Source: Verrucomicrobiota bacterium
Lineage (GTDB): Bacteria; Verrucomicrobiota; Verrucomicrobiia; Chthoniobacterales; Terrimicrobiaceae
Reading direction: 5' to 3'
Assembly: GCA_026398275.1 (NCBI GenBank)
Contig: JAPLTF010000061.1
Span: 1-64,000 of the forward strand
Length of the DNA stretch: 64,000 nucleotides
The position numbers were made by a program, and so were the translations under genes. The notes under the pieces were generated by a model. That model worked only from the letters and a program-made list of their open reading frames with translations, had not been told where the DNA came from and did not search any database. Below, piece by piece: positions 1 through 64,000 of this stretch; the stretch's first letter is position 1, and every line of letters begins with the position of its first letter.

Positions 1-2
1 CC

Positions 3-113
3 GGCATGTTCTGGTCGCTCAAGGGGGCTCAGAACATCCTCGACCTCCGAACCTCCCTGCTCAGCAACCGATTTGACGACCTCTGGCTCGCCAGAAAAAA
101 GAAAGCCGCTTGA
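3..113 (+). pseudogene. C-terminal end of a transposase (ISKra4-like), cut by window edge
   Basis: The reading frame is open from the first bases and ends at TGA 111-113, giving 36 residues beginning GMFWSLKGAQNILDLRT and ending with a basic KKKAA tail. The pattern GM-W-GA-LR followed by an N-R-F-D-D-W block resembles the extreme C-terminus of ISKra4-type transposases, as I recall that family. Only the tail is visible, so it cannot be said whether the rest of the gene is intact upstream of the window. The next gene, an Rpn-type nuclease, converges on it. No inverted repeat typical of an IS end was recognised between the two stops. Confidence 0.5.
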
Positions 114-157
114 TCTTTGGAACTTTGGCGTCGTGCGCCCCGCCGCAGAGGCGGCGT

Positions 158-1135
158 TCAGATATCCTTGACGAAGGATTCCAGATCTGCACACCGGATC
201 GCCGCACGGTGAAGGGCATGCAGGCGCGCGGAATCAACGATGCGCCCGATTTCCTCGCGGAGGCCATCAGGAACCCGATCAAAGCGGATTTCCAGAGCCT
301 CGACGACGGCCTGCTGCCGGGCAAGAATCCCGCCTTCCTGCCGCCCCTCCTGCCGTAAAATGTCTGCGGTGCTCATGAATTTCTCCTTTTGTTCTGCCGG
401 AATTCTTGACTCCACTATCTCGCAGACCTCGCGGCTTTGCAACTCGGAATGCTGAAGCAAATATCGCCAGAGGTGGTTGGCGATTTTGAGCGCCTCTTCG
501 CGTTGGGGTTCCGCGAAGAGATCTCCGACGATCCGCTGAACCGCCTGAAATTTCATTTCTCCAGTGCGCTCGCTTTGCAACGCTCCCATCACCGCACGAG
601 CCAAGCACCCATCGGCCAGCTTTTCCCATTGAACGCCGGATAGCTCCACCAAAAAGAATCCGCAGTCTGGGACGAAGGAGGACGCCCATTCGGCGATTTC
701 CGCAGGAATCTCGATCAGATCCCGAAGGCGGCGCACAGCAGTCCACTTGCCAGGACCAGAATAAATGACAACGGGGATCACGAGCGGAAGCGTGCCTCCG
801 GCTTCAATCTCTACACGATGGCTCTGCCAGATGAGCCCGATGTATTCATTCACGCGCAGGGGCATGATGCGCACAGGGAAGCTCTGGTGTTCAAAAAGGA
901 TGTAGAAGCTGACCGGTTTTCCGGCCACTTTGATCCGATAAAGGACATCCTCCCGACGTTCGGCCAGAGAGACGTTGATGCCGGAAATCCTCTCGACATG
1001 AAGCGATGACCAATCAACCAGCGGAAGGAATGCCGCAGGCATCCACGTTTCGAGGAACTGGCGGGCGACCAGCGGCAGAGACATCGCATGGCGGAAAATG
1101 CGGTCGTGGGAATGTGGGTTTTTCTCCTCGGACAT
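158..1135 (-). CDS. Rpn/YhgA-family PD-(D/E)XK nuclease (recombination-promoting, transposase-like)
   Basis: 325 residues from ATG 1135. The opening HDRIFRHAMSLPLVARQFLE and the block D-VLYRIKV-(x)n-FYILFEHQS match the Rpn/YhgA family of PD-(D/E)XK nucleases. The Asp of DVLYRI and the E-x-Q of FEHQ would be the metal-binding catalytic residues. The C-terminal third is helical and ends with a charged segment, as is usual in this family. Family members promote RecA-independent recombination in E. coli; a role here is inferred. The frame is open upstream to 1219, but those extra 28 residues look like translated spacer, so the internal ATG was chosen. No clear ribosome-binding site is visible for either start. 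The gene is monocistronic and convergent with a transposase fragment. Confidence 0.8.
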   Translation of the reverse strand: MSEEKNPHSHDRIFRHAMSLPLVARQFLETWMPAAFLPLVDWSSLHVERISGINVSLAERREDVLYRIKVAGKPVSFYILFEHQSFPVRIMPLRVNEYIGLIWQSHRVEIEAGGTLPLVIPVVIYSGPGKWTAVRRLRDLIEIPAEIAEWASSFVPDCGFFLVELSGVQWEKLADGCLARAVMGALQSERTGEMKFQAVQRIVGDLFAEPQREEALKIANHLWRYLLQHSELQSREVCEIVESRIPAEQKEKFMSTADILRQEGRQEGGILARQQAVVEALEIRFDRVPDGLREEIGRIVDSARLHALHRAAIRCADLESFVKDI

Positions 1136-1255
1136 GCGCCGGACAATGGCAACACCCCCGCGCAGAAACAAGCTCGACATTCTTTCGGCGCAAGGAGAGC
1201 GCGGGCACGATAGGCCCATAAGTTTCTCTCAACCTGTAACTGCCGAATGGAGGGT

Positions 1256-1301
1256 TTTTGTGACAGTTTTGTGACAGTGGAATCGCCGACTTTGTCACAA
1301 A
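1256..1301. repeat. Short tandem repeat plus inverted copy (possible operator)
   Basis: TTTTGTGACAG occurs twice head to tail (1256-1266 and 1267-1277), and a related inverted copy, TTTGTCACAAA, lies at 1291-1301. The group sits between the Rpn nuclease start and the tRNA-Glu terminator. It could be a binding site for the nuclease promoter, but no matching -35/-10 pair was identified, so this is only a suggestion. Confidence 0.3.
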
Positions 1302-1364
1302 CTGCCGTTTTTGAACTTTGTCGCCATCCGCCCGCAGAGGCTTTGTAGAGGCTGTTTAGATGGC

Positions 1365-1388
1365 AAAAAACGCCATTTTGAAAATGGC
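1365..1388 (-). terminator. Rho-independent terminator of tRNA-Glu
   Basis: On the minus strand an 8-bp perfect stem, GCCATTTT / AAAATGGC (1372-1388), is followed at once by G and six T (1370-1365). The 5' arm begins with the tRNA discriminator base and CCA, so the terminator stem uses the mature 3' end of the tRNA. Confidence 0.75.
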
Positions 1389-1459
1389 AGCGCGTACGGG
1401 ATTTGAACCCGTGCACCAGCCTTGAGAGGGCTGTGTCCTAACCCCTAGACGAACGCGCC
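1385..1459 (-). tRNA. tRNA-Glu (anticodon CUC)
   Basis: Read on the minus strand from 1459, the sequence folds as a cloverleaf. The acceptor stem GGCGCGT pairs with ACGCGCT (first pair G-U), the D-arm contains CTAGGGGTTAG, and the anticodon stem CAGCC/GGCTG encloses the loop CTCTCAA with anticodon CTC, which reads GAG codons. The T-arm carries GGTTCAAATCC. The gene encodes its own discriminator G and 3' CCA (1387-1385). It has its own promoter and terminator, so it is a single-gene unit. Confidence 0.93.
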
Positions 1460-1472
1460 AACGTGAATGGTG

Positions 1473-1500
1473 ATAATACCACTTGGCGGGTGGCTGGCAA
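1473..1500 (-). promoter_or_regulatory. Sigma70-like promoter for tRNA-Glu
   Basis: On the minus strand, TTGCCA (1500-1495) is separated by 16 bp from TATTAT (1478-1473). The tRNA 5' end lies 13 bp downstream of the -10 box, which leaves a very short leader, as expected for a stable RNA promoter. Confidence 0.6.
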
Positions 1501-1517
1501 GTGTGGAAAGTGTCCTG

Positions 1518-1754
1518 ATGAAACTCTACATCAAACCCTGGTGCCCGTGGTGCATCGAGGCGGTGGAATGGATGACGAGGCGGGGCCTCGAATTCCAGCC
1601 GGTGGACGTGCTTTCGGATGCGCGAGCGTTCGAGCACATGAGGAAGATTTCGAGCCAGTCGCTGACCCCGACGCTGGAGATGCCGGATGGGAAGGTGCTC
1701 GCGGATTTTGACACCCGCGAGCTGGAGCGTTTTCTGGAGGGGCCCAAATCCTGA
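1518..1754 (+). CDS. Glutaredoxin family protein
   Basis: 78 residues beginning MKLYIKPWCPWC. The redox motif CPWC is at residues 9-12 after beta-1, and the TPT of SQSLTPTLEM supplies the cis-proline that positions glutathione, so this is a single thioredoxin-fold domain of normal glutaredoxin length. It would reduce disulfides or glutathione adducts in the cytoplasm. ATG 1518 was preferred to the upstream in-frame start at 1467 because it places beta-1 at the N-terminus. Its stop overlaps the start of the next gene (TGATG at 1752-1756), so the two are translationally coupled. Confidence 0.85.
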   Translation: MKLYIKPWCPWCIEAVEWMTRRGLEFQPVDVLSDARAFEHMRKISSQSLTPTLEMPDGKVLADFDTRELERFLEGPKS

Positions 1755-2272
1755 TGCTTTCCGTGGTCATGCTGGTTGTCGGCGCCGGAGTGTGCTCCGT
1801 TGCGCTGAGGTCGTTCCGTCATCCCGCGCTGTTCCGTGCTGGGACGTTTGGATTTGTGCTGACCTCATTCCTTGCCGGGTGGCTCATCGGCGGCAGCGTG
1901 TGGACCGGCCTTGCCTTTGCGCTCACGTGGTTCCTGCTTCCATGGCTCCTGATCACGTGGAATTATCCCTTTTCCTACGGCTTGCATCAGATGCCGAACA
2001 CGGTGCTCAACCGGGCCACCGGGGAAAAATCCATCCCGGATCTGATCCGGATGCACCGGGCGTTTTTGGAGAGGGAGGGAGGGGCGGGGATTTGTCCGAT
2101 GGTGGAATCCTCGCTGCGGAGTGAACTCCAGGATGATCTTCGCGGGCAGCTCGAGCACAACCTCGCCTGCGGAATATTGAAAAGGGCCGGGAGTTCGACG
2201 ATCTGCTACACGGTTCGCGGGATGTTTTTCTTGTGGTTTCAGTTCCTGCGGGATTTTGTTCGTTTCTCATGA
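1754..2272 (+). CDS. Small membrane protein of unknown function
   Basis: 172 residues; no family recognised. Hydrophobic stretches at about residues 1-17, 30-48 and 49-68 look like two or three membrane spans. A soluble, charged middle follows (QMPNTVLNRATGEKSIPDL, then a helix with LEREGGAG), and a final hydrophobic FFLWFQFLRDF segment. It overlaps the glutaredoxin upstream by one base and deoC downstream by four (ATGA at 2269-2272), so it sits inside a compact three-gene operon. The conserved-looking coupling argues that it is real. A redox or nucleoside role suggested by its neighbours would be a guess. Confidence 0.65.
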   Translation: MLSVVMLVVGAGVCSVALRSFRHPALFRAGTFGFVLTSFLAGWLIGGSVWTGLAFALTWFLLPWLLITWNYPFSYGLHQMPNTVLNRATGEKSIPDLIRMHRAFLEREGGAGICPMVESSLRSELQDDLRGQLEHNLACGILKRAGSSTICYTVRGMFFLWFQFLRDFVRFS

Positions 2273-2958
2273 ATATTGCCCGGGCGATCGACCACACGCT
2301 TCTCAAGCCGGATGCCACGCGCGAGCAGATCCTCACGCTTTGCGCGGAGGCGAGGGAATTCGGATTCTTCAGCGTTTGCGTGAACAGTTCGTGGGTTGCC
2401 GCGGCGGCGGGGGCGCTGGAGGGCTCGGGGGTTGTGGTGGCTGCGGTGACAGGATTTCCGATGGGAGCGATGGACAGCAAAGCCAAGGCTTTTGAGACCC
2501 GCCGGGCGGTTGAGTGTGGAGCTGGAGAAATCGACACCGTGCTTGCGGTCGGCCACCTCAAATCCGGGGAGGTGTCCTGCGTTCTTGAGGATCTGCGCGG
2601 GGTGGTCGAGGCAGCGGGGGCCGCGCGGGTCAAAGTCATTTTTGAAACGTGCCTGCTGACCGATGAGGAGAAGCTGACCGCCTGCAGGATTTCGTGTGAG
2701 GCCGGTGCCGCATTTGTGAAGACGTCCACCGGATTCAGCACCGGTGGAGCCACGATCACGGACGTCAGGCTGATGGCTGCTGCGGTGGCCGGGAAGTGTT
2801 CGGTGAAAGCGTCCGGCGGGATTCGCGATGCGGCAGCAGCGATGGCCATGCTGGATGCCGGGGCCTCGCGGCTCGGAACCTCCAACGGCATCGCGATCGT
2901 GCAGGGTGCCCCAGCCGCCCAAGGCTATGGAGCGCCTCCCGTTCGCCCGGCCGCATGA
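2269..2958 (+). CDS. deoC: Deoxyribose-phosphate aldolase
   Basis: 229 residues, the usual size for DeoC. It opens MNIARAIDHTLLKPDATREQ, the hallmark N-terminus. The Schiff-base lysine is in FVKTSTGF (Lys151), the relay Asp is in EIDTVLAVG (Asp89), and the second active-site lysine is in SVKASGGIRD. It cleaves 2-deoxyribose 5-phosphate to acetaldehyde and glyceraldehyde 3-phosphate in deoxynucleoside breakdown. The C-terminus adds about 12 Ala/Pro-rich residues that look like drift. It is third in an overlapping operon with a glutaredoxin and a small membrane protein, rather than in the usual deo cluster with phosphorylase genes. Confidence 0.95.
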   Translation: MNIARAIDHTLLKPDATREQILTLCAEAREFGFFSVCVNSSWVAAAAGALEGSGVVVAAVTGFPMGAMDSKAKAFETRRAVECGAGEIDTVLAVGHLKSGEVSCVLEDLRGVVEAAGAARVKVIFETCLLTDEEKLTACRISCEAGAAFVKTSTGFSTGGATITDVRLMAAAVAGKCSVKASGGIRDAAAAMAMLDAGASRLGTSNGIAIVQGAPAAQGYGAPPVRPAA

Positions 2959-3018
2959 AAAATGAACTGGAAGCAACATCCGGATTTCGATAGGTATTCA
3001 AGCAGCAACCAACACACC

Positions 3019-3426
3019 ATGAAACACGTCCTCCGCACAATAAAAGGCCTCGCCATCATCGCTCTGCTCACCCTCGCCGTCGGCTGTGCCAGCGAGCTCC
3101 AGAGCAAAGAGAATCTCGCCATCGCGGCCGGATTCAAAACGATCACGCCGACCAAGCCCGACCAGATTGCCCGCCTGAAAAGCCTGCCTGCGGACAAGGT
3201 CACCCGGGTCACCCACAAGGGCAAGACCTACTACGTCCTGCCTGATGTCGCAAACAACGTCGCTTACGTCGGCGGCCCCACGCAGTATCAATCCTACCAG
3301 CAGCTCCGTCTGGCCAGGAATATCAGCAACCAGAACCTCGAAGCCGCCGAAATGAACGATGACGCCTCGATGAACTGGGGGGGCTGGGGCGGATGGGGTG
3401 CATGGCCGGCCATGGGCTGGTATTGA
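3019..3426 (+). CDS. Small lipoprotein, unknown function
   Basis: 135 residues from ATG 3019. A lipoprotein signal, MKHVLRTIKGLAIIALLTLA, ends in the lipobox VGC (Cys23), so the mature protein should be lipid-anchored. The mature part contains KTITPTKPDQIARLKSLP, then a THKGKTYYVLPD segment, and it ends in a Trp/Gly-rich tail (NWGGWGGWGAWPAMGWY). The THKGKTYYV segment resembles short secreted proteins with an exposed beta-hairpin, but no family is assigned. The upstream in-frame Met at 2962 was rejected because it would bury the signal peptide. Confidence 0.7.
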   Translation: MKHVLRTIKGLAIIALLTLAVGCASELQSKENLAIAAGFKTITPTKPDQIARLKSLPADKVTRVTHKGKTYYVLPDVANNVAYVGGPTQYQSYQQLRLARNISNQNLEAAEMNDDASMNWGGWGGWGAWPAMGWY

Positions 3427-3556
3427 GGTCGTTCATGCAGCGGCGCTCTGCGGCCGTCGCATGATTTTGCGACGCGCATAGAGCGGCTCTGTATTCCGCG
3501 CATGCGCGAATTACTCTGTGTTTTCATTTTGAGCGGTATTTAGAGAGAGTGCGCCG

Positions 3557-5776
3557 ATGCCGACCGCCTTGCGCTTACTGCTCCTGATCATCGGCGCCGT
3601 CGCGCTTGTCACCGGAGGGATCGCCTGGTGGGCAGTGCAGCCTCCGGCGTGGGAGATTCCTGTTTCCAGCGTTCTTCCCGGTGAACTGGTGAGGCGGTCG
3701 GGATTTCCTCCCGAACAAGCCGGGGCATGCAAGCGCTGCCATCAGCAGGAATTTGAAGAGTGGAGCCAGTCGCAGCACGCGCACGCCAACCGCCTCGTGA
3801 ATCCGTTGAAGGATGCCCCGGCGTTCAATCCCTCCCGCACGTTTCGCGAGGGGTTGCTCACGACCGAAGTTTCTGAGAAGTGGGGACGGTTTATTGTCCG
3901 GCAGACGGGATTGGAAGGCGTGCCGTCGTTCCACCGTGCCGTGGCCGTCATCGGCGTCGAGCCGCTGATCCAATACCTGACCCCGTTTCCGGGCGGCCGC
4001 CTGCAGGTCATCAATCCGGCGTATGATCCAAAAACGGGCGACTGGTTTGACATTTACAAAGGCGAACCCCGCGGGCCGCACGAGTGGGGGTTTTGGAAAA
4101 ACGGGGGGATGAACTGGAATTCGCAGTGCGCGTATTGCCACACGACCGGGTTCGAAAAAAACTATGATTCCGCAAACGATTCGTTCGCCTCGACCTGGAG
4201 CGCAATGGGGATTTCCTGCGCGCAGTGCCACGGTCCGCTGGACGGCCACGCAAAGAATCCCAAGGTTCCGGTGCGACTGAAACCGCCGCAGGCGATGGCA
4301 TCCTGCGCGGCCTGCCACTCGCGGCGTGAGGAACTGACCGGAACATTTCATCCGGGAGAAAATTTCGACGACCACTTCCGGGTGACATTGCCTGATCTGA
4401 CGGACATCTACCATCCGGACGGGCAGGTCCGGGACGAGGATTTTGAATACGGATCGTTTCTCACCAGCAAGATGGGTCACGCGGGGATCACGTGCCTCGA
4501 TTGCCACAACCCTCACTCGGGAAAGCTCAAGCTGCCGGTCGAGAACAACGCGCTGTGCCTTTCGTGCCACGCGCCGCCCGGTCAGCGCGGGGCGATCCCC
4601 ATTCCCGATACCGCCGCGCACAGCCACCACAAATCCGACAGCACCGGCAACCGCTGCGTCGAGTGCCACATGCCGCCGACAACCTACATGGCCCGCGATC
4701 CGAGGCGCGATCACGGGTTCACGGTCCCGGATCCGCAACTCACCAAAGAGCTCGGCATCCCGAATTCCTGCAACCGCTGCCACGCCGGCCGATCAACCGA
4801 CTGGGCGATCGGGTGGATGGAAAAATGGTATAAAATGCAGCGCCCTTCACGGGACCGCGCCCGCCTCATCGCGCGGGCGCGCGCCGGTGATCCGACGGTT
4901 TCGCAGCCGGTCATGGGATTTTTCAAATCCGAGCCGAATGCGGCGTGGCGGGCGACGCTCGTCTCGTTGCTCGAAGGGCGCGAGCAGGATCCTTCCGTTC
5001 AGGAATTTCTCGCCACAGCCGCAGCTGACGAGAGCCCGCTCGTCCGGGGGGCGGCCGTTCGCAGCCTCGACCAAACCAGACCCGACGTTCTGCAGATGGC
5101 CGCCTCCGATCCTTTCCGCAGTGTCCGTCTGGGGGCCGCGTGGCATCTACTGATGAACCGCCAGCCGGTTGCGGGCGGCCCGAGAAGTGAGGTCGGGGCC
5201 TGGCTGTCGAACAGCAGCGACGGAGCCGGCGGCGCCTTCCTGCAGGCCCGCCTTGCCGCTGTCGAAAAGCGCCTGCCCGAGATGGAGCGATGGATCGCCC
5301 TCGCTGTCGCACGCGATCCCTCACCGGGGATGTTCCAGCAGGCGGCCCAGCTCATGTATCAAGCCGACCGCCTCCCGCAGGCGAAGGCGTTCTTCGACAA
5401 ATCTCTCGCAGCCGATCCGAAAAACCCGGATGCCACGTATTCGCTCGCGCTCCTCGAAGCCGAGCTGGGCAATTCCGCCCGCTCGCTCGAACTGCTGCGG
5501 ACCACCGTCTCGCTGTCCCCGGATTTCGGCCGCGCATGGTATAATCTCGGCCTTGCCGAGGCCGCCTACGGCGACCTGCCCGCCTCCGCCAAGGCGCTGG
5601 AAAAAGCGGAGTCCCTCCTGCCGCACAGCCCGGACCCCCCATTCGCCCTGGCCACGGTCCAGCTGCGGATGAATGACCCCGCAAAAGCCGCGGAATCCGC
5701 CCGCCGCGCACTTGCCATCGCGCCCGGTCATCCCGGTGCCCAGGGTTTGCTTAGACAGTTGAGGGAGGCAAAGTAA
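3557..5776 (+). CDS. Membrane-anchored octahaem c-type cytochrome with HEAT-like and TPR domains
   Basis: 739 residues. A single N-terminal membrane segment (residues about 5-27) acts as anchor or uncleaved signal. Eight CxxCH haem sites follow: CKRCH (58-62), CAYCH (about 191), CAQCH (about 221), CAACH (about 249), CLDCH (about 312), CLSCH (about 333), CVECH (about 366) and CNRCH (about 404). Residues about 440-590 are helical and resemble HEAT repeats, and residues about 595-735 carry several TPRs (for example AKAFFDKSLAADPKNPDATY). It should face the periplasm and carry electrons; substrate and partners are unknown. No CxxCK site, so it is not a NrfA nitrite reductase. It starts after GAGAGAGTG and appears monocistronic. 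Confidence 0.88.
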   Translation: MPTALRLLLLIIGAVALVTGGIAWWAVQPPAWEIPVSSVLPGELVRRSGFPPEQAGACKRCHQQEFEEWSQSQHAHANRLVNPLKDAPAFNPSRTFREGLLTTEVSEKWGRFIVRQTGLEGVPSFHRAVAVIGVEPLIQYLTPFPGGRLQVINPAYDPKTGDWFDIYKGEPRGPHEWGFWKNGGMNWNSQCAYCHTTGFEKNYDSANDSFASTWSAMGISCAQCHGPLDGHAKNPKVPVRLKPPQAMASCAACHSRREELTGTFHPGENFDDHFRVTLPDLTDIYHPDGQVRDEDFEYGSFLTSKMGHAGITCLDCHNPHSGKLKLPVENNALCLSCHAPPGQRGAIPIPDTAAHSHHKSDSTGNRCVECHMPPTTYMARDPRRDHGFTVPDPQLTKELGIPNSCNRCHAGRSTDWAIGWMEKWYKMQRPSRDRARLIARARAGDPTVSQPVMGFFKSEPNAAWRATLVSLLEGREQDPSVQEFLATAAADESPLVRGAAVRSLDQTRPDVLQMAASDPFRSVRLGAAWHLLMNRQPVAGGPRSEVGAWLSNSSDGAGGAFLQARLAAVEKRLPEMERWIALAVARDPSPGMFQQAAQLMYQADRLPQAKAFFDKSLAADPKNPDATYSLALLEAELGNSARSLELLRTTVSLSPDFGRAWYNLGLAEAAYGDLPASAKALEKAESLLPHSPDPPFALATVQLRMNDPAKAAESARRALAIAPGHPGAQGLLRQLREAK

Positions 5777-5823
5777 GAAAAAGAAATTGTCGCGCACTTC
5801 CTCCGCGAACAAACTGAAGGCTC

Positions 5824-5946
5824 TTGCCGAAGGATATCCTCTCCGCCGCCCGCCCGCTCCAGCTCCGGGTGCTGGACCATGTCATCGTCACCGATGACTC
5901 GGTTTTCAGTTTTTCCGACTCCGGGCTGCTGGATGAACTGGCCATC
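5824..5946 (+). pseudogene. radC (JAB-domain DNA repair protein) 3' remnant
   Basis: One frame encodes LQLRVLDHVIVTDDSVFSFS followed by DSGLLDEL, which is the usual last segment of RadC proteins (consensus of the type RVLDHxIVG...SFAExGLL). The JAB metal-binding part (HNHPSG region) is absent: the sequence directly upstream is the end of the octahaem cytochrome gene and its spacer. It is therefore a broken 3' fragment. RadC genes often travel with mobile or restriction islands, in keeping with the methylase remnant that follows. Confidence 0.65.
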
Positions 5947-6008
5947 GAAGCGGGAGTCGTGCAGGGTTATTTCCCATTTGCGCGACCGCCGGATTCATTT
6001 TCGATTGG

Positions 6009-6628
6009 ATGCGAGCCCGCTTCCGGCCTCTTGCTGTTGCCAATGTGCCAATGGAAGCATTCCAAGGTTTCTGCCGCGCCAAAACGAACTTCTACGTTTT
6101 CGAGAAGGTCGAGCGCCCGCGTGCGGGCAAAGTCGTGTCGCTCAATCCTGCGACGTGCGGCATCTACAAGGGAGGCGATGTGCGCTTCAAACTCTCTGGA
6201 AAGCGTGAGCCTCGGCGAGCTTTTGGACGCGAAGATTTTGCGTGTGCGCGGTGGGCATGGCAGCCCTTCAAACGACCGGCGCAGTGGAACCATACCCTAC
6301 ATCAGAGTGTCAGATATTCGTAGCCTGCGCATGAATGTGAACCCAACGAATCTTGTCACGGAAGCAGTGGCGGAGAGCTTTTGGGGAGGCAAATCGAGAG
6401 GACTGTGGCGGACGCTGGCGCGAGGTATGCCTGCCCAAGCCCAAATCGGCAGACTGGGCGCGCCAAGCATCGGTGGCGTTCCGCAACTACTTCACGACCA
6501 TCGGCACAGCCAAGACTCACTTCGTGGACGCTGCGAAGGCTTCCGGCTTTGACTATATCGCCAGCGTGACAGCATCGGAAACCATGCCTGTGGCCCCCTC
6601 CGATGAAACTGAGATCATCACCGAATAG
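6009..6628 (+). pseudogene. Frameshifted remnant of an N-6 adenine DNA methylase / specificity protein
   Basis: Protein-like sequence passes through all three frames in order. Frame of 6009: FCRAKTNFYVFEKVERPRAG and SLNPATCGIYKGGDVRF (about 6070-6190). Frame of 5824: GTIPYIRVSDIRSLRMNVNP (about 6280-6350). Frame of 6353: FRNYFTTIGTAKTHFVDAAK (about 6480-6545) to the stop at 6626. The blocks resemble the C-terminal half of type I or BREX-like N-6 methylases and their IPYIRVSDI target-recognition motif. Two frameshifts and the missing catalytic NPPF/DPPY motif show that it is inactive. The exact family is uncertain. Confidence 0.55.
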
Positions 6629-6730
6629 ACGGGAACGGTTGGCGGTCTGTCAAAATCCCCTGACGAGATCACATTTTTTTTGGCCAAGTATTGCGCGGTC
6701 AGCACAAAACCTGCTTCATTTGAGGCATCC

Positions 6731-9553
6731 ATGAATTCGGCATTCGACACCCTGCGTTCTTTTGACTCCGGCTCCAAGGAGTCCGGCATCCTGCACTCCC
6801 TTCCCGCGCTGGAGGAAAAAGGCATCGGACCGGTCTCCAAACTTCCGGTCAGCATCCGGATCGTCCTGGAGTCGGTCCTTCGAAATTGCGATGGCAAAAA
6901 GGTTCAGGCGAAGGACGTGGAAGTGCTGGCGAACTGGAATGCCAAGGCTCCCGCGGAGGAGGAGATCCCGTTTGTGGTGGCTCGGATCGTCCTGCAGGAT
7001 TTCACCGGTGTGCCGCTCCTCGTCGACCTCGCCGCGATGCGCAGCGCCGTGAAGGGCCTCGGCGGAAACCCCGCGATCATCGAGCCGCTCGTGCCGGTGG
7101 ACCTCGTCGTCGATCATTCCGTGCAGGTCGATTTCTACGGATCGGCGGACGCGCTCCGACTCAATCTGGAAATGGAATTCAAGCGCAACCGCGAGCGCTA
7201 CCAGTTTTTGAAATGGGGCCAGCAGGCATTCAAAACATTTGGCGTCGTTCCTCCGGGGATCGGCATCGTCCACCAGGTGAATCTCGAGTATCTCGCCAAG
7301 GGCGTGCTCAAACAGAAATGGGATGCCGGGAAATCGGAAATTTATTACCCCGACACGCTCGTCGGCACCGACTCGCACACGACGATGATCAATGGTCTCG
7401 GAGTCGTCGGCTGGGGGGTTGGCGGGATCGAGGCGGAAGCCGGAATGCTCGGGCAGCCGGTGTATTTCCTGACGCCTGAAGTCGTCGGCGTCCACCTCAC
7501 GAACCGGCTCGGCGAGGGCGTCACCGCGACCGACCTCGCGCTCCATGTCACCCAGCTTCTCCGCGCGGCGAAGGTGGTTGGGAAGTTTGTGGAGTTCTAC
7601 GGCGAAGGGGCCGCCGGCCTCCCGCTTACCGACCGGGCCACGATCGCGAACATGGCTCCGGAATACGGGGCAACCATGGGGTTCTTCCCTGTCGATTCGG
7701 AATCCGTGAACTACCTGGCCTCGACCGGACGCACCGATGCACAGTGCCGTGCGTTCGAAAACTATTTCCGCGCGCAGAACCTCTTCGGCATGCCGCGCAA
7801 GGGGGAGATCGCCTACAGCGTCGACATCGATATCGATCTGGCCGCCGTCCGGCCGTCGGTCGCAGGACCGAAACGTCCGCAGGACCGGATCGAACTCCCA
7901 GACCTCAAAGCCACGTTCGCCAACCTCCTGACCAGGCCGGTCTCGGAGGGCGGCTATGGAAAGGCCGCGTCCGACCTCGGTCGCAGCGCGAATGTGAAGC
8001 GGAACGGTGCGTTGCCCGCGGACGAGTCGGAAATGGTGGCCGACCGCCCGACTCCGGACAGCGTGAAGGATTTTCCAACGTCTCCCTTTCACGAGGAGCA
8101 CAGCACGCTGCGCGATGGTTCGGTCCTCATCGCCGCCATCACGAGCTGCACGAATACCAGCAATCCGAGCGTCATGCTCGGGGCCGGCCTGCTCGCAAAG
8201 AAAGCGGTCCTGCGCGGGCTCCGCGTGGATCCCGCGGTGAAGACATCGCTCGCGCCGGGATCCCGTGTCGTGAAGGACTATCTGGAGAAGACCGGCCTGC
8301 AGCCCTACCTCGATGAGCTGGGATTCCAGATCGTCGGCTATGGGTGCACGACTTGCATCGGAAACTCCGGCCCGCTCAACTCCGAAATCGAATCCGCAAT
8401 TGTCGGGAATGACCTCGTGACCGCCGCCGTGCTCTCCGGCAACCGGAATTTCGAGGCCCGCATCCACCAGAACATCCGCGCGAATTTCCTGATGTCGCCC
8501 CCGCTCGTCGTGGCATTCGCCCTCGCGGGTCGCGTGGATATCGATCTTTCGCGCGAGCCGATCGCGAAGGACAAGGACGGCGTGGACGTCTATCTCAAAG
8601 ACATCTGGCCCAGCCTGGAGGAGATCCGCGAGGCCATGCAGGCCTCGCTCAAGCCGGAGGTCTTCCAAAAGCTCTACACCGGGTTTGCGGATCAAAACCC
8701 GAAATGGAACGAGGTCCCGGCATCAACCGGGCAGATCTACGAGTGGGATGGATCGAGCACCTACATTCAGGAGCCGCCGTTCTTCATCGGCTTCGGCATG
8801 GAAGCCGGAACGATCACAAATATCACCCGTGCCCGTCCGATGGGTATCTTCGGAGACTCTGTCACCACCGATCACATCTCGCCCGCCGGTGCCATCAAGC
8901 CCAGCTCGCCGGCCGGAAAATACCTTGTCGAGAACGGCATCCCCGCAGCCGACTTCAACAGCTACGGCAGCCGGCGCGGCAACGACCGGGTGATGACGCG
9001 CGGGACATTCGCGAATGTCCGCATCAAAAATCTGATCATCCCTCCGAAAGTTGACGGAACACGGGTCGAAGGCGGGCTTACCGTCCACCAGCCCTCGGGC
9101 GAACAGATGAGCATTTACGACGCGTGCATGAAATACCAGGGGGAGGGGATCCCGCTCATCGTCTTTGCAGGTCAGGAATACGGAACAGGCTCCAGCCGCG
9201 ACTGGGCGGCCAAGGGCACCCGGCTTCTCGGAATCAAGGCGGTCGTCGCCCGCAGCTTCGAGCGCATCCACCGCTCAAACCTCGTCGGCATGGGCGTTCT
9301 GCCACTCCAGTTCCCCGACGGGGTCAGCGCCGAAACGCTCGGGCTCGACGGCACGGAAACCTTCGATATCACCGGCCTCAGCGATGACATCCACCCGAGG
9401 CAGGATGTGACACTCACGATCACGCGAAAGGACGGCAAGGCCGAATCGCTGGCCGTGAAGCTCCGGATCGACACCCCGATCGAGGTCGATTACTACAGGC
9501 ACGGCGGAATCCTGCCGTTCGTCCTCCGCCAGTTGATCTCGGAGAGCTTGTAG
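6731..9553 (+). CDS. acnA: Aconitate hydratase A
   Basis: 940 residues, close to the 890-940 of the AcnA/IRP-type family. It isomerises citrate and isocitrate in the TCA cycle using a 4Fe-4S cluster. Cluster cysteines are in [11 protein letters not shown] (near residue 470) and [14 protein letters not shown] (near 537). [20 protein letters not shown] is the family signature, and the C-terminal swivel domain shows [23 protein letters not shown] 6731 follows GAGG at a short distance and was preferred to an upstream in-frame start at 6680. It appears monocistronic, converging on a sugar transporter across a palindrome. Confidence 0.97.
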
Positions 9554-9618
9554 TCGCCCCGCTCTGTCGGGGCACAGGATGACCTGCCGGCACGGCGACA
9601 GAGCGCCGTGACTACAAG
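9547..9618. repeat. 23-bp imperfect inverted repeat between acnA and MFS gene
   Basis: Left arm CTTGTAGTCGCCCCGCTCTG (from 9547) and right arm ending GCGCCGTGACTACAAG (to 9618) pair over 23 bp with three mismatches around a 26-base centre. The repeat overlaps the last codons of acnA and separates two convergent genes, so it could act as a two-way terminator. Its form is that of a REP-like palindrome. Confidence 0.7.
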
Positions 9619-9626
9619 GCTTGCGC

Positions 9627-11039
9627 CTATCTCCCGATCTTCCGGAGTATCCGGCCCGACATCAGGTTCCGCTCGATCTGCTCGAGCGAGATCCCCTTGG
9701 TTTCCGGGACGAAGATCACGAAGAAGATGATGAAGAGGGCATTCAGTCCGCCGTAAAGCAGGAATGTATTTCCGCCGCCGAACGTCGCCAGCATGGTGAG
9801 GAACGTCTGCCCGACGATGGCATTGCTGATCCAGTTTGTCGCCGTGCTGCAGGTCACTCCCAGATCTCTTCCGGCCAGCGGATAGATCTCCGAGCAGATC
9901 ACCCAGATGATCGGCCCGGCGCTCATGGCAAACCCGACGATGAACACCAGCAGGGCACCGATCGCCGGATATCCGAGACCCGGATTCTTCTCGATGTCCA
10001 TGTTGAACAACAGGCCCACGGTCAGGAGCGCAAGGCCCATGACAAGGAATCCGGCATACATGATCGGCTTGCGCCCGAGCCTGTCCACAAAGGCGATGGC
10101 AATGAACGTGGCCAGCACGTTCGTGATGCCGACAATCACCGTCCCCCACATCTGCTCGCTCACGTTCTCGAACCCGGCCAGGGCAAAAATCTTCGGGGCG
10201 TAATACATGACGACGTTGATCCCCGTGAGCTGCTGGATGATCTGGAGCCCGATGCCGAGGCCGATCGCGCGGCGGAAGTTGGAGTTCTTGAGGAACATCT
10301 GAAAGCCGTTCTGCTTGACCTTCATGCTGTCTTCGATCTCCTGCACCTCGGCGGCGATCTCCACATCGTCAAGGTGCATGCGCTTGAAAACGTTCACCGC
10401 GTGTTCCTTGAACCCTTTGAGGAAGAGCCAGCGCGGGCTCTCCGGCAGGAAGAGGACGCCGGTGAACATGACCGCCGCGGGAATCGCGATGATACCGAGC
10501 ATCACCCGCCAGTGGCCGCCGGTCACCCCTCCGAACGTGGCGTAGGAGGCGAGCCATGTGTCGCTCAAAAACGCGAGCACGATGCCGATCGTGATCATGA
10601 GTTGATACATCGAGATCATCGATCCGCGGACCGTCCGGGGGGCAATTTCCGAGAGGTAGAGCGGGGCGGTGAACGAGGCGACGCCCACCGCGATGCCGAG
10701 GAAGAACCTTGAGATGATCAGCGTGTGCTCATTGTGAGCCATGGAGCAGGCCAGCGAGCCGATGACGAAGATCACCGCGCTGACGAGAATCGTGCGGCGC
10801 CGCCCGAAATGGCTCGACAGCACGCCGCTGATCAATGTTCCGAAAACCGCGCCCCACAGGAGCGCGCTGACGATGATCTCGATTTCCTTGTCGCCGATTT
10901 TAAAGTCCTGCTCAATGAAGTGCTGTGCGCCGGATATGACCCCCACATCCAATCCGAAGAGCAGGCCGGCGAGCGCAGCTGTGAAGCCGATGAAGTAGAC
11001 GATAAAGCTGACCTTTTTTGGAGCGGGAGGATTCGGCAT
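9627..11039 (-). CDS. MFS sugar porter (XylE/AraE/GalP type)
   Basis: 470 residues with 12 predicted membrane helices. Family marks are GLLFGLDVGVISGA in helix 1, the loop motif RRRTILVSA, PESPRWL before the central loop, QQLTGINVVMYYAPKIF in helix 7, DRLGRKP between helices 8 and 9, and the C-terminal VPETKGISLEQIE. It should import a hexose or pentose with protons. ATG 11039 was chosen because the longer frame to 11195 adds 52 basic, unlikely residues. It is divergent from the NDK-like gene and convergent with acnA. The substrate cannot be fixed from sequence alone. Confidence 0.93.
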   Translation of the reverse strand: MPNPPAPKKVSFIVYFIGFTAALAGLLFGLDVGVISGAQHFIEQDFKIGDKEIEIIVSALLWGAVFGTLISGVLSSHFGRRRTILVSAVIFVIGSLACSMAHNEHTLIISRFFLGIAVGVASFTAPLYLSEIAPRTVRGSMISMYQLMITIGIVLAFLSDTWLASYATFGGVTGGHWRVMLGIIAIPAAVMFTGVLFLPESPRWLFLKGFKEHAVNVFKRMHLDDVEIAAEVQEIEDSMKVKQNGFQMFLKNSNFRRAIGLGIGLQIIQQLTGINVVMYYAPKIFALAGFENVSEQMWGTVIVGITNVLATFIAIAFVDRLGRKPIMYAGFLVMGLALLTVGLLFNMDIEKNPGLGYPAIGALLVFIVGFAMSAGPIIWVICSEIYPLAGRDLGVTCSTATNWISNAIVGQTFLTMLATFGGGNTFLLYGGLNALFIIFFVIFVPETKGISLEQIERNLMSGRILRKIGR

Positions 11040-11235
11040 GAGGGGAAGGTTGTTGCAGCAGAGTATCCTCCGGCAGGCATTCCGGCACAATCCTTTTTGC
11101 GTTGATCGCACCCAGCGGCAACCCCGTGAAATCCTGCCGAAAAAATCCCAGTTGACGGGCCGTGCGATGGACCGATAGGGTGCCCGACTGCCCACGAACG
11201 GTCTTCGTTGTCGCGGGCGGGTTCAGAAAATATTC

Positions 11236-12402
11236 ATGGCCGAAGAGCTTTCCTACGTTCTCCTCACACCCTATTCGCTGCGCAAGTCGCGAACAGGCGG
11301 GATCATATCCCGCTTGCTGGCGAGGACGGGCCTCGAGCTGGTGGGCGGCAGGATGTTCTCTCCCGGGACGGAACTGGCCAACTCGTATGCTGCGGTGGCC
11401 GCCGGTGAATCGGACCCGAAGCACCTGGCCACGCAGGAACTCATCCGGGATTACATACGGAAAAATTTTGTCACCGGCCCCGACGGGATTCCCCCGCGGG
11501 TTCTTCTTCTGGTCCTGCGCGGCGAGGATGCGGTCGCAAAAACCCGGATCGTCACCGGCCACATCGTTGCGGCCCGCCCCAGGGGGGAGACGATTCGCGA
11601 CACCTACGGCGACCACATTGTCGAGGGCGGGAAAGTCGTCTACTTCGAGCCGGCCGTGCTTGCCGCGCCGGATTCCGACAGCGCCCGGGCCCACCTGGCA
11701 CTCTGGGCAAGGCATTCCGACAGCGACGGCGGAATCCTTGAGGACAGCGTGATTTTTCCGGCGGGGGAGAACATTGAGACGACGCTGGTCCTGATCAAGC
11801 CCGACAACTTCCGTTTTCCCAACGCCCGTGTGGGCGGCGTCATCGACATCTTCTCGCGGAGCGGGCTATCGATCATCGGTTTCAAAGTCCACCACATGAG
11901 CGTGGCGGAGGCGGAGGTTTTTTACGGCCCGGTTCTGGGTGTCCTGCTCGACAAAATGCGCGAGCCGACCGGCAAGCGCGCGAGGTTCGCCGTCGAGGAG
12001 GAACTCGGCGTGCCTCTCGATCCCGCAACCGAGGCCTCGATGGGCGAGCTGCTTGGCCCGATTGCCGGCCGCGCCCACTGGGAATCAATCGTTCAATTCA
12101 TGGCAGGCACCCGCCCGGCCCAATGCCCGCCCGGGCAGCGCGACCTTCCCGGCTCGGAAAAATGCGTGGCATTGGTTTATCGCGGCATCGATGCCGTCGC
12201 AAAAATTCGAGAGGTGCTCGGTCCAACCGATCCCTCGAAGGCTCCCCCCGGATCCATTCGAAAAGAATTCGGACAGACGGTTATGATCAATGCCGCGCAC
12301 GCGTCGGACTCCCCGGAGAACGCGCGCTGCGAGATGGAGATCATCCGGATGGCCGAAAACAATTTGAAACCGCTGCTTGAAGCGCACGGCCTGCGCGTCT
12401 AA
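11236..12402 (+). CDS. Tandem nucleoside-diphosphate-kinase-like protein, first domain degenerate
   Basis: 388 residues made of two NDK-like halves. The C-terminal half (about 182-388) has the Lys motif LIKPDN (Lys188) and the active-site loop NAAHASDSPENA with the phospho-accepting His355, so it is probably catalytic. It carries an insertion of roughly 60 residues between the N-terminal and ATDP-type parts (GPTDPSKAPPGSIRKEFG). The N-terminal half (1-175) keeps the overall pattern (LVGGRMF, LVLRGEDAVAK, GETIRDTYGD), but LLTPYS replaces IIKPDA and FEPAVLAAP replaces the His loop. It would exchange phosphate between NTPs and NDPs; the dead domain may be regulatory. It is followed 19 bp later by an aminotransferase. 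Confidence 0.82.
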   Translation: MAEELSYVLLTPYSLRKSRTGGIISRLLARTGLELVGGRMFSPGTELANSYAAVAAGESDPKHLATQELIRDYIRKNFVTGPDGIPPRVLLLVLRGEDAVAKTRIVTGHIVAARPRGETIRDTYGDHIVEGGKVVYFEPAVLAAPDSDSARAHLALWARHSDSDGGILEDSVIFPAGENIETTLVLIKPDNFRFPNARVGGVIDIFSRSGLSIIGFKVHHMSVAEAEVFYGPVLGVLLDKMREPTGKRARFAVEEELGVPLDPATEASMGELLGPIAGRAHWESIVQFMAGTRPAQCPPGQRDLPGSEKCVALVYRGIDAVAKIREVLGPTDPSKAPPGSIRKEFGQTVMINAAHASDSPENARCEMEIIRMAENNLKPLLEAHGLRV

Positions 12403-12421
12403 TTACAACCTACTCTACATT

Positions 12422-13585
<1,164 letters not shown>

Positions 13586-13586
13586 A

Positions 13587-14507
13587 ATGTCCGTCCTCAT
13601 CGTCGGTTCCATCGCGCTGGATGACATCAAGACCCCGGTCGAGGAGCATCCCAACCTCCTCGGCGGGTCGGCGTCCTACGCCGCGGTCTCCGCATCGTAT
13701 TTCAGCCCGGTAAACCTGGTCGGCATCGTCGGTGAGGATTTTCCCGAGGAGCACATCGACCTTCTCAAGAGCCGCCGCATCGACCTCGAGGGGCTGCAGG
13801 TCGTCCCGGGTAAAACCTTCCGCTGGTCGGGCGAATACATGTGGGACATGAACACCCGCGAGACCCGCTCGGTGGACCTGAACGTCTTCGAGCATTTCAC
13901 GCCGACGCTTCCCGCGAGTTACAAATCCACGCCATTTGTACTCCTCGCGAACATCGCGCCCGACCTCCAGCACCATGTACTCGAGCAGGTCGTGAAGCCC
14001 CGCTTCGTCATCGCGGACACGATGGACCTCTGGATCAACATCGCGAAGGAGTCGCTCATCCGCCTCCTCGGCCGCGTGGACATGCTGATCCTCAATGACG
14101 GCGAGGCCCGCCAGCTCACGAATCAGACCAATCTGGTCAAGGCGGCGAAGTCGATCCTCGCGCTCGGGCCAAAATACGTTGCCATCAAGAAGGGTGAGCA
14201 CGGCTGCCTGCTCTTCGGGGCGGGCGGGGAGTTTTTCAGTTGTCCGGCCTACCCGCTGGAAGACATTCACGATCCGACTGGCGCCGGCGATACCTTTGCC
14301 GGCGGCCTCGCCGGCGTGCTCGCCCGCGAGAACGACTCGGGGCCGGTGAATTTCGGGTCCCTCCGCCGCGCGGTGGTCTTCGGCACCGTCCTCGCCAGCT
14401 TCAACGTCGAGGCGTTCAGCCTGGAGCGTCTCAAGACCGTCGATGCCGCGCAGATCGAGGATCGCTCCCGCCTGCTCCGGCTCATGAGCCAGTTCGAATC
14501 CGACTAG
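13587..14507 (+). CDS. PfkB/ribokinase-family carbohydrate or nucleoside kinase
   Basis: 306 residues. The N-terminal VGSIALDDIKTP and LLGGSASYAAVSAS are the usual substrate-binding start, and DPTGAGDTFAGGLAGVL (about 229-245) is the PfkB signature with the catalytic Asp in GAGD. The protein phosphorylates a sugar, nucleoside or related alcohol with ATP; the substrate is not evident. Residues 75-90 (TFRWSGEYMWDMNTRET) look like a lid that would fix specificity. It starts one base after the aminotransferase stop. An in-frame start at 13434 lies inside that gene and was rejected. Confidence 0.88.
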   Translation: MSVLIVGSIALDDIKTPVEEHPNLLGGSASYAAVSASYFSPVNLVGIVGEDFPEEHIDLLKSRRIDLEGLQVVPGKTFRWSGEYMWDMNTRETRSVDLNVFEHFTPTLPASYKSTPFVLLANIAPDLQHHVLEQVVKPRFVIADTMDLWINIAKESLIRLLGRVDMLILNDGEARQLTNQTNLVKAAKSILALGPKYVAIKKGEHGCLLFGAGGEFFSCPAYPLEDIHDPTGAGDTFAGGLAGVLARENDSGPVNFGSLRRAVVFGTVLASFNVEAFSLERLKTVDAAQIEDRSRLLRLMSQFESD

Positions 14508-14548
14508 ATCCCGCTTGACGCCTTGCTGGATGCGGGCAAAAGTAAGGC

Positions 14549-14791
14549 GTGCATCTCAAAGTCACCAGCAAACGACAAGTGACGTTTCCCAAGCGGGTGA
14601 TGGAGTCGCTGCGCATCCGCCAGGGGGATACTCTCATACTCATGGAAACGGACAATGGCCTGCTTCTGAAGTCCCGCCGCTTTGATGTGGAGAAACTGGC
14701 ACCCCTGCGCGGAAAGTTTTCTCCCGACTTGCCCGCTCCCGATCTCGATGCCATCCGCCATGCCGCCCAAGATCCAAGCCTTCGGGATTGA
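14549..14791 (+). CDS. AbrB/SpoVT-type antitoxin
   Basis: 80 residues from GTG 14549, preceded by AAGTAAGGC. HLKVTSKRQVTFPKRVMESL followed by IRQGDTLILMETDNGLLLKS is a swapped-hairpin AbrB DNA-binding domain. The C-terminal part (APDLDAIRHAAQD) would bind the toxin. It is expected to neutralise the PIN-domain toxin whose gene overlaps it by 32 bp and to repress their shared promoter. Confidence 0.82.
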   Translation: MHLKVTSKRQVTFPKRVMESLRIRQGDTLILMETDNGLLLKSRRFDVEKLAPLRGKFSPDLPAPDLDAIRHAAQDPSLRD

Positions 14792-15176
14792 CACCTCGGT
14801 ATTTCTTCGCCTGCTGACCGGGCATCCGGCGTCCGATTTTTCGGCGACTGTGGCGGCTTTGAAGCGCTTGCACGACCAGAGTTCCGCCGTCGAACTGTTT
14901 GTGTCGAACCAAGTGATCGGCGAGACCTACATTGTGCTCCAGCATTTTTACGGGATTTCCAAGGGCGATGCACGGAGTGCCATGCGGGAACTATTTTCCT
15001 CAGGAAACCTTTCGCCTCTCAACGGCAGGCCCGTTATCGATCTCCTGCTGGCCAAGGATGGGGCCGGCCTGTTGGATCGACTGATCGCGCAAGGATATCA
15101 ACATGAGGAGCTGCCTACTCTCACTCGCGACAAGAAAATGGCCCGGCTTCCGGGAGCGGTCGCGCTCGGGCTTTGA
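14760..15176 (+). CDS. PIN-domain toxin (VapC-like ribonuclease)
   Basis: 138 residues. Acidic residues of a PIN nuclease are in FGIDTSVFLRLL (first Asp), the Glu of VIGETYIVL and the Asp of LTRDKKMARL, which fits a VapC-type site for Mg2+-dependent RNA cleavage. It overlaps the antitoxin gene. The ATG at 14760 gives a nine-residue lead (MPPKIQAFG) before the first beta-strand. The true start may lie a few codons later, since that lead is longer than usual. The pair makes a type II toxin-antitoxin module; its RNA target is unknown. Confidence 0.82.
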   Translation: MPPKIQAFGIDTSVFLRLLTGHPASDFSATVAALKRLHDQSSAVELFVSNQVIGETYIVLQHFYGISKGDARSAMRELFSSGNLSPLNGRPVIDLLLAKDGAGLLDRLIAQGYQHEELPTLTRDKKMARLPGAVALGL

Positions 15177-15259
15177 ACCGCATGGCCATGTGCGATTTCA
15201 TTATCTTCAGGAGCTGGCGGTTCCGGGGCGCTCCCTCCTATTCCTGAGCACTTGTCACC

Positions 15260-17335
15260 ATGCGCGTCGCCCGATACTTCATCTATGGTCTGCCGGTCTT
15301 CCTGCTTCTGCTGATCGCTGCCAGCTTTCTGAACTCCGCGTTTCTCTCGACCGGGAAAAAGAATGAGATGTCGATCGGGGTTCTCGGCGAGCCATCGACG
15401 CTGAATCCCATCCAGCAGGCGGACTCGGCCGCTTCCCAGGTTTTCTCGACGATTTTCAACGGCTTGTTGAAGTATGACGAGAACCTCGAGATCATCGGGG
15501 ACCTCGCAAAATCCTGGGAGCTCAGCCAGACGACCACGGTGGTTTTCAAGGATTCCGCCTCGTCCGCCGCCGCATTGAAAATGGTGGAATCCTGGCGGTC
15601 CGAATGGGATGGCTGGAAGCTAGAGGCGGTGCGACTGGAGGGGAACTTCCTTCTGCTCTCATTCACCGAGCCGGGCATGAGCGCATCCGGGACGATTTTT
15701 TCCCGTCTGCCTGTTGAGTCCCTCCAGCCGCTCGTCACGATCCGGGTTCAGGTGAAGGACAATGCCAGGGGAATCCTGAAAGCTTTCCGTGAGGCCAGTC
15801 CGACGGCGCGCATCGTCCGGGACTGGGTGGAATCTGGTGGCGCCTTCGAGCTGACCGCCGTCCCGGAGGTGAAGGGCGAGGTCGAGGCCTGGCTTTCCGG
15901 CCATGGAGGAGGGGAGGTCACGCTCGGGGATCCTGTCCCGTTTCTCGCCGAGCCGCTTGTTGTTTTCACCCTTCGCGATCGCGTGCGCTGGCACGATGGC
16001 AAGCCGTTCACATCGCGCGATGTGGCGTTCACCTACGAATCCATCATGGACGACGCCTTCGCCTCGCCGCGCAAACCCGACTTCGACCTCATCCAAAAAA
16101 TCGAAACGCCCGGGCTGCGAACCGTCCGGGTGACCTACCGCAAGCCGTTTTCCCCGGCGCTCACGAGCTGGATGATCTCGATCCTTCCTGCCCACCTCCT
16201 TGAAGGGAAATCTCCCGACTGGTGGGCGTCGAATTTCAACCGCGCCCCGGTCGGCACCGGCCCGTTCAAGTTCGGCGAGTGGAAGACGAACGAGTTCATC
16301 CGGGTGGTCCGGAACCCTGACTACTTCGATTCCCCCGGACCATGGCTTGACGCGATTGTGTTCCGCGCCCTCCCCGACCAGCTTTCGCTGCGCCTGGCCT
16401 TCGAGACCCGACAGGTCGATTTTTGGACCGCTGAGCCATGGACGGTTTCCACCTTTGAAAAGGATCCCCGCTTCGACGTGTTCTCGTCCCCGTCGAGCTC
16501 CTACACCTACATCGGATGGAACCTGAAGCGCCCGCTCTTTCAGGACCTGAGAGTCCGGCAGGCGATGGCACATGCGGTGGATATCCCGGCGATGGTGAAA
16601 TACATCCTCTACGGCTACGGCCTCCAGAGCACCGGAATTTTCACGCCGCAGATGTGGTTCTTCAACCAGGAGGTGACGCCCTTCACCTACGATCCCGACA
16701 AGGCCCGTGCCCTTCTCGATGATGCGGGATGGGTGCCCGGACCCGATGGCATCCGCGTCAAGGATGGCCAGAGATTTTCCTTCACGCTCATGACCAACAA
16801 CGGCAACGAAATCCGCCGCGATATCGCGACCCTCGCGCAGGACGGATTCAAAAAAATCGGCATCGAGATCAAAGTCGAACTTTACGAATGGGCGGTCTTC
16901 CTCAAGAACCATGTGAATAAGGGCGATTTCGACGCCATCGTCCTCGGGTGGAGCCTCGGAAACGACTACGATCAGTTCCAGATCTGGCATTCCTCGCAGA
17001 CCAACCCGGAGCAGTTGAACGTCGTCGGCTACAAAAATCCCGAAGTGGACAAGCTGCTCGAATCGATCCGGCAGGAATACAGCCGCGACAAGATCATCTC
17101 CATGGCAGGCCTGATGCAAAGCATCATCTACCGCGAGCAGCCCTACCTCTTCCTCTATGTTCCGCAGGGGACCACGGTCATGTGGAGGGACTCCTACCGG
17201 ATCTGCCGCCCGGACGGCAAGGGCGGCTGGATTCGTTCGCCGGTCGAGATGACGAAAGCCGGCTGGAGCTACTGGTCGGACTGGTTCTACCGCCCGGAAT
17301 TCAAAGACCGCCTGCCCGCGGCCGCGCGAAAGTAG
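15260..17335 (+). CDS. ABC transporter periplasmic solute-binding protein, family 5 (peptide type)
   Basis: 691 residues. The N-terminal hydrophobic segment (about 6-27) is a signal or anchor. The mature protein begins with GVLGEPSTLNPIQQADSAAS and contains VRWHDGKPFTSRDVAFTYES, PVGTGPFKFGEWKTNEFIRV and FKKIGIEIKVELYEW, which are the SBP_bac_5 landmarks. About 150 extra residues (roughly 90-240) are inserted between the first lobe and the WHDGKPF motif, which makes it longer than DppA/OppA (about 530). It probably captures oligopeptides for an ABC importer, but no permease or ATPase genes adjoin it in this window. Confidence 0.9.
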   Translation: MRVARYFIYGLPVFLLLLIAASFLNSAFLSTGKKNEMSIGVLGEPSTLNPIQQADSAASQVFSTIFNGLLKYDENLEIIGDLAKSWELSQTTTVVFKDSASSAAALKMVESWRSEWDGWKLEAVRLEGNFLLLSFTEPGMSASGTIFSRLPVESLQPLVTIRVQVKDNARGILKAFREASPTARIVRDWVESGGAFELTAVPEVKGEVEAWLSGHGGGEVTLGDPVPFLAEPLVVFTLRDRVRWHDGKPFTSRDVAFTYESIMDDAFASPRKPDFDLIQKIETPGLRTVRVTYRKPFSPALTSWMISILPAHLLEGKSPDWWASNFNRAPVGTGPFKFGEWKTNEFIRVVRNPDYFDSPGPWLDAIVFRALPDQLSLRLAFETRQVDFWTAEPWTVSTFEKDPRFDVFSSPSSSYTYIGWNLKRPLFQDLRVRQAMAHAVDIPAMVKYILYGYGLQSTGIFTPQMWFFNQEVTPFTYDPDKARALLDDAGWVPGPDGIRVKDGQRFSFTLMTNNGNEIRRDIATLAQDGFKKIGIEIKVELYEWAVFLKNHVNKGDFDAIVLGWSLGNDYDQFQIWHSSQTNPEQLNVVGYKNPEVDKLLESIRQEYSRDKIISMAGLMQSIIYREQPYLFLYVPQGTTVMWRDSYRICRPDGKGGWIRSPVEMTKAGWSYWSDWFYRPEFKDRLPAAARK

Positions 17336-17378
17336 GGAAAACGAACCCGCAGAGCGGGGGCGCGGAAAAAAGTTTCCG

Positions 17379-17490
17379 GGAGCGCGGGCATCCTTGCCTG
17401 CCCTCGCCGGCATCCAGCCGGGGAGATAGAACAAACCAGAGAACCAGTCAGCAGGATGCCGACTGGAGCAGGCAAGGATGCCCGCGCTCC
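17379..17490. repeat. Perfect 23-bp inverted repeat with nested second repeat
   Basis: GGAGCGCGGGCATCCTTGCC(TGC) at 17379-17401 is exactly complementary to 17468-17490. Inside lies a second pair, CGGCATCC (17408-17415) and GGATGCCG (17454-17461). The element lies between the convergent solute-binding protein and the 101-residue membrane protein. It looks like an interspersed REP-like palindrome. Confidence 0.8.
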
Positions 17491-17538
17491 TGCTCCATAC
17501 CGCGTCAATAGACCGTCATCGTGAAGCGATTGTCGTGC

Positions 17539-17844
17539 TCAGAAAAACCGCGAGCCGGCGTAGACGTAGACGACAAAGATCGCTGCGGCGATCGCGACCC
17601 CGGTCGCACGCGCGAGATTGTCGTTCAGGACCGCATTCTTGAGATGCGTGCAGGCCGTCGCGAAGGCGATCCAGACAAGCGGCACGCAGAACAGCCACAG
17701 GCCTTGGTGGGCGAGTGTCAGCGCGAGCGGCGGAAATGTTCCCGCCACATTCGGGGCGTATCCGCCGGCTTTGAGGAGGACGTTCAGGGCGAGCATGCCG
17801 AGGGCGAGAAAAACAAATTGCGTGCTGGCGATGGATATGATCAT
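17539..17844 (-). CDS. Small membrane protein, unknown
   Basis: 101 residues, with three hydrophobic segments of about 20 residues (FVFLALGMLALNVLL; LTLAHQGLWLFCVPLVWIAF; ATGVAIAAAIFVVYVYAGS) and a short polar C-terminus. It resembles no family I can name. The start ATG at 17844 overlaps the aroE stop (TGATC region 17841-17844), so it is the second gene of an aroE transcript. The longer frame, up to 17901, lies wholly inside aroE and was rejected. Confidence 0.6.
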   Translation of the reverse strand: MIISIASTQFVFLALGMLALNVLLKAGGYAPNVAGTFPPLALTLAHQGLWLFCVPLVWIAFATACTHLKNAVLNDNLARATGVAIAAAIFVVYVYAGSRFF

Positions 17845-18767
17845 GGGAGCGATGTGAGCGCCTGACGCATCACGTCGAGCGGCGCTGGGCGGTTGAACCA
17901 AATCTCGAAGGAAAGGGCTCCCTGGTGGAGCAGCATGCTCAGGCCGTTGGCGCAGCGGGCACCGGCTGCCGTGGCATCTTCCAGCAGGCGGGACTTTCCC
18001 GAAGCATAAACCGTATCGTAAAACATGAGGTTCGGCGTGATCAGAGCGGACGGAATCAACGGCGGATCCGTGCGCCGCATCCCGACCGATGTCGCATTGA
18101 TGACGAGGTCGGCATGGGCGAGCTGCTGGCGGAGCGCCGTCTCGTCGAACGGGATCGCCTGGATCCGGTCAACCGGTCCCACGAGGCGGTCCGTCTGAAA
18201 GGAGGATGCCAGCTCGGCGGCGAGGGCCTGCGCTTTTTCCAACGTCCGGTTCACAAGGACCAGGCGCTCGCAGGATTCCATCGCGCACTGGACGGCGATG
18301 GCGCGCCCCGCCCCGCCTCCCGCGCCGAGCAGGACGACACGGAGGTCGCGGAGGTCCACGGAAAACTCCTCATGGATCGCCCGGACAAGCCCGGGCCCGT
18401 CGGTGTTGAAGCCCAGCAGGCGTTCCCCCTCAACGGCGACCGTGTTCACGCTGCCGGACCGGCGGGCGTAGTCATCGGCCTCGTCCACCGCGGCCAGCGC
18501 CGCTGCCTTGTGAGGGATCGTGACATTTGTCCCCAGAAATCCGGCCTTCGGGAGCGCCCGGAAGGCCGCCTGCGCCTTCTCCGCAGGAACATGGATCCGG
18601 ACGTAGCCGACGTTTATGCCTGCAGCCCGGAGGGCGGCATTGTGGAAAATAGGCGATTTTGAATGAGCCACCGGATCGCCGAAAACGCTCAGCCGGGCGG
18701 GCGGGTCCATATCGAAAAACACCTCGCCTCCGCCAATCAGATCATCCGCTGAGTAAACTTCGCCCAT
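17841..18767 (-). CDS. aroE: Shikimate dehydrogenase (NADP)
   Basis: 308 residues. Substrate-binding SxS is in DPVAHSKSPIFHN, the catalytic Lys in VTIPHKAAAL and the Asp in GFNTDGPGLV. The nucleotide-binding loop is VVLLGAGGGAGRAIAVQ and the NRT motif is LVNRTLEKAQ. It reduces 3-dehydroshikimate to shikimate in the aromatic pathway; aroD and trpD lie elsewhere in the window. The N-terminal EVYSADDLI lead is slightly long, but I kept the 18767 start because GAGAG lies upstream. A second candidate ATG at 18710, behind GGAGGCGAGG, would give 289 residues. Confidence 0.92.
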   Translation of the reverse strand: MGEVYSADDLIGGGEVFFDMDPPARLSVFGDPVAHSKSPIFHNAALRAAGINVGYVRIHVPAEKAQAAFRALPKAGFLGTNVTIPHKAAALAAVDEADDYARRSGSVNTVAVEGERLLGFNTDGPGLVRAIHEEFSVDLRDLRVVLLGAGGGAGRAIAVQCAMESCERLVLVNRTLEKAQALAAELASSFQTDRLVGPVDRIQAIPFDETALRQQLAHADLVINATSVGMRRTDPPLIPSALITPNLMFYDTVYASGKSRLLEDATAAGARCANGLSMLLHQGALSFEIWFNRPAPLDVMRQALTSLP

Positions 18768-18827
18768 GGCTGTCTCTCAGAGAAGCAGGGAGGGGACCCT
18801 GCGGCAAGTCGGCATCTCACCCCCCCT

Positions 18828-18973
18828 AATCCGCGCGTAACGCCAACGATGGGAGGGCGAACCTCCGTGTGAGCCCATGGATTATCCCGGCTCGGACGGA
18901 GCCTCGCCCTCCCTCGCGTTATCGACAGGTCGGCGATCCGTTTCCCTCTCATTTCTTTCCTTACGCGCGGATT
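18828..18973. repeat. 146-bp nested palindrome with 13-bp terminal inverted repeats
   Basis: Outer arms AATCCGCGCGTAA (18828-18840) and TTACGCGCGGATT (18961-18973) are perfect inverses. An inner pair, 18851-18875 and 18889-18913, matches at 21 of 25 positions. The inner core (GGGAGGGCGA..CTCCGT) is also found at 49158-49218. No exact target duplication was seen at the flanks. It lies between convergent-free ends of aroE and the M42 peptidase gene. Confidence 0.75.
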
Positions 18974-18977
18974 TGGG

Positions 18978-20045
18978 TCACCCGTGGACCCGGAACGTGT
19001 CCTTGTCGGAAAGGCTGGCGATGAATGCTGCGGCCAGGCGCGCGGCCGATTCGACGTCCTTCATGGAAACCATCTCCACCGGGGAGTGCATGTATCGCAG
19101 CGGGATCGAGATCAGTGCGCAGGGGATCCCGTCCAGCGACGTGTAGATGACATCGGCATCGGTCCTTGTGGAGCGGGAGATCGCCTCGTGCTGGAGCGGG
19201 ATCTTTTCTTTTTCGGCGACTTCGATCAGGCGCTCGACAACGAGCGGATGGTTGGCGGCACCGTGCGCAACAGCCGGGCCTTTTCCGAGCTCCACGAGGC
19301 CATGTTCCTTGGCCGGGATGCCCGGGGTGTCGGTCGCGTGGGTGACATCGAAAATGATGGCGATCGAGGGGGCGAGGCGGTGGGCCGCCATTTTGGCTCC
19401 GTGGCTGCCGATCTCCTCCTGGACGCAGTTTGCCGCAAGCGCTGTCGCGCGCGGCCGCTTCTTCAGCGAGCGAAGGCGGCCGAGCGTGAGCGCCAGGATG
19501 AATCCGCCGATCCGGTTGTCGAGTGCGCGGCCGACGATGTTGTCCCCGTGGAATTCCGTGGATGCCGAGTCAAAGATCGCCGGATTCCCCACCCGGATGC
19601 CGAGCTTGGCGACTTCCGCGGCGGAACGTGCGCCGACGTCGACGAAGTGGTCTTTCCAATCCGGCACCTTGTCCTTCGCCGTGTCTCTGAGGTGGATTGC
19701 CGTGTTTCCGATGATGCCCGGCACCAATCCCTTCGAGCCGAAGATGGTGATGCGGCGGGCGGCCACGAGGGTTTTATCCGAACCGCCGATGGGGCCGATC
19801 GAAAGGAATCCCTTCTCGTCAACATGCCGCACAATGAAGCCGATTTCATCGGAATGCGCTTCGAGCATGACGCGAGAGGCGGATTTTGAGGAGCCGTCCA
19901 GCTCGGCCCACGCGTTGCCATAGGCGTCTGTCTTTACGCGGTCGGCGACCTTTCCGACCATGTCCATCCACTTTGACTGTCCGGCCTTCTCCCATCCCGA
20001 GGGGGAGGGGGTTGCCAGAATATCCAGAAGAGTTTTCCTGTTCAT
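18978..20045 (-). CDS. M42 family metallo-aminopeptidase (deblocking/glutamyl type)
   Basis: 355 residues, typical of M42. Metal ligands are visible in EAHSDEIGFIVRHVD (His), GRALDNRIGGF (bridging Asp), NCVQEEIGSHGA (catalytic Glu pair), DVTHATDTPG (Asp) and the late IPLRYMHSPVEM (His). It is a cytoplasmic, large-oligomer dinuclear aminopeptidase that trims short peptides. The gene stands alone, divergent from typA, with a 140-bp shared upstream region. Confidence 0.92.
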   Translation of the reverse strand: MNRKTLLDILATPSPSGWEKAGQSKWMDMVGKVADRVKTDAYGNAWAELDGSSKSASRVMLEAHSDEIGFIVRHVDEKGFLSIGPIGGSDKTLVAARRITIFGSKGLVPGIIGNTAIHLRDTAKDKVPDWKDHFVDVGARSAAEVAKLGIRVGNPAIFDSASTEFHGDNIVGRALDNRIGGFILALTLGRLRSLKKRPRATALAANCVQEEIGSHGAKMAAHRLAPSIAIIFDVTHATDTPGIPAKEHGLVELGKGPAVAHGAANHPLVVERLIEVAEKEKIPLQHEAISRSTRTDADVIYTSLDGIPCALISIPLRYMHSPVEMVSMKDVESAARLAAAFIASLSDKDTFRVHG

Positions 20046-20127
20046 GTGGCCAGTCTTGCAGGCTCCCGTTCCTGTTCAACAGGAATCCGTTGCGCGAAGC
20101 CGGTTTGAAAAGAACGCGAGGGGCGGG

Positions 20128-20156
20128 TTGACAGGCGGCATTTGCCTCAGCATAGT
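20128..20156 (+). promoter_or_regulatory. Sigma70-like promoter for typA
   Basis: TTGACA (20128-20133), a 17-bp spacer, then CATAGT (20151-20156). The start codon of typA is 28 bp after the -10 box. This is the best consensus match seen in the window for a protein-coding gene. Confidence 0.6.
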
Positions 20157-20184
20157 CCGGCCCCGCCTATCAGCGGCTGACTCT

Positions 20185-21990
20185 ATGGATAAAATTCGTA
20201 ACATCGCAATCATCGCCCACGTTGACCACGGGAAGACCACGCTCGTCGACCAGCTCCTCAAGCAGGCGGGAACATTCCGTGCCAACCAGAAGACCGAAAT
20301 CCGCATGATGGATTCCATGGATCTGGAGAAGGAAAAAGGCATCACCATCCGCGCCAAGAATGCCGCGTTCCGCTGGAACGGCTACCATGTCAACATCGTG
20401 GACACTCCGGGCCACGCGGACTTCGGCGGCGAGGTCGAGCGGATCATGAAGATGGTGGACGGCGTCCTCCTGGTGGTCGATGCCTACGACGGCCCGCAGG
20501 CGCAGACGAAGTTCGTGCTCCGCAAGGCGATGGAGAACGGGCTCAAGCCGATTGTTGTGATCAACAAGATCGACCGTGAGAACGCGCGCCCGCACAAGGT
20601 TCTCGACATGGTCTTCGAGCTTTTCCTCGAGCTCAATGCCAACGACGAGCAGCTCGATTTTCCGCACATCTACGCAAGCGCCCGCGACGGCTACGCCAAG
20701 CGCGAGCTCGTGGACCCGAGCGAGACGATGGTCCCTCTCTATGAGGCGATCGCATGGCACATCCCCGCACCGAAGGCTTCGGATGCCGGATTTTTTCAAA
20801 TGCTGGTTTCGAACCTCGACTACAGCGACTACCTCGGACGAATCGCCTACGGCCGCATCATCAGCGGTTCGGTCAAGGTCGGCCAGAGCATCGTTTGCAT
20901 CCATGCCGGCGGACGCAAGGAACGCGGCAAAGTCACGGCGCTCTTCGGCCACGAGGGATTGGAGAAGGTCCAGATCGAGGAGGCGTTCTCCGGCGACATC
21001 ATCGGCCTGACCGGCTTCGAGGAGGTCTTCATCGGCGAAACCCTCACCGATACCGAGGACCGCGAGGCGCTGCATTTTGTGGACATCGACCCGCCCACGA
21101 TCGCGATGAAAATCTGCGTCAACGACTCGCCGCTCGCCGGACGCGAAGGAAAGCTCCTCACCGCCCGCCAGATCCGCGACCGCCTGATCAAGGAAACCCG
21201 CACGAATGTTTCGATCATGGTGAGCGATACCGAGATCGCGGGACATTTCGATGTGAAGGCCCGCGGTGAAATGCAGATCGCGATCCTGGTCGAGCAGATG
21301 CGCCGCGAAGGGTTTGAAATCCTTGTCTCCCGTCCCGAGGTCATCTTCAAGCGCGAGGAAGACGGTACGCTTCTCGAGCCGCTGGAGACGCTGTATGTGG
21401 ATGTCCCCACCGACAACCTCGGCGACATCCTGCAGTCGCTCGCCTCCCGCAAGGCCGAGATCACGAGCATGGAGCACAAATCCCACAGCGTGCTGGTCCA
21501 GGCCACGATCCCGACCCGCGGGCTCATCGGATTCGAGACCGACCTCGTCAACGTCACCAAAGGCCACGGCATTGCGAGCCATCTCTTCAAGGAATACGGA
21601 GCCCACAAGGGCGACATCCCGAGCCGCAACAACGGCGTCCTCGTTTCCATGGAAGGCGGCATCAGCATGGCCTACGCGCTCGATACCATCCAGGAGCGCG
21701 GGCGGCTGTTCATCGGGCCGCAGGAGGAGATTTACGAGGGGATGATCATCGGCGAAAACGCGCGGCCGGACGACATGCCGGTCAACCCGTGCAAGGCGAA
21801 AAAGCTCACCAACATGCGAAGCCAGGGCGATGGAAAGGGGATTTCCCTCGCGCCTCCGCTCGTCATGAGCCTCGAGCGCTCGCTGGAATACATCTCTCCC
21901 GACGAATACGTCGAGGTCACTCCAAAATCCCTGCGTTTAAGGAAAAAAATCCTCGACGCCAACGCGCGCAAGCGGGCGGCGAAGAGCTAG
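20185..21990 (+). CDS. typA: Ribosome-associated GTPase TypA/BipA
   Basis: 601 residues, the family norm. G1 is [11 protein letters not shown]2 is the EKGITI segment, G3 is [14 protein letters not shown]4 is NKIDR and G5 is near [10 protein letters not shown] translation-factor beta-barrel and EF-G-like domains follow, then the BipA-specific C-terminus ([20 protein letters not shown]). It binds the ribosome during stress and assists 50S assembly. ATG 20185 was chosen since the frame before it, from 19960, is spacer sequence. Own promoter upstream; convergent with the following MFS gene. Confidence 0.97.
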
Positions 21991-21995
21991 CTGAT

Positions 21996-23252
21996 CTACC
22001 CCTCGGCAGCCACGCCGAGCGGGACAGCGGACTGATTGGCCGGGGGGTAATGGTCGGCCACTGTCCGCACCCGCCGGATCAGCCAGATGCTCAGGAGGCT
22101 TGTGCCGACGGCCAGCCATCCGAGCCAGCCCACATGCAGCAGGCCGCCTGATGTCTGCACAACCACTCTTCCCGCAAGCATCGCCGCCAGCCCGCTGCAA
22201 AGGTCGCGGGTGCAGGCGGTCAGGCTCATGAAGGCACCCCGCCGCACGGCAGGCACGGCGGAGGTCAGAACCGCCTGTGCGGGCACATACCGTCCGCTGG
22301 CAAATACAAAAAACAATCCGGTGATGACCAGCGTGGCCGACACCGGGAGCGGGCCGGCGTGGGTCAGAATCGAAATGATCGTTGCCGCCACGATGACCAG
22401 GATGGTGAACACCCTTGCCCTTCCGAAGCGATCCGACAACCGTCCGATCATTGGAGCCGTGACGATGGTCAGAACTCCGCCGACGACGTAAACCAGCGCG
22501 AGATGGGACTCCGGGTATTTCAAGTTGGACACCAGATGGGGCGATAGGAACGGGATGATCGTGAAGTGCCCGAACACCAGCGACACCATCAGGAGGATTC
22601 CCCTCCACGCGTTGGAATCTGAAAGCAGGGTCGCGAAGTTTTTTAGGGATGGCGGAGGACCATCGGCCAGGTGCCCGCGGACATGCGGCAGCCACAGCAT
22701 CAGCAGGATTTCAACGACCAGCGCGATTCCGACGACCAGGTAGAATGGTGTTTCCCAGCGGAACCGCTGCGCGAGGAACAGCCCGAACGGCACGCCGAAC
22801 GCCGCAGCTGCCGAGAAGGAGGTCATGATGATCCCCATGGCCGCACCCCGGCGTATCGAGGGAACAAGATCGCCGACAATGGCGAGGATCGTCGCATTGG
22901 AAATCCCTCCGAATGCACCGCAGACCGCGCGGGCGAGAAGCAATTGCCCGACCGACTCGGAGGAGGCGCATGCATAGGTTCCCAAAATGAATCCCGCGTA
23001 GGAAACGAGCAAAACCATGCGCCTGTCGTAACGGTCGATAAACGGGGCCGTGAGAAATCCGATGACTCCGGCCGTCATCGTGTAGGCGGCGATCAGCAGG
23101 CTGAACTGCGAGGCTGAGATCGAGAGCACGCGCATGAGCTGAGGTCCCAACGGCATCATGATCATGAAGTCCATGATATGCGTGAACTGAACCGCCGCCA
23201 AAAGCAGGAGAAGCGCCCTTTCGGGCAGGCGGGACTTGGAAGCGGTGATCAC
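21996..23252 (-). CDS. MFS transporter, DHA1 drug/arabinose-efflux type
   Basis: 418 residues with 12 helices. The start HIMDFMIMMPLGPQLMRVL is typical of DHA1 transporters, followed by motif A FIDRYDRRMVLL and the motif-C-like helix 5. The second half repeats as GRLSDRFGRARVF. A proton-driven exporter of small molecules such as a drug or sugar is expected. The substrate is not readable. It ends five bases after the typA stop, in convergent orientation, and is monocistronic. Confidence 0.88.
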   Translation of the reverse strand: MITASKSRLPERALLLLLAAVQFTHIMDFMIMMPLGPQLMRVLSISASQFSLLIAAYTMTAGVIGFLTAPFIDRYDRRMVLLVSYAGFILGTYACASSESVGQLLLARAVCGAFGGISNATILAIVGDLVPSIRRGAAMGIIMTSFSAAAAFGVPFGLFLAQRFRWETPFYLVVGIALVVEILLMLWLPHVRGHLADGPPPSLKNFATLLSDSNAWRGILLMVSLVFGHFTIIPFLSPHLVSNLKYPESHLALVYVVGGVLTIVTAPMIGRLSDRFGRARVFTILVIVAATIISILTHAGPLPVSATLVITGLFFVFASGRYVPAQAVLTSAVPAVRRGAFMSLTACTRDLCSGLAAMLAGRVVVQTSGGLLHVGWLGWLAVGTSLLSIWLIRRVRTVADHYPPANQSAVPLGVAAEG

Positions 23253-23624
23253 GGAGAAAATGCTGGTTCGAGCGGGATGATATGCGGATTGGTGGGATGG
23301 TCGCCATCGAACTCCGCCGTGGAAGACTCGGGTTACCTATCCCGGTCGGCAGTATCGTAACACAATCCCGTCTTTTCACGGATATTGTTTACAAACAACT
23401 GCATGGCGGGAACGTGCCTTCAGTTTGCCGCGTTGGACTCCCAAACATTCCGTTGGGAAAATCCATCAATACTTCTCCGCGAAGTTCGGGAAGCTTGGGG
23501 CAGAAAACCGGACACGAGCCTCCTGAAATGATGCCCACCCGGTTGACCGGTCGAAGAATGTAGCGGCAGTCTGTGACTGTCGGACTTATGCGGCGGTGGC
23601 ACACCGCCGCTACAACACACTGCG
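23253..23624. other. 372-bp gene-free stretch holding a repeat
   Basis: Apart from the palindromic element at 23560-23613 I see nothing coding here. An open frame at 23282-23563 has a start and length but shows no recognisable or low-bias protein sequence, and the DNA is less G+C-rich with several T runs. The first part probably holds the promoter of the MFS gene on the minus strand. Confidence 0.5.
23560..23613. repeat. Double-hairpin palindromic repeat
   Basis: GTAGCGGCAGTCTGTGACTG (from 23560) and GCGGCGGTGGCACACCGCCG(CTAC) (to 23613) are related inverted halves, and each half also folds on itself (GCGGCGGTG/CACCGCCGC around GCA). It has the look of a REP-type interspersed repeat between two minus-strand genes. 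Confidence 0.65.
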
Positions 23625-23813
23625 TTATCTCGCGACCGCGACTTTCACCCTCTTCAGCTGTCCGTGGTTCTTGACCCGGACGCGTCCGCTGTCGAAGAGG
23701 TCGACCAGCGCGGCAAGGGTTTCCTTGCTGTCGCGGGCGCAGGAGCCCACTATGGAGACGAGGTCGCCCAGCGAGTAATGGCTGCGATTGATTTTGCGGT
23801 AATAGTTTTTCAT
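23625..23813 (-). CDS. Small basic protein of unknown function (62 aa)
   Basis: The translation MKNYYRKINRSHYSLGDLVS.. is well ordered: an N-terminal Tyr/Arg/Lys-rich segment, a helix (LGDLVSIVGSCARDSKETLAALVDLFDSG), then RVRVKNHGQLKRVKVAV. The RVRV-KNHG-RVKV end looks like a beta-hairpin with RNA- or DNA-binding charge. No family is named. It sits alone between a repeat and the ABC-F gene, on the same strand as the latter, whose start is far upstream; they are therefore not an operon in the usual order. Probable, not certain, as a gene. Confidence 0.5.
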   Translation of the reverse strand: MKNYYRKINRSHYSLGDLVSIVGSCARDSKETLAALVDLFDSGRVRVKNHGQLKRVKVAVAR

Positions 23814-23853
23814 GCCGTTTATACCGCATTAGACAGGCCGCTGGGCGGGACGT

Positions 23854-25725
23854 TCAAATTCTCTTTGCGAGCTCTTCCCACCGTTCGTAAAGGCGTGCGA
23901 CCTCGGCCTTTGTAATAGCGAGTTTTTCAACTAAAGCCGGCGCTTCCGCGGCCCGGGAGACAAAGAATGAGGGATCGTTCAGTGTGGATTCCATTTCCTT
24001 GACGGAGTTTTCCGCCGCGAGAATCGTTTCCTCCATCCCGTCGAGTTCCTGCTGTTCCCTGTAGCTCAGCCGCTTGGGCTTTGGTGCGGGCTTTGATGGA
24101 TGGTCGGGAGCGGGGAAGGCCTTGAACGACGACTGCGCCTGCTGGGTGCGCGCCTTCTTTTTTTCGAGATAATACGAATAGTTGCCGGGCTGAACAAACA
24201 CGCCATCGTCTTCGAAGGCAACAATCTGGTCGCAGATGCGGTCCAGAAAATACCGGTCGTGGCTGACGACGAGGATCGTCCCGTCAAAATGCGCGAGCGC
24301 CTCCTCCAGCATGCGGAGGCTGGCGAGGTCGAGGTCGTTTGTCGGTTCGTCGAGGATGATGACATTGCCTCCGCGGCGGAGGACCTTTGCGAGCAGGAGG
24401 CGGGCGCGCTCGCCTCCGGAAAGCTTGTCCACGCGCTCCTTCACGCGGGATTCCTCAAACAGAAATCTTCTCAAATATGATCGCGCGGTGAGCATCTGGT
24501 CCCCGAACGCGACCATCTCGCCGGAATCCGAAACCTCGTCCATGACCGTCCCCTTGCCGTCGAGTTGCATCCGCGACTGGTCGATGTAGTTGAAGACGAC
24601 GCGCTTTCCAACGGTGGCTTTTCCCTCCGTCGGTTCCAGCTCGCCGAGGCAAAGCCGGAGGAGAGTTGTCTTGCCGACGCCGTTCCGCCCGACGACTCCC
24701 GTGCACTGGCCGGCCCTGAGCGACAGGTTCAGGTTCCGGAAAAGCCATCGGCCGGTCCCTCCGGCGCGAACACCCGCACCGGCGAGTTCCACCGCGGTGT
24801 TTCCAATCTCGGGCGCCGGAGGAATCAGAAGGTCCATCTCGCGCTCCTCGGGCGGCGCTTCCATCCCGGCAACCTGATAATACGCATCCAGGCGGTTCTT
24901 GGATTTTGACCTCTGCGCCCGCACACCGGCGCGGACGTATTCCAACTCCGCCCGCAAAAACCTCTGGCGGCGTCGCTCGGATTGCTCCGCGATCTGTTGT
25001 CGGAGGGCCTTGGCTTCGAGAAACGCGGTGTAATTTCCCGGATGCGAAAACGCGCGCCCGTCTGAGATCTCGATGATCCGAGTGGCGATCGTCTCCAAAA
25101 AATACCGGTCGTGCGTCACAAAGATCAGCGCACCGGGAAACTCGCGCAGGAAGTCCTCCAGCCAGCGGATCGTCTCGGAATCGAGATGGTTTGTCGGCTC
25201 GTCGAGGAGGAGGAGATCCGGCTGTGAGGCCAGCGCCCGGCAGAGCGCGACGCGGCGCTTTTCCCCGCCCGAAAGCGGACCGACCAGCGCATCCAGCGGC
25301 GGGGCGGCCAGCGATCCGGCTTCTGCCCGGATCCTTGTCTGGAGGTTCCATCCGTCCGCATGCTGGATCAGTTCGAGCAGGTCGTGCAGTTCGTTGTCAT
25401 GCCCGTCGCCCTCCTCATATCGCCGCATCCATTCCACGAGGTCCGCCGCGCCGGCCTCGATGTTTTCCAAAACGGTCTTTGCGCCATCCAGTTCGAACTC
25501 TTGCGGCAAATACCCGACACGAACCCCGCGCCGCAGGGAAAGCTCTCCGGCATCCGGCTCCGAATCCTTCGCCAGGATCTTGAACAGGCTCGTCTTCCCG
25601 CAGCCGTTGCGGCCGACGAGTCCGACCTTCTCGCCAGGGGCTACCGTGAGCGAGACCCCGTTGAGCAATACCTGGTTGCCGTAGGCGAGCTTGAGGTCCT
25701 TCGCGGATAATAGAACGGATGACAT
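23854..25725 (-). CDS. ABC-F family ATPase (Uup-like)
   Basis: 623 residues with two ABC domains and no membrane part. Domain 1: Walker A GRNGCGKTS, signature LSGGEKRRVALCRAL, Walker B LLLLDEPTNHLD. Domain 2: Walker A GRNGVGKTT, signature LSGGERARLLLAKVL, Walker B IILDEPTNDLD. A linker of about 75 residues with an Arg/Gln-rich helix separates them, and a C-terminal coiled coil (AAENSVKEMESTL) marks the Uup subgroup. ABC-F proteins act on ribosomes or, for Uup, on DNA or translation quality. A specific role is inferred only from this architecture. Monocistronic; divergent from the cyclophilin gene. Confidence 0.93.
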   Translation of the reverse strand: MSSVLLSAKDLKLAYGNQVLLNGVSLTVAPGEKVGLVGRNGCGKTSLFKILAKDSEPDAGELSLRRGVRVGYLPQEFELDGAKTVLENIEAGAADLVEWMRRYEEGDGHDNELHDLLELIQHADGWNLQTRIRAEAGSLAAPPLDALVGPLSGGEKRRVALCRALASQPDLLLLDEPTNHLDSETIRWLEDFLREFPGALIFVTHDRYFLETIATRIIEISDGRAFSHPGNYTAFLEAKALRQQIAEQSERRRQRFLRAELEYVRAGVRAQRSKSKNRLDAYYQVAGMEAPPEEREMDLLIPPAPEIGNTAVELAGAGVRAGGTGRWLFRNLNLSLRAGQCTGVVGRNGVGKTTLLRLCLGELEPTEGKATVGKRVVFNYIDQSRMQLDGKGTVMDEVSDSGEMVAFGDQMLTARSYLRRFLFEESRVKERVDKLSGGERARLLLAKVLRRGGNVIILDEPTNDLDLASLRMLEEALAHFDGTILVVSHDRYFLDRICDQIVAFEDDGVFVQPGNYSYYLEKKKARTQQAQSSFKAFPAPDHPSKPAPKPKRLSYREQQELDGMEETILAAENSVKEMESTLNDPSFFVSRAAEAPALVEKLAITKAEVARLYERWEELAKRI

Positions 25726-25847
25726 TCCGGCAATCGTAGGCGGTCGGACGATTTCGTGAAAGCCTCACCATGCGGCAATTTTCCGCGCGTGTCGGGTGTT
25801 CCAGTTGACCGAGGGGGAAGTGTAAGCTATCTTCTGCTGCTGATTTC

Positions 25848-27068
25848 ATGGATCTCCCCAGATTGATTTTCATTGTTGTTTTGTCGCTTGCGGTTTTTCG
25901 GCCGGAGCATATCTCTGCGCAAATCTACGCCGATGTCACGGTGAGCGGGGGGGTCAATGGTAACTTCACGATCACCCTCGAGGACACGAAAGCTCCCATC
26001 ACGGTAGCCAACTTCATCGGCCTTGCCACGGGGCAGAAGGGCTGGCTCGACCTCGTAACCGGCGGCATCCGATACGCCCCATTTTACAATGGCGTCACGT
26101 TCCACCGGGTCATCGCGGGCTTCATGTCACAGACCGGCTCGCGCAATGGGAACGGCACTGACGGCCCCGGCTATACATTCCGCGACGAGATTGATCCCTC
26201 GCTGAATCATCAACCCTACACCGTCTCGATGGCCAACTCCGGCCCCGATACCAATGGCTCCCAGTGGTTTATCTCGCAGGGAACGCCATCTCATCTTGAC
26301 GGCATACACACGATCTTCGGCAAAGTAACCGACCCGGCCAGCCAAGCCGTCTGCGCGGCGATCAATGCCGCAGCCACAGATTCTTCGGATCGTCCGATTA
26401 CCACTGTAACCATCAGTTCGATTGCGGTCCGTGGTCCGTCGCTTGCCGGCTTCAATATCAATCCCACCGGTCTTCCCAAGGTTCTCAATGGAGGGACTGT
26501 GATGAAGGTCGCGGGAGTAAACCATGCGCTCGGGTTCGATCATCAACCCTATAGCGCGTATTTTGGGTTTCACACACCAGACCTCACAAACTGGTCTTCC
26601 ATGTTCGCGAATTCGTATTTCCACTCAACCGCTCCTGGCGCCGGGGATATCGACGTCACAAGTCTGGCCATCGGCAGCAAGCATTTCTATCGCATCGCGC
26701 GTGTTGATTACAGCTCGTGCGTTAATCCGATTATCCCCTCCTCCATTGCGGGGAAAACGCTGACATTTCCCGGACTCTTCGGCTCGGATTTTATACAATT
26801 GGTCATTGATCCCTCTGGATCGACTGGCAGCTACACAATGGTATTCTCTGGAGGAGTGCCTAGCACTGGAACGATCACTGCGGTTAACTACCAAAACGCA
26901 GTTTCCCCCTACTCCCCATCCCTCCGTGTTATCCTGCGATGGAATTTCGACATCGATATCACCTTCAGCATCCTGAACTTCCGAACGGCAAGCAGTGGAA
27001 AATATCGAGGACAATCGAATGTGAGTGGTGCCGAAACCATCTCCGGAGCCTTCACCTCCGCACCGTAG
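25848..27068 (+). CDS. Secreted cyclophilin-type peptidyl-prolyl isomerase with extra C-terminal domain
   Basis: 406 residues. Signal peptide of about 24 residues ends near ISAQ. The cyclophilin domain (about 25-195) shows NFTITLEDTKAPITVANFIG, VTFHRVIAGFMSQTG with the catalytic Arg, MANSGPDTNGSQWFISQG and LDGIHTIFGKV. The last 200 residues are a beta-rich region with no family recognised, with serine- and threonine-rich strands and repeated SLRV/ILRW elements. It should catalyse cis-trans Pro isomerisation in the periplasm or at the cell surface. The tail may be a binding or anchoring domain. Confidence 0.87.
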   Translation: MDLPRLIFIVVLSLAVFRPEHISAQIYADVTVSGGVNGNFTITLEDTKAPITVANFIGLATGQKGWLDLVTGGIRYAPFYNGVTFHRVIAGFMSQTGSRNGNGTDGPGYTFRDEIDPSLNHQPYTVSMANSGPDTNGSQWFISQGTPSHLDGIHTIFGKVTDPASQAVCAAINAAATDSSDRPITTVTISSIAVRGPSLAGFNINPTGLPKVLNGGTVMKVAGVNHALGFDHQPYSAYFGFHTPDLTNWSSMFANSYFHSTAPGAGDIDVTSLAIGSKHFYRIARVDYSSCVNPIIPSSIAGKTLTFPGLFGSDFIQLVIDPSGSTGSYTMVFSGGVPSTGTITAVNYQNAVSPYSPSLRVILRWNFDIDITFSILNFRTASSGKYRGQSNVSGAETISGAFTSAP

Positions 27069-27125
27069 AGGCTGTCAAATTCTCCGCTTGCCTAAGCCGC
27101 CCGGCTGCGCCCATTCTTTTTCCCG

Positions 27126-27515
27126 ATGAACCAGGTGAAGGACACGCTCCGGGCGACCGTGCGGCTCGGGTATGACGGGCGTGTCCACAAGCAGTTCCGC
27201 GGGCCGAAGGCGGAGGAGCGGTTTGCGACCGAGGTGAAGGTGCTGAAATATCTGGAGGAGCGCGGGTGTCCGTTTGTGCCGCGCCTGCTGGAGTCCGACC
27301 CGGAGGGCCTGAAAATTGTGACCACGAATTGCGGGAGCCGGGTCGACCACCTTGACGACGAGCGATGCCGCGAGCTGTTCGACGAGTTGCTGGAATACGG
27401 TGTCCGGCACGATGACGCGGAGATGCGCAATGTGACCTACCGGCAGACGGACGGGCGGTTCTGTTTGATAGATTTCGAGTTTGCCACCATTCTGGATCCC
27501 CCGCATGTCCCCTGA
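27126..27515 (+). CDS. Minimal protein-kinase-like protein (YrbL/PhoP-network type)
   Basis: 129 residues, far shorter than a normal kinase, yet key residues occur in kinase order: VHKQF (Lys22, ATP lysine), Glu36 in the following helix, RHDDAEMRNV (His95-Asp96 and Asn102, catalytic loop) and CLIDFEF (Asp116, the DFG-type metal Asp). The glycine loop is short (RLGYDGRV) and there is no C-lobe after the DFE motif. It resembles the YrbL-PhoP_reg group as I recall it. The PP2C gene starts inside its last codons (11-bp overlap), which suggests a coupled kinase/phosphatase unit. Activity is unproven. Confidence 0.72.
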   Translation: MNQVKDTLRATVRLGYDGRVHKQFRGPKAEERFATEVKVLKYLEERGCPFVPRLLESDPEGLKIVTTNCGSRVDHLDDERCRELFDELLEYGVRHDDAEMRNVTYRQTDGRFCLIDFEFATILDPPHVP

Positions 27516-28323
27516 AGATAGTTCGCCCTATTCCCTGACCTGGTCCGGCCACACGGACCGGGGGCGGGTTCGCAAGAACAACGAGGATGCGTTTCTCGGC
27601 CTGGCCATCGATGCGCAGGAGGTCCGGCATCTTGGAAAGATCGGGGATGCCGGCGGTCAGGAAGCGGACTTTGTTTTCGCGGTGAGCGATGGCATGGGGG
27701 GGGCGATGGCGGGCGAGTTTGCGAGCCGGATTGCGGTGGAAAAAATCACAAGGATGCTGCCGCCGCTGTTCCGGCAGAATGCCGCCGGAATTTCCTCCGG
27801 CTTCACGGAGGTGCTCGAGCAGCTCTTCGACGAAATCCACAAGGCGCTTCTCTACCTCGGTGCATGCTATGAGGAATGCTCGGGCATGGGCGCGACCCTG
27901 AGCCTCTGCTGGTTCACGAGGCGCTGGATGTATTTCGGGCACATCGGCGACAGCCGGATCTATTATCTTCCGGCAGGAGGGGGAATCAAGCAGCTCACCC
28001 ATGATGACAGCCACGTCGGCTGGCTTTTCCGCAACGGGCAACTGAATGAGCGCGAGGCAAAAAACCATCCCCGCCGGAACGTTCTGCAGGCTGCGCTTGG
28101 CGCGGGGCACCAGTTTGTGAACCCGCAGGTCGGCGCGGTGGGCTTCGAGGCGGGCGACCGGTTTCTTCTCTGCACCGACGGGGTGACGGATGCCCTCTAC
28201 AACGACCAGCTGCCCGGCCTGCTGGACGAGGGAGCGAACGCCGCCGACCATCTGGTGCGGGAGGCGGTCGCCCGTTCCGGCCGCGACAACTCGACCGCGC
28301 TGATCATCCGGGCATCGGATTGA
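27505..28323 (+). CDS. PP2C-type serine/threonine phosphatase
   Basis: 272 residues starting MSPEDSSPYSLTWSGHTDRG. PPM-family motifs: RKNNEDAF (first Asp site), FAVSDGMGGAMAGEFAS, ECSGMGATLSLCW, HIGDSRIYYL, LCTDGVTDAL and RDNSTALIIR. It is a Mg2+/Mn2+-dependent soluble phosphatase with no membrane segment or extra domain. ATG 27505 overlaps the stop of the small kinase-like gene by 11 bp, so the two are translated together and probably act on common substrates. The longer start at 27481 would extend further into that gene and was rejected. Confidence 0.92.
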   Translation: MSPEDSSPYSLTWSGHTDRGRVRKNNEDAFLGLAIDAQEVRHLGKIGDAGGQEADFVFAVSDGMGGAMAGEFASRIAVEKITRMLPPLFRQNAAGISSGFTEVLEQLFDEIHKALLYLGACYEECSGMGATLSLCWFTRRWMYFGHIGDSRIYYLPAGGGIKQLTHDDSHVGWLFRNGQLNEREAKNHPRRNVLQAALGAGHQFVNPQVGAVGFEAGDRFLLCTDGVTDALYNDQLPGLLDEGANAADHLVREAVARSGRDNSTALIIRASD

Positions 28324-28478
28324 ACCCGAAAACGGGGTTGGGAAATTCTTTCAGGATGGAAAGCCAGGCCTCGGACGCTTCGCATCCTGCGTTGCAACCT
28401 CCAGAAGGGTCGCCGTTTTCAGATTGAACAAACCCCGCCTGCGCCACACAGGTTGCAAGACGGTTCCGTTTTTCCGCT

Positions 28479-30446
28479 CTACCATCCCCCCCCGCCGCCC
28501 CCGCCCCCGCCGCCACCCGACGAGCCGCCGCCCCCGCTGCCGGAGCTGGAGCCGGGGGCCGTGGACGCGGAGGAAATGGCGCTGTTGAAAGAGCTTGTGA
28601 AGGCGGATGCGGCAGCCAGAGGCAGGACGAGATTTGATGTGTTGCTTCCGGAGTCCGGAGAAAGCGATGCGGCTGCGAGCACATCGGTGAACTGTTCCGA
28701 CCAGGCTTGTTCGACCCCCAGGGCCAGCGCGTAGGGGAGGAATTTCTCAAAGAGCTCGGGGGTCCGTTCCGGAGGGTTCTCCAAGCCGAGCCGCTCGGCT
28801 TCGGCGACGGACAGGTATTTTTTGAAGCCGAGGATTTGATCGCGGATTTTCTGCCCCTCCGGTGTCGGGCGTTTGAGGAGGTGCTGAAAAACCACGCAGA
28901 GCGCGATGCCGCCGGCGTAAAGTGCGCAGACCCACGGGGAGGCGAGCTGGAGGAGCATCCACATGCCGAAAAACCAGCCAATGAGAAAGGGGATCGAGAA
29001 AAATGTGAGGGCGATGGCGGCCAGTTTGTTCGAGGATTTCCAGGCTTTGAAGGCCGTCATGGAAAGCGCGCCGCAGCCGAGCGACCAGATCGTCAGCCAG
29101 ATGATGAGGAAAAAGGATCCCTCCTTGCTCTGCGCATCGCGCAGAGAGATGGCGAGGGGGATGAGTGTGGCGAGGAGGCCGACGACCCAGACAAGGGTGT
29201 TCCGGGAAAACAGGCGGCCCGCCTGAACGGCGAGATCCTTCGCCATCACCGTCCGCGCGGCTCCCAGACGGGCGTGGTTCGTCTGCATGAGAGCAAGCGA
29301 TGAGCCGCCTGCGAACAGCGCATTGAGCAGGCGTCCGGCCGCTTCATCGTGAACAACGGCGTCGTTGTTTTTGACCAGGTCGTAGACGCCTTTGGAAAGC
29401 TCCTTGATCTTGAGAGCGCGCTGAACCGCGAGATGCAGGATGGCCGCAGAGAGGCTGGTGTTATCGCAGGTGCCGAGCCCGTCGAGATACCGCACCTCCT
29501 GCGGGGTGAATCCTTCCGGCGGAGCGAAGAGCGGGATGGTGACTCCCCGTTTCGGATCCCGGCCAACGAGGATCCAGCTCACCAGAAAATATCCGAAGCC
29601 GGCGAGCAGGCCGATGGCACCCACAGCGATGCCGCGGTTTGCGGTGACGGCGGCGCGGAGTTCCTCTCCCGGCGGAGGCGCTTTGACGAACCCCTTCGGC
29701 CAGGTGACGACGATCGTCAGTCCCTCTCCGGGGGGTAGGGGTCTTGTTGTCTTTATGGAGACGTCACAGCCCGCTTTCCCGGTGATCTCAAAGTCCGTGC
29801 CCTTGCTTCCCTGCGGGCCGGTGTAGGCCTCGATGGAGCGCGGGCTGGCACCGGGCGGCATGTCCGCGCAGGCGGATGCGGAGAGGATCGGGAACGACCA
29901 CCCGTTGCCGGTGACATTCCAGTAGAGCTCGTCGAATCCCTCGAAAAACCCCAGCTGCCGGCCTGTCCGATATCTGATCGTGTAGGTCGTCTCCACGTGC
30001 GGCAGGAAGACATCCGCGCTGCCGAGATAGATCCTGAGCCCGTTCGAACGGTTTTCCGTGTGCCATGGCTCCTGGTTCCCATCGCGCAGGACATCCAGAA
30101 TTTGGAACGGGACGCTGGATTTGAGGCCCCATGTTCCGGGATGCCGGGTCGGGAAATCGCGGTAGATCCCGCGCTTGATCTGGTTGCCCTCCGGCATCAC
30201 GCGGATGGTTTCGGTGACGATGAGGTCCGAATCCGGCAGGACCTCAATCCGGCTCGAGAAACTCCGGATCTCTTCGGCGGCGAAGAGCCGGGAGAACGGC
30301 CCGGAGATAGCAATAAGAACTAAGATCGCAAGGGCTGCCGGCTGGAAAACTCCGAGGCATGGGAATCCTGCCCATGCGAAAAAAATATCAGACATGGGCA
30401 GGATGCCCATGCCACGAGCGGCTTTCGATGGCCTCATTCTTTTCAC
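28479..30446 (-). CDS. DUF2207 membrane protein with glycine-rich tail
   Basis: 655 residues. An N-terminal hydrophobic segment (about residues 36-55) is followed by the DUF2207 beta-domain (FSSRIEVLPDSDLIVTETIR, IKRGIYRDFPTRHPG), a transmembrane helix near 270-290, a helical region with QRALKIKELSKGVYDLV, and two to three further spans near 425-510. It ends in GGGGGGGGW, as in many TPM/DUF2207 proteins. The start is GTG 30446, overlapping the lemA stop (GTGA). The first 20 residues (MGILPM within) are encoded by an interspersed palindromic repeat. It is the last gene of a five-gene overlapping operon; the function is unknown. Confidence 0.82.
   Translation of the reverse strand: MKRMRPSKAARGMGILPMSDIFFAWAGFPCLGVFQPAALAILVLIAISGPFSRLFAAEEIRSFSSRIEVLPDSDLIVTETIRVMPEGNQIKRGIYRDFPTRHPGTWGLKSSVPFQILDVLRDGNQEPWHTENRSNGLRIYLGSADVFLPHVETTYTIRYRTGRQLGFFEGFDELYWNVTGNGWSFPILSASACADMPPGASPRSIEAYTGPQGSKGTDFEITGKAGCDVSIKTTRPLPPGEGLTIVVTWPKGFVKAPPPGEELRAAVTANRGIAVGAIGLLAGFGYFLVSWILVGRDPKRGVTIPLFAPPEGFTPQEVRYLDGLGTCDNTSLSAAILHLAVQRALKIKELSKGVYDLVKNNDAVVHDEAAGRLLNALFAGGSSLALMQTNHARLGAARTVMAKDLAVQAGRLFSRNTLVWVVGLLATLIPLAISLRDAQSKEGSFFLIIWLTIWSLGCGALSMTAFKAWKSSNKLAAIALTFFSIPFLIGWFFGMWMLLQLASPWVCALYAGGIALCVVFQHLLKRPTPEGQKIRDQILGFKKYLSVAEAERLGLENPPERTPELFEKFLPYALALGVEQAWSEQFTDVLAAASLSPDSGSNTSNLVLPLAAASAFTSSFNSAISSASTAPGSSSGSGGGGSSGGGGGGGGGGGW
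30356..30413. repeat. MGILPM-type palindromic repeat inside a coding sequence
   Basis: Arms GGCATGGGAATCCTGCCCATG (30356-30376, 21 bp) and CATGGGCAGGATGCCCATGCC (30393-30413, 21 bp) are inverted copies with one mismatch around a 16-base loop. On the minus strand one arm reads MGILPM in the DUF2207 frame and the other gives AWAGFPC. I recall this repeat as widespread in verrucomicrobial genomes. Confidence 0.8.
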
Positions 30447-30952
30447 AGCCTGACTTCGGGGTTGGCCCGTTCGAGCGCGGATTCCACCTCAAAAAATGCG
30501 CCTGCCTGGAATCCGAAGATGCCGGCGATGAGGTTCGCCGGAAACGATTCGGTAAGGTTCCGGTAATCGCGGACCGAGCCGTTGTAGTAGCGGCGGGCGT
30601 ATTGGAGGTCGTCCTCGATCGCGACGAGCTGGCCCATGAGCTTGCGGAAATTTTCCGCGGCCTTGAGCTCGGGGTAGGCCTCGGCGACGGCGATGAGGCT
30701 GCGGAGTTCGCGGGTGACCTCCGCCGGCTGGCGGGCGGCGGCGGCATCGCGGAATGTCTGCGCCTCGTGCGTCCGGTAGGCGGAGACGCATTCGACAAGC
30801 GGGGGAACGAGGTCCGATCGCTTCTTGAGCTGCACATCGACGCCGCTCCACGCCTCGGCCTGCTGGTTGCGGGCCTGGACCATGCGGTTGTAGGCCCACG
30901 TGGCCCAGCCGAAAAAGAGCAGGACCGGAACGAGAACGATCAGAGAGCTCAT
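30443..30952 (-). CDS. lemA: LemA family protein
   Basis: 169 residues with one N-terminal membrane segment (3-22) and a helical cytoplasmic or periplasmic domain. The LemA landmarks are AYNRMVQARNQQAEAWSGVD, VQLKKRSDLVPPLVE, and the closing LIAGIFGFQAGAFFEVES. The family is broadly distributed and its function is unclear; co-occurrence with TPM/DUF2207 proteins is common. It overlaps both neighbours by four bases (30949-30952 and 30443-30446), fourth of five in the operon. Confidence 0.93.
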   Translation of the reverse strand: MSSLIVLVPVLLFFGWATWAYNRMVQARNQQAEAWSGVDVQLKKRSDLVPPLVECVSAYRTHEAQTFRDAAAARQPAEVTRELRSLIAVAEAYPELKAAENFRKLMGQLVAIEDDLQYARRYYNGSVRDYRNLTESFPANLIAGIFGFQAGAFFEVESALERANPEVRL

Positions 30953-31188
30953 CGCACCTCTCCCGGAAGAGTAATCTGAAAAACCGTGGCCCCGCCTTTG
31001 CCCGATCCCTCATGCGGTTCGAGGCCGAGGTCCTGATACGCCTGCTCCAAAGCTTTCGGGTCGAGGCGCAGCTCCGGATACAGGCGCTTCAACCGTTCCT
31101 TCACCCAGCGCTTCGCGATCCGGCGGTCCATCGGATGCAATGGCGGCTCTCCCTGGAGCTTGTTGCGCAGGAATTCGAGGATCGTCAT
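30949..31188 (-). CDS. 79-residue hypothetical protein in lemA operon
   Basis: From ATG 31188 the protein reads MTILEFLRNKLQGEPPLHPM, a basic helix, then LYPELRLDPKALEQAYQDLG and a short beta end GATVFQITLP. It is hydrophilic and charged, with no membrane segment. No family is recognised; DPKALEQAYQDLGLE looks like a helical hairpin. Four-base overlaps with both neighbours (31185-31188, 30949-30952) support it as a real gene. The much longer frame to 31392 would lie inside the preceding gene and was rejected. Confidence 0.68.
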   Translation of the reverse strand: MTILEFLRNKLQGEPPLHPMDRRIAKRWVKERLKRLYPELRLDPKALEQAYQDLGLEPHEGSGKGGATVFQITLPGEVR

Positions 31189-31850
31189 CTGATGAGCATG
31201 GCAAAGTTTGCGGCAAGGAAAAGGGCATTTGCGGCCAGCCAGGCGATCAGGCCGGGGCTCCAGCGGCTGCGCCGCAAGCGCGAGTCGGCCGGATAGGCGA
31301 ACGCCAGCGCGAACGCGGTCGCGCCCAGAAAGACGAGTCCGAACGCGCCCCGCGCCAGAGCATTGGGATCCTGCACCGGGTTCCATTTCCACCAGATTCT
31401 GTCGGCTGCGAAAAATCCGAGGCCGTTGACAATCGAGAGCAGAAATCCCGCCGCCGTGGCGAGGGCGAGAGCGACACGGCCTGCTCCGGGAAAAGCGGAG
31501 GCGGCCGCATGGCCGCTAGCGGTGAGCAGCGAGAACGCCAGGAGCGGAAGGACCAGCGGGAGCGTCCCGCCAATCTGGAGCCCCGCATGCGCGGTGAAGC
31601 GCAGCGGTCCGCACGGCCATCCGGTCAGACCCGAGAGCCCGAGCAGGACGGCCATCGCGATAACGACGACGCCCGAGGAAAACCGTGCGGAAGAAAGACC
31701 CGCAGCAGCGGCGAGGTCGTAGTAAACCGCCACAAAGAAAAAGGCGATCCATGTGGAATCCCACCACGGCCAGGAGCAGGGCGGAAGGAAGGGCAGGGCC
31801 ATTCCCGCCGCGGTGGCTGCAAAAAACAGGATCCAGAAAAGCCGTTTCAT
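31185..31850 (-). CDS. Integral membrane protein, possibly CruF/DUF422-like
   Basis: 221 residues with six or seven hydrophobic helices (for example LFWILFFAATAAGMALPF, VVVIAMAVLLGLSGLTG, LPLVLPLLAFSLLTA). The spacing of GWPCGPLRFTAH followed by GGTLPLVLPLL, and a later IWWKWNPVQD, recalls the carotenoid-biosynthesis DUF422/CruF family, but the match is weak and could be chance. No carotenoid genes are in the window. It overlaps the DUF2062 gene before it (31847-31850) and the 79-residue gene after it by four bases each. Confidence 0.55.
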   Translation of the reverse strand: MKRLFWILFFAATAAGMALPFLPPCSWPWWDSTWIAFFFVAVYYDLAAAAGLSSARFSSGVVVIAMAVLLGLSGLTGWPCGPLRFTAHAGLQIGGTLPLVLPLLAFSLLTASGHAAASAFPGAGRVALALATAAGFLLSIVNGLGFFAADRIWWKWNPVQDPNALARGAFGLVFLGATAFALAFAYPADSRLRRSRWSPGLIAWLAANALFLAANFAMLIR

Positions 31851-32338
31851 GGGGTTTGCTCCCTGGCGTGGGCGAGGCGTTTCCGCTCGCGGAACTGGAG
31901 GAGGGACAGCATGCCGGTATAGGCGAGAAAGGCGGCCGGGGCGGAAACGAAGACGGATCCGACCAGCAGCGGCAGCCCGACATGGAAGAACGTCGTCCAT
32001 TTCAGCATGTCCTGAAGGTGAAAGTGGTGCATGTCGATCTTCGGAGGAAGCTCGTTGAAATGGCCGAGGATCCAGGCTCCGATATCGTATTCCACTTTGA
32101 GAAGAAACGGCCAGAACGGCGTGACGACATCATGGAGGGACACGGCAATCACGGCGGCGATCGGGTTGCAGCGGAGCAGGTAGGCCAACCCAAGGCACAG
32201 CAGGGTCTTGATGCCGAAGAGCGGGGTGAAGCCGATGAACATCCCGATGGCCACGCCCCCGGCGATCGCATGGGGGGTATCCCGCAGAGCCAGGAGCTTG
32301 CGTCCGAGACCGGCAAAGTAGGCGGGCAGTCGTTTCAT
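31847..32338 (-). CDS. DUF2062 membrane protein
   Basis: 163 residues from ATG 32338. DUF2062 marks are the N-terminal helix with DTPHAIAGGVAIGMFIGFTP, LFGIKTLLCLGLAYLLRCNP and a later FHVGLPLLVGSVF, with three to four helices. Members are small inner-membrane proteins of unknown role. It is the first gene of the five-gene operon that runs on into the CruF-like, 79-aa, lemA and DUF2207 genes. The 116 bp upstream is shared with the divergent glycosidase gene and is the likely promoter region. Confidence 0.85.
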   Translation of the reverse strand: MKRLPAYFAGLGRKLLALRDTPHAIAGGVAIGMFIGFTPLFGIKTLLCLGLAYLLRCNPIAAVIAVSLHDVVTPFWPFLLKVEYDIGAWILGHFNELPPKIDMHHFHLQDMLKWTTFFHVGLPLLVGSVFVSAPAAFLAYTGMLSLLQFRERKRLAHAREQTP

Positions 32339-32454
32339 GTCGCGGCATAATACCCGTCTGCGATGCCCGCTGCAATTCGTTGTGACACCGGCCAAAAAAT
32401 AACTGATCAACCGATGACAACCCGGCCGGTTTTCCGCTAGAACTCATCCACCAC

Positions 32455-34533
32455 ATGCCTGGCCGTACGCATTCCCTGAGAAAATTTCTGGCCATCGCGT
32501 GCGCCGTTGCCGCCATGTCCGGATTGCAGGCGGAGACCCGCCACGTCTCCCCGGATGGCAGCGACACGGGGCCGGGAAGCGAGAAGTCCCCCTGGCGAAC
32601 CATCCAGCGCGGGCTTGATCGCCTGAATCCCGGAGACACGCTCATGGTGCACGCCGGCACGTATCAGGGGCCGGCGGAGATCCGCAAACCGGGAACCATG
32701 AAAAAGCGAATCACCATCCGGGGACTGGAGGGAGCCTCGATAAAATCCCCGGCCGATGCCCCAGCTGTCGTGGTCCCGGGGACCTCATGGATCACATGGG
32801 AGGGATTTTCCGTCGCGGGAGAGATCGCGGTTTCCGGCAACCCGGAAGGGCTTGTTGTGTCCGCCAACAGGCTGCGCGGGGAGGGGACGGGATGCGGTAT
32901 CCGCCTCGCCAATGCGCGGTCCGCATTGATCGAGAGGAACATGGTTTCCGGGTTCGAGCAGGGAATCGTCGTTGCCGGTTCCGGCGTCATCGTTCGCAAT
33001 AATATCGTGCGGCAAAATTCCCGTGCGGGCATCGTGCTGGGAAATCTTCATCCCGCGCTGGACACCCTTGTCCGCAACAACACGGCGGTGGCGAATGGCG
33101 GGTCGCCAGATGCGGCGGGAGGACTCTGGATCCGCTACGCGCGCAATCCCACGATCGAGAACAACATCATCGTATCGGGGCCCGGCCGACGGCTGTTTAC
33201 CGCAGAAGGCGATGATTTGGGCGACCGGTTCCTCCACAACCTGTATTTCTCCCCGAGCGGCGCTGAGGGTGCGGTATTCTGCCGGTCCGGGAAAATGGAA
33301 ACCGGATTTGTGATGATCCGCCTGGCCACACGGGACCCGGGCGCGGTGTTTGCGGACCCGGTCTTCTCCGATGCCACCGCCTCGCTCCACCGGTCGTCGC
33401 CGGCGATCGATGTCTCCCCCGCGCAGCCGTTTCCCGGAGAAAAAGATTTTTTGGGCAGGCCGAGGAGAGCCGGGCTCGGGACGGACGCTGGAGCGGTGGA
33501 GTTCGAACATGCGACCGGGCTGCGCCGCGAGGGGACGGAGCTTGTCCACCAGAACAATCCGGTCCGGCTCCGCGGCGTGGGCATTGGCGATCCGGTGCTC
33601 GAACGCCGCAGCGAATCCCTGTCGCACTACGAAGTCCTGCGCCAGAAATGGAACGCGAACGTCGTGCGAATCAGCGTCCACTCCTACGTGTGGCGAAACG
33701 CCGAGCTCTTTGGCGGACGTGCCGGGGTGCTGGATCAAATCCGCCGGGAGATCGGCACCGCAACCAGGGCCGGGCTATTCGTCATTCTCGACTGGCACAT
33801 CACCGGATGGCCGGATGGCTTTTCGCGACCCCCGGATCCCGGCGAGCCGGCGGGCTTCCACGATTCGAGTTTTGCCCTGGCCTGCGACTTTTGGAACGAG
33901 GCGTCCCGGGTCTTTGGAAAGAACGGGCTCGTGGCATTTGAGATCTGGAACGAGCCGGTGCGGGGGCCGAACAACTGGCAGCCCGAAGCTGCCGAGTGGC
34001 GGCTGCTCCGTCCCTTCTGGGAGCGGTTGATCGCCATCATCCGCCGGAATTCCGACAACCTGATCATTGTGGCGGGCGGGAGCTGGGCGTATTCGATGAA
34101 GGGGATCCGGGACCTGCCGCCATCCGATCCCAACATCGCGTTTTCCTGGCATGTCTATGCGGGCAAGGAAAATAACGACGAAGCCCGCTGGGCTGCGGCC
34201 TTCGACAACCTCTCGAAGGATTTTCCGGTGATCGTGAGCGAGTGGGGATTTGAGGAGACGGGGGCCCCGTATTTCAAAGGTGGCGTGGAGGATTTCGGCG
34301 CGAAATTTGCGACGAACTGGCTGGAGGGCCGCGATCTTCATTGGGTGGCCTGGTGCTGGCACAGCGAGATCAAGCCCGCCATGCTCCGGCCGGACTGGAC
34401 CACTCCGACGCCGTTCGGCGCATTTGTCAAATCCCTCCTCCGGCTCAATCCGGTGTCCGAACCTCCCAATCCGAAGTTCCTGTTCGCCCCGGCCGCGCTT
34501 CCTCCGGCATCGAGGCCGGATTTTTTAAGATAA
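32455..34533 (+). CDS. Secreted fusion of right-handed beta-helix domain and GH5-type glycosidase
   Basis: 692 residues. The signal peptide (1-26) is followed by a beta-helix of about 320 residues with coils such as NMVSGFEQGIVVAGSGVIVR and NNIVRQNSRAGIVLGN, closing with GLGTDAGAVEFEHATG. A GH5/clan A glycosidase follows (about 365-660): VVRISVHSYVW, the acid/base Glu500 in AFEIWNEPVRG, and the nucleophile Glu596 in VIVSEWGFEE, with HVYAGKEN between. A beta-glucan or mannan target is likely; substrate not readable. The order beta-helix then GH5 suggests binding or processing of a complex polysaccharide. It is monocistronic and divergent from DUF2062. Confidence 0.87.
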   Translation: MPGRTHSLRKFLAIACAVAAMSGLQAETRHVSPDGSDTGPGSEKSPWRTIQRGLDRLNPGDTLMVHAGTYQGPAEIRKPGTMKKRITIRGLEGASIKSPADAPAVVVPGTSWITWEGFSVAGEIAVSGNPEGLVVSANRLRGEGTGCGIRLANARSALIERNMVSGFEQGIVVAGSGVIVRNNIVRQNSRAGIVLGNLHPALDTLVRNNTAVANGGSPDAAGGLWIRYARNPTIENNIIVSGPGRRLFTAEGDDLGDRFLHNLYFSPSGAEGAVFCRSGKMETGFVMIRLATRDPGAVFADPVFSDATASLHRSSPAIDVSPAQPFPGEKDFLGRPRRAGLGTDAGAVEFEHATGLRREGTELVHQNNPVRLRGVGIGDPVLERRSESLSHYEVLRQKWNANVVRISVHSYVWRNAELFGGRAGVLDQIRREIGTATRAGLFVILDWHITGWPDGFSRPPDPGEPAGFHDSSFALACDFWNEASRVFGKNGLVAFEIWNEPVRGPNNWQPEAAEWRLLRPFWERLIAIIRRNSDNLIIVAGGSWAYSMKGIRDLPPSDPNIAFSWHVYAGKENNDEARWAAAFDNLSKDFPVIVSEWGFEETGAPYFKGGVEDFGAKFATNWLEGRDLHWVAWCWHSEIKPAMLRPDWTTPTPFGAFVKSLLRLNPVSEPPNPKFLFAPAALPPASRPDFLR

Positions 34534-34539
34534 ATCTTC

Positions 34540-35850
34540 CTACTCGTATCGCAGGGCGGAGATCGGGTTGAGGCGGGAGGCCCGGAGCGCGGGGTAGATC
34601 CCGGAGAGGAATCCGGCCAGAATCGCGAAGCCGACACTGAAGAGGATTCCGCCGAGGGTCATGATGGGGGCATTTTCCGTCGGGGCGAGCATTTTGAGAA
34701 TCTCCATGAGCCCGATGGCGGCGAGCACCCCGAGCAGGCCGCCGATGAACGCGATGGCCACGCTCTCGACGATGATCTGGATAAAAATATCCCGCCCCAT
34801 GGCGCCGACCGCGAGGCGGATCCCTATCTCCCGGACGCGCTCGGAGATGCTCGCGAGCATGATGTTCATGATGCCGATGCCGCCCACCACGAGGCTGATG
34901 GTCGCGATGAGGCCGCCGCTCAGTTTCGTGGCCCGGATGCTCGACTCCATGCGGTCGAACCATTCCTCGCGGGTGTCGAGATCAAAATCATCAACGCCCC
35001 GGTGCGTGATCTCCAAAGCCGCCCGGATCTGGTCGAGGGCCGCACGGAATTTACTGATGTCCCCGACCCGCACGGTGAGCCCGTCCAGGCGGACCGACTC
35101 CATCGAGTCCAGCGGAAATGCCCCGGCGCGGAACTCGTAGAACATCGTCGAGAACGGGATCAGGATCGCCTCATTTTTTCCCCGGAACGGATCCCATCGG
35201 CGGGACATCTTGCTCGGTGTCTCGACCTTGCCCGCGTCCCTCCGGCGCTTCTCCTCATCCCTCTCATACTTTGGAAGAACCCCCACCACCTCGAACGGGC
35301 TGTCGTTGATGCGGATCTGGCGGCCGACGATGTCCTCCGCCTTCAGCCCGGGCCAGAGAATCGAGGCGATTTCATCCCCGATCACAGCGCTGCGGAGGCC
35401 GCGTTCCACATCCAGATCGGTGAGGAAGCGTCCGGCCTTGATCTCGTGGCGGCCGACAACAAAGTAGTCTGGGAAGACCCCGCGCACGAATTTGCGGTCC
35501 GAGTGATCCTGCGCGGCAATCACGGCACCCAGGCCGAGTTCGGGGGAGACATGTGAGATCAGCGGGGCCGTGGCCTTGATCGCCATCGCATCGCGCAGGG
35601 TGCGCCCGGGCGAGAGGTTCCAGAACTCGAACTTCGCGCTGGAGATTTCCTTATTGACGATATTGACGTATTCGAGCCCGCCGACCTGCTGCATGAACGC
35701 CCGGGTGCCGCGCTCGATGCCGGTCGTGAGAGCGAGCGTGGAGATCAGGCTGCTCACGCCGAGCACGATGCCCAGCATCGAAAGGACGCTGCGGAATTTG
35801 TGCGCGGCGATCTCGCGCAGGCCGATCTGCAATGCCACAAAAATATTCAT
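34540..35850 (-). CDS. ABC transporter permease, MacB/FtsX type
   Basis: 436 residues. One N-terminal helix (VLSMLGIVLGVSSLISTLAL) is followed by a periplasmic MacB_PCD domain of about 250 residues, then three C-terminal helices (LIATISLVVGGIGIMNIML, IAFIGGLLGVLAAIGLMEIL and the last near ILAGFLSGIYPALRAS). The end AS-RLNPISALRYE is the FtsX/MacB hallmark. Such permeases work as mechanotransducers. ATG 35850 overlaps the ATPase gene by four bases, and the adaptor gene lies just upstream, so adaptor, ATPase and permease form one operon. Confidence 0.9.
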   Translation of the reverse strand: MNIFVALQIGLREIAAHKFRSVLSMLGIVLGVSSLISTLALTTGIERGTRAFMQQVGGLEYVNIVNKEISSAKFEFWNLSPGRTLRDAMAIKATAPLISHVSPELGLGAVIAAQDHSDRKFVRGVFPDYFVVGRHEIKAGRFLTDLDVERGLRSAVIGDEIASILWPGLKAEDIVGRQIRINDSPFEVVGVLPKYERDEEKRRRDAGKVETPSKMSRRWDPFRGKNEAILIPFSTMFYEFRAGAFPLDSMESVRLDGLTVRVGDISKFRAALDQIRAALEITHRGVDDFDLDTREEWFDRMESSIRATKLSGGLIATISLVVGGIGIMNIMLASISERVREIGIRLAVGAMGRDIFIQIIVESVAIAFIGGLLGVLAAIGLMEILKMLAPTENAPIMTLGGILFSVGFAILAGFLSGIYPALRASRLNPISALRYE

Positions 35851-36527
35851 GGGGCATATTCCCGCAGGATTTTGCCATCGCGGATCTCGATGACCCGGCG
35901 GGAGATTCCGGCGATGTCGGGGTCGTGGGTGACGAGGACGATCGTTTTTCCGCCGGCGTTGAGATCCTTGAACATCTGGAGAATCATCTCGCCCGTGGCG
36001 GAGTCGAGGTTCCCGGTGGGCTCGTCGCCGAAGACGATGCGCGGGTTGTTGACGAGCGCCCTGGCGATCGCGACGCGCTGGCACTGTCCGCCGCTGAGCT
36101 GGACCGGCCGGTTGGCCAACCGGTCTCCGAGCCCGACATCCCTTGCCGCCTTCTCCGCGCGGGCGCGGCGCTCGGCGGATGGGAGCCCGGAATAGACGAG
36201 CGGGAGCTCGACGTTATGGATGACGTCCAGCCTGGGGAGCAGGTTGAAAGCCTGGAACACGAATCCGATCTCGCGGTTTCTGACCGACGCGAGCCGGTTT
36301 TGCGACGCCTTGCTCAGGTCGTTGCCGCAGATTTCCATGCGCCCGGAAGTCGGGGCATCCAGGCACCCGAGCAGGTGCATCAAGGTCGATTTTCCACTGC
36401 CGCTGGGACCGATGATCGAAACGAACTCGCCCTCCTCGATGCGCAGGTCGACGGAGTCGAGAGCGCGGATTTCCTGATCCCCGACCTGGTAAAACTTACT
36501 GACCCCTTCGAGATGGATGAGCGACAC
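35847..36527 (-). CDS. ABC transporter ATP-binding protein, MacB/LolD type
   Basis: 226 residues. Walker A GPSGSGKST (40-48), Q-loop FVFQAFNLLPRLD, signature LSGGQCQRVAIARAL, Walker B IVFGDEPTGNLDSATG and switch His in VLVTHDPDI. It is a typical MacB/LolD-class ATPase and powers the permease that starts within its last codons. The adaptor gene ends seven bases before its start. Confidence 0.95.
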   Translation of the reverse strand: MSLIHLEGVSKFYQVGDQEIRALDSVDLRIEEGEFVSIIGPSGSGKSTLMHLLGCLDAPTSGRMEICGNDLSKASQNRLASVRNREIGFVFQAFNLLPRLDVIHNVELPLVYSGLPSAERRARAEKAARDVGLGDRLANRPVQLSGGQCQRVAIARALVNNPRIVFGDEPTGNLDSATGEMILQMFKDLNAGGKTIVLVTHDPDIAGISRRVIEIRDGKILREYAP

Positions 36528-36534
36528 GGGAAAC

Positions 36535-37620
36535 TCAGGATTTTCCCGGCCGGACGGCGGAAGGATCGACGAGGAGGATCTCCTCGCCCTCTTCGAGTCC
36601 GGATTTGATTTCCGCGCGCGACATGTCGGTCAGCCCGACCGAGACGACACGCCGCGTGACCTCCGCGCCTTTGCGAACATACACGACCTTCTGGTCCTTT
36701 TCCTTGAAGACCGCGGCGACCGGGACGGTGACGACCTTGTTTGCGTGCCCGACCGGCACATCCATGCTCACCGACATGCCCGGCTTGAGGCGGTGCTGGT
36801 TGTCCTGGATCACCGCCTGCACCTCAAATCCCTTGATGTTGTTCTTCACCGTGGCGATGGGGGCGATGAACTCGATGTTGGCCTTGATCTTGTCCGCCTC
36901 GTCGTCCGAGAACCGGATCGTCATTTCCTGCCCGACCGTGAGGCGTCCGGCATCCATCTGGTTGACATGCGCGTTGATCAGAAGGCGGGACAAATCCGCG
37001 AAGAGCAGGAGGACGGTGCCCGAGTTCACGCTTGCCGCACCGACAACCACCTGGCCCTCGTTGACATTGACGTCGAGGATCGTGCCGGTCCCCGGCGAGA
37101 GGATGCGGGTCTTGTTCAGCTTGTCATCGACGGTCTGCAATTTGCGCCGGGCCTTCTCCAACGTATTTTCGGAGATTTTGAAATCCGCCTCGAGGTTGGC
37201 GAAGACCTCCTTGCTGATCAGCTTTTGATCGAAGAGGGCGTGGGCGCGGTCGTAGTTGCCGCGGGTTTTTGCCACGGCGAGATTCGCTCCCTCGATCTCG
37301 GTCTGTGCGGAGGCTTTCTCTGTCAGGAGGTCGGTGTCGTCGATGGTTGCAAGCTCGTCGCCCTTCGAGACGGTCTGTCCTGGCACCACCGAGATTTTTT
37401 TCACCTTGCCGCCGACTTCGGATTTGACGTCCACCTGGAACGCGGGGGTGATTTCTCCGGAGAGCAGCAACTTCGGCTCCACGTCATCCAGCGTCGCCGT
37501 CGCGCTGGGATTCTCGGATGCTTCCGCCTTGGCCGCAGGAAGGTGCAGCCATCCCTGCCATGCTGCGAACGCGGTGAGGGCCATCAGTATTCCTGCAGCT
37601 ATTAGAACTTTTGATTTCAA
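36535..37620 (-). CDS. Periplasmic adaptor (HlyD/MacA-type membrane fusion protein)
   Basis: 361 residues. N-terminal anchor (about 5-21) with VLIAAGILMALTAFAAWQGW. The lipoyl halves are split around a helical hairpin: GEITPAFQVDVKSEVGGKVK at the start and ILSPGTGTILDVNVNEGQVV after about 100 residues of coiled coil (ASAQTEIEGANLAVAKTRGN). The beta-barrel domain follows (GRLTVGQEMTIRFSD). It bridges the inner-membrane MacB-type ABC transporter to an outer-membrane channel. No outer-membrane channel gene adjoins, so a TolC-like partner would be encoded elsewhere. Exported substrate unknown. Confidence 0.92.
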   Translation of the reverse strand: MKSKVLIAAGILMALTAFAAWQGWLHLPAAKAEASENPSATATLDDVEPKLLLSGEITPAFQVDVKSEVGGKVKKISVVPGQTVSKGDELATIDDTDLLTEKASAQTEIEGANLAVAKTRGNYDRAHALFDQKLISKEVFANLEADFKISENTLEKARRKLQTVDDKLNKTRILSPGTGTILDVNVNEGQVVVGAASVNSGTVLLLFADLSRLLINAHVNQMDAGRLTVGQEMTIRFSDDEADKIKANIEFIAPIATVKNNIKGFEVQAVIQDNQHRLKPGMSVSMDVPVGHANKVVTVPVAAVFKEKDQKVVYVRKGAEVTRRVVSVGLTDMSRAEIKSGLEEGEEILLVDPSAVRPGKS

Positions 37621-37641
37621 GCTTGGAGAGAGTTTCGCTCC

Positions 37642-38778
37642 TTAGTCGGATTTTTCAACCCATAACGCGGCCGCCGCCGTGTATCCGTGCACGGCGTTCC
37701 GTCCGGCAACGGGAGCGATTTCCCCGTTGCAGAAGAATCCGGCAAGAGGGCTTTTCCCCGCCGCCGCGAAAAAGCAGGATGCGTCGTGGTTCGGGCTCCC
37801 GAAAAATCTTTCCCCCCTGCCCAGGCAGGAAAAGAGGAGGGTTGCGAACGGGCGGACTCCGTGGAGCGCTCCCGTTGCGAGCACTCGCTTGAGGTCCGCC
37901 TTGGCAATGTCGCGATCCCGGAGCTGGTATTGCAATGTCTGGCCGGTGCGCGGGATTCCCCCGATGACCACAGCCCCCGAACCGGGGTCCGCCCCGATGA
38001 TGTTGCGGATCAGGAAATCCCCCGGCTTGAAGTCGTCCAGGTATTCCGTCCCGGCGAGCCCGGCGAAGAGGTTGCCTTTGGCGACGGATTTTTCGGAATC
38101 GCTGAGGGACTCAAACGCGGTCTCGAGCACCTCGTAGGCCGGCTGGCCGCCGAGGGCGTAGACGATATTGTGCTCGGCGCGCGTGACGGTCAGCGGCTCT
38201 CCGATCGGGCGGCAGCCCTGGCTCACGAGCGGGAGGATCGTGGTGCGCCCGGTGAGCGGCAGACAAACCGCGTCCACCAGCCGGTCATTGAGGAAAACCG
38301 CGAGGTCGCTCTCGTCTCCGCCGCTGGCGAGCCCGCCAACGGCCGCAATGCCCGGGTATTCCCGGTTCCAATGCCGGAGCCATTCGTCGGCCTCGAAGCA
38401 GAAGGGGTTTGCCAAAAGAATCGAGGCGTGCGGGCGGGGGCCCGGAAGAGGGCATGAATGGTCGCATCCATTGAGAACCACCGGCTCGCCGACATCGCAG
38501 CAAAGCGCCAGGATCGAGCACCCCGGACCTTTTTCGACCTCGTGCCGGTCAACGATCCGGCCACCGGAGGTGCATCCCGCGACATTCAAAATATGGCCGT
38601 CCACCCTGAGCGTCTCGACAAATTCCGGAAGGTGCGGAAGGTAGTCGGGACTGACGAACGCCACGGCAATCTGCGCGGGCCGGCCGAGGTCATCCCGGAT
38701 GCGGAGAGCGGCGTCCCTGACGGACCCGGGCTCGAATGGTCCGGGGATCTCAAGGCTGACTGCGCGTGGTGACTGCAT
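37642..38778 (-). CDS. FIST-domain protein (FIST_N and FIST_C)
   Basis: 378 residues. FIST_N carries AVAFVSPDYLPHLPEFVETL and VAGCTSGGRIVDRHEV. FIST_C has NFL-type KPGDFLIRNIIGADPGSGAV and RTGQTLQYQLRDRDIAKADL, followed by GALLFSC-like SCLGRGERFFG-SPNHD. FIST proteins are sensory domains that bind small molecules and signal to kinases or enzymes, and they often lie next to signalling genes. Here the neighbours are a MacAB exporter and a sugar transferase. The candidate start has GGAGGT immediately upstream with no spacer, so the start could be wrong by a few codons. Confidence 0.88.
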   Translation of the reverse strand: MQSPRAVSLEIPGPFEPGSVRDAALRIRDDLGRPAQIAVAFVSPDYLPHLPEFVETLRVDGHILNVAGCTSGGRIVDRHEVEKGPGCSILALCCDVGEPVVLNGCDHSCPLPGPRPHASILLANPFCFEADEWLRHWNREYPGIAAVGGLASGGDESDLAVFLNDRLVDAVCLPLTGRTTILPLVSQGCRPIGEPLTVTRAEHNIVYALGGQPAYEVLETAFESLSDSEKSVAKGNLFAGLAGTEYLDDFKPGDFLIRNIIGADPGSGAVVIGGIPRTGQTLQYQLRDRDIAKADLKRVLATGALHGVRPFATLLFSCLGRGERFFGSPNHDASCFFAAAGKSPLAGFFCNGEIAPVAGRNAVHGYTAAAALWVEKSD

Positions 38779-38832
38779 ACCTCCATCATCGCGCGAAGAT
38801 GGCGGGAGTCAATCGCTGGTGATGATTCCGCC

Positions 38833-40224
38833 CTACTTTGCTCCGCTGCCGAGCAGCACGACGGGGATCGTCCGGATCAAAATATAGAGGTCCAGGAACA
38901 CCGACCAGTTGTCGATATACTCGAGGTCCATGCGGACCCAGTCCTGGAAGTCGGTGACTTTGTTCCTTCCGCGGATCTGCCAGAGGCACGTGAGCCCGGG
39001 TTTCATGCTCAGCCGGCGGCGGTGGGCGGCGGCCTCGAATTTTTCCACCTCATAGACCGGGAGCGGGCGGGGCCCGACCAGGCTCATGTCCCCTTTCAAG
39101 ACATTGAGCAACTGGGGAAACTCGTCGATGCTTGTCCGCCGGAGCCATGCCCCGAGTTTGGTCACACGCGGATCATCCTCGACCTTGAAGACCGGCCCTT
39201 TCATGAGGTTGCGCGAGGACAGCTCCCCGCGGAGATCCTCGGCATCGGCACACATGGTGCGGAATTTCCACATATTGAAGGGGTGCCCGTGAAGCCCGGC
39301 CCGCTTCTGACGGAAGAAGACCACTCCCGGCGAAGTGCATCGGATGGCGATGGCGACTATGACAAACAGCGGGGAGAGCACCACGAGCCCGATCGCCGCC
39401 AGCACCCGGTCGGAGGAGGCCTTCACGAGCATCGCCCAGGAAAGCTCAGGGGACGCCCGGAAAACCAGCATCGGCCGCTTGGCGAGAACTTCGTAGGATG
39501 GCCTGGCGACGGAGGTGTGGATGAAATCCGCATTCAGCCATGCCTCGACCCCCTCGGTCTCGCAGGCCTCGATCGCCCTCTGGACCTTGTCCAGCTCCAT
39601 GCGGTGGAACGTCAGCACGACGCGGCCAACCGCGTGGCGGTGGAGCGCCTCGACCAGGGTCTCAATGCCATTTGTTTCGAGGTCGATCGCCGCGACAACC
39701 TGGACCTCCAGCTTCTGGGCCGGGGTGAGGGTATTCATCAGCTCGCCCATGCTTTTGCGCTCGCCGGCGACGATGATCCGTTCCCCGACTGCGCCCTGGC
39801 GGAGCCTCCTCACGTAGTGCCAGACATAAATCCGCTCCCTCAGAAGCAGGGCGATGGGGGCAAAAATCGCGAACAGGATCAGAACCGACCGGCTCGGCAC
39901 ATCGAGCCGCAGAAAGATGACCGCCGACCCCAGGAGCACGAACAGCCACAGTCCGGCCGCCGTCATCTGCCGCACTGATTTCCAGGCTGACTTCTCCAGC
40001 GGATAGTTGTAGAACCCCTGCATCTCGAGAAGAAACGGGCCGAACGGCATGATCACCGCAAGAATCCAGACAAACCTGCCAAACCCATCAATCGTCCACA
40101 GGCTGTCCAGGATGATCAACCCGTTAAAGCGGATGAAATGCGCGAACCAGAAGACAGTGCCCAGCAGGACGGCATCGATGAACTGGTTGAACTGGAGATT
40201 GATTTCGTGTCTGCGTGCAATCAT
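38833..40224 (-). CDS. Polyprenyl glycosylphosphotransferase (WcaJ/WbaP-type)
   Basis: 463 residues. Five hydrophobic helices in the first 130 residues, a Rossmann-like nucleotide-binding middle (GERIIVAGERKSMG), then a C-terminal bacterial sugar transferase domain: VIVAIAIRCTSPGVVFFRQK (the region just before RAGLHGHPF), FRTMCADAEDLRGELS, DDPRVTKLGAWLRRTSIDEF (the EFPQL motif follows), GDMSLVGPRPLP and MKPGLTCLWQIRGRN. It attaches a hexose 1-phosphate to undecaprenyl phosphate, starting an exopolysaccharide or O-antigen. ATG 40224 was chosen; a start at 40254 is possible. Divergent from aroD. Confidence 0.93.
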   Translation of the reverse strand: MIARRHEINLQFNQFIDAVLLGTVFWFAHFIRFNGLIILDSLWTIDGFGRFVWILAVIMPFGPFLLEMQGFYNYPLEKSAWKSVRQMTAAGLWLFVLLGSAVIFLRLDVPSRSVLILFAIFAPIALLLRERIYVWHYVRRLRQGAVGERIIVAGERKSMGELMNTLTPAQKLEVQVVAAIDLETNGIETLVEALHRHAVGRVVLTFHRMELDKVQRAIEACETEGVEAWLNADFIHTSVARPSYEVLAKRPMLVFRASPELSWAMLVKASSDRVLAAIGLVVLSPLFVIVAIAIRCTSPGVVFFRQKRAGLHGHPFNMWKFRTMCADAEDLRGELSSRNLMKGPVFKVEDDPRVTKLGAWLRRTSIDEFPQLLNVLKGDMSLVGPRPLPVYEVEKFEAAAHRRRLSMKPGLTCLWQIRGRNKVTDFQDWVRMDLEYIDNWSVFLDLYILIRTIPVVLLGSGAK

Positions 40225-40271
40225 GGAACGGGGCCATGCGACCGGCTGGCACATGGGGGAAAACGAGTATA

Positions 40272-40277
40272 TATAAT
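40272..40277 (+). promoter_or_regulatory. -10 element for aroD with very short leader
   Basis: TATAAT lies six bases before the aroD start codon (ATG 40284) and no Shine-Dalgarno sequence is visible in the TGTAGCC between them. If used, the aroD mRNA would be nearly leaderless. No good -35 at the right spacing was found, so this is weak. The same A+T-rich run could also serve the divergent glycosyltransferase gene. Confidence 0.35.
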
Positions 40278-40283
40278 GTAGCC

Positions 40284-40946
40284 ATGCGTCAAAAAAATAA
40301 ACCGCAAATATCGCCGGTGGTCGGCATCGTGGACTCCTCCGCCGCGCTCGCTGCGGCCCTCAAACTCCCGGCGGGAAGTGTGGATTACTTGGAGTGGCGG
40401 GCGGATTGCCTGCCAGCCCGTCCGCAGATCCCGCCGTCCAGGTTCCCGTGGATCCTGACCGTCAGGCATCCACTCGAAGGCGGGAGCGGGAAGCTGTCTG
40501 CGGCGCGGAGGCGGGAAATGTTCACCGCCCTTCTCCCGGCGGCGGAGATTGTGGATATCGAGTTGAGGTCCCTGGCCTCACTGGCCGGAATCGTGGATGC
40601 CGCGCGCGGTCAGCGCACCCGGTTGGTCGCCTCGTTTCACGACTTCAAGAAGACCCCCGCGCCCGGCAGGCTCCGCGACCTTGCCTTGCAGGCGCGCGAT
40701 GCAGGCGCTGACATTTTTAAAATTGCAACGCGGACGGAACGCCCCGCCGATGTCTGCCGGCTGCTGGATTTGTTGCAATCCTCCCCGCTGCCCGCCGCGG
40801 TGATGGGGATGGGGACGCTGGGATTCGGCTCGCGGGTTCTTTTCGCGCAATGCGGCTCGGTTTTGAATTACGGCTGGCTCCACCGCCCGAACGTTCCCGG
40901 CCAGTGGCCGGCAGTGGAGTTGAAGAGGATCCTCGCTTCGGGGTGA
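40284..40946 (+). CDS. aroD: Type I 3-dehydroquinate dehydratase
   Basis: 220 residues, slightly short of the usual 240-250. Schiff-base Lys is in DIFKIATRTE and the catalytic His in LVASFHDFKKTP. DYLEWRADCLPA carries the conserved Glu/Arg pair, and PWILTVRHPLEGG the Arg. It dehydrates 3-dehydroquinate to 3-dehydroshikimate, the step before aroE. The C-terminal MGMGTLGFGSRVLFAQCGSV matches the family. It is followed 39 bp later by trpD in the same direction. Confidence 0.9.
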   Translation: MRQKNKPQISPVVGIVDSSAALAAALKLPAGSVDYLEWRADCLPARPQIPPSRFPWILTVRHPLEGGSGKLSAARRREMFTALLPAAEIVDIELRSLASLAGIVDAARGQRTRLVASFHDFKKTPAPGRLRDLALQARDAGADIFKIATRTERPADVCRLLDLLQSSPLPAAVMGMGTLGFGSRVLFAQCGSVLNYGWLHRPNVPGQWPAVELKRILASG

Positions 40947-40985
40947 GGGCGGCCCGCACTTGCGCTCCGGCGGATTATCCCCGAT

Positions 40986-42017
40986 ATGTTCAACGGTATG
41001 ACTGAACTCCGCCAACGGCTTGCATCCGGAAATCCGCTGACTGCGGAGGAAATCCGTATTGCGTGCGAGGCTTTGTTTGACGAAGGGGTGCCGGTCGAAT
41101 CGCGTGCGGAATTTCTCAGCCTGCTGCACAAAAGGGGGGAAACACCGGAGGAAGTTGCCGGGTTTGTGTGCGCTCTTTTGGACCGCGCCAGGCCGGTGCC
41201 GTTTTCCGGCGAGGGCTGCATGGATGTCTGCGGAACCGGCGGCGACAAGGCCGGGCTCTTCAACGTCTCGACGGCGGTCATGCTGGTGGCCGCTGCTTGC
41301 GGGGTTCGCGTGGTGAAGCACGGCAACCGTGGAATCACTTCCAAGTGCGGAGGAGCCGACGTCCTTGAGGCCCTCGGCGTCCGCATCGACCTTCCGCCCG
41401 AGAGCGCTGCGGCGGCCATGGAAGCCGCGGGGTGCTGTTTTCTTTTCGCGCCGCATTACCACCCGGCCTTTCAGGTGATTGCGCCGGTGAGAAAGTGGCT
41501 CGCGGAGAAAGGCGAGACCAGCATCTTCAACATGCTCGGGCCATTGCTCAATCCCGCGCGCCCATCGTTCCAGCTGGCGGGGGTTTTTGACGGGCGCCTG
41601 CTCCCGGCCTACTCGCAGGCGTTCGCGCTGCTGGGGCGAAGAAGGGCGTGGGCCGTGCACGGGACAGGACCGGTCGCATTGGATGAGATCTCACCGCTGG
41701 ATATCACGAGGGTATTCGCATGGGAGGAGGGGGCCGCCCGCGAATTTTTCATTGATCCGCGCGAACTCGGGATCGGCGCGATCCAGGCGTCCGACCTCGC
41801 CGGCGGAAATGCGGCCTTCAACGCGGGAATCATCTCGGACGTCGTGGCTGGGAATCTCCGCAACGGGGCGAGAACGATCGTCCAGCTCAATGCCGGCGCG
41901 GCCGTGGTCATCGCCGGGCTCGCGCCCGACCTGTCCGCCGGATGGAAGCTTGCGGGCGAGGCGATCGACAATGGCGGAGCCCGCGATGTCCTCGACCGCC
42001 TCCGCGCGGCGCGGTGA
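40986..42017 (+). CDS. trpD: Anthranilate phosphoribosyltransferase
   Basis: 343 residues. CMDVCGTGGDKAGLFNVSTA (the PRPP-binding GTGGD loop), VVKHGNRGITSKCGGADVLE, FLFAPHYHPAFQVIAPVRK and FNMLGPLLNPARP are the family landmarks. It joins anthranilate and PRPP in tryptophan synthesis. Other trp genes are not in the window, so this copy is scattered or pairs functionally with aroD, 39 bp upstream. The start MFNGMTEL could also be Met5. Confidence 0.93.
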   Translation: MFNGMTELRQRLASGNPLTAEEIRIACEALFDEGVPVESRAEFLSLLHKRGETPEEVAGFVCALLDRARPVPFSGEGCMDVCGTGGDKAGLFNVSTAVMLVAAACGVRVVKHGNRGITSKCGGADVLEALGVRIDLPPESAAAAMEAAGCCFLFAPHYHPAFQVIAPVRKWLAEKGETSIFNMLGPLLNPARPSFQLAGVFDGRLLPAYSQAFALLGRRRAWAVHGTGPVALDEISPLDITRVFAWEEGAAREFFIDPRELGIGAIQASDLAGGNAAFNAGIISDVVAGNLRNGARTIVQLNAGAAVVIAGLAPDLSAGWKLAGEAIDNGGARDVLDRLRAAR

Positions 42018-42373
42018 GTTTGAAGACGGTTTTCCTGTAGCGGAACATGGAACATGTTTCGCGGCCCATCGCGTTCAACCCGCGGACCCGATCCCTTTCT
42101 TCGGGCTGCGCCGCACGCACTTCATTTGAGAACCACGGCTCCGGGCTCCTGCCTGGGCCTCTTCTCATTGTTGCCAACGTCAGTTTTTTTGTTCATCCCA
42201 CCACGACGCTGTCGTCGCAGTCCGTTTTGTTTAGCTCTTTTTGTTTCCCTCAAGTTCCATAACTGCTTGGGCTTGGTGAATAGAAATGCCTTGATGCCTC
42301 AAAAAAATCTTGCGTGCTTGTTTGACAAGGTGGCCGGGAACCTCCATTCTTTTCGGTTCCTATTAACTATCCG
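42018..42373. other. 356-bp leader before rplM
   Basis: No protein-like frame is convincing. The region contains several short G+C hairpin possibilities around 42080-42125 and long T runs at 42182-42190 and 42239-42251. A TTGACA (42322-42327) followed after 17 bp by CATTCT (42345-42350) is a candidate promoter for the ribosomal operon. Leader regulation by L13 cannot be shown from this sequence. Confidence 0.45.
42322..42350 (+). promoter_or_regulatory. Candidate sigma70 promoter for rplM-rpsI
   Basis: TTGACA at 42322-42327, 17-bp spacer, CATTCT at 42345-42350; rplM ATG is 23 bp further on. The -35 box is perfect but the -10 box is poor. Confidence 0.42.
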
Positions 42374-42796
42374 ATGAAAACTTATTCAGCAAAATCCGAG
42401 GAGGTCAAGCGGGCCTGGTGGGTCATTGACGCCGCCGGCCAGCCTCTCGGACGCGTGGCCGAAAAGGCCGCGAATCTCCTCCGTGGGAAAAATAAAACCA
42501 TTTTCACCCCTCACGTGGACACCGGCGATTTTGTCGTCGTGCTCAACGCCTCGAAGGTCACGGTCGGCGGAAAAAAAGATGTGTCGAAAGTTTACACCAG
42601 CTTCTCCGGCTTTGTCGGCGGACACCATTCCGAGACCTTCAAGTCCCGCCGCGAGCGCCATCCGGAGCTTCTGATCGAGCGCGCGGTCCGCGGAATGATC
42701 CCGCACAACCGCCTCGGCCGTTCGATCTACACCAAACTGAAAGTCTATGCCGGCGCGGAGCATCCGCACACGGCCCAGAACCCGCAACCCGCCTGA
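42374..42796 (+). CDS. rplM: 50S ribosomal protein L13
   Basis: 140 residues, normal length. It begins MKTYSAKSEEVKRAWWVIDA and includes GRVAEKAANLLRGKNKTIFT, FVVVLNASKVTVGGKK, and the late AVRGMIPHNRLGRSIYTKLK. It is an early-assembly 50S protein. It is followed 11 bp later by rpsI, the standard L13-S9 operon. Confidence 0.98.
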   Translation: MKTYSAKSEEVKRAWWVIDAAGQPLGRVAEKAANLLRGKNKTIFTPHVDTGDFVVVLNASKVTVGGKKDVSKVYTSFSGFVGGHHSETFKSRRERHPELLIERAVRGMIPHNRLGRSIYTKLKVYAGAEHPHTAQNPQPA

Positions 42797-42807
42797 GATT
42801 CCACTGA

Positions 42808-43203
42808 ATGAGCACACCTGATCCCATCCTCGCCACCGGCCGTCGCAAAACCTCGGTCGCCAGCCTCCGCATGCAGGCCGGAGCCGGCGCCATCAAAGTC
42901 AACGGCCGCGACTTCGTGGATTTCTTCCCGAGCCTTTCGCTGCAGAACCAGATCCTCCGCCCGCTGGAGATCGCCAACGCCGTGCATTCCTACGATGTCG
43001 TGGTGAAAACCACCGGCGGCGGCATTAACGGCCAGGCTGGAGCCCTTCGCCTGGCCCTGAGCCGCGCCCTGATCCAGGTGGACGAGAAGCTCCGCGGCGC
43101 ACTCAAGCTGGAAGGCCTGCTCACGCGGGATCCCCGCATGAAGGAGCGCAAAAAGCCCGGCCAGCCCGGTGCCCGCAAGCGCTTCCAGTTCTCGAAACGC
43201 TAG
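42808..43203 (+). CDS. rpsI: 30S ribosomal protein S9
   Basis: 131 residues. TGRRKTSVASLRMQAGAG at the N-terminus, VVVKTTGGGINGQAGALRLA in the middle and the C-terminal DPRMKERKKPGQPGARKRFQFSKR-type basic tail are diagnostic; the final KR contacts P-site tRNA. Second gene of the L13-S9 operon. Confidence 0.98.
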   Translation: MSTPDPILATGRRKTSVASLRMQAGAGAIKVNGRDFVDFFPSLSLQNQILRPLEIANAVHSYDVVVKTTGGGINGQAGALRLALSRALIQVDEKLRGALKLEGLLTRDPRMKERKKPGQPGARKRFQFSKR

Positions 43204-43216
43204 GCTTCGTTTTTCA

Positions 43217-43263
43217 TTCCGTGGCTCCTGCAAACCATTCACCTGGTCGGGAGGGCCACGGAA
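43217..43263 (+). terminator. Possible terminator hairpin after rpsI
   Basis: TTCCGTGGC (43217-43225) pairs perfectly with GCCACGGAA (43255-43263), with a 29-base loop that itself may pair (CTCC/GGAG). A T run comes only about 10 bases after the stem, so its efficiency as an intrinsic terminator is doubtful. Confidence 0.4.
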
Positions 43264-43329
43264 CGCGCGGGTTTTTGAACGCGGAAAACCAGCGAAGGCA
43301 TTTCGCTTCTTTTCTGCGGTTGTCCTGCC

Positions 43330-44430
43330 ATGCATAGGATACCCATCAAGGCTTCCCTGCTCGCATTCCTGTTGCTCGCGCTTTTTGCCGGTGCCGGCAG
43401 ATGCGAGGAACCGCAAAAAGTTCTGCGCATCGGCATCCATGAGAAGCCGCCCTACGCCACCAAGGACAACTCGGGCGAATGGAGCGGCATCGCGGTGGAC
43501 CTGTGGAACAGCATCGCCGTCCAGACGGGCTTCCGCTTCGAGTTCGTGGAAACCCCGTATCAGGATATCCTCCCCAATGTTTCCAGCGGAAAACTGGACG
43601 CCGCGGTGGGCGAGATCGAAGTCACGACCGAGTCCGAAAAAATTGTGGATTTCACGCAGCCTTACCTGATGTCCTCGATCGGCATCGCGCTCCAGAACCG
43701 GGCGTGGCATCCGGATTGGGTTTCCATCGCAAAGGAGTTTTTCAACTGGACGCTTGTGCAGGTCCTGCTGGCCATTATGGGCGGAATGCTGATCGTGAGC
43801 GCCCTGATCTGGTTCGTGGAGCGCAACCACCATCTGGGGCACTTCCGCGGGGGGATGTCCGGATTCGGATCGGCGCTCTGGTTTGCCGCGGTCACCATGA
43901 CGACGGTCGGGTATGGCGACAAGACACCCTCGACGCTTGTTGGCCGCCTGATCTCCTTCGTGTGGATGCTGGCGGGAGTTCTTCTGGTCGCAAGTTTCAC
44001 CGCGGCCGTCGCCGCCAGCGTGGCCGCCGCGCGCGTGAACGAGATGGTCACTCGCCCGAGCGATCTTTACCGGGTTTCGTGCGGGGTCATGGCCGATTCG
44101 GTTCCGCAGCAATACCTCCGGAAGCAGGGAATCCCGGCCCGCACATACAACTCGATCGAGCTGGCGCTCCAGGCTCTTTCGAGAGGCGAGATCGAGGCCG
44201 TTGTGGCTGACAAAATCTCACTCCGATACCTGGCCAAAAAGATGACGCAGGACGACTCTGGAGTGCGCTTCAGAGTTTCGCCCGTAACATTCCAGGACAT
44301 GTTCATCGGAATCCCCGTGCACACGAAGCGGCCGGAATTCGAGGCGATCAACGTGGCATTGTTGAACACGACCTCGAGCGAGAAATGGCAGGACACCCTC
44401 CGCCACTGGCTGGTCCGCGATCAGGAATAA
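43330..44430 (+). CDS. Ligand-gated K+ channel, GluR0-type (SBP3 domain split by ion channel)
   Basis: 366 residues. Signal peptide (1-24), then a periplasmic-binding-protein lobe (VLRIGIHEKPPYATKDNSGE, SGKLDAAVGEIEVTTESEK). A membrane block interrupts it: TM1 about 141-162, a pore loop with the K+-channel filter TVGYGD (192-197, within TMTTVGYGDKTP), and TM2 about 205-232. The second ligand lobe follows (GVMADSVPQQYL, GEIEAVVADKISLRYLAKK). This matches prokaryotic glutamate-receptor channels such as cyanobacterial GluR0. The ligand, amino acid or another, cannot be deduced. It lies 126 bp after rpsI and upstream of bamA; both may have separate promoters. Confidence 0.88.
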   Translation: MHRIPIKASLLAFLLLALFAGAGRCEEPQKVLRIGIHEKPPYATKDNSGEWSGIAVDLWNSIAVQTGFRFEFVETPYQDILPNVSSGKLDAAVGEIEVTTESEKIVDFTQPYLMSSIGIALQNRAWHPDWVSIAKEFFNWTLVQVLLAIMGGMLIVSALIWFVERNHHLGHFRGGMSGFGSALWFAAVTMTTVGYGDKTPSTLVGRLISFVWMLAGVLLVASFTAAVAASVAAARVNEMVTRPSDLYRVSCGVMADSVPQQYLRKQGIPARTYNSIELALQALSRGEIEAVVADKISLRYLAKKMTQDDSGVRFRVSPVTFQDMFIGIPVHTKRPEFEAINVALLNTTSSEKWQDTLRHWLVRDQE

Positions 44431-44526
44431 GCGCATTTCCAGCATTCGTTTCTTGACGTATTGGGGTGCTTGCGGCATGCAATCTGTTCCGCGTCGGGGC
44501 AGAATGCCCCGTTTGCTGCCCAAACC

Positions 44527-46932
44527 ATGAGCTTTTGCCGATCGTTTTTCCGAATTCACCTGCCGATTTTACTGCCGGTGATGCTTGCCATCCTCCTGCA
44601 ACCTTTGAACGCCCAGACCGGGCCGGGGCCCGTGGTCAAAGAAATTGCAGTCGAGAATGTCGGGGCCCCGAGCATCTCCAAGGATCGCGTGCTCGCCAAC
44701 CTCGCCACGAAGGTCGGCCAGCCCTACAGCGAGCGGGCCGCCGAGCAGGACATCCGTGCGCTCTATGCCACGGGCGGCGTCTCCAACGTGCGAATCTTTG
44801 CGGAGCCCCTCGGCGACGGCGTCAAGGTCACGGTTCTCCTGCAGGGCCGCCCGGTCATCGAGGAAATCCTCATCGAGGGAGCCGAGCAGATCCCCATGAA
44901 CCGCGTCCGCCGCGAAATCGGAACGAAGGTCGGAGATGTGGTCAGCGAGGAAAAAATCGAGGATGACCGCCAAAAGATCATCAAGCTTTACGAGGACAGA
45001 AACTACTCCGAGATCGACGTCCAATATAAAATCCAGGAAGCCCCCGGGAACAACCGGTCCAAGGTGATCTATTCGATCAACGAGGGCCCGAAGCTGGTCG
45101 TCAAGCGCATCACTTTTGTCGGCAACGAATCCGTGCTCTCCAAGGACATCCGCAAGGTGATGAAGACCAAGCCTGAGAACATCCTCTCGTTTGTCACAAA
45201 GAGCGGACGCCTCATCCCCGCACAGGTCGAGGAGGACCGCGCCGCGATCAAAACCCTCTACCAGAACCGCGGGTTTGCGGATGTCGAGGTCTCGGATATC
45301 CAGACTCAGCCGGTTGAGCGCAACGGCGTGGAGATGATCGTCACGATCGTCGAGGGGATGCAATACCGGCTGGGCACGGTCAAAGTCGAGGGCGTCAATG
45401 TCACCTCGCAGGATGAGGTTCTTGCCCGCATGAAGATGCTCGGCGGACAGCTCTTTACCCCCAAAGGGATGGGCGACGACCTGAAAGCTCTCCGGGATTT
45501 CTACGGGAGCCGCGGCTATGTCGACATGGTCGCCGCGCCGGAAGTTCTTCCCGCAGGGCCGGGGGCGGTCGACGTGACCTACAGGATCGACGAGGGCGTC
45601 CAGTCCTATGTCAACCTGGTCAACATCCAGGGCAACACCCGGACGCAGGACCGGGTGATCCGCCGCGAGTTGGCTGTCAAACCGGGCAACGTCTTCGACA
45701 CCACGCTTGTGGATGTCAGCAAAAAGCGGCTGGAAAATCTCAACTATTTCTCGCGCGTGGACACGGCGCCCTCCGACACGATCGTTCCCGGACGCAAGGA
45801 CCTGAACGTCATCGTGGAGGAAAAGCGCACCGGATCGTTCAACTTCGGCGTCGGCTTCAGCACGATCGACAGCCTGCTCGGCTTCGCGGAACTTCAGCAG
45901 ACGAACTTCGACCTCTTCAACTGGCCGAGCTTCACCGGCGGAGGGCAGAGGTTCCGGATCCGCGGCCAATACGGGCTCCAGCGAAGCGACTTCGTGGTCG
46001 CCCTGACCGAGCCATGGTTCATGGGACAAAAACTCTCGGTGGGAGTCGAGGGATATTACCGGAACGCCAATTTCCTGTCGTCCGTCTATGACCAGTCAAA
46101 CCTCGGCGTCGCAGTCCAGGCCCGCAAACAGATCTGGAGGGCGCTGTCCGCCCGCGTGGAATACCGTCTCGAGCAGATCCGGATCTACAACGTCGACAAT
46201 ACCAACAACAACAACGACTACTTTTTCTTCAACGGATACGGCGACGGGTATACCGGCAACGAAAATGCCGGGCCGGTCATTGAGAATTCCGCGGGCACCT
46301 ACGTCAAGAGCGCCTTCACCGGATCGCTCACGTGGGATACGCGCGACAGCCTTTTCCTCACCCGCAAGGGCGAGCTGGTCGAGCTGACCGGATTTATCGC
46401 CGGCGGTCCCCTCGGAGGTGACGTGCAGGATTACGGCATCTCGCTGGAGGCCACGAAATATTTCTCGCTGCCGTTCGATCTGATCTTTCTCGTCAAGGGC
46501 CAGATTGCCATCGTGAACGGATGGGGGAACGACAAGGCATCGGTGGATGGCGGCTATGGCAACGGGGTCCCGATTTTTGACCGCCTTTACCTCGGCGGCG
46601 CGAACAACATGCGCGGCTTCAACTTCCGCGAAGTCGGGCCGGTGGACCAGTATGCCAACCCGATCGGCGGCAACTCGCTGGCCTATCTGACGTTTGAAAT
46701 GACCTTCCCCATCGTCTCCCGCGTCCGCGGAGCCGTTTTCAGCGACATGGGATTTGTCAACGTGCAGCCCAACGATTTCAGCACGAGCAACGCCAATGTG
46801 GACATCGGCATCGGCCTGCGCCTCGATCTCCCGATCGGCCCGATCCGCGTGGATTACGGCATTCCGGTCATCTACGACAGCTGGAACGGGCCTCCCGGGA
46901 AATTTAACTTCAATATCGGCTACCAATTTTGA
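44527..46932 (+). CDS. bamA: Outer membrane protein assembly factor BamA
   Basis: 801 residues. Signal peptide ending near LNAQ (about residue 30), five POTRA repeats (about 35-410; for example GRPVIEEILIEGAEQIPMNR and GPKLVVKRITFVGNESVLS), then the 16-strand barrel (about 430-801) with the VRGF-type motif NMRGFNFREVG and a terminal Phe (NFNIGYQF), the signal that BAM itself recognises. It folds and inserts outer-membrane beta-barrel proteins. ATG 44527 was chosen over 44461, which precedes the signal peptide. First gene of bamA-skp-lpxD, a common order in Gram-negatives. Confidence 0.97.
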   Translation: MSFCRSFFRIHLPILLPVMLAILLQPLNAQTGPGPVVKEIAVENVGAPSISKDRVLANLATKVGQPYSERAAEQDIRALYATGGVSNVRIFAEPLGDGVKVTVLLQGRPVIEEILIEGAEQIPMNRVRREIGTKVGDVVSEEKIEDDRQKIIKLYEDRNYSEIDVQYKIQEAPGNNRSKVIYSINEGPKLVVKRITFVGNESVLSKDIRKVMKTKPENILSFVTKSGRLIPAQVEEDRAAIKTLYQNRGFADVEVSDIQTQPVERNGVEMIVTIVEGMQYRLGTVKVEGVNVTSQDEVLARMKMLGGQLFTPKGMGDDLKALRDFYGSRGYVDMVAAPEVLPAGPGAVDVTYRIDEGVQSYVNLVNIQGNTRTQDRVIRRELAVKPGNVFDTTLVDVSKKRLENLNYFSRVDTAPSDTIVPGRKDLNVIVEEKRTGSFNFGVGFSTIDSLLGFAELQQTNFDLFNWPSFTGGGQRFRIRGQYGLQRSDFVVALTEPWFMGQKLSVGVEGYYRNANFLSSVYDQSNLGVAVQARKQIWRALSARVEYRLEQIRIYNVDNTNNNNDYFFFNGYGDGYTGNENAGPVIENSAGTYVKSAFTGSLTWDTRDSLFLTRKGELVELTGFIAGGPLGGDVQDYGISLEATKYFSLPFDLIFLVKGQIAIVNGWGNDKASVDGGYGNGVPIFDRLYLGGANNMRGFNFREVGPVDQYANPIGGNSLAYLTFEMTFPIVSRVRGAVFSDMGFVNVQPNDFSTSNANVDIGIGLRLDLPIGPIRVDYGIPVIYDSWNGPPGKFNFNIGYQF

Positions 46933-47015
46933 ACAAATCGGCGCGGCCGCGGTCAAAACTTGACCAATCCATTCCATAAGTCACACTCATCCACTCTCAT
47001 AACCAACAAACCAAC

Positions 47016-47612
47016 ATGCTCAAATCCATCCTCTCCATCACCATCCTGGCCACGGCACTCTTCGCCGTTGCTCCTTCTGCCAACGCCCAGATCAAAATCG
47101 GCACGTTGGACATGAACGCCATCTTCACCCAGTATTACAAAACCAAGGATGCCGAGGCGAAACTCAACGAAGCCCGTGCCGCCGCCAAGAAGGAGCTCGA
47201 CGACCGTCTCGAGACCCTCAAGAAGGCCATGGACGAGATCAACAAGATCAACGCCGACCTCGAAAAACCCGAACTCAGCAAGGACGCCAAGGACAAGGCC
47301 ACGAAGAACCGCGACGAGAAGGTCAACGACGCGCGCAACCTCGACCGCGAAATCACCGAATTCCGCGGCACCCGCGAGCGCCAGCTCCAGGAGCAGTTCG
47401 TCCGCATGCGCAAGGACATCATCGACGAGATCATGAAGGTCGTGAACGACAAGGTCAAAGCCACCGGGTTCGACATCGTCTTCGACAAATCCGGAATGAG
47501 CATGGGCCAGATCCCGGTCCTCGTCTACTCCCGCACCGACCTGGATTTCAGCAAGGACATTGTTGATACGCTCAACAAGAACGCACCGAAAACCACCACC
47601 GCCACGCCCTGA
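47016..47612 (+). CDS. skp: Periplasmic chaperone Skp/OmpH
   Basis: 198 residues with a signal peptide ending in SANAQ (about 25). Then IGTLDMNAIFTQYYKT, a long charged coiled coil (about 45-150; DDRLETLKKAMDEINKINAD and similar), and a closing beta-strand region VKATGFDIVFDKSG, which is the Skp fold. It holds unfolded outer-membrane proteins on their way to BamA. The gene lies between bamA and lpxD. Confidence 0.9.
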   Translation: MLKSILSITILATALFAVAPSANAQIKIGTLDMNAIFTQYYKTKDAEAKLNEARAAAKKELDDRLETLKKAMDEINKINADLEKPELSKDAKDKATKNRDEKVNDARNLDREITEFRGTRERQLQEQFVRMRKDIIDEIMKVVNDKVKATGFDIVFDKSGMSMGQIPVLVYSRTDLDFSKDIVDTLNKNAPKTTTATP

Positions 47613-47617
47613 AGAGC

Positions 47618-48637
47618 ATGACGCTCGGTGAGGTAGCCGCCCAAACGGGCGGCTGGGTGGCTCCGGAAGCCGCCTCGCAGGAAATCTCCGGATTGGCGTC
47701 GCTCGACGATGCCAATCCCGGGGATCTTGCATTTTTTGCAAACCCGAAGTATCTCAAAGCGCTTCGGAAATCCCGTGCCACGGCGGTCCTCGTGCCTCAC
47801 GGGTTCGGCGAGAAAATTTCTCCGGTTCGGATCTGGGTGGATGATCCCGGGGTCTGCTTCGCCAGGCTGCAGCCCGCGTTCATTCCCCCGGCTATCGAGT
47901 TTTCCCCGGGCGTTCACCCGAGCGCGGTTGTCTCCCCGGAAGCCGCGATTGGCGAGGGCGTTTTTATCGGCCCTTTCGTCGTTGTCGAACCGGGCGCAAA
48001 AATCGGCGCGCGCTCCATCATCGCAGCCCACTCGTATATCGGCCACGGCGTCCAGATCGGTGAGGAGTGCCGGATATATCCGAACGTCACGATCTACGAG
48101 CGCTGCACGCTCGCAAACCGGGTGTTCATTCATTCGGGCGTCGTCATCGGAGCGGATGGGTTCGGGTATGAGTTCCGCGACGGGGCGCATCAGAAAATCC
48201 CCCAGACCGGGATCGTCCAGATCGAGGACGACGTGGAGATCGGGGCGAACTCGACCGTCGACCGCGCGCGCTTCGGCCGCACATGGATCCGTCGCGGCAC
48301 GAAAATCGACAACCTTGCCCAGATCGCCCACAACGTCACGATCGGGGAAAATTCCATCCTCTGCGCCCAGGTCGGAATCTCCGGCAGCACGCGCATCGGA
48401 AATTTTGTGACCCTCGCCGGAAAAGCCGGTATCAACGGCCACATTGAAATCGGAGACGGAGTGCTCATCGGAGCCATGTCCGGGGTCACGAAGAGCGTGG
48501 CCCCGAAGGATATTTTCTTCGGCGCCCCTGCGGTGCCCGTGAAGGATTACATGAGGAATTTCGCCCTCATGAAAAACCTCCAGAAGCTGTTCGACCGCGT
48601 GAAAAAGCTGGAGGCAGACCAAGCCTCCCGGGATTAG
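47618..48637 (+). CDS. lpxD: UDP-3-O-acylglucosamine N-acyltransferase
   Basis: 339 residues. An N-terminal uridine-binding part (ISGLASLDDANPGDLAFFAN) is followed by left-handed beta-helix hexapeptides such as IGEGVFIGPFVVVEPGAKIG and IENDV-like VEIGANSTVD. The catalytic His is in LAQIAHNVTIG (His238). The C-terminal helix is LMKNLQKLFDRVKKLE. It adds the second acyl chain in lipid A synthesis. It starts five bases after the skp stop, so the two are co-transcribed. Confidence 0.96.
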   Translation: MTLGEVAAQTGGWVAPEAASQEISGLASLDDANPGDLAFFANPKYLKALRKSRATAVLVPHGFGEKISPVRIWVDDPGVCFARLQPAFIPPAIEFSPGVHPSAVVSPEAAIGEGVFIGPFVVVEPGAKIGARSIIAAHSYIGHGVQIGEECRIYPNVTIYERCTLANRVFIHSGVVIGADGFGYEFRDGAHQKIPQTGIVQIEDDVEIGANSTVDRARFGRTWIRRGTKIDNLAQIAHNVTIGENSILCAQVGISGSTRIGNFVTLAGKAGINGHIEIGDGVLIGAMSGVTKSVAPKDIFFGAPAVPVKDYMRNFALMKNLQKLFDRVKKLEADQASRD

Positions 48638-48681
48638 CCGCCAGGTGGGCTCCGCCCGGTCGGGGACTATTCAGACCTCTG

Positions 48682-49152
48682 ATGAGTAAACGCGAGCGCA
48701 TGGCCCGTTACATCCGGGCGCATGGTCCGAGGGGCAGCTACCCGCCCGAATACGAACTCTTCTTCGCGCTCTTCAATGCAGGCGATTACTTTGAGGCGCA
48801 CGACGTCCTCGAGCAGCTCTGGCTCGATTGCAGAAACTCCAACGCCATTTTCTACAAAGGCCTCATTCAGATCGCCGGAGGCTTCGTCCACCTGCGCAAA
48901 CATTTCCTCCGCCCCGAACACCCGACGGATGGCAAAAGACTCGCCCCCGCCTGCAGGCTGCTCGTTCTTGCAGCCTCAAACATCCGCACCTTTCGCCCCG
49001 AGCACATGGGGCTCGATGTGAAAAAACTCTGCGCCATGTGCAGAAAGCTCGCCCGGGAAATTGAAGCCTCCGGATTCCAAACCAATCCGTGGCACCCTCA
49101 GGCCCGCCCGATCGTCAACCTTTCGGTTTCCAAATCGCCGACACTTCAATAA
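48682..49152 (+). CDS. DUF309 protein
   Basis: 156 residues. DUF309 is shown by LFFALFNAGDYFEAHDVLEQ followed by LWLDCRNSNAIFYKGLIQIA and the HLRKHFLRP helix. Proteins of this small helical family are of unknown function; a DNA-binding or enzyme role has been suggested for none with certainty. It lies 44 bp after lpxD in the same orientation and may be transcribed with it. A repeat (49158-49218) follows its stop by five bases. Confidence 0.85.
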   Translation: MSKRERMARYIRAHGPRGSYPPEYELFFALFNAGDYFEAHDVLEQLWLDCRNSNAIFYKGLIQIAGGFVHLRKHFLRPEHPTDGKRLAPACRLLVLAASNIRTFRPEHMGLDVKKLCAMCRKLAREIEASGFQTNPWHPQARPIVNLSVSKSPTLQ

Positions 49153-49157
49153 CACGA

Positions 49158-49218
49158 GGGAGGGTGAGGCTCCGTCCGAACCGTGAAATATATGGGTTCG
49201 GACGGAGCTCACCCTCCC
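49158..49218. repeat. Second copy of the GGGAGGG-type palindromic repeat
   Basis: Left arm GGGAGGGTGAGGCTCCGTCC(GAACC) at 49158-49182 pairs with 49195-49218 apart from one unpaired G. The arm matches the inner arm of the 18828-18973 element at most positions. It may end transcription of lpxD-DUF309. Confidence 0.75.
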
Positions 49219-49315
49219 ATTGTTGGCGCAGCTCCGCACGCTCCGTGGTTTTTCTCTCCTCTTTTGCCCGGCGAATTTTTAGTGTCTTCCTGTGGTTCAA
49301 AATGCCGAGCGCCGG

Positions 49316-49960
49316 ATGAGACTTCTTGTTGTCGAGGATGACCCGGGAATTTTGGATGTCCTGGAGTATTCGCTGCGCGGAGCGGGATTTGAAGTTTGCA
49401 AAACCTCCTCCGGCAGGGATGCGGTGCGGATGTCCGGAGCCTCTGACTTTATTGTGCTGGACATCGGGCTTCCGGATCTGGACGGGTTTGACGTCTGCCG
49501 GGAGATCCGCAAAACGTCCTCGGTCCCGATCCTGTTCCTCACCTCTCGCACCGACGAGATTGATCGCGTGGTGGGTCTGGAGCTCGGCGCGGACGATTAT
49601 CTGGCGAAGCCATTCAGCCCCCGTGAACTCGTGGCAAGGATCAAGGCGATCGCGCGCCGCTCGAACGGCCATCACGAAGCTCCGCCCGGCGGGCTGACCA
49701 TCGACCGGGACTCCTTCAAGGCCTCCGTGGATGGACGTTCGCTGGACCTCTCGCGCACGGAGTTTGAAATACTCACCCTCCTCGCCGCCCAGCCCGGCAG
49801 AGTCTTCACCCGCGAGCAGATCCTCGACGGTGCCTGGACGGATGGTGGGTGCGTGACAGACCGCACCGTCGATGCCCACATCAAATCCCTCCGCAAAAAA
49901 CTGCTGCCTGCGGAGCTGATCGAGACGGTCCGAGGGGTCGGCTACCGCTTCAAGCCGTGA
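49316..49960 (+). CDS. OmpR/PhoB-type response regulator (CreB-like)
   Basis: 214 residues. The receiver domain has the acidic pocket EDD (residues 7-9), phospho-Asp49 (VLDIGLPDLDG), Thr76 and Lys98 (LAKPF). The DNA-binding winged helix (about 125-214) has LDLSRTEFEILTLLAAQPGR, VTDRTVDAHIKSLRKKL and VRGVGYRF. It is phosphorylated by the kinase that starts at its stop codon (TGATG). With the CreD-like gene downstream it forms a CreBC-D-like locus, inferred from gene order. The GTG start at 49292 is possible but adds eight residues. Confidence 0.92.
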   Translation: MRLLVVEDDPGILDVLEYSLRGAGFEVCKTSSGRDAVRMSGASDFIVLDIGLPDLDGFDVCREIRKTSSVPILFLTSRTDEIDRVVGLELGADDYLAKPFSPRELVARIKAIARRSNGHHEAPPGGLTIDRDSFKASVDGRSLDLSRTEFEILTLLAAQPGRVFTREQILDGAWTDGGCVTDRTVDAHIKSLRKKLLPAELIETVRGVGYRFKP

Positions 49961-51018
49961 TGCCCTCCCCCGCTCCAAAGAACGGATCCCCGGGGCGCGC
50001 GGTCATGTTCATCCAGCGCCTGATCAGCACCATCGCACCGCCGCTGCACAGCCTCCATTGGAAAATCTTCCTCCTCTGCCTCGCCTCGATTTTCCTTCCC
50101 GGCGTCTATTTTGCTTGGAAAGTCGGCCAGGTGGTGGGATCGCTGAAAGACCTCGCCATTCCCGCCCTGCTGGCGCTGGCGCTCGCGACCCTCGTCTCCT
50201 ACGCGCTCTCCACCTACCTCACGCGGATCATCACCGGCCTCGCCCGGCAGGCGGAGCGGGTGGCGGACGGGGAGCCAGGGGTCCGATTGGAAACCTGGAC
50301 GAAGAGCGAGCTGGGCGACCTCTCCCGCGCGCTGGAAAAAATGCGGCGCAGGCTCGAGGGAAAAGCCTATGTCGAGGAGATGGCCCTCACGCTTTCTCAC
50401 GAAATCAAAACGCCCCTCGCCTCGATCCGCGGTGCCGCAGAAATCCTGGACCAGGGGCCGGACCCGGATGTGCGGAAAAAGTTTCTCGGAAACATTTTTG
50501 CCGAGGTCGACCGGCTGTCTGCGATCGTGACGAATTTCCTTGCGCTCTCCCGCATCGAGAGCGCCCCGGCAAACCCGACCGCACGGGCCTCATTGCCGGA
50601 GGTCGCCGCCCTGGTTGCTGGCGTCTTCCGCAGCCGGGCACAAACGATTGTCTTTGAAACCAGTCTTTCCGACGAGCCCTGCTGGATCGGAATGCCCGCC
50701 GACCAACTCCGCCGGTTCATGGAGGCACTCCTCGAAAACGCCTTCCAGTTCACGCCACCAGGGAAGAAAGTCACCTTCTCCACTTCCGGTGCCAACCTCT
50801 CGGTCCGGGACGAAGGCCCGGGGATCCCCGCCGAACTTCAAACAAAAATCTTCGATCGCTTCTTCACCACCGTGAATCCGCTGACAGGCCGTCGGGGCAC
50901 CGGCCTTGGCCTCGCGATCGTCAGATCCATCGCCGCCCGCTACAATGCCCGCATCGGGCTCGAAAGCGCCCCCGGAACCGGAACGACAGTGGCCGTGCAT
51001 TTCACGGAAATTTCATAA
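49960..51018 (+). CDS. Sensor histidine kinase (CreC-like), two membrane spans
   Basis: 352 residues. Two hydrophobic spans near 32-52 and 62-87, with almost no periplasmic loop between them, so an extracellular sensor domain is lacking. A HAMP domain follows (ITGLARQAERVADGEPG), then phospho-accepting His147 in LTLSHEIKTPLASIRG and the ATPase with ENAFQFTPPGK, VRDEGPGIPAEL, FDRFFTT and GTGLGLAIVRSIA. Its ATG overlaps the response regulator stop. Membrane-stress or carbon input is possible, as in CreC, but not shown. Confidence 0.9.
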   Translation: MPSPAPKNGSPGRAVMFIQRLISTIAPPLHSLHWKIFLLCLASIFLPGVYFAWKVGQVVGSLKDLAIPALLALALATLVSYALSTYLTRIITGLARQAERVADGEPGVRLETWTKSELGDLSRALEKMRRRLEGKAYVEEMALTLSHEIKTPLASIRGAAEILDQGPDPDVRKKFLGNIFAEVDRLSAIVTNFLALSRIESAPANPTARASLPEVAALVAGVFRSRAQTIVFETSLSDEPCWIGMPADQLRRFMEALLENAFQFTPPGKKVTFSTSGANLSVRDEGPGIPAELQTKIFDRFFTTVNPLTGRRGTGLGLAIVRSIAARYNARIGLESAPGTGTTVAVHFTEIS

Positions 51019-51060
51019 TCGCTTCATCAGGGTTTCACACGGCCCGCGCATGATGCGGGC

Positions 51061-52176
51061 ATGAAATTTCTACTCCTCTTCGCTGCAGTCTCGCTCGGCT
51101 TGCCACTGCGCGCCGAAAACCTTTCCAGCGCAGCGGTCACGCTTCCCTACCCGGAACTGCGCGCCCTGATTGAGGCGGGGAAGAAGCCCTCCCCGCCGGA
51201 ATACCCGCTCCCGTTTGCGATCCTCTCCGCCCGATACCGCCTGGTCCCGGGCGAGGCGGCGCTTTCCGGCACGGTTGAATTCGATGTCCGCTCCTTCCGC
51301 GAAGGCGGGCTGCTGGTCCCGCTGATCGCCGATTCCCTGCTCGTCTCCGGCATCGAGCCGGCGGAAGCGGCGATCGTCGTCAAAGATGGCTACTACAATC
51401 TGCTCGTTGAGGGACTGAAGCGGCAGAACGTGGTTCTCCACCTTGACTGGAAGGGGAAGAAGGACACAGAGACGACCGCGTTCCTTTGCGGGATCCATCC
51501 GGCGGCCATCTCCAATCTCGAGATCTCGCCCGTTCCTCAGGAAGTGGACGTGGACGTTGCGGGAGCGGTGCAGGATCCGAAATCCGGCGCCTGGCACCTC
51601 GGCACCGGCGGCAATTTGGAAATCCAGTTCGCGCGCAAATCCCTCGAAAAGCCGGCCGCCGTCGTTGCGATGCCGGCCGTGGTGAAGGAGGCGCATTCCG
51701 CAATGCGGATCGTTTCCGACGGAACGTTCTTCAACGCGACCTCGTGGAAGATCCGGCACAACACGGCGGTCGCGTGGCGGCTGGCGCTCGGCGATGACAC
51801 GCAGGTGGTTTCCTGCCTGGTGGCGGGGCGGCCGGCCGCGCCGGTTCTGGTCGGCAGCAACACCATCGAGGTCCGGCTGCCGGAGTCAAATTCCGATACC
51901 TCCGTCGAAATCGCCTACACCGGGAAGTCGGCCGCGTTCGCACCGGTGCGCGGAGATTTCCAGGTCTCCCTGCCGTCCACCGACCTGCTGGTCGAGCGCT
52001 CGGATTGGGATCTGGTCCTCCCCTCCCCGTATTCCCCGCTCGCGGTCGAGGGAAACTGCGAATTTTTCCCGGGCGAATCAAAAAGCGACCTCCGCCTCCG
52101 CAAGGAACTCTGCCGGGGAGAATCGCCGTCCGTCCGCGTCTTTTACCAAAAACCTGAAACCACCAAAAAGCCATGA
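51061..52176 (+). CDS. Secreted protein of unknown function in Cre-like operon
   Basis: 371 residues with a signal peptide of about 18 residues (MKFLLLFAAVSLGLPLRA). The mature protein is beta-rich; YPLPFAILSARYRLVPGEAA and TVEFDVRSFREGGLLVPLIA sit near the start, and later TSWKIRHNTAVAWRLALGDD and NTIEVRLPESNSDTSVEIAY. No family recognised. No membrane spans after the signal. The creD-like start overlaps its stop (ATGA at 52173-52176), and the kinase ends 42 bp before it, so all four genes are likely co-expressed. Its position suggests a periplasmic or surface partner of CreD, not a known part of CreBCD. Confidence 0.75.
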   Translation: MKFLLLFAAVSLGLPLRAENLSSAAVTLPYPELRALIEAGKKPSPPEYPLPFAILSARYRLVPGEAALSGTVEFDVRSFREGGLLVPLIADSLLVSGIEPAEAAIVVKDGYYNLLVEGLKRQNVVLHLDWKGKKDTETTAFLCGIHPAAISNLEISPVPQEVDVDVAGAVQDPKSGAWHLGTGGNLEIQFARKSLEKPAAVVAMPAVVKEAHSAMRIVSDGTFFNATSWKIRHNTAVAWRLALGDDTQVVSCLVAGRPAAPVLVGSNTIEVRLPESNSDTSVEIAYTGKSAAFAPVRGDFQVSLPSTDLLVERSDWDLVLPSPYSPLAVEGNCEFFPGESKSDLRLRKELCRGESPSVRVFYQKPETTKKP

Positions 52177-53369
52177 CCGTCCTCCGCCTCTTCGCCATCC
52201 TGTTCATCACCGCCTGCACGAGTGTTGCCTGGTTCATCCTGGGAACCGCGCTCAACGTGCGCACCAGCCAATCCGGCATGAGCACGGCCCAATCCGTGCT
52301 CGGCGGCTGGGGCCCACCGATCACGCAGGTCCATCCGCAAGCCTGGTATCAGTCGCCGGGAGCAGGCGATGGAAAAGCCCTGATCCGCCCCTCGGGCAGC
52401 AAGATCGACATCTCGCTGGGCTACGAGCCGCGCCAGAAGGGCCTCATGTGGTATCGCATGTTCGCTGCGGGGTTTCGCGGCGAATACACATTCACCAATC
52501 CCACGCCGATTCCGCAGACGATCTACGTCCAGTTTTCCCTCCCCTCACCTGAGGCGGGATACAACGAGTTTTTGTTCACTCTCAACGGCAAGTCGACCAC
52601 GGCCAACGTAACCGGAAAAGAGCCGATCACCGATGCGGTCGTCGTGGAGGCCGGGGAAAGCGCCACCCTCGTCGTCGGCTACAAAACCCGGGGCCTCGAC
52701 CGCTGGACCTACAGCTTCGGACCCGAGTCCCGCGTGCAGAACTTCGCGCTCCACATGACGACCGACTTTCAAGATGTCGATTTCCCCACCGGCTCCCCCA
52801 CAGATCGGAAGCGCGCCAGCAAGGGCTGGGATCTGTCCTGGGCCTATCCCGACGAAATCGGAGCGCGTCCGGTGTCGATGGAGATGCCGAAGGTCTTGAA
52901 CCCCGGCCCAGTGGCTTCCCGAATCACCTTCTTCTCTCCGGTCTCGCTTCTCTTCTTCTTCAGCGTCCTGGTCGTCATCTGCCTCATCCAGAAGGTCGAC
53001 CTCCATCCCATGAACTTCTTCTTTCTGGCGGCCGGGTGCTTCGCGTTCCAACTCCTCTTCGCCTACCTCGTCGATGTCATCCCACTGGGTGTCGCATTCG
53101 CGATCTCATCCGCTGTGTCACTGGCCATGGTGTCGGGATACCTGCTCCTCGCAAAGGGCGCGAGGTTCGCAAGATTTGCGGCAGCCGCACAGTTCGCCTA
53201 CATGGTCTTGTTTTCCTACAGCTTCTTCTTCGACGGGCTCACCGGGCTCACGATCACTGTCGGAGCAATCATCACGCTCGGCATCCTGATGGTGACAACG
53301 GCAAAGGTGAACTGGTCGGAAAAGTTCACGCGACGCTCGGTTCCGCCACCCTTGAACACCTCCGCCTGA
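52173..53369 (+). CDS. CreD-family inner membrane protein
   Basis: 398 residues. An N-terminal anchor (about 5-26), a periplasmic beta-rich domain of about 230 residues (YEPRQKGLMWYRMFAAGFRG), and a C-terminal block of four to five helices. The hallmark is HPMNFFFLAAGCFAFQLLFA followed by YLVDVIPLGVAFAISSAVSL, as in the CreD inner-membrane family. CreD of Gammaproteobacteria depends on CreBC for expression and affects envelope and colicin or beta-lactam phenotypes. The regulator and kinase genes lie immediately upstream, so it is probably their target. Confidence 0.83.
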   Translation: MTVLRLFAILFITACTSVAWFILGTALNVRTSQSGMSTAQSVLGGWGPPITQVHPQAWYQSPGAGDGKALIRPSGSKIDISLGYEPRQKGLMWYRMFAAGFRGEYTFTNPTPIPQTIYVQFSLPSPEAGYNEFLFTLNGKSTTANVTGKEPITDAVVVEAGESATLVVGYKTRGLDRWTYSFGPESRVQNFALHMTTDFQDVDFPTGSPTDRKRASKGWDLSWAYPDEIGARPVSMEMPKVLNPGPVASRITFFSPVSLLFFFSVLVVICLIQKVDLHPMNFFFLAAGCFAFQLLFAYLVDVIPLGVAFAISSAVSLAMVSGYLLLAKGARFARFAAAAQFAYMVLFSYSFFFDGLTGLTITVGAIITLGILMVTTAKVNWSEKFTRRSVPPPLNTSA

Positions 53370-53461
53370 TTGCAGCATGAACTGCCCCGCAGAGGTCGCC
53401 CTGCTGACGCTCAGGCGCGGAGCAAATCCGCCCAACCGCCGGGTTTAATGAACCGGTCCCC

Positions 53462-53477
53462 GTGACAAAATCGTCAC
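53462..53477. promoter_or_regulatory. Small palindrome upstream of MFS gene
   Basis: GTGACAAAATCGTCAC (53462-53477) is a 5-bp inverted pair with a six-base centre, 61 bp before the transporter start. A possible operator; the regulator is unknown. Confidence 0.3.
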
Positions 53478-53537
53478 AATGCAGGCTTTGTCTTCCTTGT
53501 CGCCTTGCCGCATTTCTGAAAGGAAGGGGAAGCGACT

Positions 53538-55070
53538 TTGAAAAAAACCGTTCAAGAGTATATCGACGAGACTCCGGTCTGGTCGGATGGAACCACGATT
53601 CCGCAGGTCCCGATGACGATCATGCAGTGGCAGATCTGGGGGCTGGCCACGGCGGGCAAATTTTTTGAGGGGCTGGTGGTCTTCATGACCGGTGTTGCGC
53701 TGCCGCTCATCGCCATGGAGTTCAACCTCGGAGACGCGCAAAAAGGCATGGTCGGATCGGCGACGCTTTTCGGGATTTTGATCGGAGCCACTGCGCTGGG
53801 CAGCCTGGCAGACCACCTGGGAAGAAAGCAGCTCTTCATCGCGGAGATGATTTTGTTTCTGGTCTTTCTCGTGGCGATGACGTTCAGCCCGACATTTCCG
53901 CTGCTCCTGCTTTTCCTGTTCGGCATGGGACTGGCGCTCGGCTGCGACTACCCGACCGCGCACCTGGTGATCTCCGAGAGCATCCCCAGCAACTGCCGCG
54001 GCCGGCTCGTCCTGAGTGCATTCGCGTTCCAGGCGGTCGGAGCCTTGTTCGGAACCGCGGTCGGCTACATGATCCTCAAATCCCACGCGAGCCTGGCCGA
54101 CTGGCGCCTCATGTATGCGACGGCAATCCTCCCGACAATCCTGGTCGTGATCGGGCGCTTTTTCATCACCCAAAGCCCGCAGTGGCTGATGTCGCGCGGG
54201 CGGGTTTCCGAGGCGGAAACCGCGATCCTGCGCCTGCTCAGGCGCGAGCCTCCGTATCCCCTGAAAATCTCGCTCAAGGAAGTCCCCGACGATGAGCCGG
54301 AACACGAGCGCCACAAATCGAAGTTCGCCAAGCTCTTCAACAAGAAAAACCGCCGGGCCACGGTCCTCGCCTCGGTGCCTTGGTTTCTTCAGGATCTCGG
54401 AACCTACGGCATCGGCATCTTCACCCCCACCATCCTCGGCACCATCCTCGGGCACTCGAATCTCCGCGAACCCAATCTCGCCGCAGTCATCCACAACGAC
54501 ATGATCGCCGCGAAGGGCGCCGCCTTCCTGGATATCCTCCTTCTGGTCGGCATCATCTGCGCGGTCTTCCTCGCGGACAAACTCGGTCGCATGAAGCTCC
54601 AGGTCTTCGGGTTTTTCGGCTGCGCCGCCGGACTTCTCCTCGCCGCAGTTTCCACCGGCCTGGCACCCGGGCTCTCCCAGACGGCCCTGATTTTCGGAGG
54701 CTTCATGCTCTTCAATTTCATGACGAACCTCGGCCCAAACGCGATGACCTACCTCATCGCCGGCGAGGTCTTCCCGACAAAGATCCGCGGATCCGGGGCA
54801 GGCTTTGCAGCCTCGTTCGCCAAGATCGGCGCCGTCATGACAGCGTTCCTTTTCCCCATCCTCCTGAGCGATATCGGAACGGCCACCCTGCTCTACATCC
54901 TCGTGGGAACATCCATCCTCGGCGCATTTGTGACCTGGCGGTTCGGCATCGAAACCATGGGCGTGAACCTGGAAAACATCGGACGCCTGAAAGCCCACGG
55001 ACACACCGGTGCCGGAGAACCGGACCGGACCGAGGAGCATCCCGCCGGCGGAACTGCGGGAGGGCCGTAG
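53538..55070 (+). CDS. MFS transporter (metabolite:H+ symporter type)
   Basis: 510 residues, 12 helices. It begins at TTG 53538 after a strong AAGGAAGGGG. Motif A is LADHLGRKQLF, with a second copy ADKLGRMKLQ; helix 4 has GMGLALGCDYPTAHLVISES with an Asp often seen in anion/metabolite symporters. Loop 6-7 is long (PEHERHKSKFAKLFNKKNRR). The substrate is not evident. It follows the CreD-like gene by 168 bp and converges on ptsI, so it is probably its own unit. Confidence 0.87.
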   Translation: MKKTVQEYIDETPVWSDGTTIPQVPMTIMQWQIWGLATAGKFFEGLVVFMTGVALPLIAMEFNLGDAQKGMVGSATLFGILIGATALGSLADHLGRKQLFIAEMILFLVFLVAMTFSPTFPLLLLFLFGMGLALGCDYPTAHLVISESIPSNCRGRLVLSAFAFQAVGALFGTAVGYMILKSHASLADWRLMYATAILPTILVVIGRFFITQSPQWLMSRGRVSEAETAILRLLRREPPYPLKISLKEVPDDEPEHERHKSKFAKLFNKKNRRATVLASVPWFLQDLGTYGIGIFTPTILGTILGHSNLREPNLAAVIHNDMIAAKGAAFLDILLLVGIICAVFLADKLGRMKLQVFGFFGCAAGLLLAAVSTGLAPGLSQTALIFGGFMLFNFMTNLGPNAMTYLIAGEVFPTKIRGSGAGFAASFAKIGAVMTAFLFPILLSDIGTATLLYILVGTSILGAFVTWRFGIETMGVNLENIGRLKAHGHTGAGEPDRTEEHPAGGTAGGP

Positions 55071-55079
55071 CCCCATCGG

Positions 55080-56849
55080 TCAGTCGGCGATTTCGGCGTA
55101 GCGCTCGCGGGCCATGTTGAGGCTCAGCTGCTGGATCGCCGCCGAATCCTCCATCGTAAGGGCAGTCCGCACCAGTTCCTCGCACTGCGAGGCGTCGAGC
55201 GATTGGACCGCCTTTTTCACCCGGGGGACGATCGCGCTCGTCGCGCTCAGCTCATCCACCCCGAGCCCGATGAGCAGCGGGGTGAGCAGGACGTCGCCCG
55301 CCATCTCGCCGCAGACGCCGGTCCAGATCCCGTTGGCATGCGCAGCATCCACCGCCATTTTGATCATCCGCAGGATCGCAGGATGGGTCGGGTTGTAGAG
55401 GTGCGCGATCCGGTCGTTCACCCGGTCCACCGCAAATGTGTATTGGATCAGGTCGTTGGTTCCGATGCTGAAAAATGCGGCCTCCCGGGCCAGATGGTCC
55501 GCGGCGAGGACGGCGCTCGGGATCTCGATCATGATGCCCACCTCGATGAACGGATGGAACGGAACGCCGCGCGACGCAAGCTCCGCCTTGCTCTCCTCGA
55601 GGATCACATTCGCCTGGCGGAGCTCGTCGATGCCCGAAATCATCGGATACATGATCTTCACATTCCCGAACGTCGCGGCGCGGAGGATCGCCCGGAGCTG
55701 GGTTTTAAAAATCTCCGGATTCTGCAGGCAGAACCGGATCGCCCGGCATCCGAGAAACGGATTCTGCTCCTCCGGCAGGTGGAGGCTCTGCGTGGATTTG
55801 TCACCGCCGATATCCAGCGTCCGGATGATGACCCCGTTGGGCTTCGACCTCTCCGCAGCGATCCGGTAGTGCTCGAACTGCTCCTCCTCATCCGGAGGCT
55901 CCATGCGGTTCAGGTAGAGGAATTCCGTTCTGTATAGCCCGATCCCCTCGGCTCCGTTCGCAGCCACATCGCCGATCTCCTCGGGAAGGTCCACGTTGGC
56001 GGAAAGCACGATGTGGCGGCCGTCGCGCGTGGTCGATGCGGTTTCCCGGATCAGCTCCAACCGCTCGACGACCTCTTCCTTTGCGGATTCGATCCGGCCG
56101 TATTCTGCCAGGGTCTCCGGGGACGGATTCAGGATCAGCGTGCCGGTGTAGCCGTCGAGCAAAACGTCGTCGCCGCTCGTGAGCTGCTGGCAGATCCCGT
56201 GCAGCCCCACAATCGCGGGAATCTCCAGCGAGCGGGCCATGATCGCCGTGTGGGACGTCTTGCTGCCGGTCTCGGTCGCGAACCCCAGGACCAGCTCCCG
56301 GTTCAGCTGGGCGGTGTCCGACGGCGTCAGGTTGTGCGCGACGATGATGTGCTGGCGGTCATGGGTCGCGGGGTTCCGCGGAGCCTTGCCCAGGAGGTGG
56401 CGGATGACTCTCCGCGTCACATCCTCGATATCCACCACCCTCTCGCGGAGGTAGGGATCGTCGATCTGCGCCAGTGTCCGGCAATATTTTTCGGCCACCT
56501 GGTGAAAGATATACTCCACGTTGGCCCGCTCCCGGTCGAGCTTGCGGAGGACCTCGTCGATCAGGGTCCGGTCCTCGACGACCAGCAGGTGCGCGTCAAA
56601 AATGCTTGCGTCATTGGACCCGATGGCATTCGCAATCCGCTGCTGGATCTCAAGGAGCTCCGCGCGGGTGGCGATCAGTGCGGACTCGAACCGGGCGATC
56701 TCCTCCGGGAGCTCGTGCGGCTCGATTTTCCGGAGGGCGATTTCCTCGTCCTCCTCCCACTGGACCATGACCGCGCAGTGGGCAATTCCGGGAGCCACGG
56801 GAATTCCCGTGAATCTCTGTTCGTTCCCGGTCGCGGTTGGTGCCTCCAT
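55080..56849 (-). CDS. ptsI: PTS enzyme I (PEP-protein phosphotransferase)
   Basis: 589 residues. Phospho-His200 is in TGSKTSHTAIMARSLEIPAI, the PEP-binding Arg/Cys sites are in GIGLYRTEFLYLNRM and VCGEMAGDVLLTPLL, with the barrel end DELSATSAIVPRVKK. It transfers phosphate from PEP to HPr. No EII sugar permease lies in the window, and HprK and HPr are the neighbouring genes, so a regulatory PTS is likely. It is the last gene of the operon, 46 bp after the HPr gene. Confidence 0.96.
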   Translation of the reverse strand: MEAPTATGNEQRFTGIPVAPGIAHCAVMVQWEEDEEIALRKIEPHELPEEIARFESALIATRAELLEIQQRIANAIGSNDASIFDAHLLVVEDRTLIDEVLRKLDRERANVEYIFHQVAEKYCRTLAQIDDPYLRERVVDIEDVTRRVIRHLLGKAPRNPATHDRQHIIVAHNLTPSDTAQLNRELVLGFATETGSKTSHTAIMARSLEIPAIVGLHGICQQLTSGDDVLLDGYTGTLILNPSPETLAEYGRIESAKEEVVERLELIRETASTTRDGRHIVLSANVDLPEEIGDVAANGAEGIGLYRTEFLYLNRMEPPDEEEQFEHYRIAAERSKPNGVIIRTLDIGGDKSTQSLHLPEEQNPFLGCRAIRFCLQNPEIFKTQLRAILRAATFGNVKIMYPMISGIDELRQANVILEESKAELASRGVPFHPFIEVGIMIEIPSAVLAADHLAREAAFFSIGTNDLIQYTFAVDRVNDRIAHLYNPTHPAILRMIKMAVDAAHANGIWTGVCGEMAGDVLLTPLLIGLGVDELSATSAIVPRVKKAVQSLDASQCEELVRTALTMEDSAAIQQLSLNMARERYAEIAD

Positions 56850-56895
56850 GAAGGATCACACCTATCAGGAAAAATTCACTTAGTAAATGCCTCTG

Positions 56896-57204
56896 CTACT
56901 CTTCCCCGAAACGCGTTTCGACCAGATTCTTGATCTCCGCCACGGCCTTGTCCGCATCCGCGCCCTCGGCGATCACCTGCAGGCGGGATCCCTTGCCGGC
57001 AGCCAGCATCATGAGCCCCATGATGCTCTTCCCATTCACCCGCTCGCCGTCCTTCTCGACCCAAACCTCCGCGCGGTAACGGCTGGAAATTTTGACAAAC
57101 ATGGCCGCCGGGCGGGCGTGAAGACCGTTTCGATTGTCGATCACAACTTCCCCCGTGCAGCGCTGCACATCCTCATTCGGCTTTTTTTTCGAGAGTATTC
57201 CCAT
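56896..57204 (-). CDS. ptsH: HPr phosphocarrier protein
   Basis: 102 residues with an N-terminal extension of about 14 over the usual 88. His29 (NGLHARPAAMFV) takes phosphate from EI, and Ser60 (VNGKSIMGLMMLA) is the regulatory site for HPr kinase. Both are intact, so it can be phosphorylated by both routes. Its start overlaps the hprK stop (TAATG). Confidence 0.95.
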   Translation of the reverse strand: MGILSKKKPNEDVQRCTGEVVIDNRNGLHARPAAMFVKISSRYRAEVWVEKDGERVNGKSIMGLMMLAAGKGSRLQVIAEGADADKAVAEIKNLVETRFGEE

Positions 57205-58184
57205 TAACGGCTCCGGCGTTCGCTGATCATATGCAGCAATCTTTGGTTGAATTCAACTGCGCTGTTCTCACCCATCTCTTTGAGTTTTTGGTCCAGGGCC
57301 GCGACTTCCACAAGGCGTGCCAGATCGCGGCCGGTTCGCACCGGCAGCGTGACATGCGGGATCTTGATTCCAAGGATCTCGTAGTTTTCGCGGTCCAGCC
57401 CGATTCTATCCACATCCTCGAGCTCGTGCCAATCTTTCAATGTGACCACAAAATCCAGCCGTTTTTCGGCGCGCACAGCCCCGGCCCCGAACATCGAGGC
57501 GATGTTGATGATCCCGATCCCGCGCACCTCCATGTGGTAGCGCGAGAGGTTGTCGGACATCCCGAGAAGCTCGCGCCCCTCGATCGAGCGGAACCGGGTG
57601 ACGTCGTCGCTCACGAGGCTGTAGCCGCGCTCGATCAGCCCGAGCACGCACTCGCTCTTCCCGATCCCGCTGGCCCCGCGGACAAGCGTCCCGACGCCAA
57701 GGATGTCCACCATGCTGCCATGCTCGGAGCTGTGCGGGGCAAAATCGAACTCCAGCGAGATCGTGGCCGCGTTGATGAACTTCATCGTGATCATGCTGGT
57801 CCGGAAAACCGGCGTCTCGAACTCCCCGGCCGCATCGAGCAGGGCCTCGGGCACCGGCGCGTTCCGGGCCACCACAAGGCACGGCATGTTTTTTGAGAAA
57901 AGCGAGCGCAGCCGCTCGCGCAGCTGGGGCGCTTTCAGGCTCTTCAGGTAGCTCAGCTCCGCGGCTCCCAGAACCTGGATCCGCTTCACGGCAAAGTAGC
58001 TGAAAAACCCGCAGAGCGCGAGGCCCGGACGGTTGATGGTGGGTTCGCGGATCAGCCGGTTCAGCCCCCGCGAGGATCCCTCGAGCCGCAGCCCGAGCTT
58101 CTCCGCGTGGTTGGCATAAAAATGTCCGACCGTGATATGCGGCACGCGGTTGTCGGAGGTCTTTGCGGAGGACGGTTGGGGCAT
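57204..58184 (-). CDS. hprK: HPr kinase/phosphorylase
   Basis: 326 residues. The C-terminal half has the Walker A GASGIGKS (170-177), the catalytic His155 (EHGSMVDI), SLVSDDVTRF and the family signature EVRGIGIINI. The N-terminal half is the DRTGG-like regulatory domain of Gram-positive-type HprK. It phosphorylates the serine of HPr in response to ATP and sugar phosphates and reverses it with phosphate. Its stop overlaps the start of the HPr gene, and it lies 22 bp after lptB. Confidence 0.95.
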   Translation of the reverse strand: MPQPSSAKTSDNRVPHITVGHFYANHAEKLGLRLEGSSRGLNRLIREPTINRPGLALCGFFSYFAVKRIQVLGAAELSYLKSLKAPQLRERLRSLFSKNMPCLVVARNAPVPEALLDAAGEFETPVFRTSMITMKFINAATISLEFDFAPHSSEHGSMVDILGVGTLVRGASGIGKSECVLGLIERGYSLVSDDVTRFRSIEGRELLGMSDNLSRYHMEVRGIGIINIASMFGAGAVRAEKRLDFVVTLKDWHELEDVDRIGLDRENYEILGIKIPHVTLPVRTGRDLARLVEVAALDQKLKEMGENSAVEFNQRLLHMISERRSR

Positions 58185-58206
58185 CGCTGTCTGAGGGGGA
58201 TACGGG

Positions 58207-58971
58207 TTACATCGTGAACGATTCGCCGAGATAGAGCTTCCGGCTGATCGGGTCGTTCAGAAGAAAATCCTTGTTTCCCTGGCTCTCCACGCGGCCCTCG
58301 TAGATGAGGTAGGCGCGGTCCACGATGTTGAGCGTCTCGCGGACGTTGTGGTCGGTGATCAAAATCGCGAGCCCCTGCTCGCGGAGGTCCTGGACGATCT
58401 GCTGGACGTCATGGACCGCGATCGGGTCCACACCGCTGAACGGCTCGTCCAGCATCAGCAGGGCCGGGTTGGTCACGAGGGACCGGGCGATGGTCAGGCG
58501 GCGCTTTTCGCCACCGGACAGCGTCAGCGCCTGGTTCTTCGCGATATGTTCGATCCCGAACCGTGTCAGGAGTTCCTCGCAGCGCTGCTTCCTCTCGGAC
58601 TTCGTAGCCTTCGTCGTCTCGAGGATCGCGAGGATATTCTCCTCGACCGTCAGTTTGCGGAAAATGGATTCCTCCTGCGGCAGGTATCCCATCCCGTGCC
58701 TGGCCCGGCGATACATCGCCATGTCGGTCACATCGGCCTCCTGGAAAAACACGCGGCCGCCATTCGGGCGGATCAACCCCACGATCATGTAAAACGTGGT
58801 CGTCTTTCCGGCGCCGTTCGGTCCGAGGAGCCCGACGATTTCGCCACGCTTCACATTGATATCCACCCCGTTGACCACGGAGCGTCCGTTGTAAATTTTG
58901 ACCAGCCCGTCCGTGCGCAGGAGGGGTGCCCCTTCCGGAACCGGCTTGCGGTCTGCAAATTCGTCGCTCAT
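58207..58971 (-). CDS. lptB: LPS export ABC transporter ATPase LptB
   Basis: 254 residues. Walker A GPNGAGKTT (50-58), Q-loop YLPQEESIFRKLT, signature LSGGEKRRLTIARSL, Walker B LLMLDEPFSGVDPIA, and switch His in LITDHNVRETL. It powers LptFG-mediated LPS extraction from the inner membrane. Its ATG overlaps the lptA stop by four bases. The longer frame to 59295 is spurious, since it lies inside lptA. Confidence 0.96.
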   Translation of the reverse strand: MSDEFADRKPVPEGAPLLRTDGLVKIYNGRSVVNGVDINVKRGEIVGLLGPNGAGKTTTFYMIVGLIRPNGGRVFFQEADVTDMAMYRRARHGMGYLPQEESIFRKLTVEENILAILETTKATKSERKQRCEELLTRFGIEHIAKNQALTLSGGEKRRLTIARSLVTNPALLMLDEPFSGVDPIAVHDVQQIVQDLREQGLAILITDHNVRETLNIVDRAYLIYEGRVESQGNKDFLLNDPISRKLYLGESFTM

Positions 58972-59552
58972 TTCGAGGCTCCCGCTTCGCTGGTGTCGGA
59001 GATCACTGTCTTGCTCGCCCCCTTGGTCTGGGATTTGCCGCTGCGGTTGAGGATCATGACCGTGCCCTCCTCGGTCGCCACCTGGTTGTTCATCCCCTGC
59101 TGGACCGACGGCCAGCCCTTGAGGACGACCTCCCCGGTTGCCGGAACATATGTCGCAAACCCGGCCCTGCCGATGGCCTTGCTCGTTTGCCCGCCCTTGT
59201 CGGTGTTCTCCTGGACGATCACCACATTGCCGGAGGCCTCGGCCAGCTCCATGCCCTTGCGCGTCTTGCTCAGCGTCACCTTCAGCCGGTCGCATGTCAG
59301 CGTGAACTGGGGGTCGCGCACGATGACGTTGCCGGTGAACTCCGCCACGCTCGCCGCGTTATCAAATGAGGCCTCCTTGTTCGCCGTGATCTCGGTTTTG
59401 GCATCGGCGGGCCGGTCTTTTCCCAGGCCGGCGAAGCCGTTCGATGCTGCGGAGTCCTGCTTGCCCCCCCCGTTCATGGAAGGGGTCTGCTGGGCGTTAG
59501 CGGCACAGATTCCCAGAAACAGGAGGGCGATGAGTGGGTGGATTTTTGTCAT
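58968..59552 (-). CDS. lptA: LptA-like periplasmic LPS-bridge protein
   Basis: 194 residues with a signal peptide (cleavage near ANAQ, about 20). The LptA/OstA repeats are visible as ANKEASFDNAASVAEFTGNV and RDPQFTLTCDRLKVTLSKTR. A glycine- and lysine-rich linker (about 26-50) precedes the first repeat. LptA forms the periplasmic slide for LPS between LptC and LptD. Position between lptC and lptB supports the assignment. It overlaps both by four bases. Confidence 0.87.
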   Translation of the reverse strand: MTKIHPLIALLFLGICAANAQQTPSMNGGGKQDSAASNGFAGLGKDRPADAKTEITANKEASFDNAASVAEFTGNVIVRDPQFTLTCDRLKVTLSKTRKGMELAEASGNVVIVQENTDKGGQTSKAIGRAGFATYVPATGEVVLKGWPSVQQGMNNQVATEEGTVMILNRSGKSQTKGASKTVISDTSEAGASK

Positions 59553-60025
59553 TTGTCTAAATTGGCCGATTGAATAACCATTCGGATTTTCCCGCGCAAG
59601 ACCGCATACCGCGTCTTGGTGTTGAATTCGACGGAATCCCCGGTGACCTCGAAATCCTCCCGGTGGATGAACGCGTGCTTGTCTCCGGTGAGGATCCTGG
59701 TGTCCAGGTTGAAGATCGAGTGAGGCAGCTCGATGTTGATCTTCTTTCCATCATCATCGAAGGACTCGATCTTCATGTTCTCCATCTCGATGTGCTGCTC
59801 GTCCAGCTTGGTGGCGACTTCCGCCTCGATGGTCATGATCAGTTTTCCCGCCTCGTTGCGGTGGGGGATTTTGATGCCTTTGACTGGCATGTTCAAGGGC
59901 ATGGGAACATCAAAATCATGATCCGCCGCCTGCTTCTTCTCACCGGGCGCAGGCTTTGAATCCGCGCCGAAAAGCGGCTGCAAGGCCAGACAGATCAGGA
60001 TGGGAAACAGCTTAGACCACCGCAT
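59549..60025 (-). CDS. lptC: LptC-like protein
   Basis: 158 residues from ATG 60025. An N-terminal signal or anchor (LFPILICLALQPLFG) is followed by the beta-jellyroll type VKGIKIPHRNEAGKLIMTIE and FEVTGDSVEFNTKTRYAVLR. This is the LptC/YrbK fold by context and pattern rather than by a strict motif. It would hand LPS from the LptB2FG complex to LptA. It overlaps kdsA by 14 bp and lptA by four. The first 76 residues of the longer frame to 60253 were rejected as spurious, since they lie inside kdsA. Confidence 0.8.
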   Translation of the reverse strand: MRWSKLFPILICLALQPLFGADSKPAPGEKKQAADHDFDVPMPLNMPVKGIKIPHRNEAGKLIMTIEAEVATKLDEQHIEMENMKIESFDDDGKKINIELPHSIFNLDTRILTGDKHAFIHREDFEVTGDSVEFNTKTRYAVLRGKIRMVIQSANLDK

Positions 60026-60842
60026 CGCGAAGGGCCCTGAGTTGTGCAAGAAGCCGTGGCAGATCCCGCAGGGGGATTTGGTTTGGTCCGTCGGAAAGGG
60101 CTTTTGCGGGATTTTCATGTGTCTCGATAAAGAGGCCGTCACATCCGGCGGCCACCGCTGCGCGCGCCAAAATCGGGGCCAGCTCGCCGTCACCGCCGGT
60201 CGTTTCCCCGGCTCCTCCCGGGCGCTGGACCGAATGGGTGGCATCGAAAACAACCTGACAATTCAAGCGTTGCATCCAATAGATGGATCGCATGTCGGAG
60301 ACAAGGTTATTATAGCCGAATGTCGTTCCGCGTTCGGTGAAGAAGAACGACTTGCAGCCGGTCGCCACGAGCTTTTTGGCCACGTTGGCCATATCCCAGG
60401 GAGCCAGGAACTGACCCTTCTTCACATTGACCACCCGGCCGGTTGACCCCGCGGCAACGATCAGATCGGTCTGCCGGCAGAGGAAGGCGGGGATCTGAAG
60501 CACATCCACGGTCTCCCCGGCGATTTCGGCCTCCTGTGGCGAGTGGACATCGGTCGTCACCGGCACTCCGAGCTCCCCGCCGATCTCCCCGAGCAGCCGG
60601 CATCCGTCCCGCACGCCGGTGCCCCGGAAGGATTTGACCGAGGTCCGGTTCGCCTTGTCGTAGGACGCCTTGAAAACAAAGGCCGCACCCTGGTCATCGC
60701 AGATCGCCTTCAGCTTTTTCGCCATCCGGCGCGTGAATGCCGCCGATTCGATCACGCACGGGCCCAGGATAAACAAGAGCTCCCGGCCCCCAAGTTTGTG
60801 GGGACCTATTTTGACAACTGGTCTTCGCGGCATCCCCCCCAC
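60012..60842 (-). CDS. kdsA: 3-deoxy-D-manno-octulosonate 8-phosphate synthase
   Basis: 276 residues. It has LFILGPCVIESAAFT, FKASYDKANRTSVKSFRGTG, VTTDVHSPQEAEI and QIPAFLCRQTDLIVAAGSTG, followed by FFTERGTTFGYNNLVSDMRS and FDATHSVQRPGG, which is the KDO-8-P synthase pattern with a metal-type Cys site in GPCVIE. It joins PEP and arabinose 5-phosphate. It is first in the kdsA-lptC-lptA-lptB-hprK-ptsH-ptsI operon. The start may be Met4 (60833). Confidence 0.95.
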   Translation of the reverse strand: MGGMPRRPVVKIGPHKLGGRELLFILGPCVIESAAFTRRMAKKLKAICDDQGAAFVFKASYDKANRTSVKSFRGTGVRDGCRLLGEIGGELGVPVTTDVHSPQEAEIAGETVDVLQIPAFLCRQTDLIVAAGSTGRVVNVKKGQFLAPWDMANVAKKLVATGCKSFFFTERGTTFGYNNLVSDMRSIYWMQRLNCQVVFDATHSVQRPGGAGETTGGDGELAPILARAAVAAGCDGLFIETHENPAKALSDGPNQIPLRDLPRLLAQLRALRDAVV

Positions 60843-60899
60843 ATTACGCAGCAGCTCCGGTTCCGCAAGCCTTGGAATCCCGGCGAATTTTCACGGAGC

Positions 60900-61082
60900 T
60901 CAGGAAACTTCCACTGCGGTGCCATCCGCCGGGATGGCGACCTTTTTTTCGAGTCCGGCAGCGGAGAGCCTGCTGCGGAGCATGTCGCGGGTGGTCGGGC
61001 CGTGGTTGAGTGCTTCGAGGTGGTTGGCGACGACCCGGCCCGGGGCGAGGCGGACGAATTGGAGTATCTCGTCAACCGGCAT
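60900..61082 (-). pseudogene. C-terminal remnant of a metallo-beta-lactamase-fold hydrolase
   Basis: 60 residues from Met at 61082 to TGA at 60900-60902: VDEILQFVRLAPGRVVANHL then EALNHGPTTRDMLRSRLSAA and VAIPADGTAVEVS. The VVAxHLEAxNH-xxTR-LR pattern matches the C-terminal end of MBL-fold hydrolases. The metal-binding HxHxDH part is absent. Upstream on this strand the sequence stays open but becomes compositionally odd, so the gene is truncated, perhaps by the event that left the LysR fragment. Confidence 0.6.
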
Positions 61083-61121
61083 GAGGACGGTGCCTGCTGG
61101 AGCGGCGGGCCCATTCGATCC

Positions 61122-61250
61122 GGATTCACGCCCGCCGGCGAGGTCCTGCTGCGCGAGGCGCGGGAGCTTCTCCTTCACGCCGACCAGGTGCTCGATCGGG
61201 TGCGGGCCGGTGAACCCGGGGTGAGGCTGCGGGCCGGCTACGCGCCGTCC
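61122..61250 (+). pseudogene. LysR-type regulator fragment
   Basis: The plus frame reads GFTPAGEVLLREARELLLHA then DQVLDRVRAGEPGVRLRAGY and APS. This is the end of a LysR winged helix and its linker helix (LTPAGEVLLREARELL-type). No helix-turn-helix start or effector domain remains. It is degraded, between the MBL remnant and the DUF4126 gene. Confidence 0.62.
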
Positions 61251-61338
61251 CGGTATGGTTCGCCAATCGGCCGCATCGCGCGGATCAGTCCCCCCACTCG
61301 TGGCGTGACAATCCGCCGCCGCTGTCGATACTTCCGGC

Positions 61339-62361
61339 ATGCAAGAGTTGAGTTTATTGGGGGTGGCGCTCGGTTTGGCGAGCCTGGCGGGGATCAACCT
61401 CTACCTCACGGTTTTTGTGACCGGGCTGGCGATCCGGATGGATTGGGTGACGCTTTCTCCGGCGCTCCACGACCTGTCCGTCCTTTCAGACCCGATCATC
61501 ATCGGGGTGGCCGGGTTTCTCTACCTCATCGAGTTTTTTGCCGACAAGATCCCATGGATCGACACGGCGTGGGATTCCGTCCACACGTTCATCCGGCCGG
61601 TGGGAGCGGCCGCGCTGGCGGTGGCGGCGCTCGGGAATACGCATCCGGTCTTTGAAATTGTGGCGGCGTTGCTGGCCGGCGGCATGGCGCTGACCGCGCA
61701 CGTGGCGAAGGCCGGGACGCGCCTCGCGGCGAACACTTCGCCCGAGCCGTTTTCCAACATCGGGCTCAGCCTCGCGGAGGACGGCGTGGTCTGTGCGGGG
61801 CTCGGCCTGATCGCGTGGAATCCGATCGTCGCGCTGGTTCTCGCGGTGGTTTTCACCGGGGTTGTCGTGACGATCCTGCCGAAGCTGCTGCGGGGGATCC
61901 GGGCGAAGCTCTGGCTGGCATGGCGGAAGCTCAACTGCCCGCCGGAGGATGACTTGGAGACCGTGCCCGGACAGCGACTCTCCCGCCACGGCGAATTGCA
62001 ACTCCGCAGGTCCCACGCCAGCACGGCGGCCATCGAGTGGGCGGTTCCCTGCCTCAGCGGCGGCGGTCCGCGGATCGGGGCGAATCTGCCCGGTTCGCTG
62101 GTCTGCCTCCAGGGCGAGACGGACCGGCTGTTCTTTGTCGCCAAAAGCCTGTTCGGAGGGGTCGTCCTCGAGATGGATATTGCCGGGGCGGAGGTTTCGC
62201 ACAAAGCCGGATTCCTTTACGACAAAATCGAGATCATCCACCGCGATGGCTCGCCGAAGCATCAATTCCTCTTTGAGCGGGGGCTCACGAAAGTGGCTGC
62301 AGAGGTGGCTGGGCGGATCCAGGGGGTGGCCGTCACCCCGGCCCAACGCGTCGAGGGCTGA
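61339..62361 (+). CDS. DUF4126 membrane protein with C-terminal soluble domain
   Basis: 340 residues. The first 190 are a DUF4126 membrane domain (LGVALGLASLAGINLYLTVF, FLYLIEFFADKIPWIDTAWD, AANTSPEPFSNIGLSLAEDG) with four or five helices. The last 140 residues are a beta-rich cytosolic domain of unknown kind (TDRLFFVAKSLFGGVVLEMD). The function is unknown. It follows the second degraded region and precedes the nucleotide-sugar epimerase by 42 bp in the same direction. Confidence 0.85.
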   Translation: MQELSLLGVALGLASLAGINLYLTVFVTGLAIRMDWVTLSPALHDLSVLSDPIIIGVAGFLYLIEFFADKIPWIDTAWDSVHTFIRPVGAAALAVAALGNTHPVFEIVAALLAGGMALTAHVAKAGTRLAANTSPEPFSNIGLSLAEDGVVCAGLGLIAWNPIVALVLAVVFTGVVVTILPKLLRGIRAKLWLAWRKLNCPPEDDLETVPGQRLSRHGELQLRRSHASTAAIEWAVPCLSGGGPRIGANLPGSLVCLQGETDRLFFVAKSLFGGVVLEMDIAGAEVSHKAGFLYDKIEIIHRDGSPKHQFLFERGLTKVAAEVAGRIQGVAVTPAQRVEG

Positions 62362-62403
62362 AATTCCTTGCCGGGGTTTTCCCGCAACCGCTAGGTTCCC
62401 GGG

Positions 62404-63345
62404 ATGAATATTCTGGTGACCGGCGGTGCCGGCTTTATCGGCTCCCATATCTGCCGCCGGCTGTTGTCCGAGGGGCATGCGGTCACGAGCATCGATGATT
62501 TCAATGACTATTACGATCCGGCCATCAAGCGCGCGAACGTGGCGGCGATGGGCGGGGCGGCGAAAGTGGTCGAGGGGGATATCCGGGATCGCGGGCGGAT
62601 TCAGGAGCTGTTTGCGGAGGGAAAATTCGAAACCGTCATCCATGTCGCGGCGCGCGCGGGCGTCCGTCCTTCGGTGAAGGATCCCCAGCTCTACATCGAC
62701 ACGAACATCACCGGAACCCACCACCTGCTCGAGGCTTCGCACCAGAACGCGGTGGGGAGATTTATTTTTGCGTCCAGCTCGTCGGTCTACGGGCTCGCGA
62801 AGACGGTTCCGTTTTCCGAGGACCTCGCCCTTCCGCAGACACTCAGCCCGTATGCGGCCACGAAACTGGCCGGCGAGCATCTCTGCGGGAATTACTCGCA
62901 CCTCTTCGGTTTGCGCACCGTGTGTCTCCGGTTCTTCACGGTTTACGGGCCCGGGCAGCGCCCGGATTTGGCGATCCATAAATTTACCGACGCCATCCAC
63001 AAAGGGCTTTCGATCCCCCAATACGGCGATGGATCGACGCGCCGCGACTACACCTACATCGACGATATCGTGCAGGGGGTCATGGGGGCACTGCAATACA
63101 ACGGGCCGCTTTTTGACATCTTCAACCTTGGGGAAAACCAGACGATCACGCTCACTGAACTCATCAGGGAGATTGAGAAGGGCCTTGGCAAAAAGGCCGT
63201 GATCGAGCGGATGCCCGAGCAGCAGGGCGACATGCCGCTGACCTCCGCCGATATCACAAAGGCCCGCGCGTTGCTCGGCTACAACCCGCAGACGAAAATC
63301 GCCGACGGCATCCCGAAATTCATTTCCTGGTATTTGAACCGATGA
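62404..63345 (+). CDS. NAD-dependent nucleotide-sugar epimerase (UDP-glucuronate 4-epimerase/GalE-like)
   Basis: 313 residues of the extended SDR fold. NAD loop GGAGFIGS near residue 7; catalytic Ser/Tyr/Lys in FASSSSVYG and SPYAATK; substrate region RFFTVYGPGQRPDLAIHKFT and RDYTYIDDIV. The AIKRANVAAM and VRPSVKDPQLYIDTNITGT pattern favours UDP-glucuronate 4-epimerases over GalE, but this is not decisive. It supplies sugar nucleotides for LPS or exopolysaccharide. It overlaps the M20 peptidase gene by four bases. Confidence 0.88.
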   Translation: MNILVTGGAGFIGSHICRRLLSEGHAVTSIDDFNDYYDPAIKRANVAAMGGAAKVVEGDIRDRGRIQELFAEGKFETVIHVAARAGVRPSVKDPQLYIDTNITGTHHLLEASHQNAVGRFIFASSSSVYGLAKTVPFSEDLALPQTLSPYAATKLAGEHLCGNYSHLFGLRTVCLRFFTVYGPGQRPDLAIHKFTDAIHKGLSIPQYGDGSTRRDYTYIDDIVQGVMGALQYNGPLFDIFNLGENQTITLTELIREIEKGLGKKAVIERMPEQQGDMPLTSADITKARALLGYNPQTKIADGIPKFISWYLNR

Positions 63346-64000
63346 CCGCCTCCGACATCGCGCGCGAACTCGTCAGGATCCCGAGCGTCAACCCGGACGG
63401 TGATCCGGGGACGCCGCTGACCGGCGAGGCGGCCTGCGCGGAATGGCTGGCGGAATTTTTGTCCGCCGCGGGAGCGGATTCTGAGCTTCGCGAAGTCCTG
63501 CCGGGGCGTCCGAATGTCGTGGCGAAGTTTCCATCCGACCGTGCCGGAAAGCCCCGAATTCTATTCGCCCCGCATACCGACACCGTCAGCGTCACGGGCA
63601 TGACGATCGAGCCGTTCTCGGGGGAGATTCGCGACGGCAGGCTGCTCGGGCGCGGCGCGACGGATACCAAGGGGCCGATGGCCTCGATGCTCTGGGCGTT
63701 GAAGGAGGCCTCGCCGCTGATCCCCGCCCTGCCGTATGAACTCTGGTTCGCGGGGCTGATGGGCGAAGAGGCCGGCCAGCACGGGGCCAAGGCACTGGCC
63801 GCGCAGGAGGAATTTGCATTTGTGATCGCCGGGGAGCCGACGGATTTGAATGTCGTCCATGCCCACAAAGGCTCCGCATGGCTCTCGCTCCACACGACCG
63901 GTGTGGCCGTCCATGCGTCGAAGCCGGATGCCGGAGTGAATGCGATCTACAAGATGTGCGATGCTTTGGATGTCATCCGGCGTGAGATCATCCCCATGTT
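63342..64000 (+). CDS. M20 family peptidase (ArgE/DapE/ACY1 type), cut by window end
   Basis: 219 codons are visible from ATG 63342, which overlaps the epimerase stop (ATGA). Translation gives MTASDIARELVRIPSVNPDG at the start, first metal ligand His in FAPHTDTVSVTG, bridging Asp in GRGATDTKGPMAS, catalytic Glu pair in GEEAGQHG and the ligand in IAGEPTDLNV, then the dimerisation domain start (AVHASKPDAGVNA). This matches the ArgE/DapE/ACY1 group of M20 zinc peptidases. The frame is open to the last base; the rest of the gene lies beyond the window. The substrate is open. Confidence 0.9.
   Translation, partial: MTASDIARELVRIPSVNPDGDPGTPLTGEAACAEWLAEFLSAAGADSELREVLPGRPNVVAKFPSDRAGKPRILFAPHTDTVSVTGMTIEPFSGEIRDGRLLGRGATDTKGPMASMLWALKEASPLIPALPYELWFAGLMGEEAGQHGAKALAAQEEFAFVIAGEPTDLNVVHAHKGSAWLSLHTTGVAVHASKPDAGVNAIYKMCDALDVIRREIIPM

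Follow-up and report, generated by a model that had tools for sequence, protein, structure and literature searches.

What is a kinase-like protein of 129 residues, encoded in overlap with a PP2C-type phosphatase, doing in a bacterium of the Verrucomicrobiota? The pair lies in a stretch of 64,000 nucleotides from such a genome (the window), and the initial annotation read it as a possible compact two-gene phospho-switch. The kinase fold, the conserved pairing and natural fusions of the two proteins speak for this idea, but a glutamine synthetase gene makes it a three-gene set, and the pair is probably a member of that set rather than a free-standing switch. We propose that a dedicated kinase/phosphatase pair controls nitrogen assimilation in the Verrucomicrobiae, most likely by reversible phosphorylation of this synthetase, a reading suggested by gene distribution and neighbourhood to which we give a probability of about 0.55.

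Fold and family of the small kinase-like protein

Both reading frames stand as first annotated, with the start of the PP2C gene inside the last codons of the 129-residue ORF (Table 1). On the plus strand, a cyclophilin-type peptidyl-prolyl isomerase ORF (25848-27068, recognized by its translation) stops 57 nt upstream of the kinase start. On the minus strand, a predicted membrane protein of 655 residues with a long glycine-rich C-terminal end (28479-30446) is convergent with the PP2C gene.

Table 1. Kinase and phosphatase genes and their conserved elements, in window coordinates
Feature	Position	Strand	Remarks
Mini-kinase gene	27126..27515	+	129 aa
PP2C-type phosphatase gene	27505..28323	+	272 aa; motifs NNED, DGMGG, GDSR, TDG, GRDN
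Overlap of the kinase and PP2C frames, 11 nt	27505..27515	+	PP2C ATG precedes kinase TGA
Lys22 codon (beta3 lysine)	27189..27191	+	Invariant in 119/119 distinct homologues
Glu36 codon (helix C glutamate)	27231..27233	+	Invariant, 119/119; inside model helix 29-45
Catalytic loop His95-x-Asp97-xxxx-Asn102	27408..27431	+	His95, Asp97, Arg101 and Asn102 invariant, 119/119; position 96 variable
Metal-binding motif Asp116-Phe117-Glu118 (DFE)	27471..27479	+	Asp116 and Glu118 in 119/119; Phe117 in 118/119

The AlphaFold2 model of the protein alone, built with 81 aligned homologues (mean pLDDT 93, pTM 0.86), is a truncated kinase fold in which the catalytic set is complete: an N-lobe (strands 2-6, 10-14 and 20-24, helix 29-45, strands 54-58 and 63-66), one helix (78-91) ahead of the catalytic loop, the loop itself, two strands and the DFE motif. 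No predicted element lies beyond a short strand at 120-122, and the chain ends about 10 residues past DFE, in agreement with the earlier remark that no C-lobe follows the DFG-type motif. The beta3 lysine with its helix C glutamate, the catalytic aspartate, the metal-binding Asn and Asp and a DFG-type motif are all present. Lys22, Glu36, His95, Asn102 and Asp116 had been placed correctly, but the catalytic residue, first taken to be Asp96, is in fact Asp97, in an H-x-D motif five residues ahead of Asn102. Position 96 is D, E, L, G or C among the homologues and position 97 is always D. Together with Arg101 and Glu118, the five residues first named and Asp97 are identical in all 119 distinct homologues, a set collected by similarity to the window protein, from which distant forms may be missing. 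The catalytic aspartate serves phosphate transfer and is dispensable for ATP binding, and its invariance thus favours catalysis.

To which family does such a protein belong? APH (PF01636) is the only Pfam family above its cut-off (2.2e-6, 28 bits against a cut-off of 23.2), its best stretch covering residues 84-125 only, and Pfam's protein kinase model is not among the matches. The PHROGs match is phrog_3297 'kinase', a 160-position family (E 3e-7, residues 9-121), while tblastn of phage records with the window protein gave no match. By sequence, the 129-residue protein has no match at E up to 10 among solved structures; by fold, the best solved match in Foldseek is the archaeal RNA kinase Ark1 (8yv5, E 1.5e-7, 27% identity). 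Giant-virus kinases of 160-183 residues reach a query TM-score of up to 0.80, above any solved structure in the Foldseek list. In VIA-align 2, CDKL1 (Z 13.6, 119 aligned, rmsd 3.0) and Rio2 (Z 12.9, 120 aligned, rmsd 3.5) come first, followed by PRPK (Z 12.7, 126 aligned, rmsd 3.7) and Ark1 (Z 12.0, 2.7-2.8 A), scores that are all near one another; in such comparisons, many kinases reach high values through their ATP-binding parts alone. We discarded an assignment to the Hanks-type kinases, for which a full C-lobe (activation segment, APE motif, helices F-I) is missing. If it is a self-contained kinase of about 125 residues lacking everything past the DFG-type motif, the protein would be among the smallest natural kinases; no report of a kinase this short was found in the papers searched.

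Pairing of the kinase with its PP2C neighbour

Homologues of the mini-kinase, 56-92% identical, occur in 39 of 58 related genomes (two extra matches at E ~0.5 are uncounted) and in 195 of 384 genomes of the class, and at least 555 loci are found in named species, a spread well above what chance would produce. A search for the gene pair in other Verrucomicrobiota had been suggested from the start, and the pairing proves to be conserved: PP2C adjoins the kinase in 30/30 relatives and in 26/26 further loci of the phylum sample, and it follows the kinase in 79 of 80 loci of named species, the 80th being cut by a contig end. The spacing varies from about -89 nt to about +300 nt, with a 4-nt ATGA frequent. 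As the overlap thus ranges from none to tens of nucleotides among relatives, translational coupling is common but not constant; the overlap behind the tie in translation first proposed is seen in the window and often in relatives, without conservation of its length.

The phosphatase itself is recognized by Pfam (PP2C_2 3.5e-17, PP2C 2.5e-9) and combines a PP2C fold with the metal motifs, NNED being kept in 105 and DGMGG in 110 of 116 relatives. It scores 181.1 bits against the Stp1/IreP family NF033484, under the curated cut-off of 230. In at least three families, kinase and phosphatase are fused into proteins of about 400-425 residues. Mapped onto a tree of 116 kinases, which has few alignment columns and many unresolved forks, the fused state requires 5-6 changes, at least 2 of them imposed by well-supported branches; the fusion thus appears to have arisen several times. 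The AlphaFold2 model of one fused protein (L169; pLDDT 91, pTM 0.73) shows two domains predicted with good confidence and, between them, a low-confidence linker at 126-136.

Are the two genes ever apart, which the initial annotation would have taken as a refutation? They are in two genera of family f15 (g57 and g66), where the kinase stands behind mgtE, whose MgtE domains were confirmed, and has no adjoining PP2C (L067, L072, L178-L183); elsewhere, pairing is the rule. At several of these loci the kinase start touches the mgtE stop, and mgtE may be a second target or a mere new address. In other f15 genera, the kinase-adjoining PP2C is only 30-36% identical to that of the window. In a genome of another class (G258, L076 4634-6001), a predicted methyltransferase also carries a related kinase domain at its C-terminus; its gene lies in a glycosyltransferase-rich, apparent glycan cluster from which PP2C is absent.

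The link to glutamine synthetase

Near the pair in many relatives lies a gene for a 340-residue glutamine synthetase with Gln-synt_N and Gln-synt_C domains, which we take to be of type II (GSII) from its length and from what is generally known of the types. It directly adjoins the kinase/PP2C pair at 31 of the 41 loci compared, which span 9-17 kb, and the two also share their distribution. Among the 384 genomes of the class, 194 have kinase and GSII, one has the kinase only and nine GSII only; in seven of these nine the enzyme is a more divergent form (E 1e-94 to 1e-130), the remaining two being G013 and G642. The divergent forms without a mini-kinase are those of G451, G498, G587, G619, G641, G645 and G652. 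In the phylum sample (387 genomes), kinase and GSII occur in exactly the same 78 class members, and eight genomes outside the class carry GSII without the kinase. The 58 nearer relatives divide into 37 with both genes, 17 with neither, two with the kinase only and two with GSII only, three of the four discordant genomes being 64-86% complete. These samples overlap and their genomes are related by descent, which inflates a co-occurrence test, so that the very small Fisher values are not to be read as probabilities. The weight lies in the joint gain and loss of both genes within families f4, f6, f7, f15 and f17.

GSII is at most 3 kb away from 64 of the 79 kinase genes found in the phylum sample. 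For 57 of these, it is upstream on the opposite strand, hence divergent, with a median gap of 224 bp; for the other seven, all in f15, it is downstream on the same strand. A third arrangement, GSII upstream on the same strand, occurs in a named species (L156). One genome (G402; L074, L075) carries the kinase-PP2C fusion twice, both copies with a GSII of their own alongside, and one of these two GSII is divergent, at 50% identity to the usual form. Where the kinase has moved behind mgtE, the PP2C orthologue (54-58% identical) sits about 200 bp from GSII in seven of the eight genomes checked (L194-L196, L207-L210); in the eighth, G365 (L206), PP2C was not found beside GSII. In the window's own genome, the sole glutamine synthetase gene follows a diaminopimelate decarboxylase-like gene on a different contig, unlinked to the pair, and it is likewise unlinked in near relatives. 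That genome encodes two PII proteins, and GlnE is absent from it (at 98.7% completeness, an absence that is likely rather than certain).

Co-occurrence and linkage together are what a dedicated regulator of GSII would leave behind, and they make a functional link between the pair and GSII very likely. A defence role was set aside, since these are single-copy genes present across the class and tied to GSII; PADLOC gave weak kinase matches only (E of 0.017 or above) and, for the phosphatase, a match at 5e-6 to a candidate-defence PP2C model. Within GSII, no residue stood out as a kinase-specific acceptor: 22 class-specific positions (relative to eight GSII from outside the class) had to be dropped as kinase-linked, for the kinase-free G350 shares them, including the hydroxyl residues Thr235, Tyr246 and Tyr310. 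We also rejected as evidence the correlations of sequence identity (kinase-GSII r 0.60, PP2C-GSII 0.63, kinase-PP2C 0.82), which are uncorrected for shared ancestry.

A candidate switch for glutamine synthetase and its alternatives

To explain these results, we envision a mini-kinase in which Lys22, Glu36, Asn102 and Asp116 would bind ATP-Mg and Asp97 would serve phosphate transfer, and a PP2C that would strip the phosphate from GSII again. In kinases, the helices after DFG are the usual substrate-binding part. Since the mini-kinase has no such peptide-binding part, it would recognize its substrate by docking on GSII or on its PP2C partner. Here we infer that the mini-kinase is active and that it acts on GSII, as well as the direction of the effect and the signal; that GSII is the direct substrate of an active mini-kinase we regard as an even chance. 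The co-occurrence, the linkage, the double set in G402, the PP2C that stays by GSII and the fusions all point to a GSII switch, and a genome with one glutamine synthetase gene, two PII proteins and no GlnE is consistent with it. Against it stand the unlinked GSII of the window's own genome and the two genera that keep the kinase beside mgtE; moreover, a gene neighbourhood indicates a pathway, not a substrate.

How would such a pair compare with known systems? Bacteria commonly encode a kinase and a PP2C in one operon, and GlnA of B. subtilis is itself among the listed substrates of PrkC (PMC6213207). Like PrkC-PrpC and PknB-Stp, the pair described here encodes a kinase together with a PP2C that is assumed to reverse it; unlike them, the mini-kinase has neither a receptor or membrane part nor a C-lobe past DFE, is missed by Pfam's protein kinase model and is tied to one metabolic gene. 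GlnE of enterobacteria offers an analogy in role only, that of reversible covalent control of glutamine synthetase: there, one bifunctional enzyme transfers AMP onto GSI (PMC6316151), whereas here the players are GSII, a kinase fold and a PP2C. In the papers searched we found no report of a dedicated kinase/PP2C pair for one metabolic enzyme, and in a search that was partly open-access only, no paper on such a pair linked to glutamine synthetase in Verrucomicrobiota. A dedicated GSII phospho-switch built on a kinase of about 125 residues without the post-DFG part, a form of control not described in the papers searched, has in our estimate slightly less than even odds.

Could the pair serve nitrogen metabolism through another target (PII, an ammonium transporter or a shared-promoter regulator), GSII being merely a co-regulated neighbour? 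The divergent order with its short median gap permits a shared control region, PII is encoded in the window's own genome (to which the PII search was applied), and covalent modification of PII proteins is well known (review PMC4285133). We nonetheless consider this unlikely, for the co-occurrence follows GSII itself, down to its subtype, and GSII has been duplicated together with the pair in G402.

The missing substrate-binding part raises another alternative, namely that the small protein is a nucleotide-sensing subunit that switches PP2C on and off rather than a working kinase. In fact, Salmonella SteC 210-375, cut within its C-lobe, is inactive (PMC13395416), which by analogy also speaks against a GSII switch, and the small protein is fused to PP2C in several lineages. 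SteC and OspG resemble the mini-kinase in their reduced C-lobes, and OspG depends on a partner to become active (PMC13395416); however, the minimal active part of SteC (residues 210-429) is far longer than the mini-kinase, and both effectors act in host cells. By the same analogy, a kinase without post-DFG helices may rely on a partner for substrate binding, so that the SteC and OspG data would fit a partner-dependent enzyme, but also a sensor without kinase activity. The invariance of Asp97, superfluous for sensing alone, and the kinases found apart from PP2C in two genera make the sensor improbable in our view.

An RNA or small-molecule kinase akin to archaeal ArkI or to APH/Kdo kinases, with PP2C playing a separate role, is more doubtful still. 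Ark1 is the best solved fold match, and ArkI/Ark1 (AQ578 family) shares with the mini-kinase a compact fold and the DFE motif (PMC9095486); APH is the sole Pfam family over its cut-off, and a distant relative, the L076 domain, is encoded in a glycan gene cluster. However, ArkI is larger (216 residues in T. kodakarensis), has HGQ in place of HxD and carries extra C-terminal helices with a YKR motif, a part that it requires (PMC9095486). The mini-kinase, with H-[DELGC]-D in 119/119 homologues and no residues where the YKR helix would be, was thus rejected as an ArkI and has H-x-D as in APH/Kdo kinases. The PP2C partner and the GSII linkage suggest a phosphoprotein, and ATP-binding parts alone suffice for high fold scores against many kinases. 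Other compact relatives differ as well: Bud32/PRPK and RIO kinases are atypical kinases with the same core but keep further C-terminal helices and are only 16-19% identical in sequence to the mini-kinase; small phage and giant-virus kinases (phrog_3297; BFVD matches of 157-183 aa) have a similarly short architecture but, unlike the mini-kinase, no known PP2C or GSII partner. Finally, we give hardly any credence to a small, multi-target kinase/PP2C pair of the ordinary Hanks type, whose GSII linkage would be inherited order without functional meaning: such operon pairs are common (PMC6213207) and a single arrangement prevails in most linked cases, but linkage is kept across different arrangements and twice over in G402, co-occurrence persists where linkage is lost, and both genes vary jointly in presence and absence within several families.

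Control of GSII by reversible phosphorylation is therefore the reading that we prefer. In many bacteria, ammonium enters cell nitrogen through glutamine synthetase, whose best-known covalent control is the adenylylation of GSI; GSII is the type shared with eukaryotes. In the Verrucomicrobiae, a class whose members are common in soil and fresh water, a mini-kinase and a PP2C that track GSII suggest an undescribed on/off switch for the ammonium-uptake enzyme. If true, a dedicated GSII phospho-switch in this class would add a mode of control for glutamine synthetase, and if its 125-residue kinase is active, it would show how little of the kinase fold suffices for phosphate transfer.
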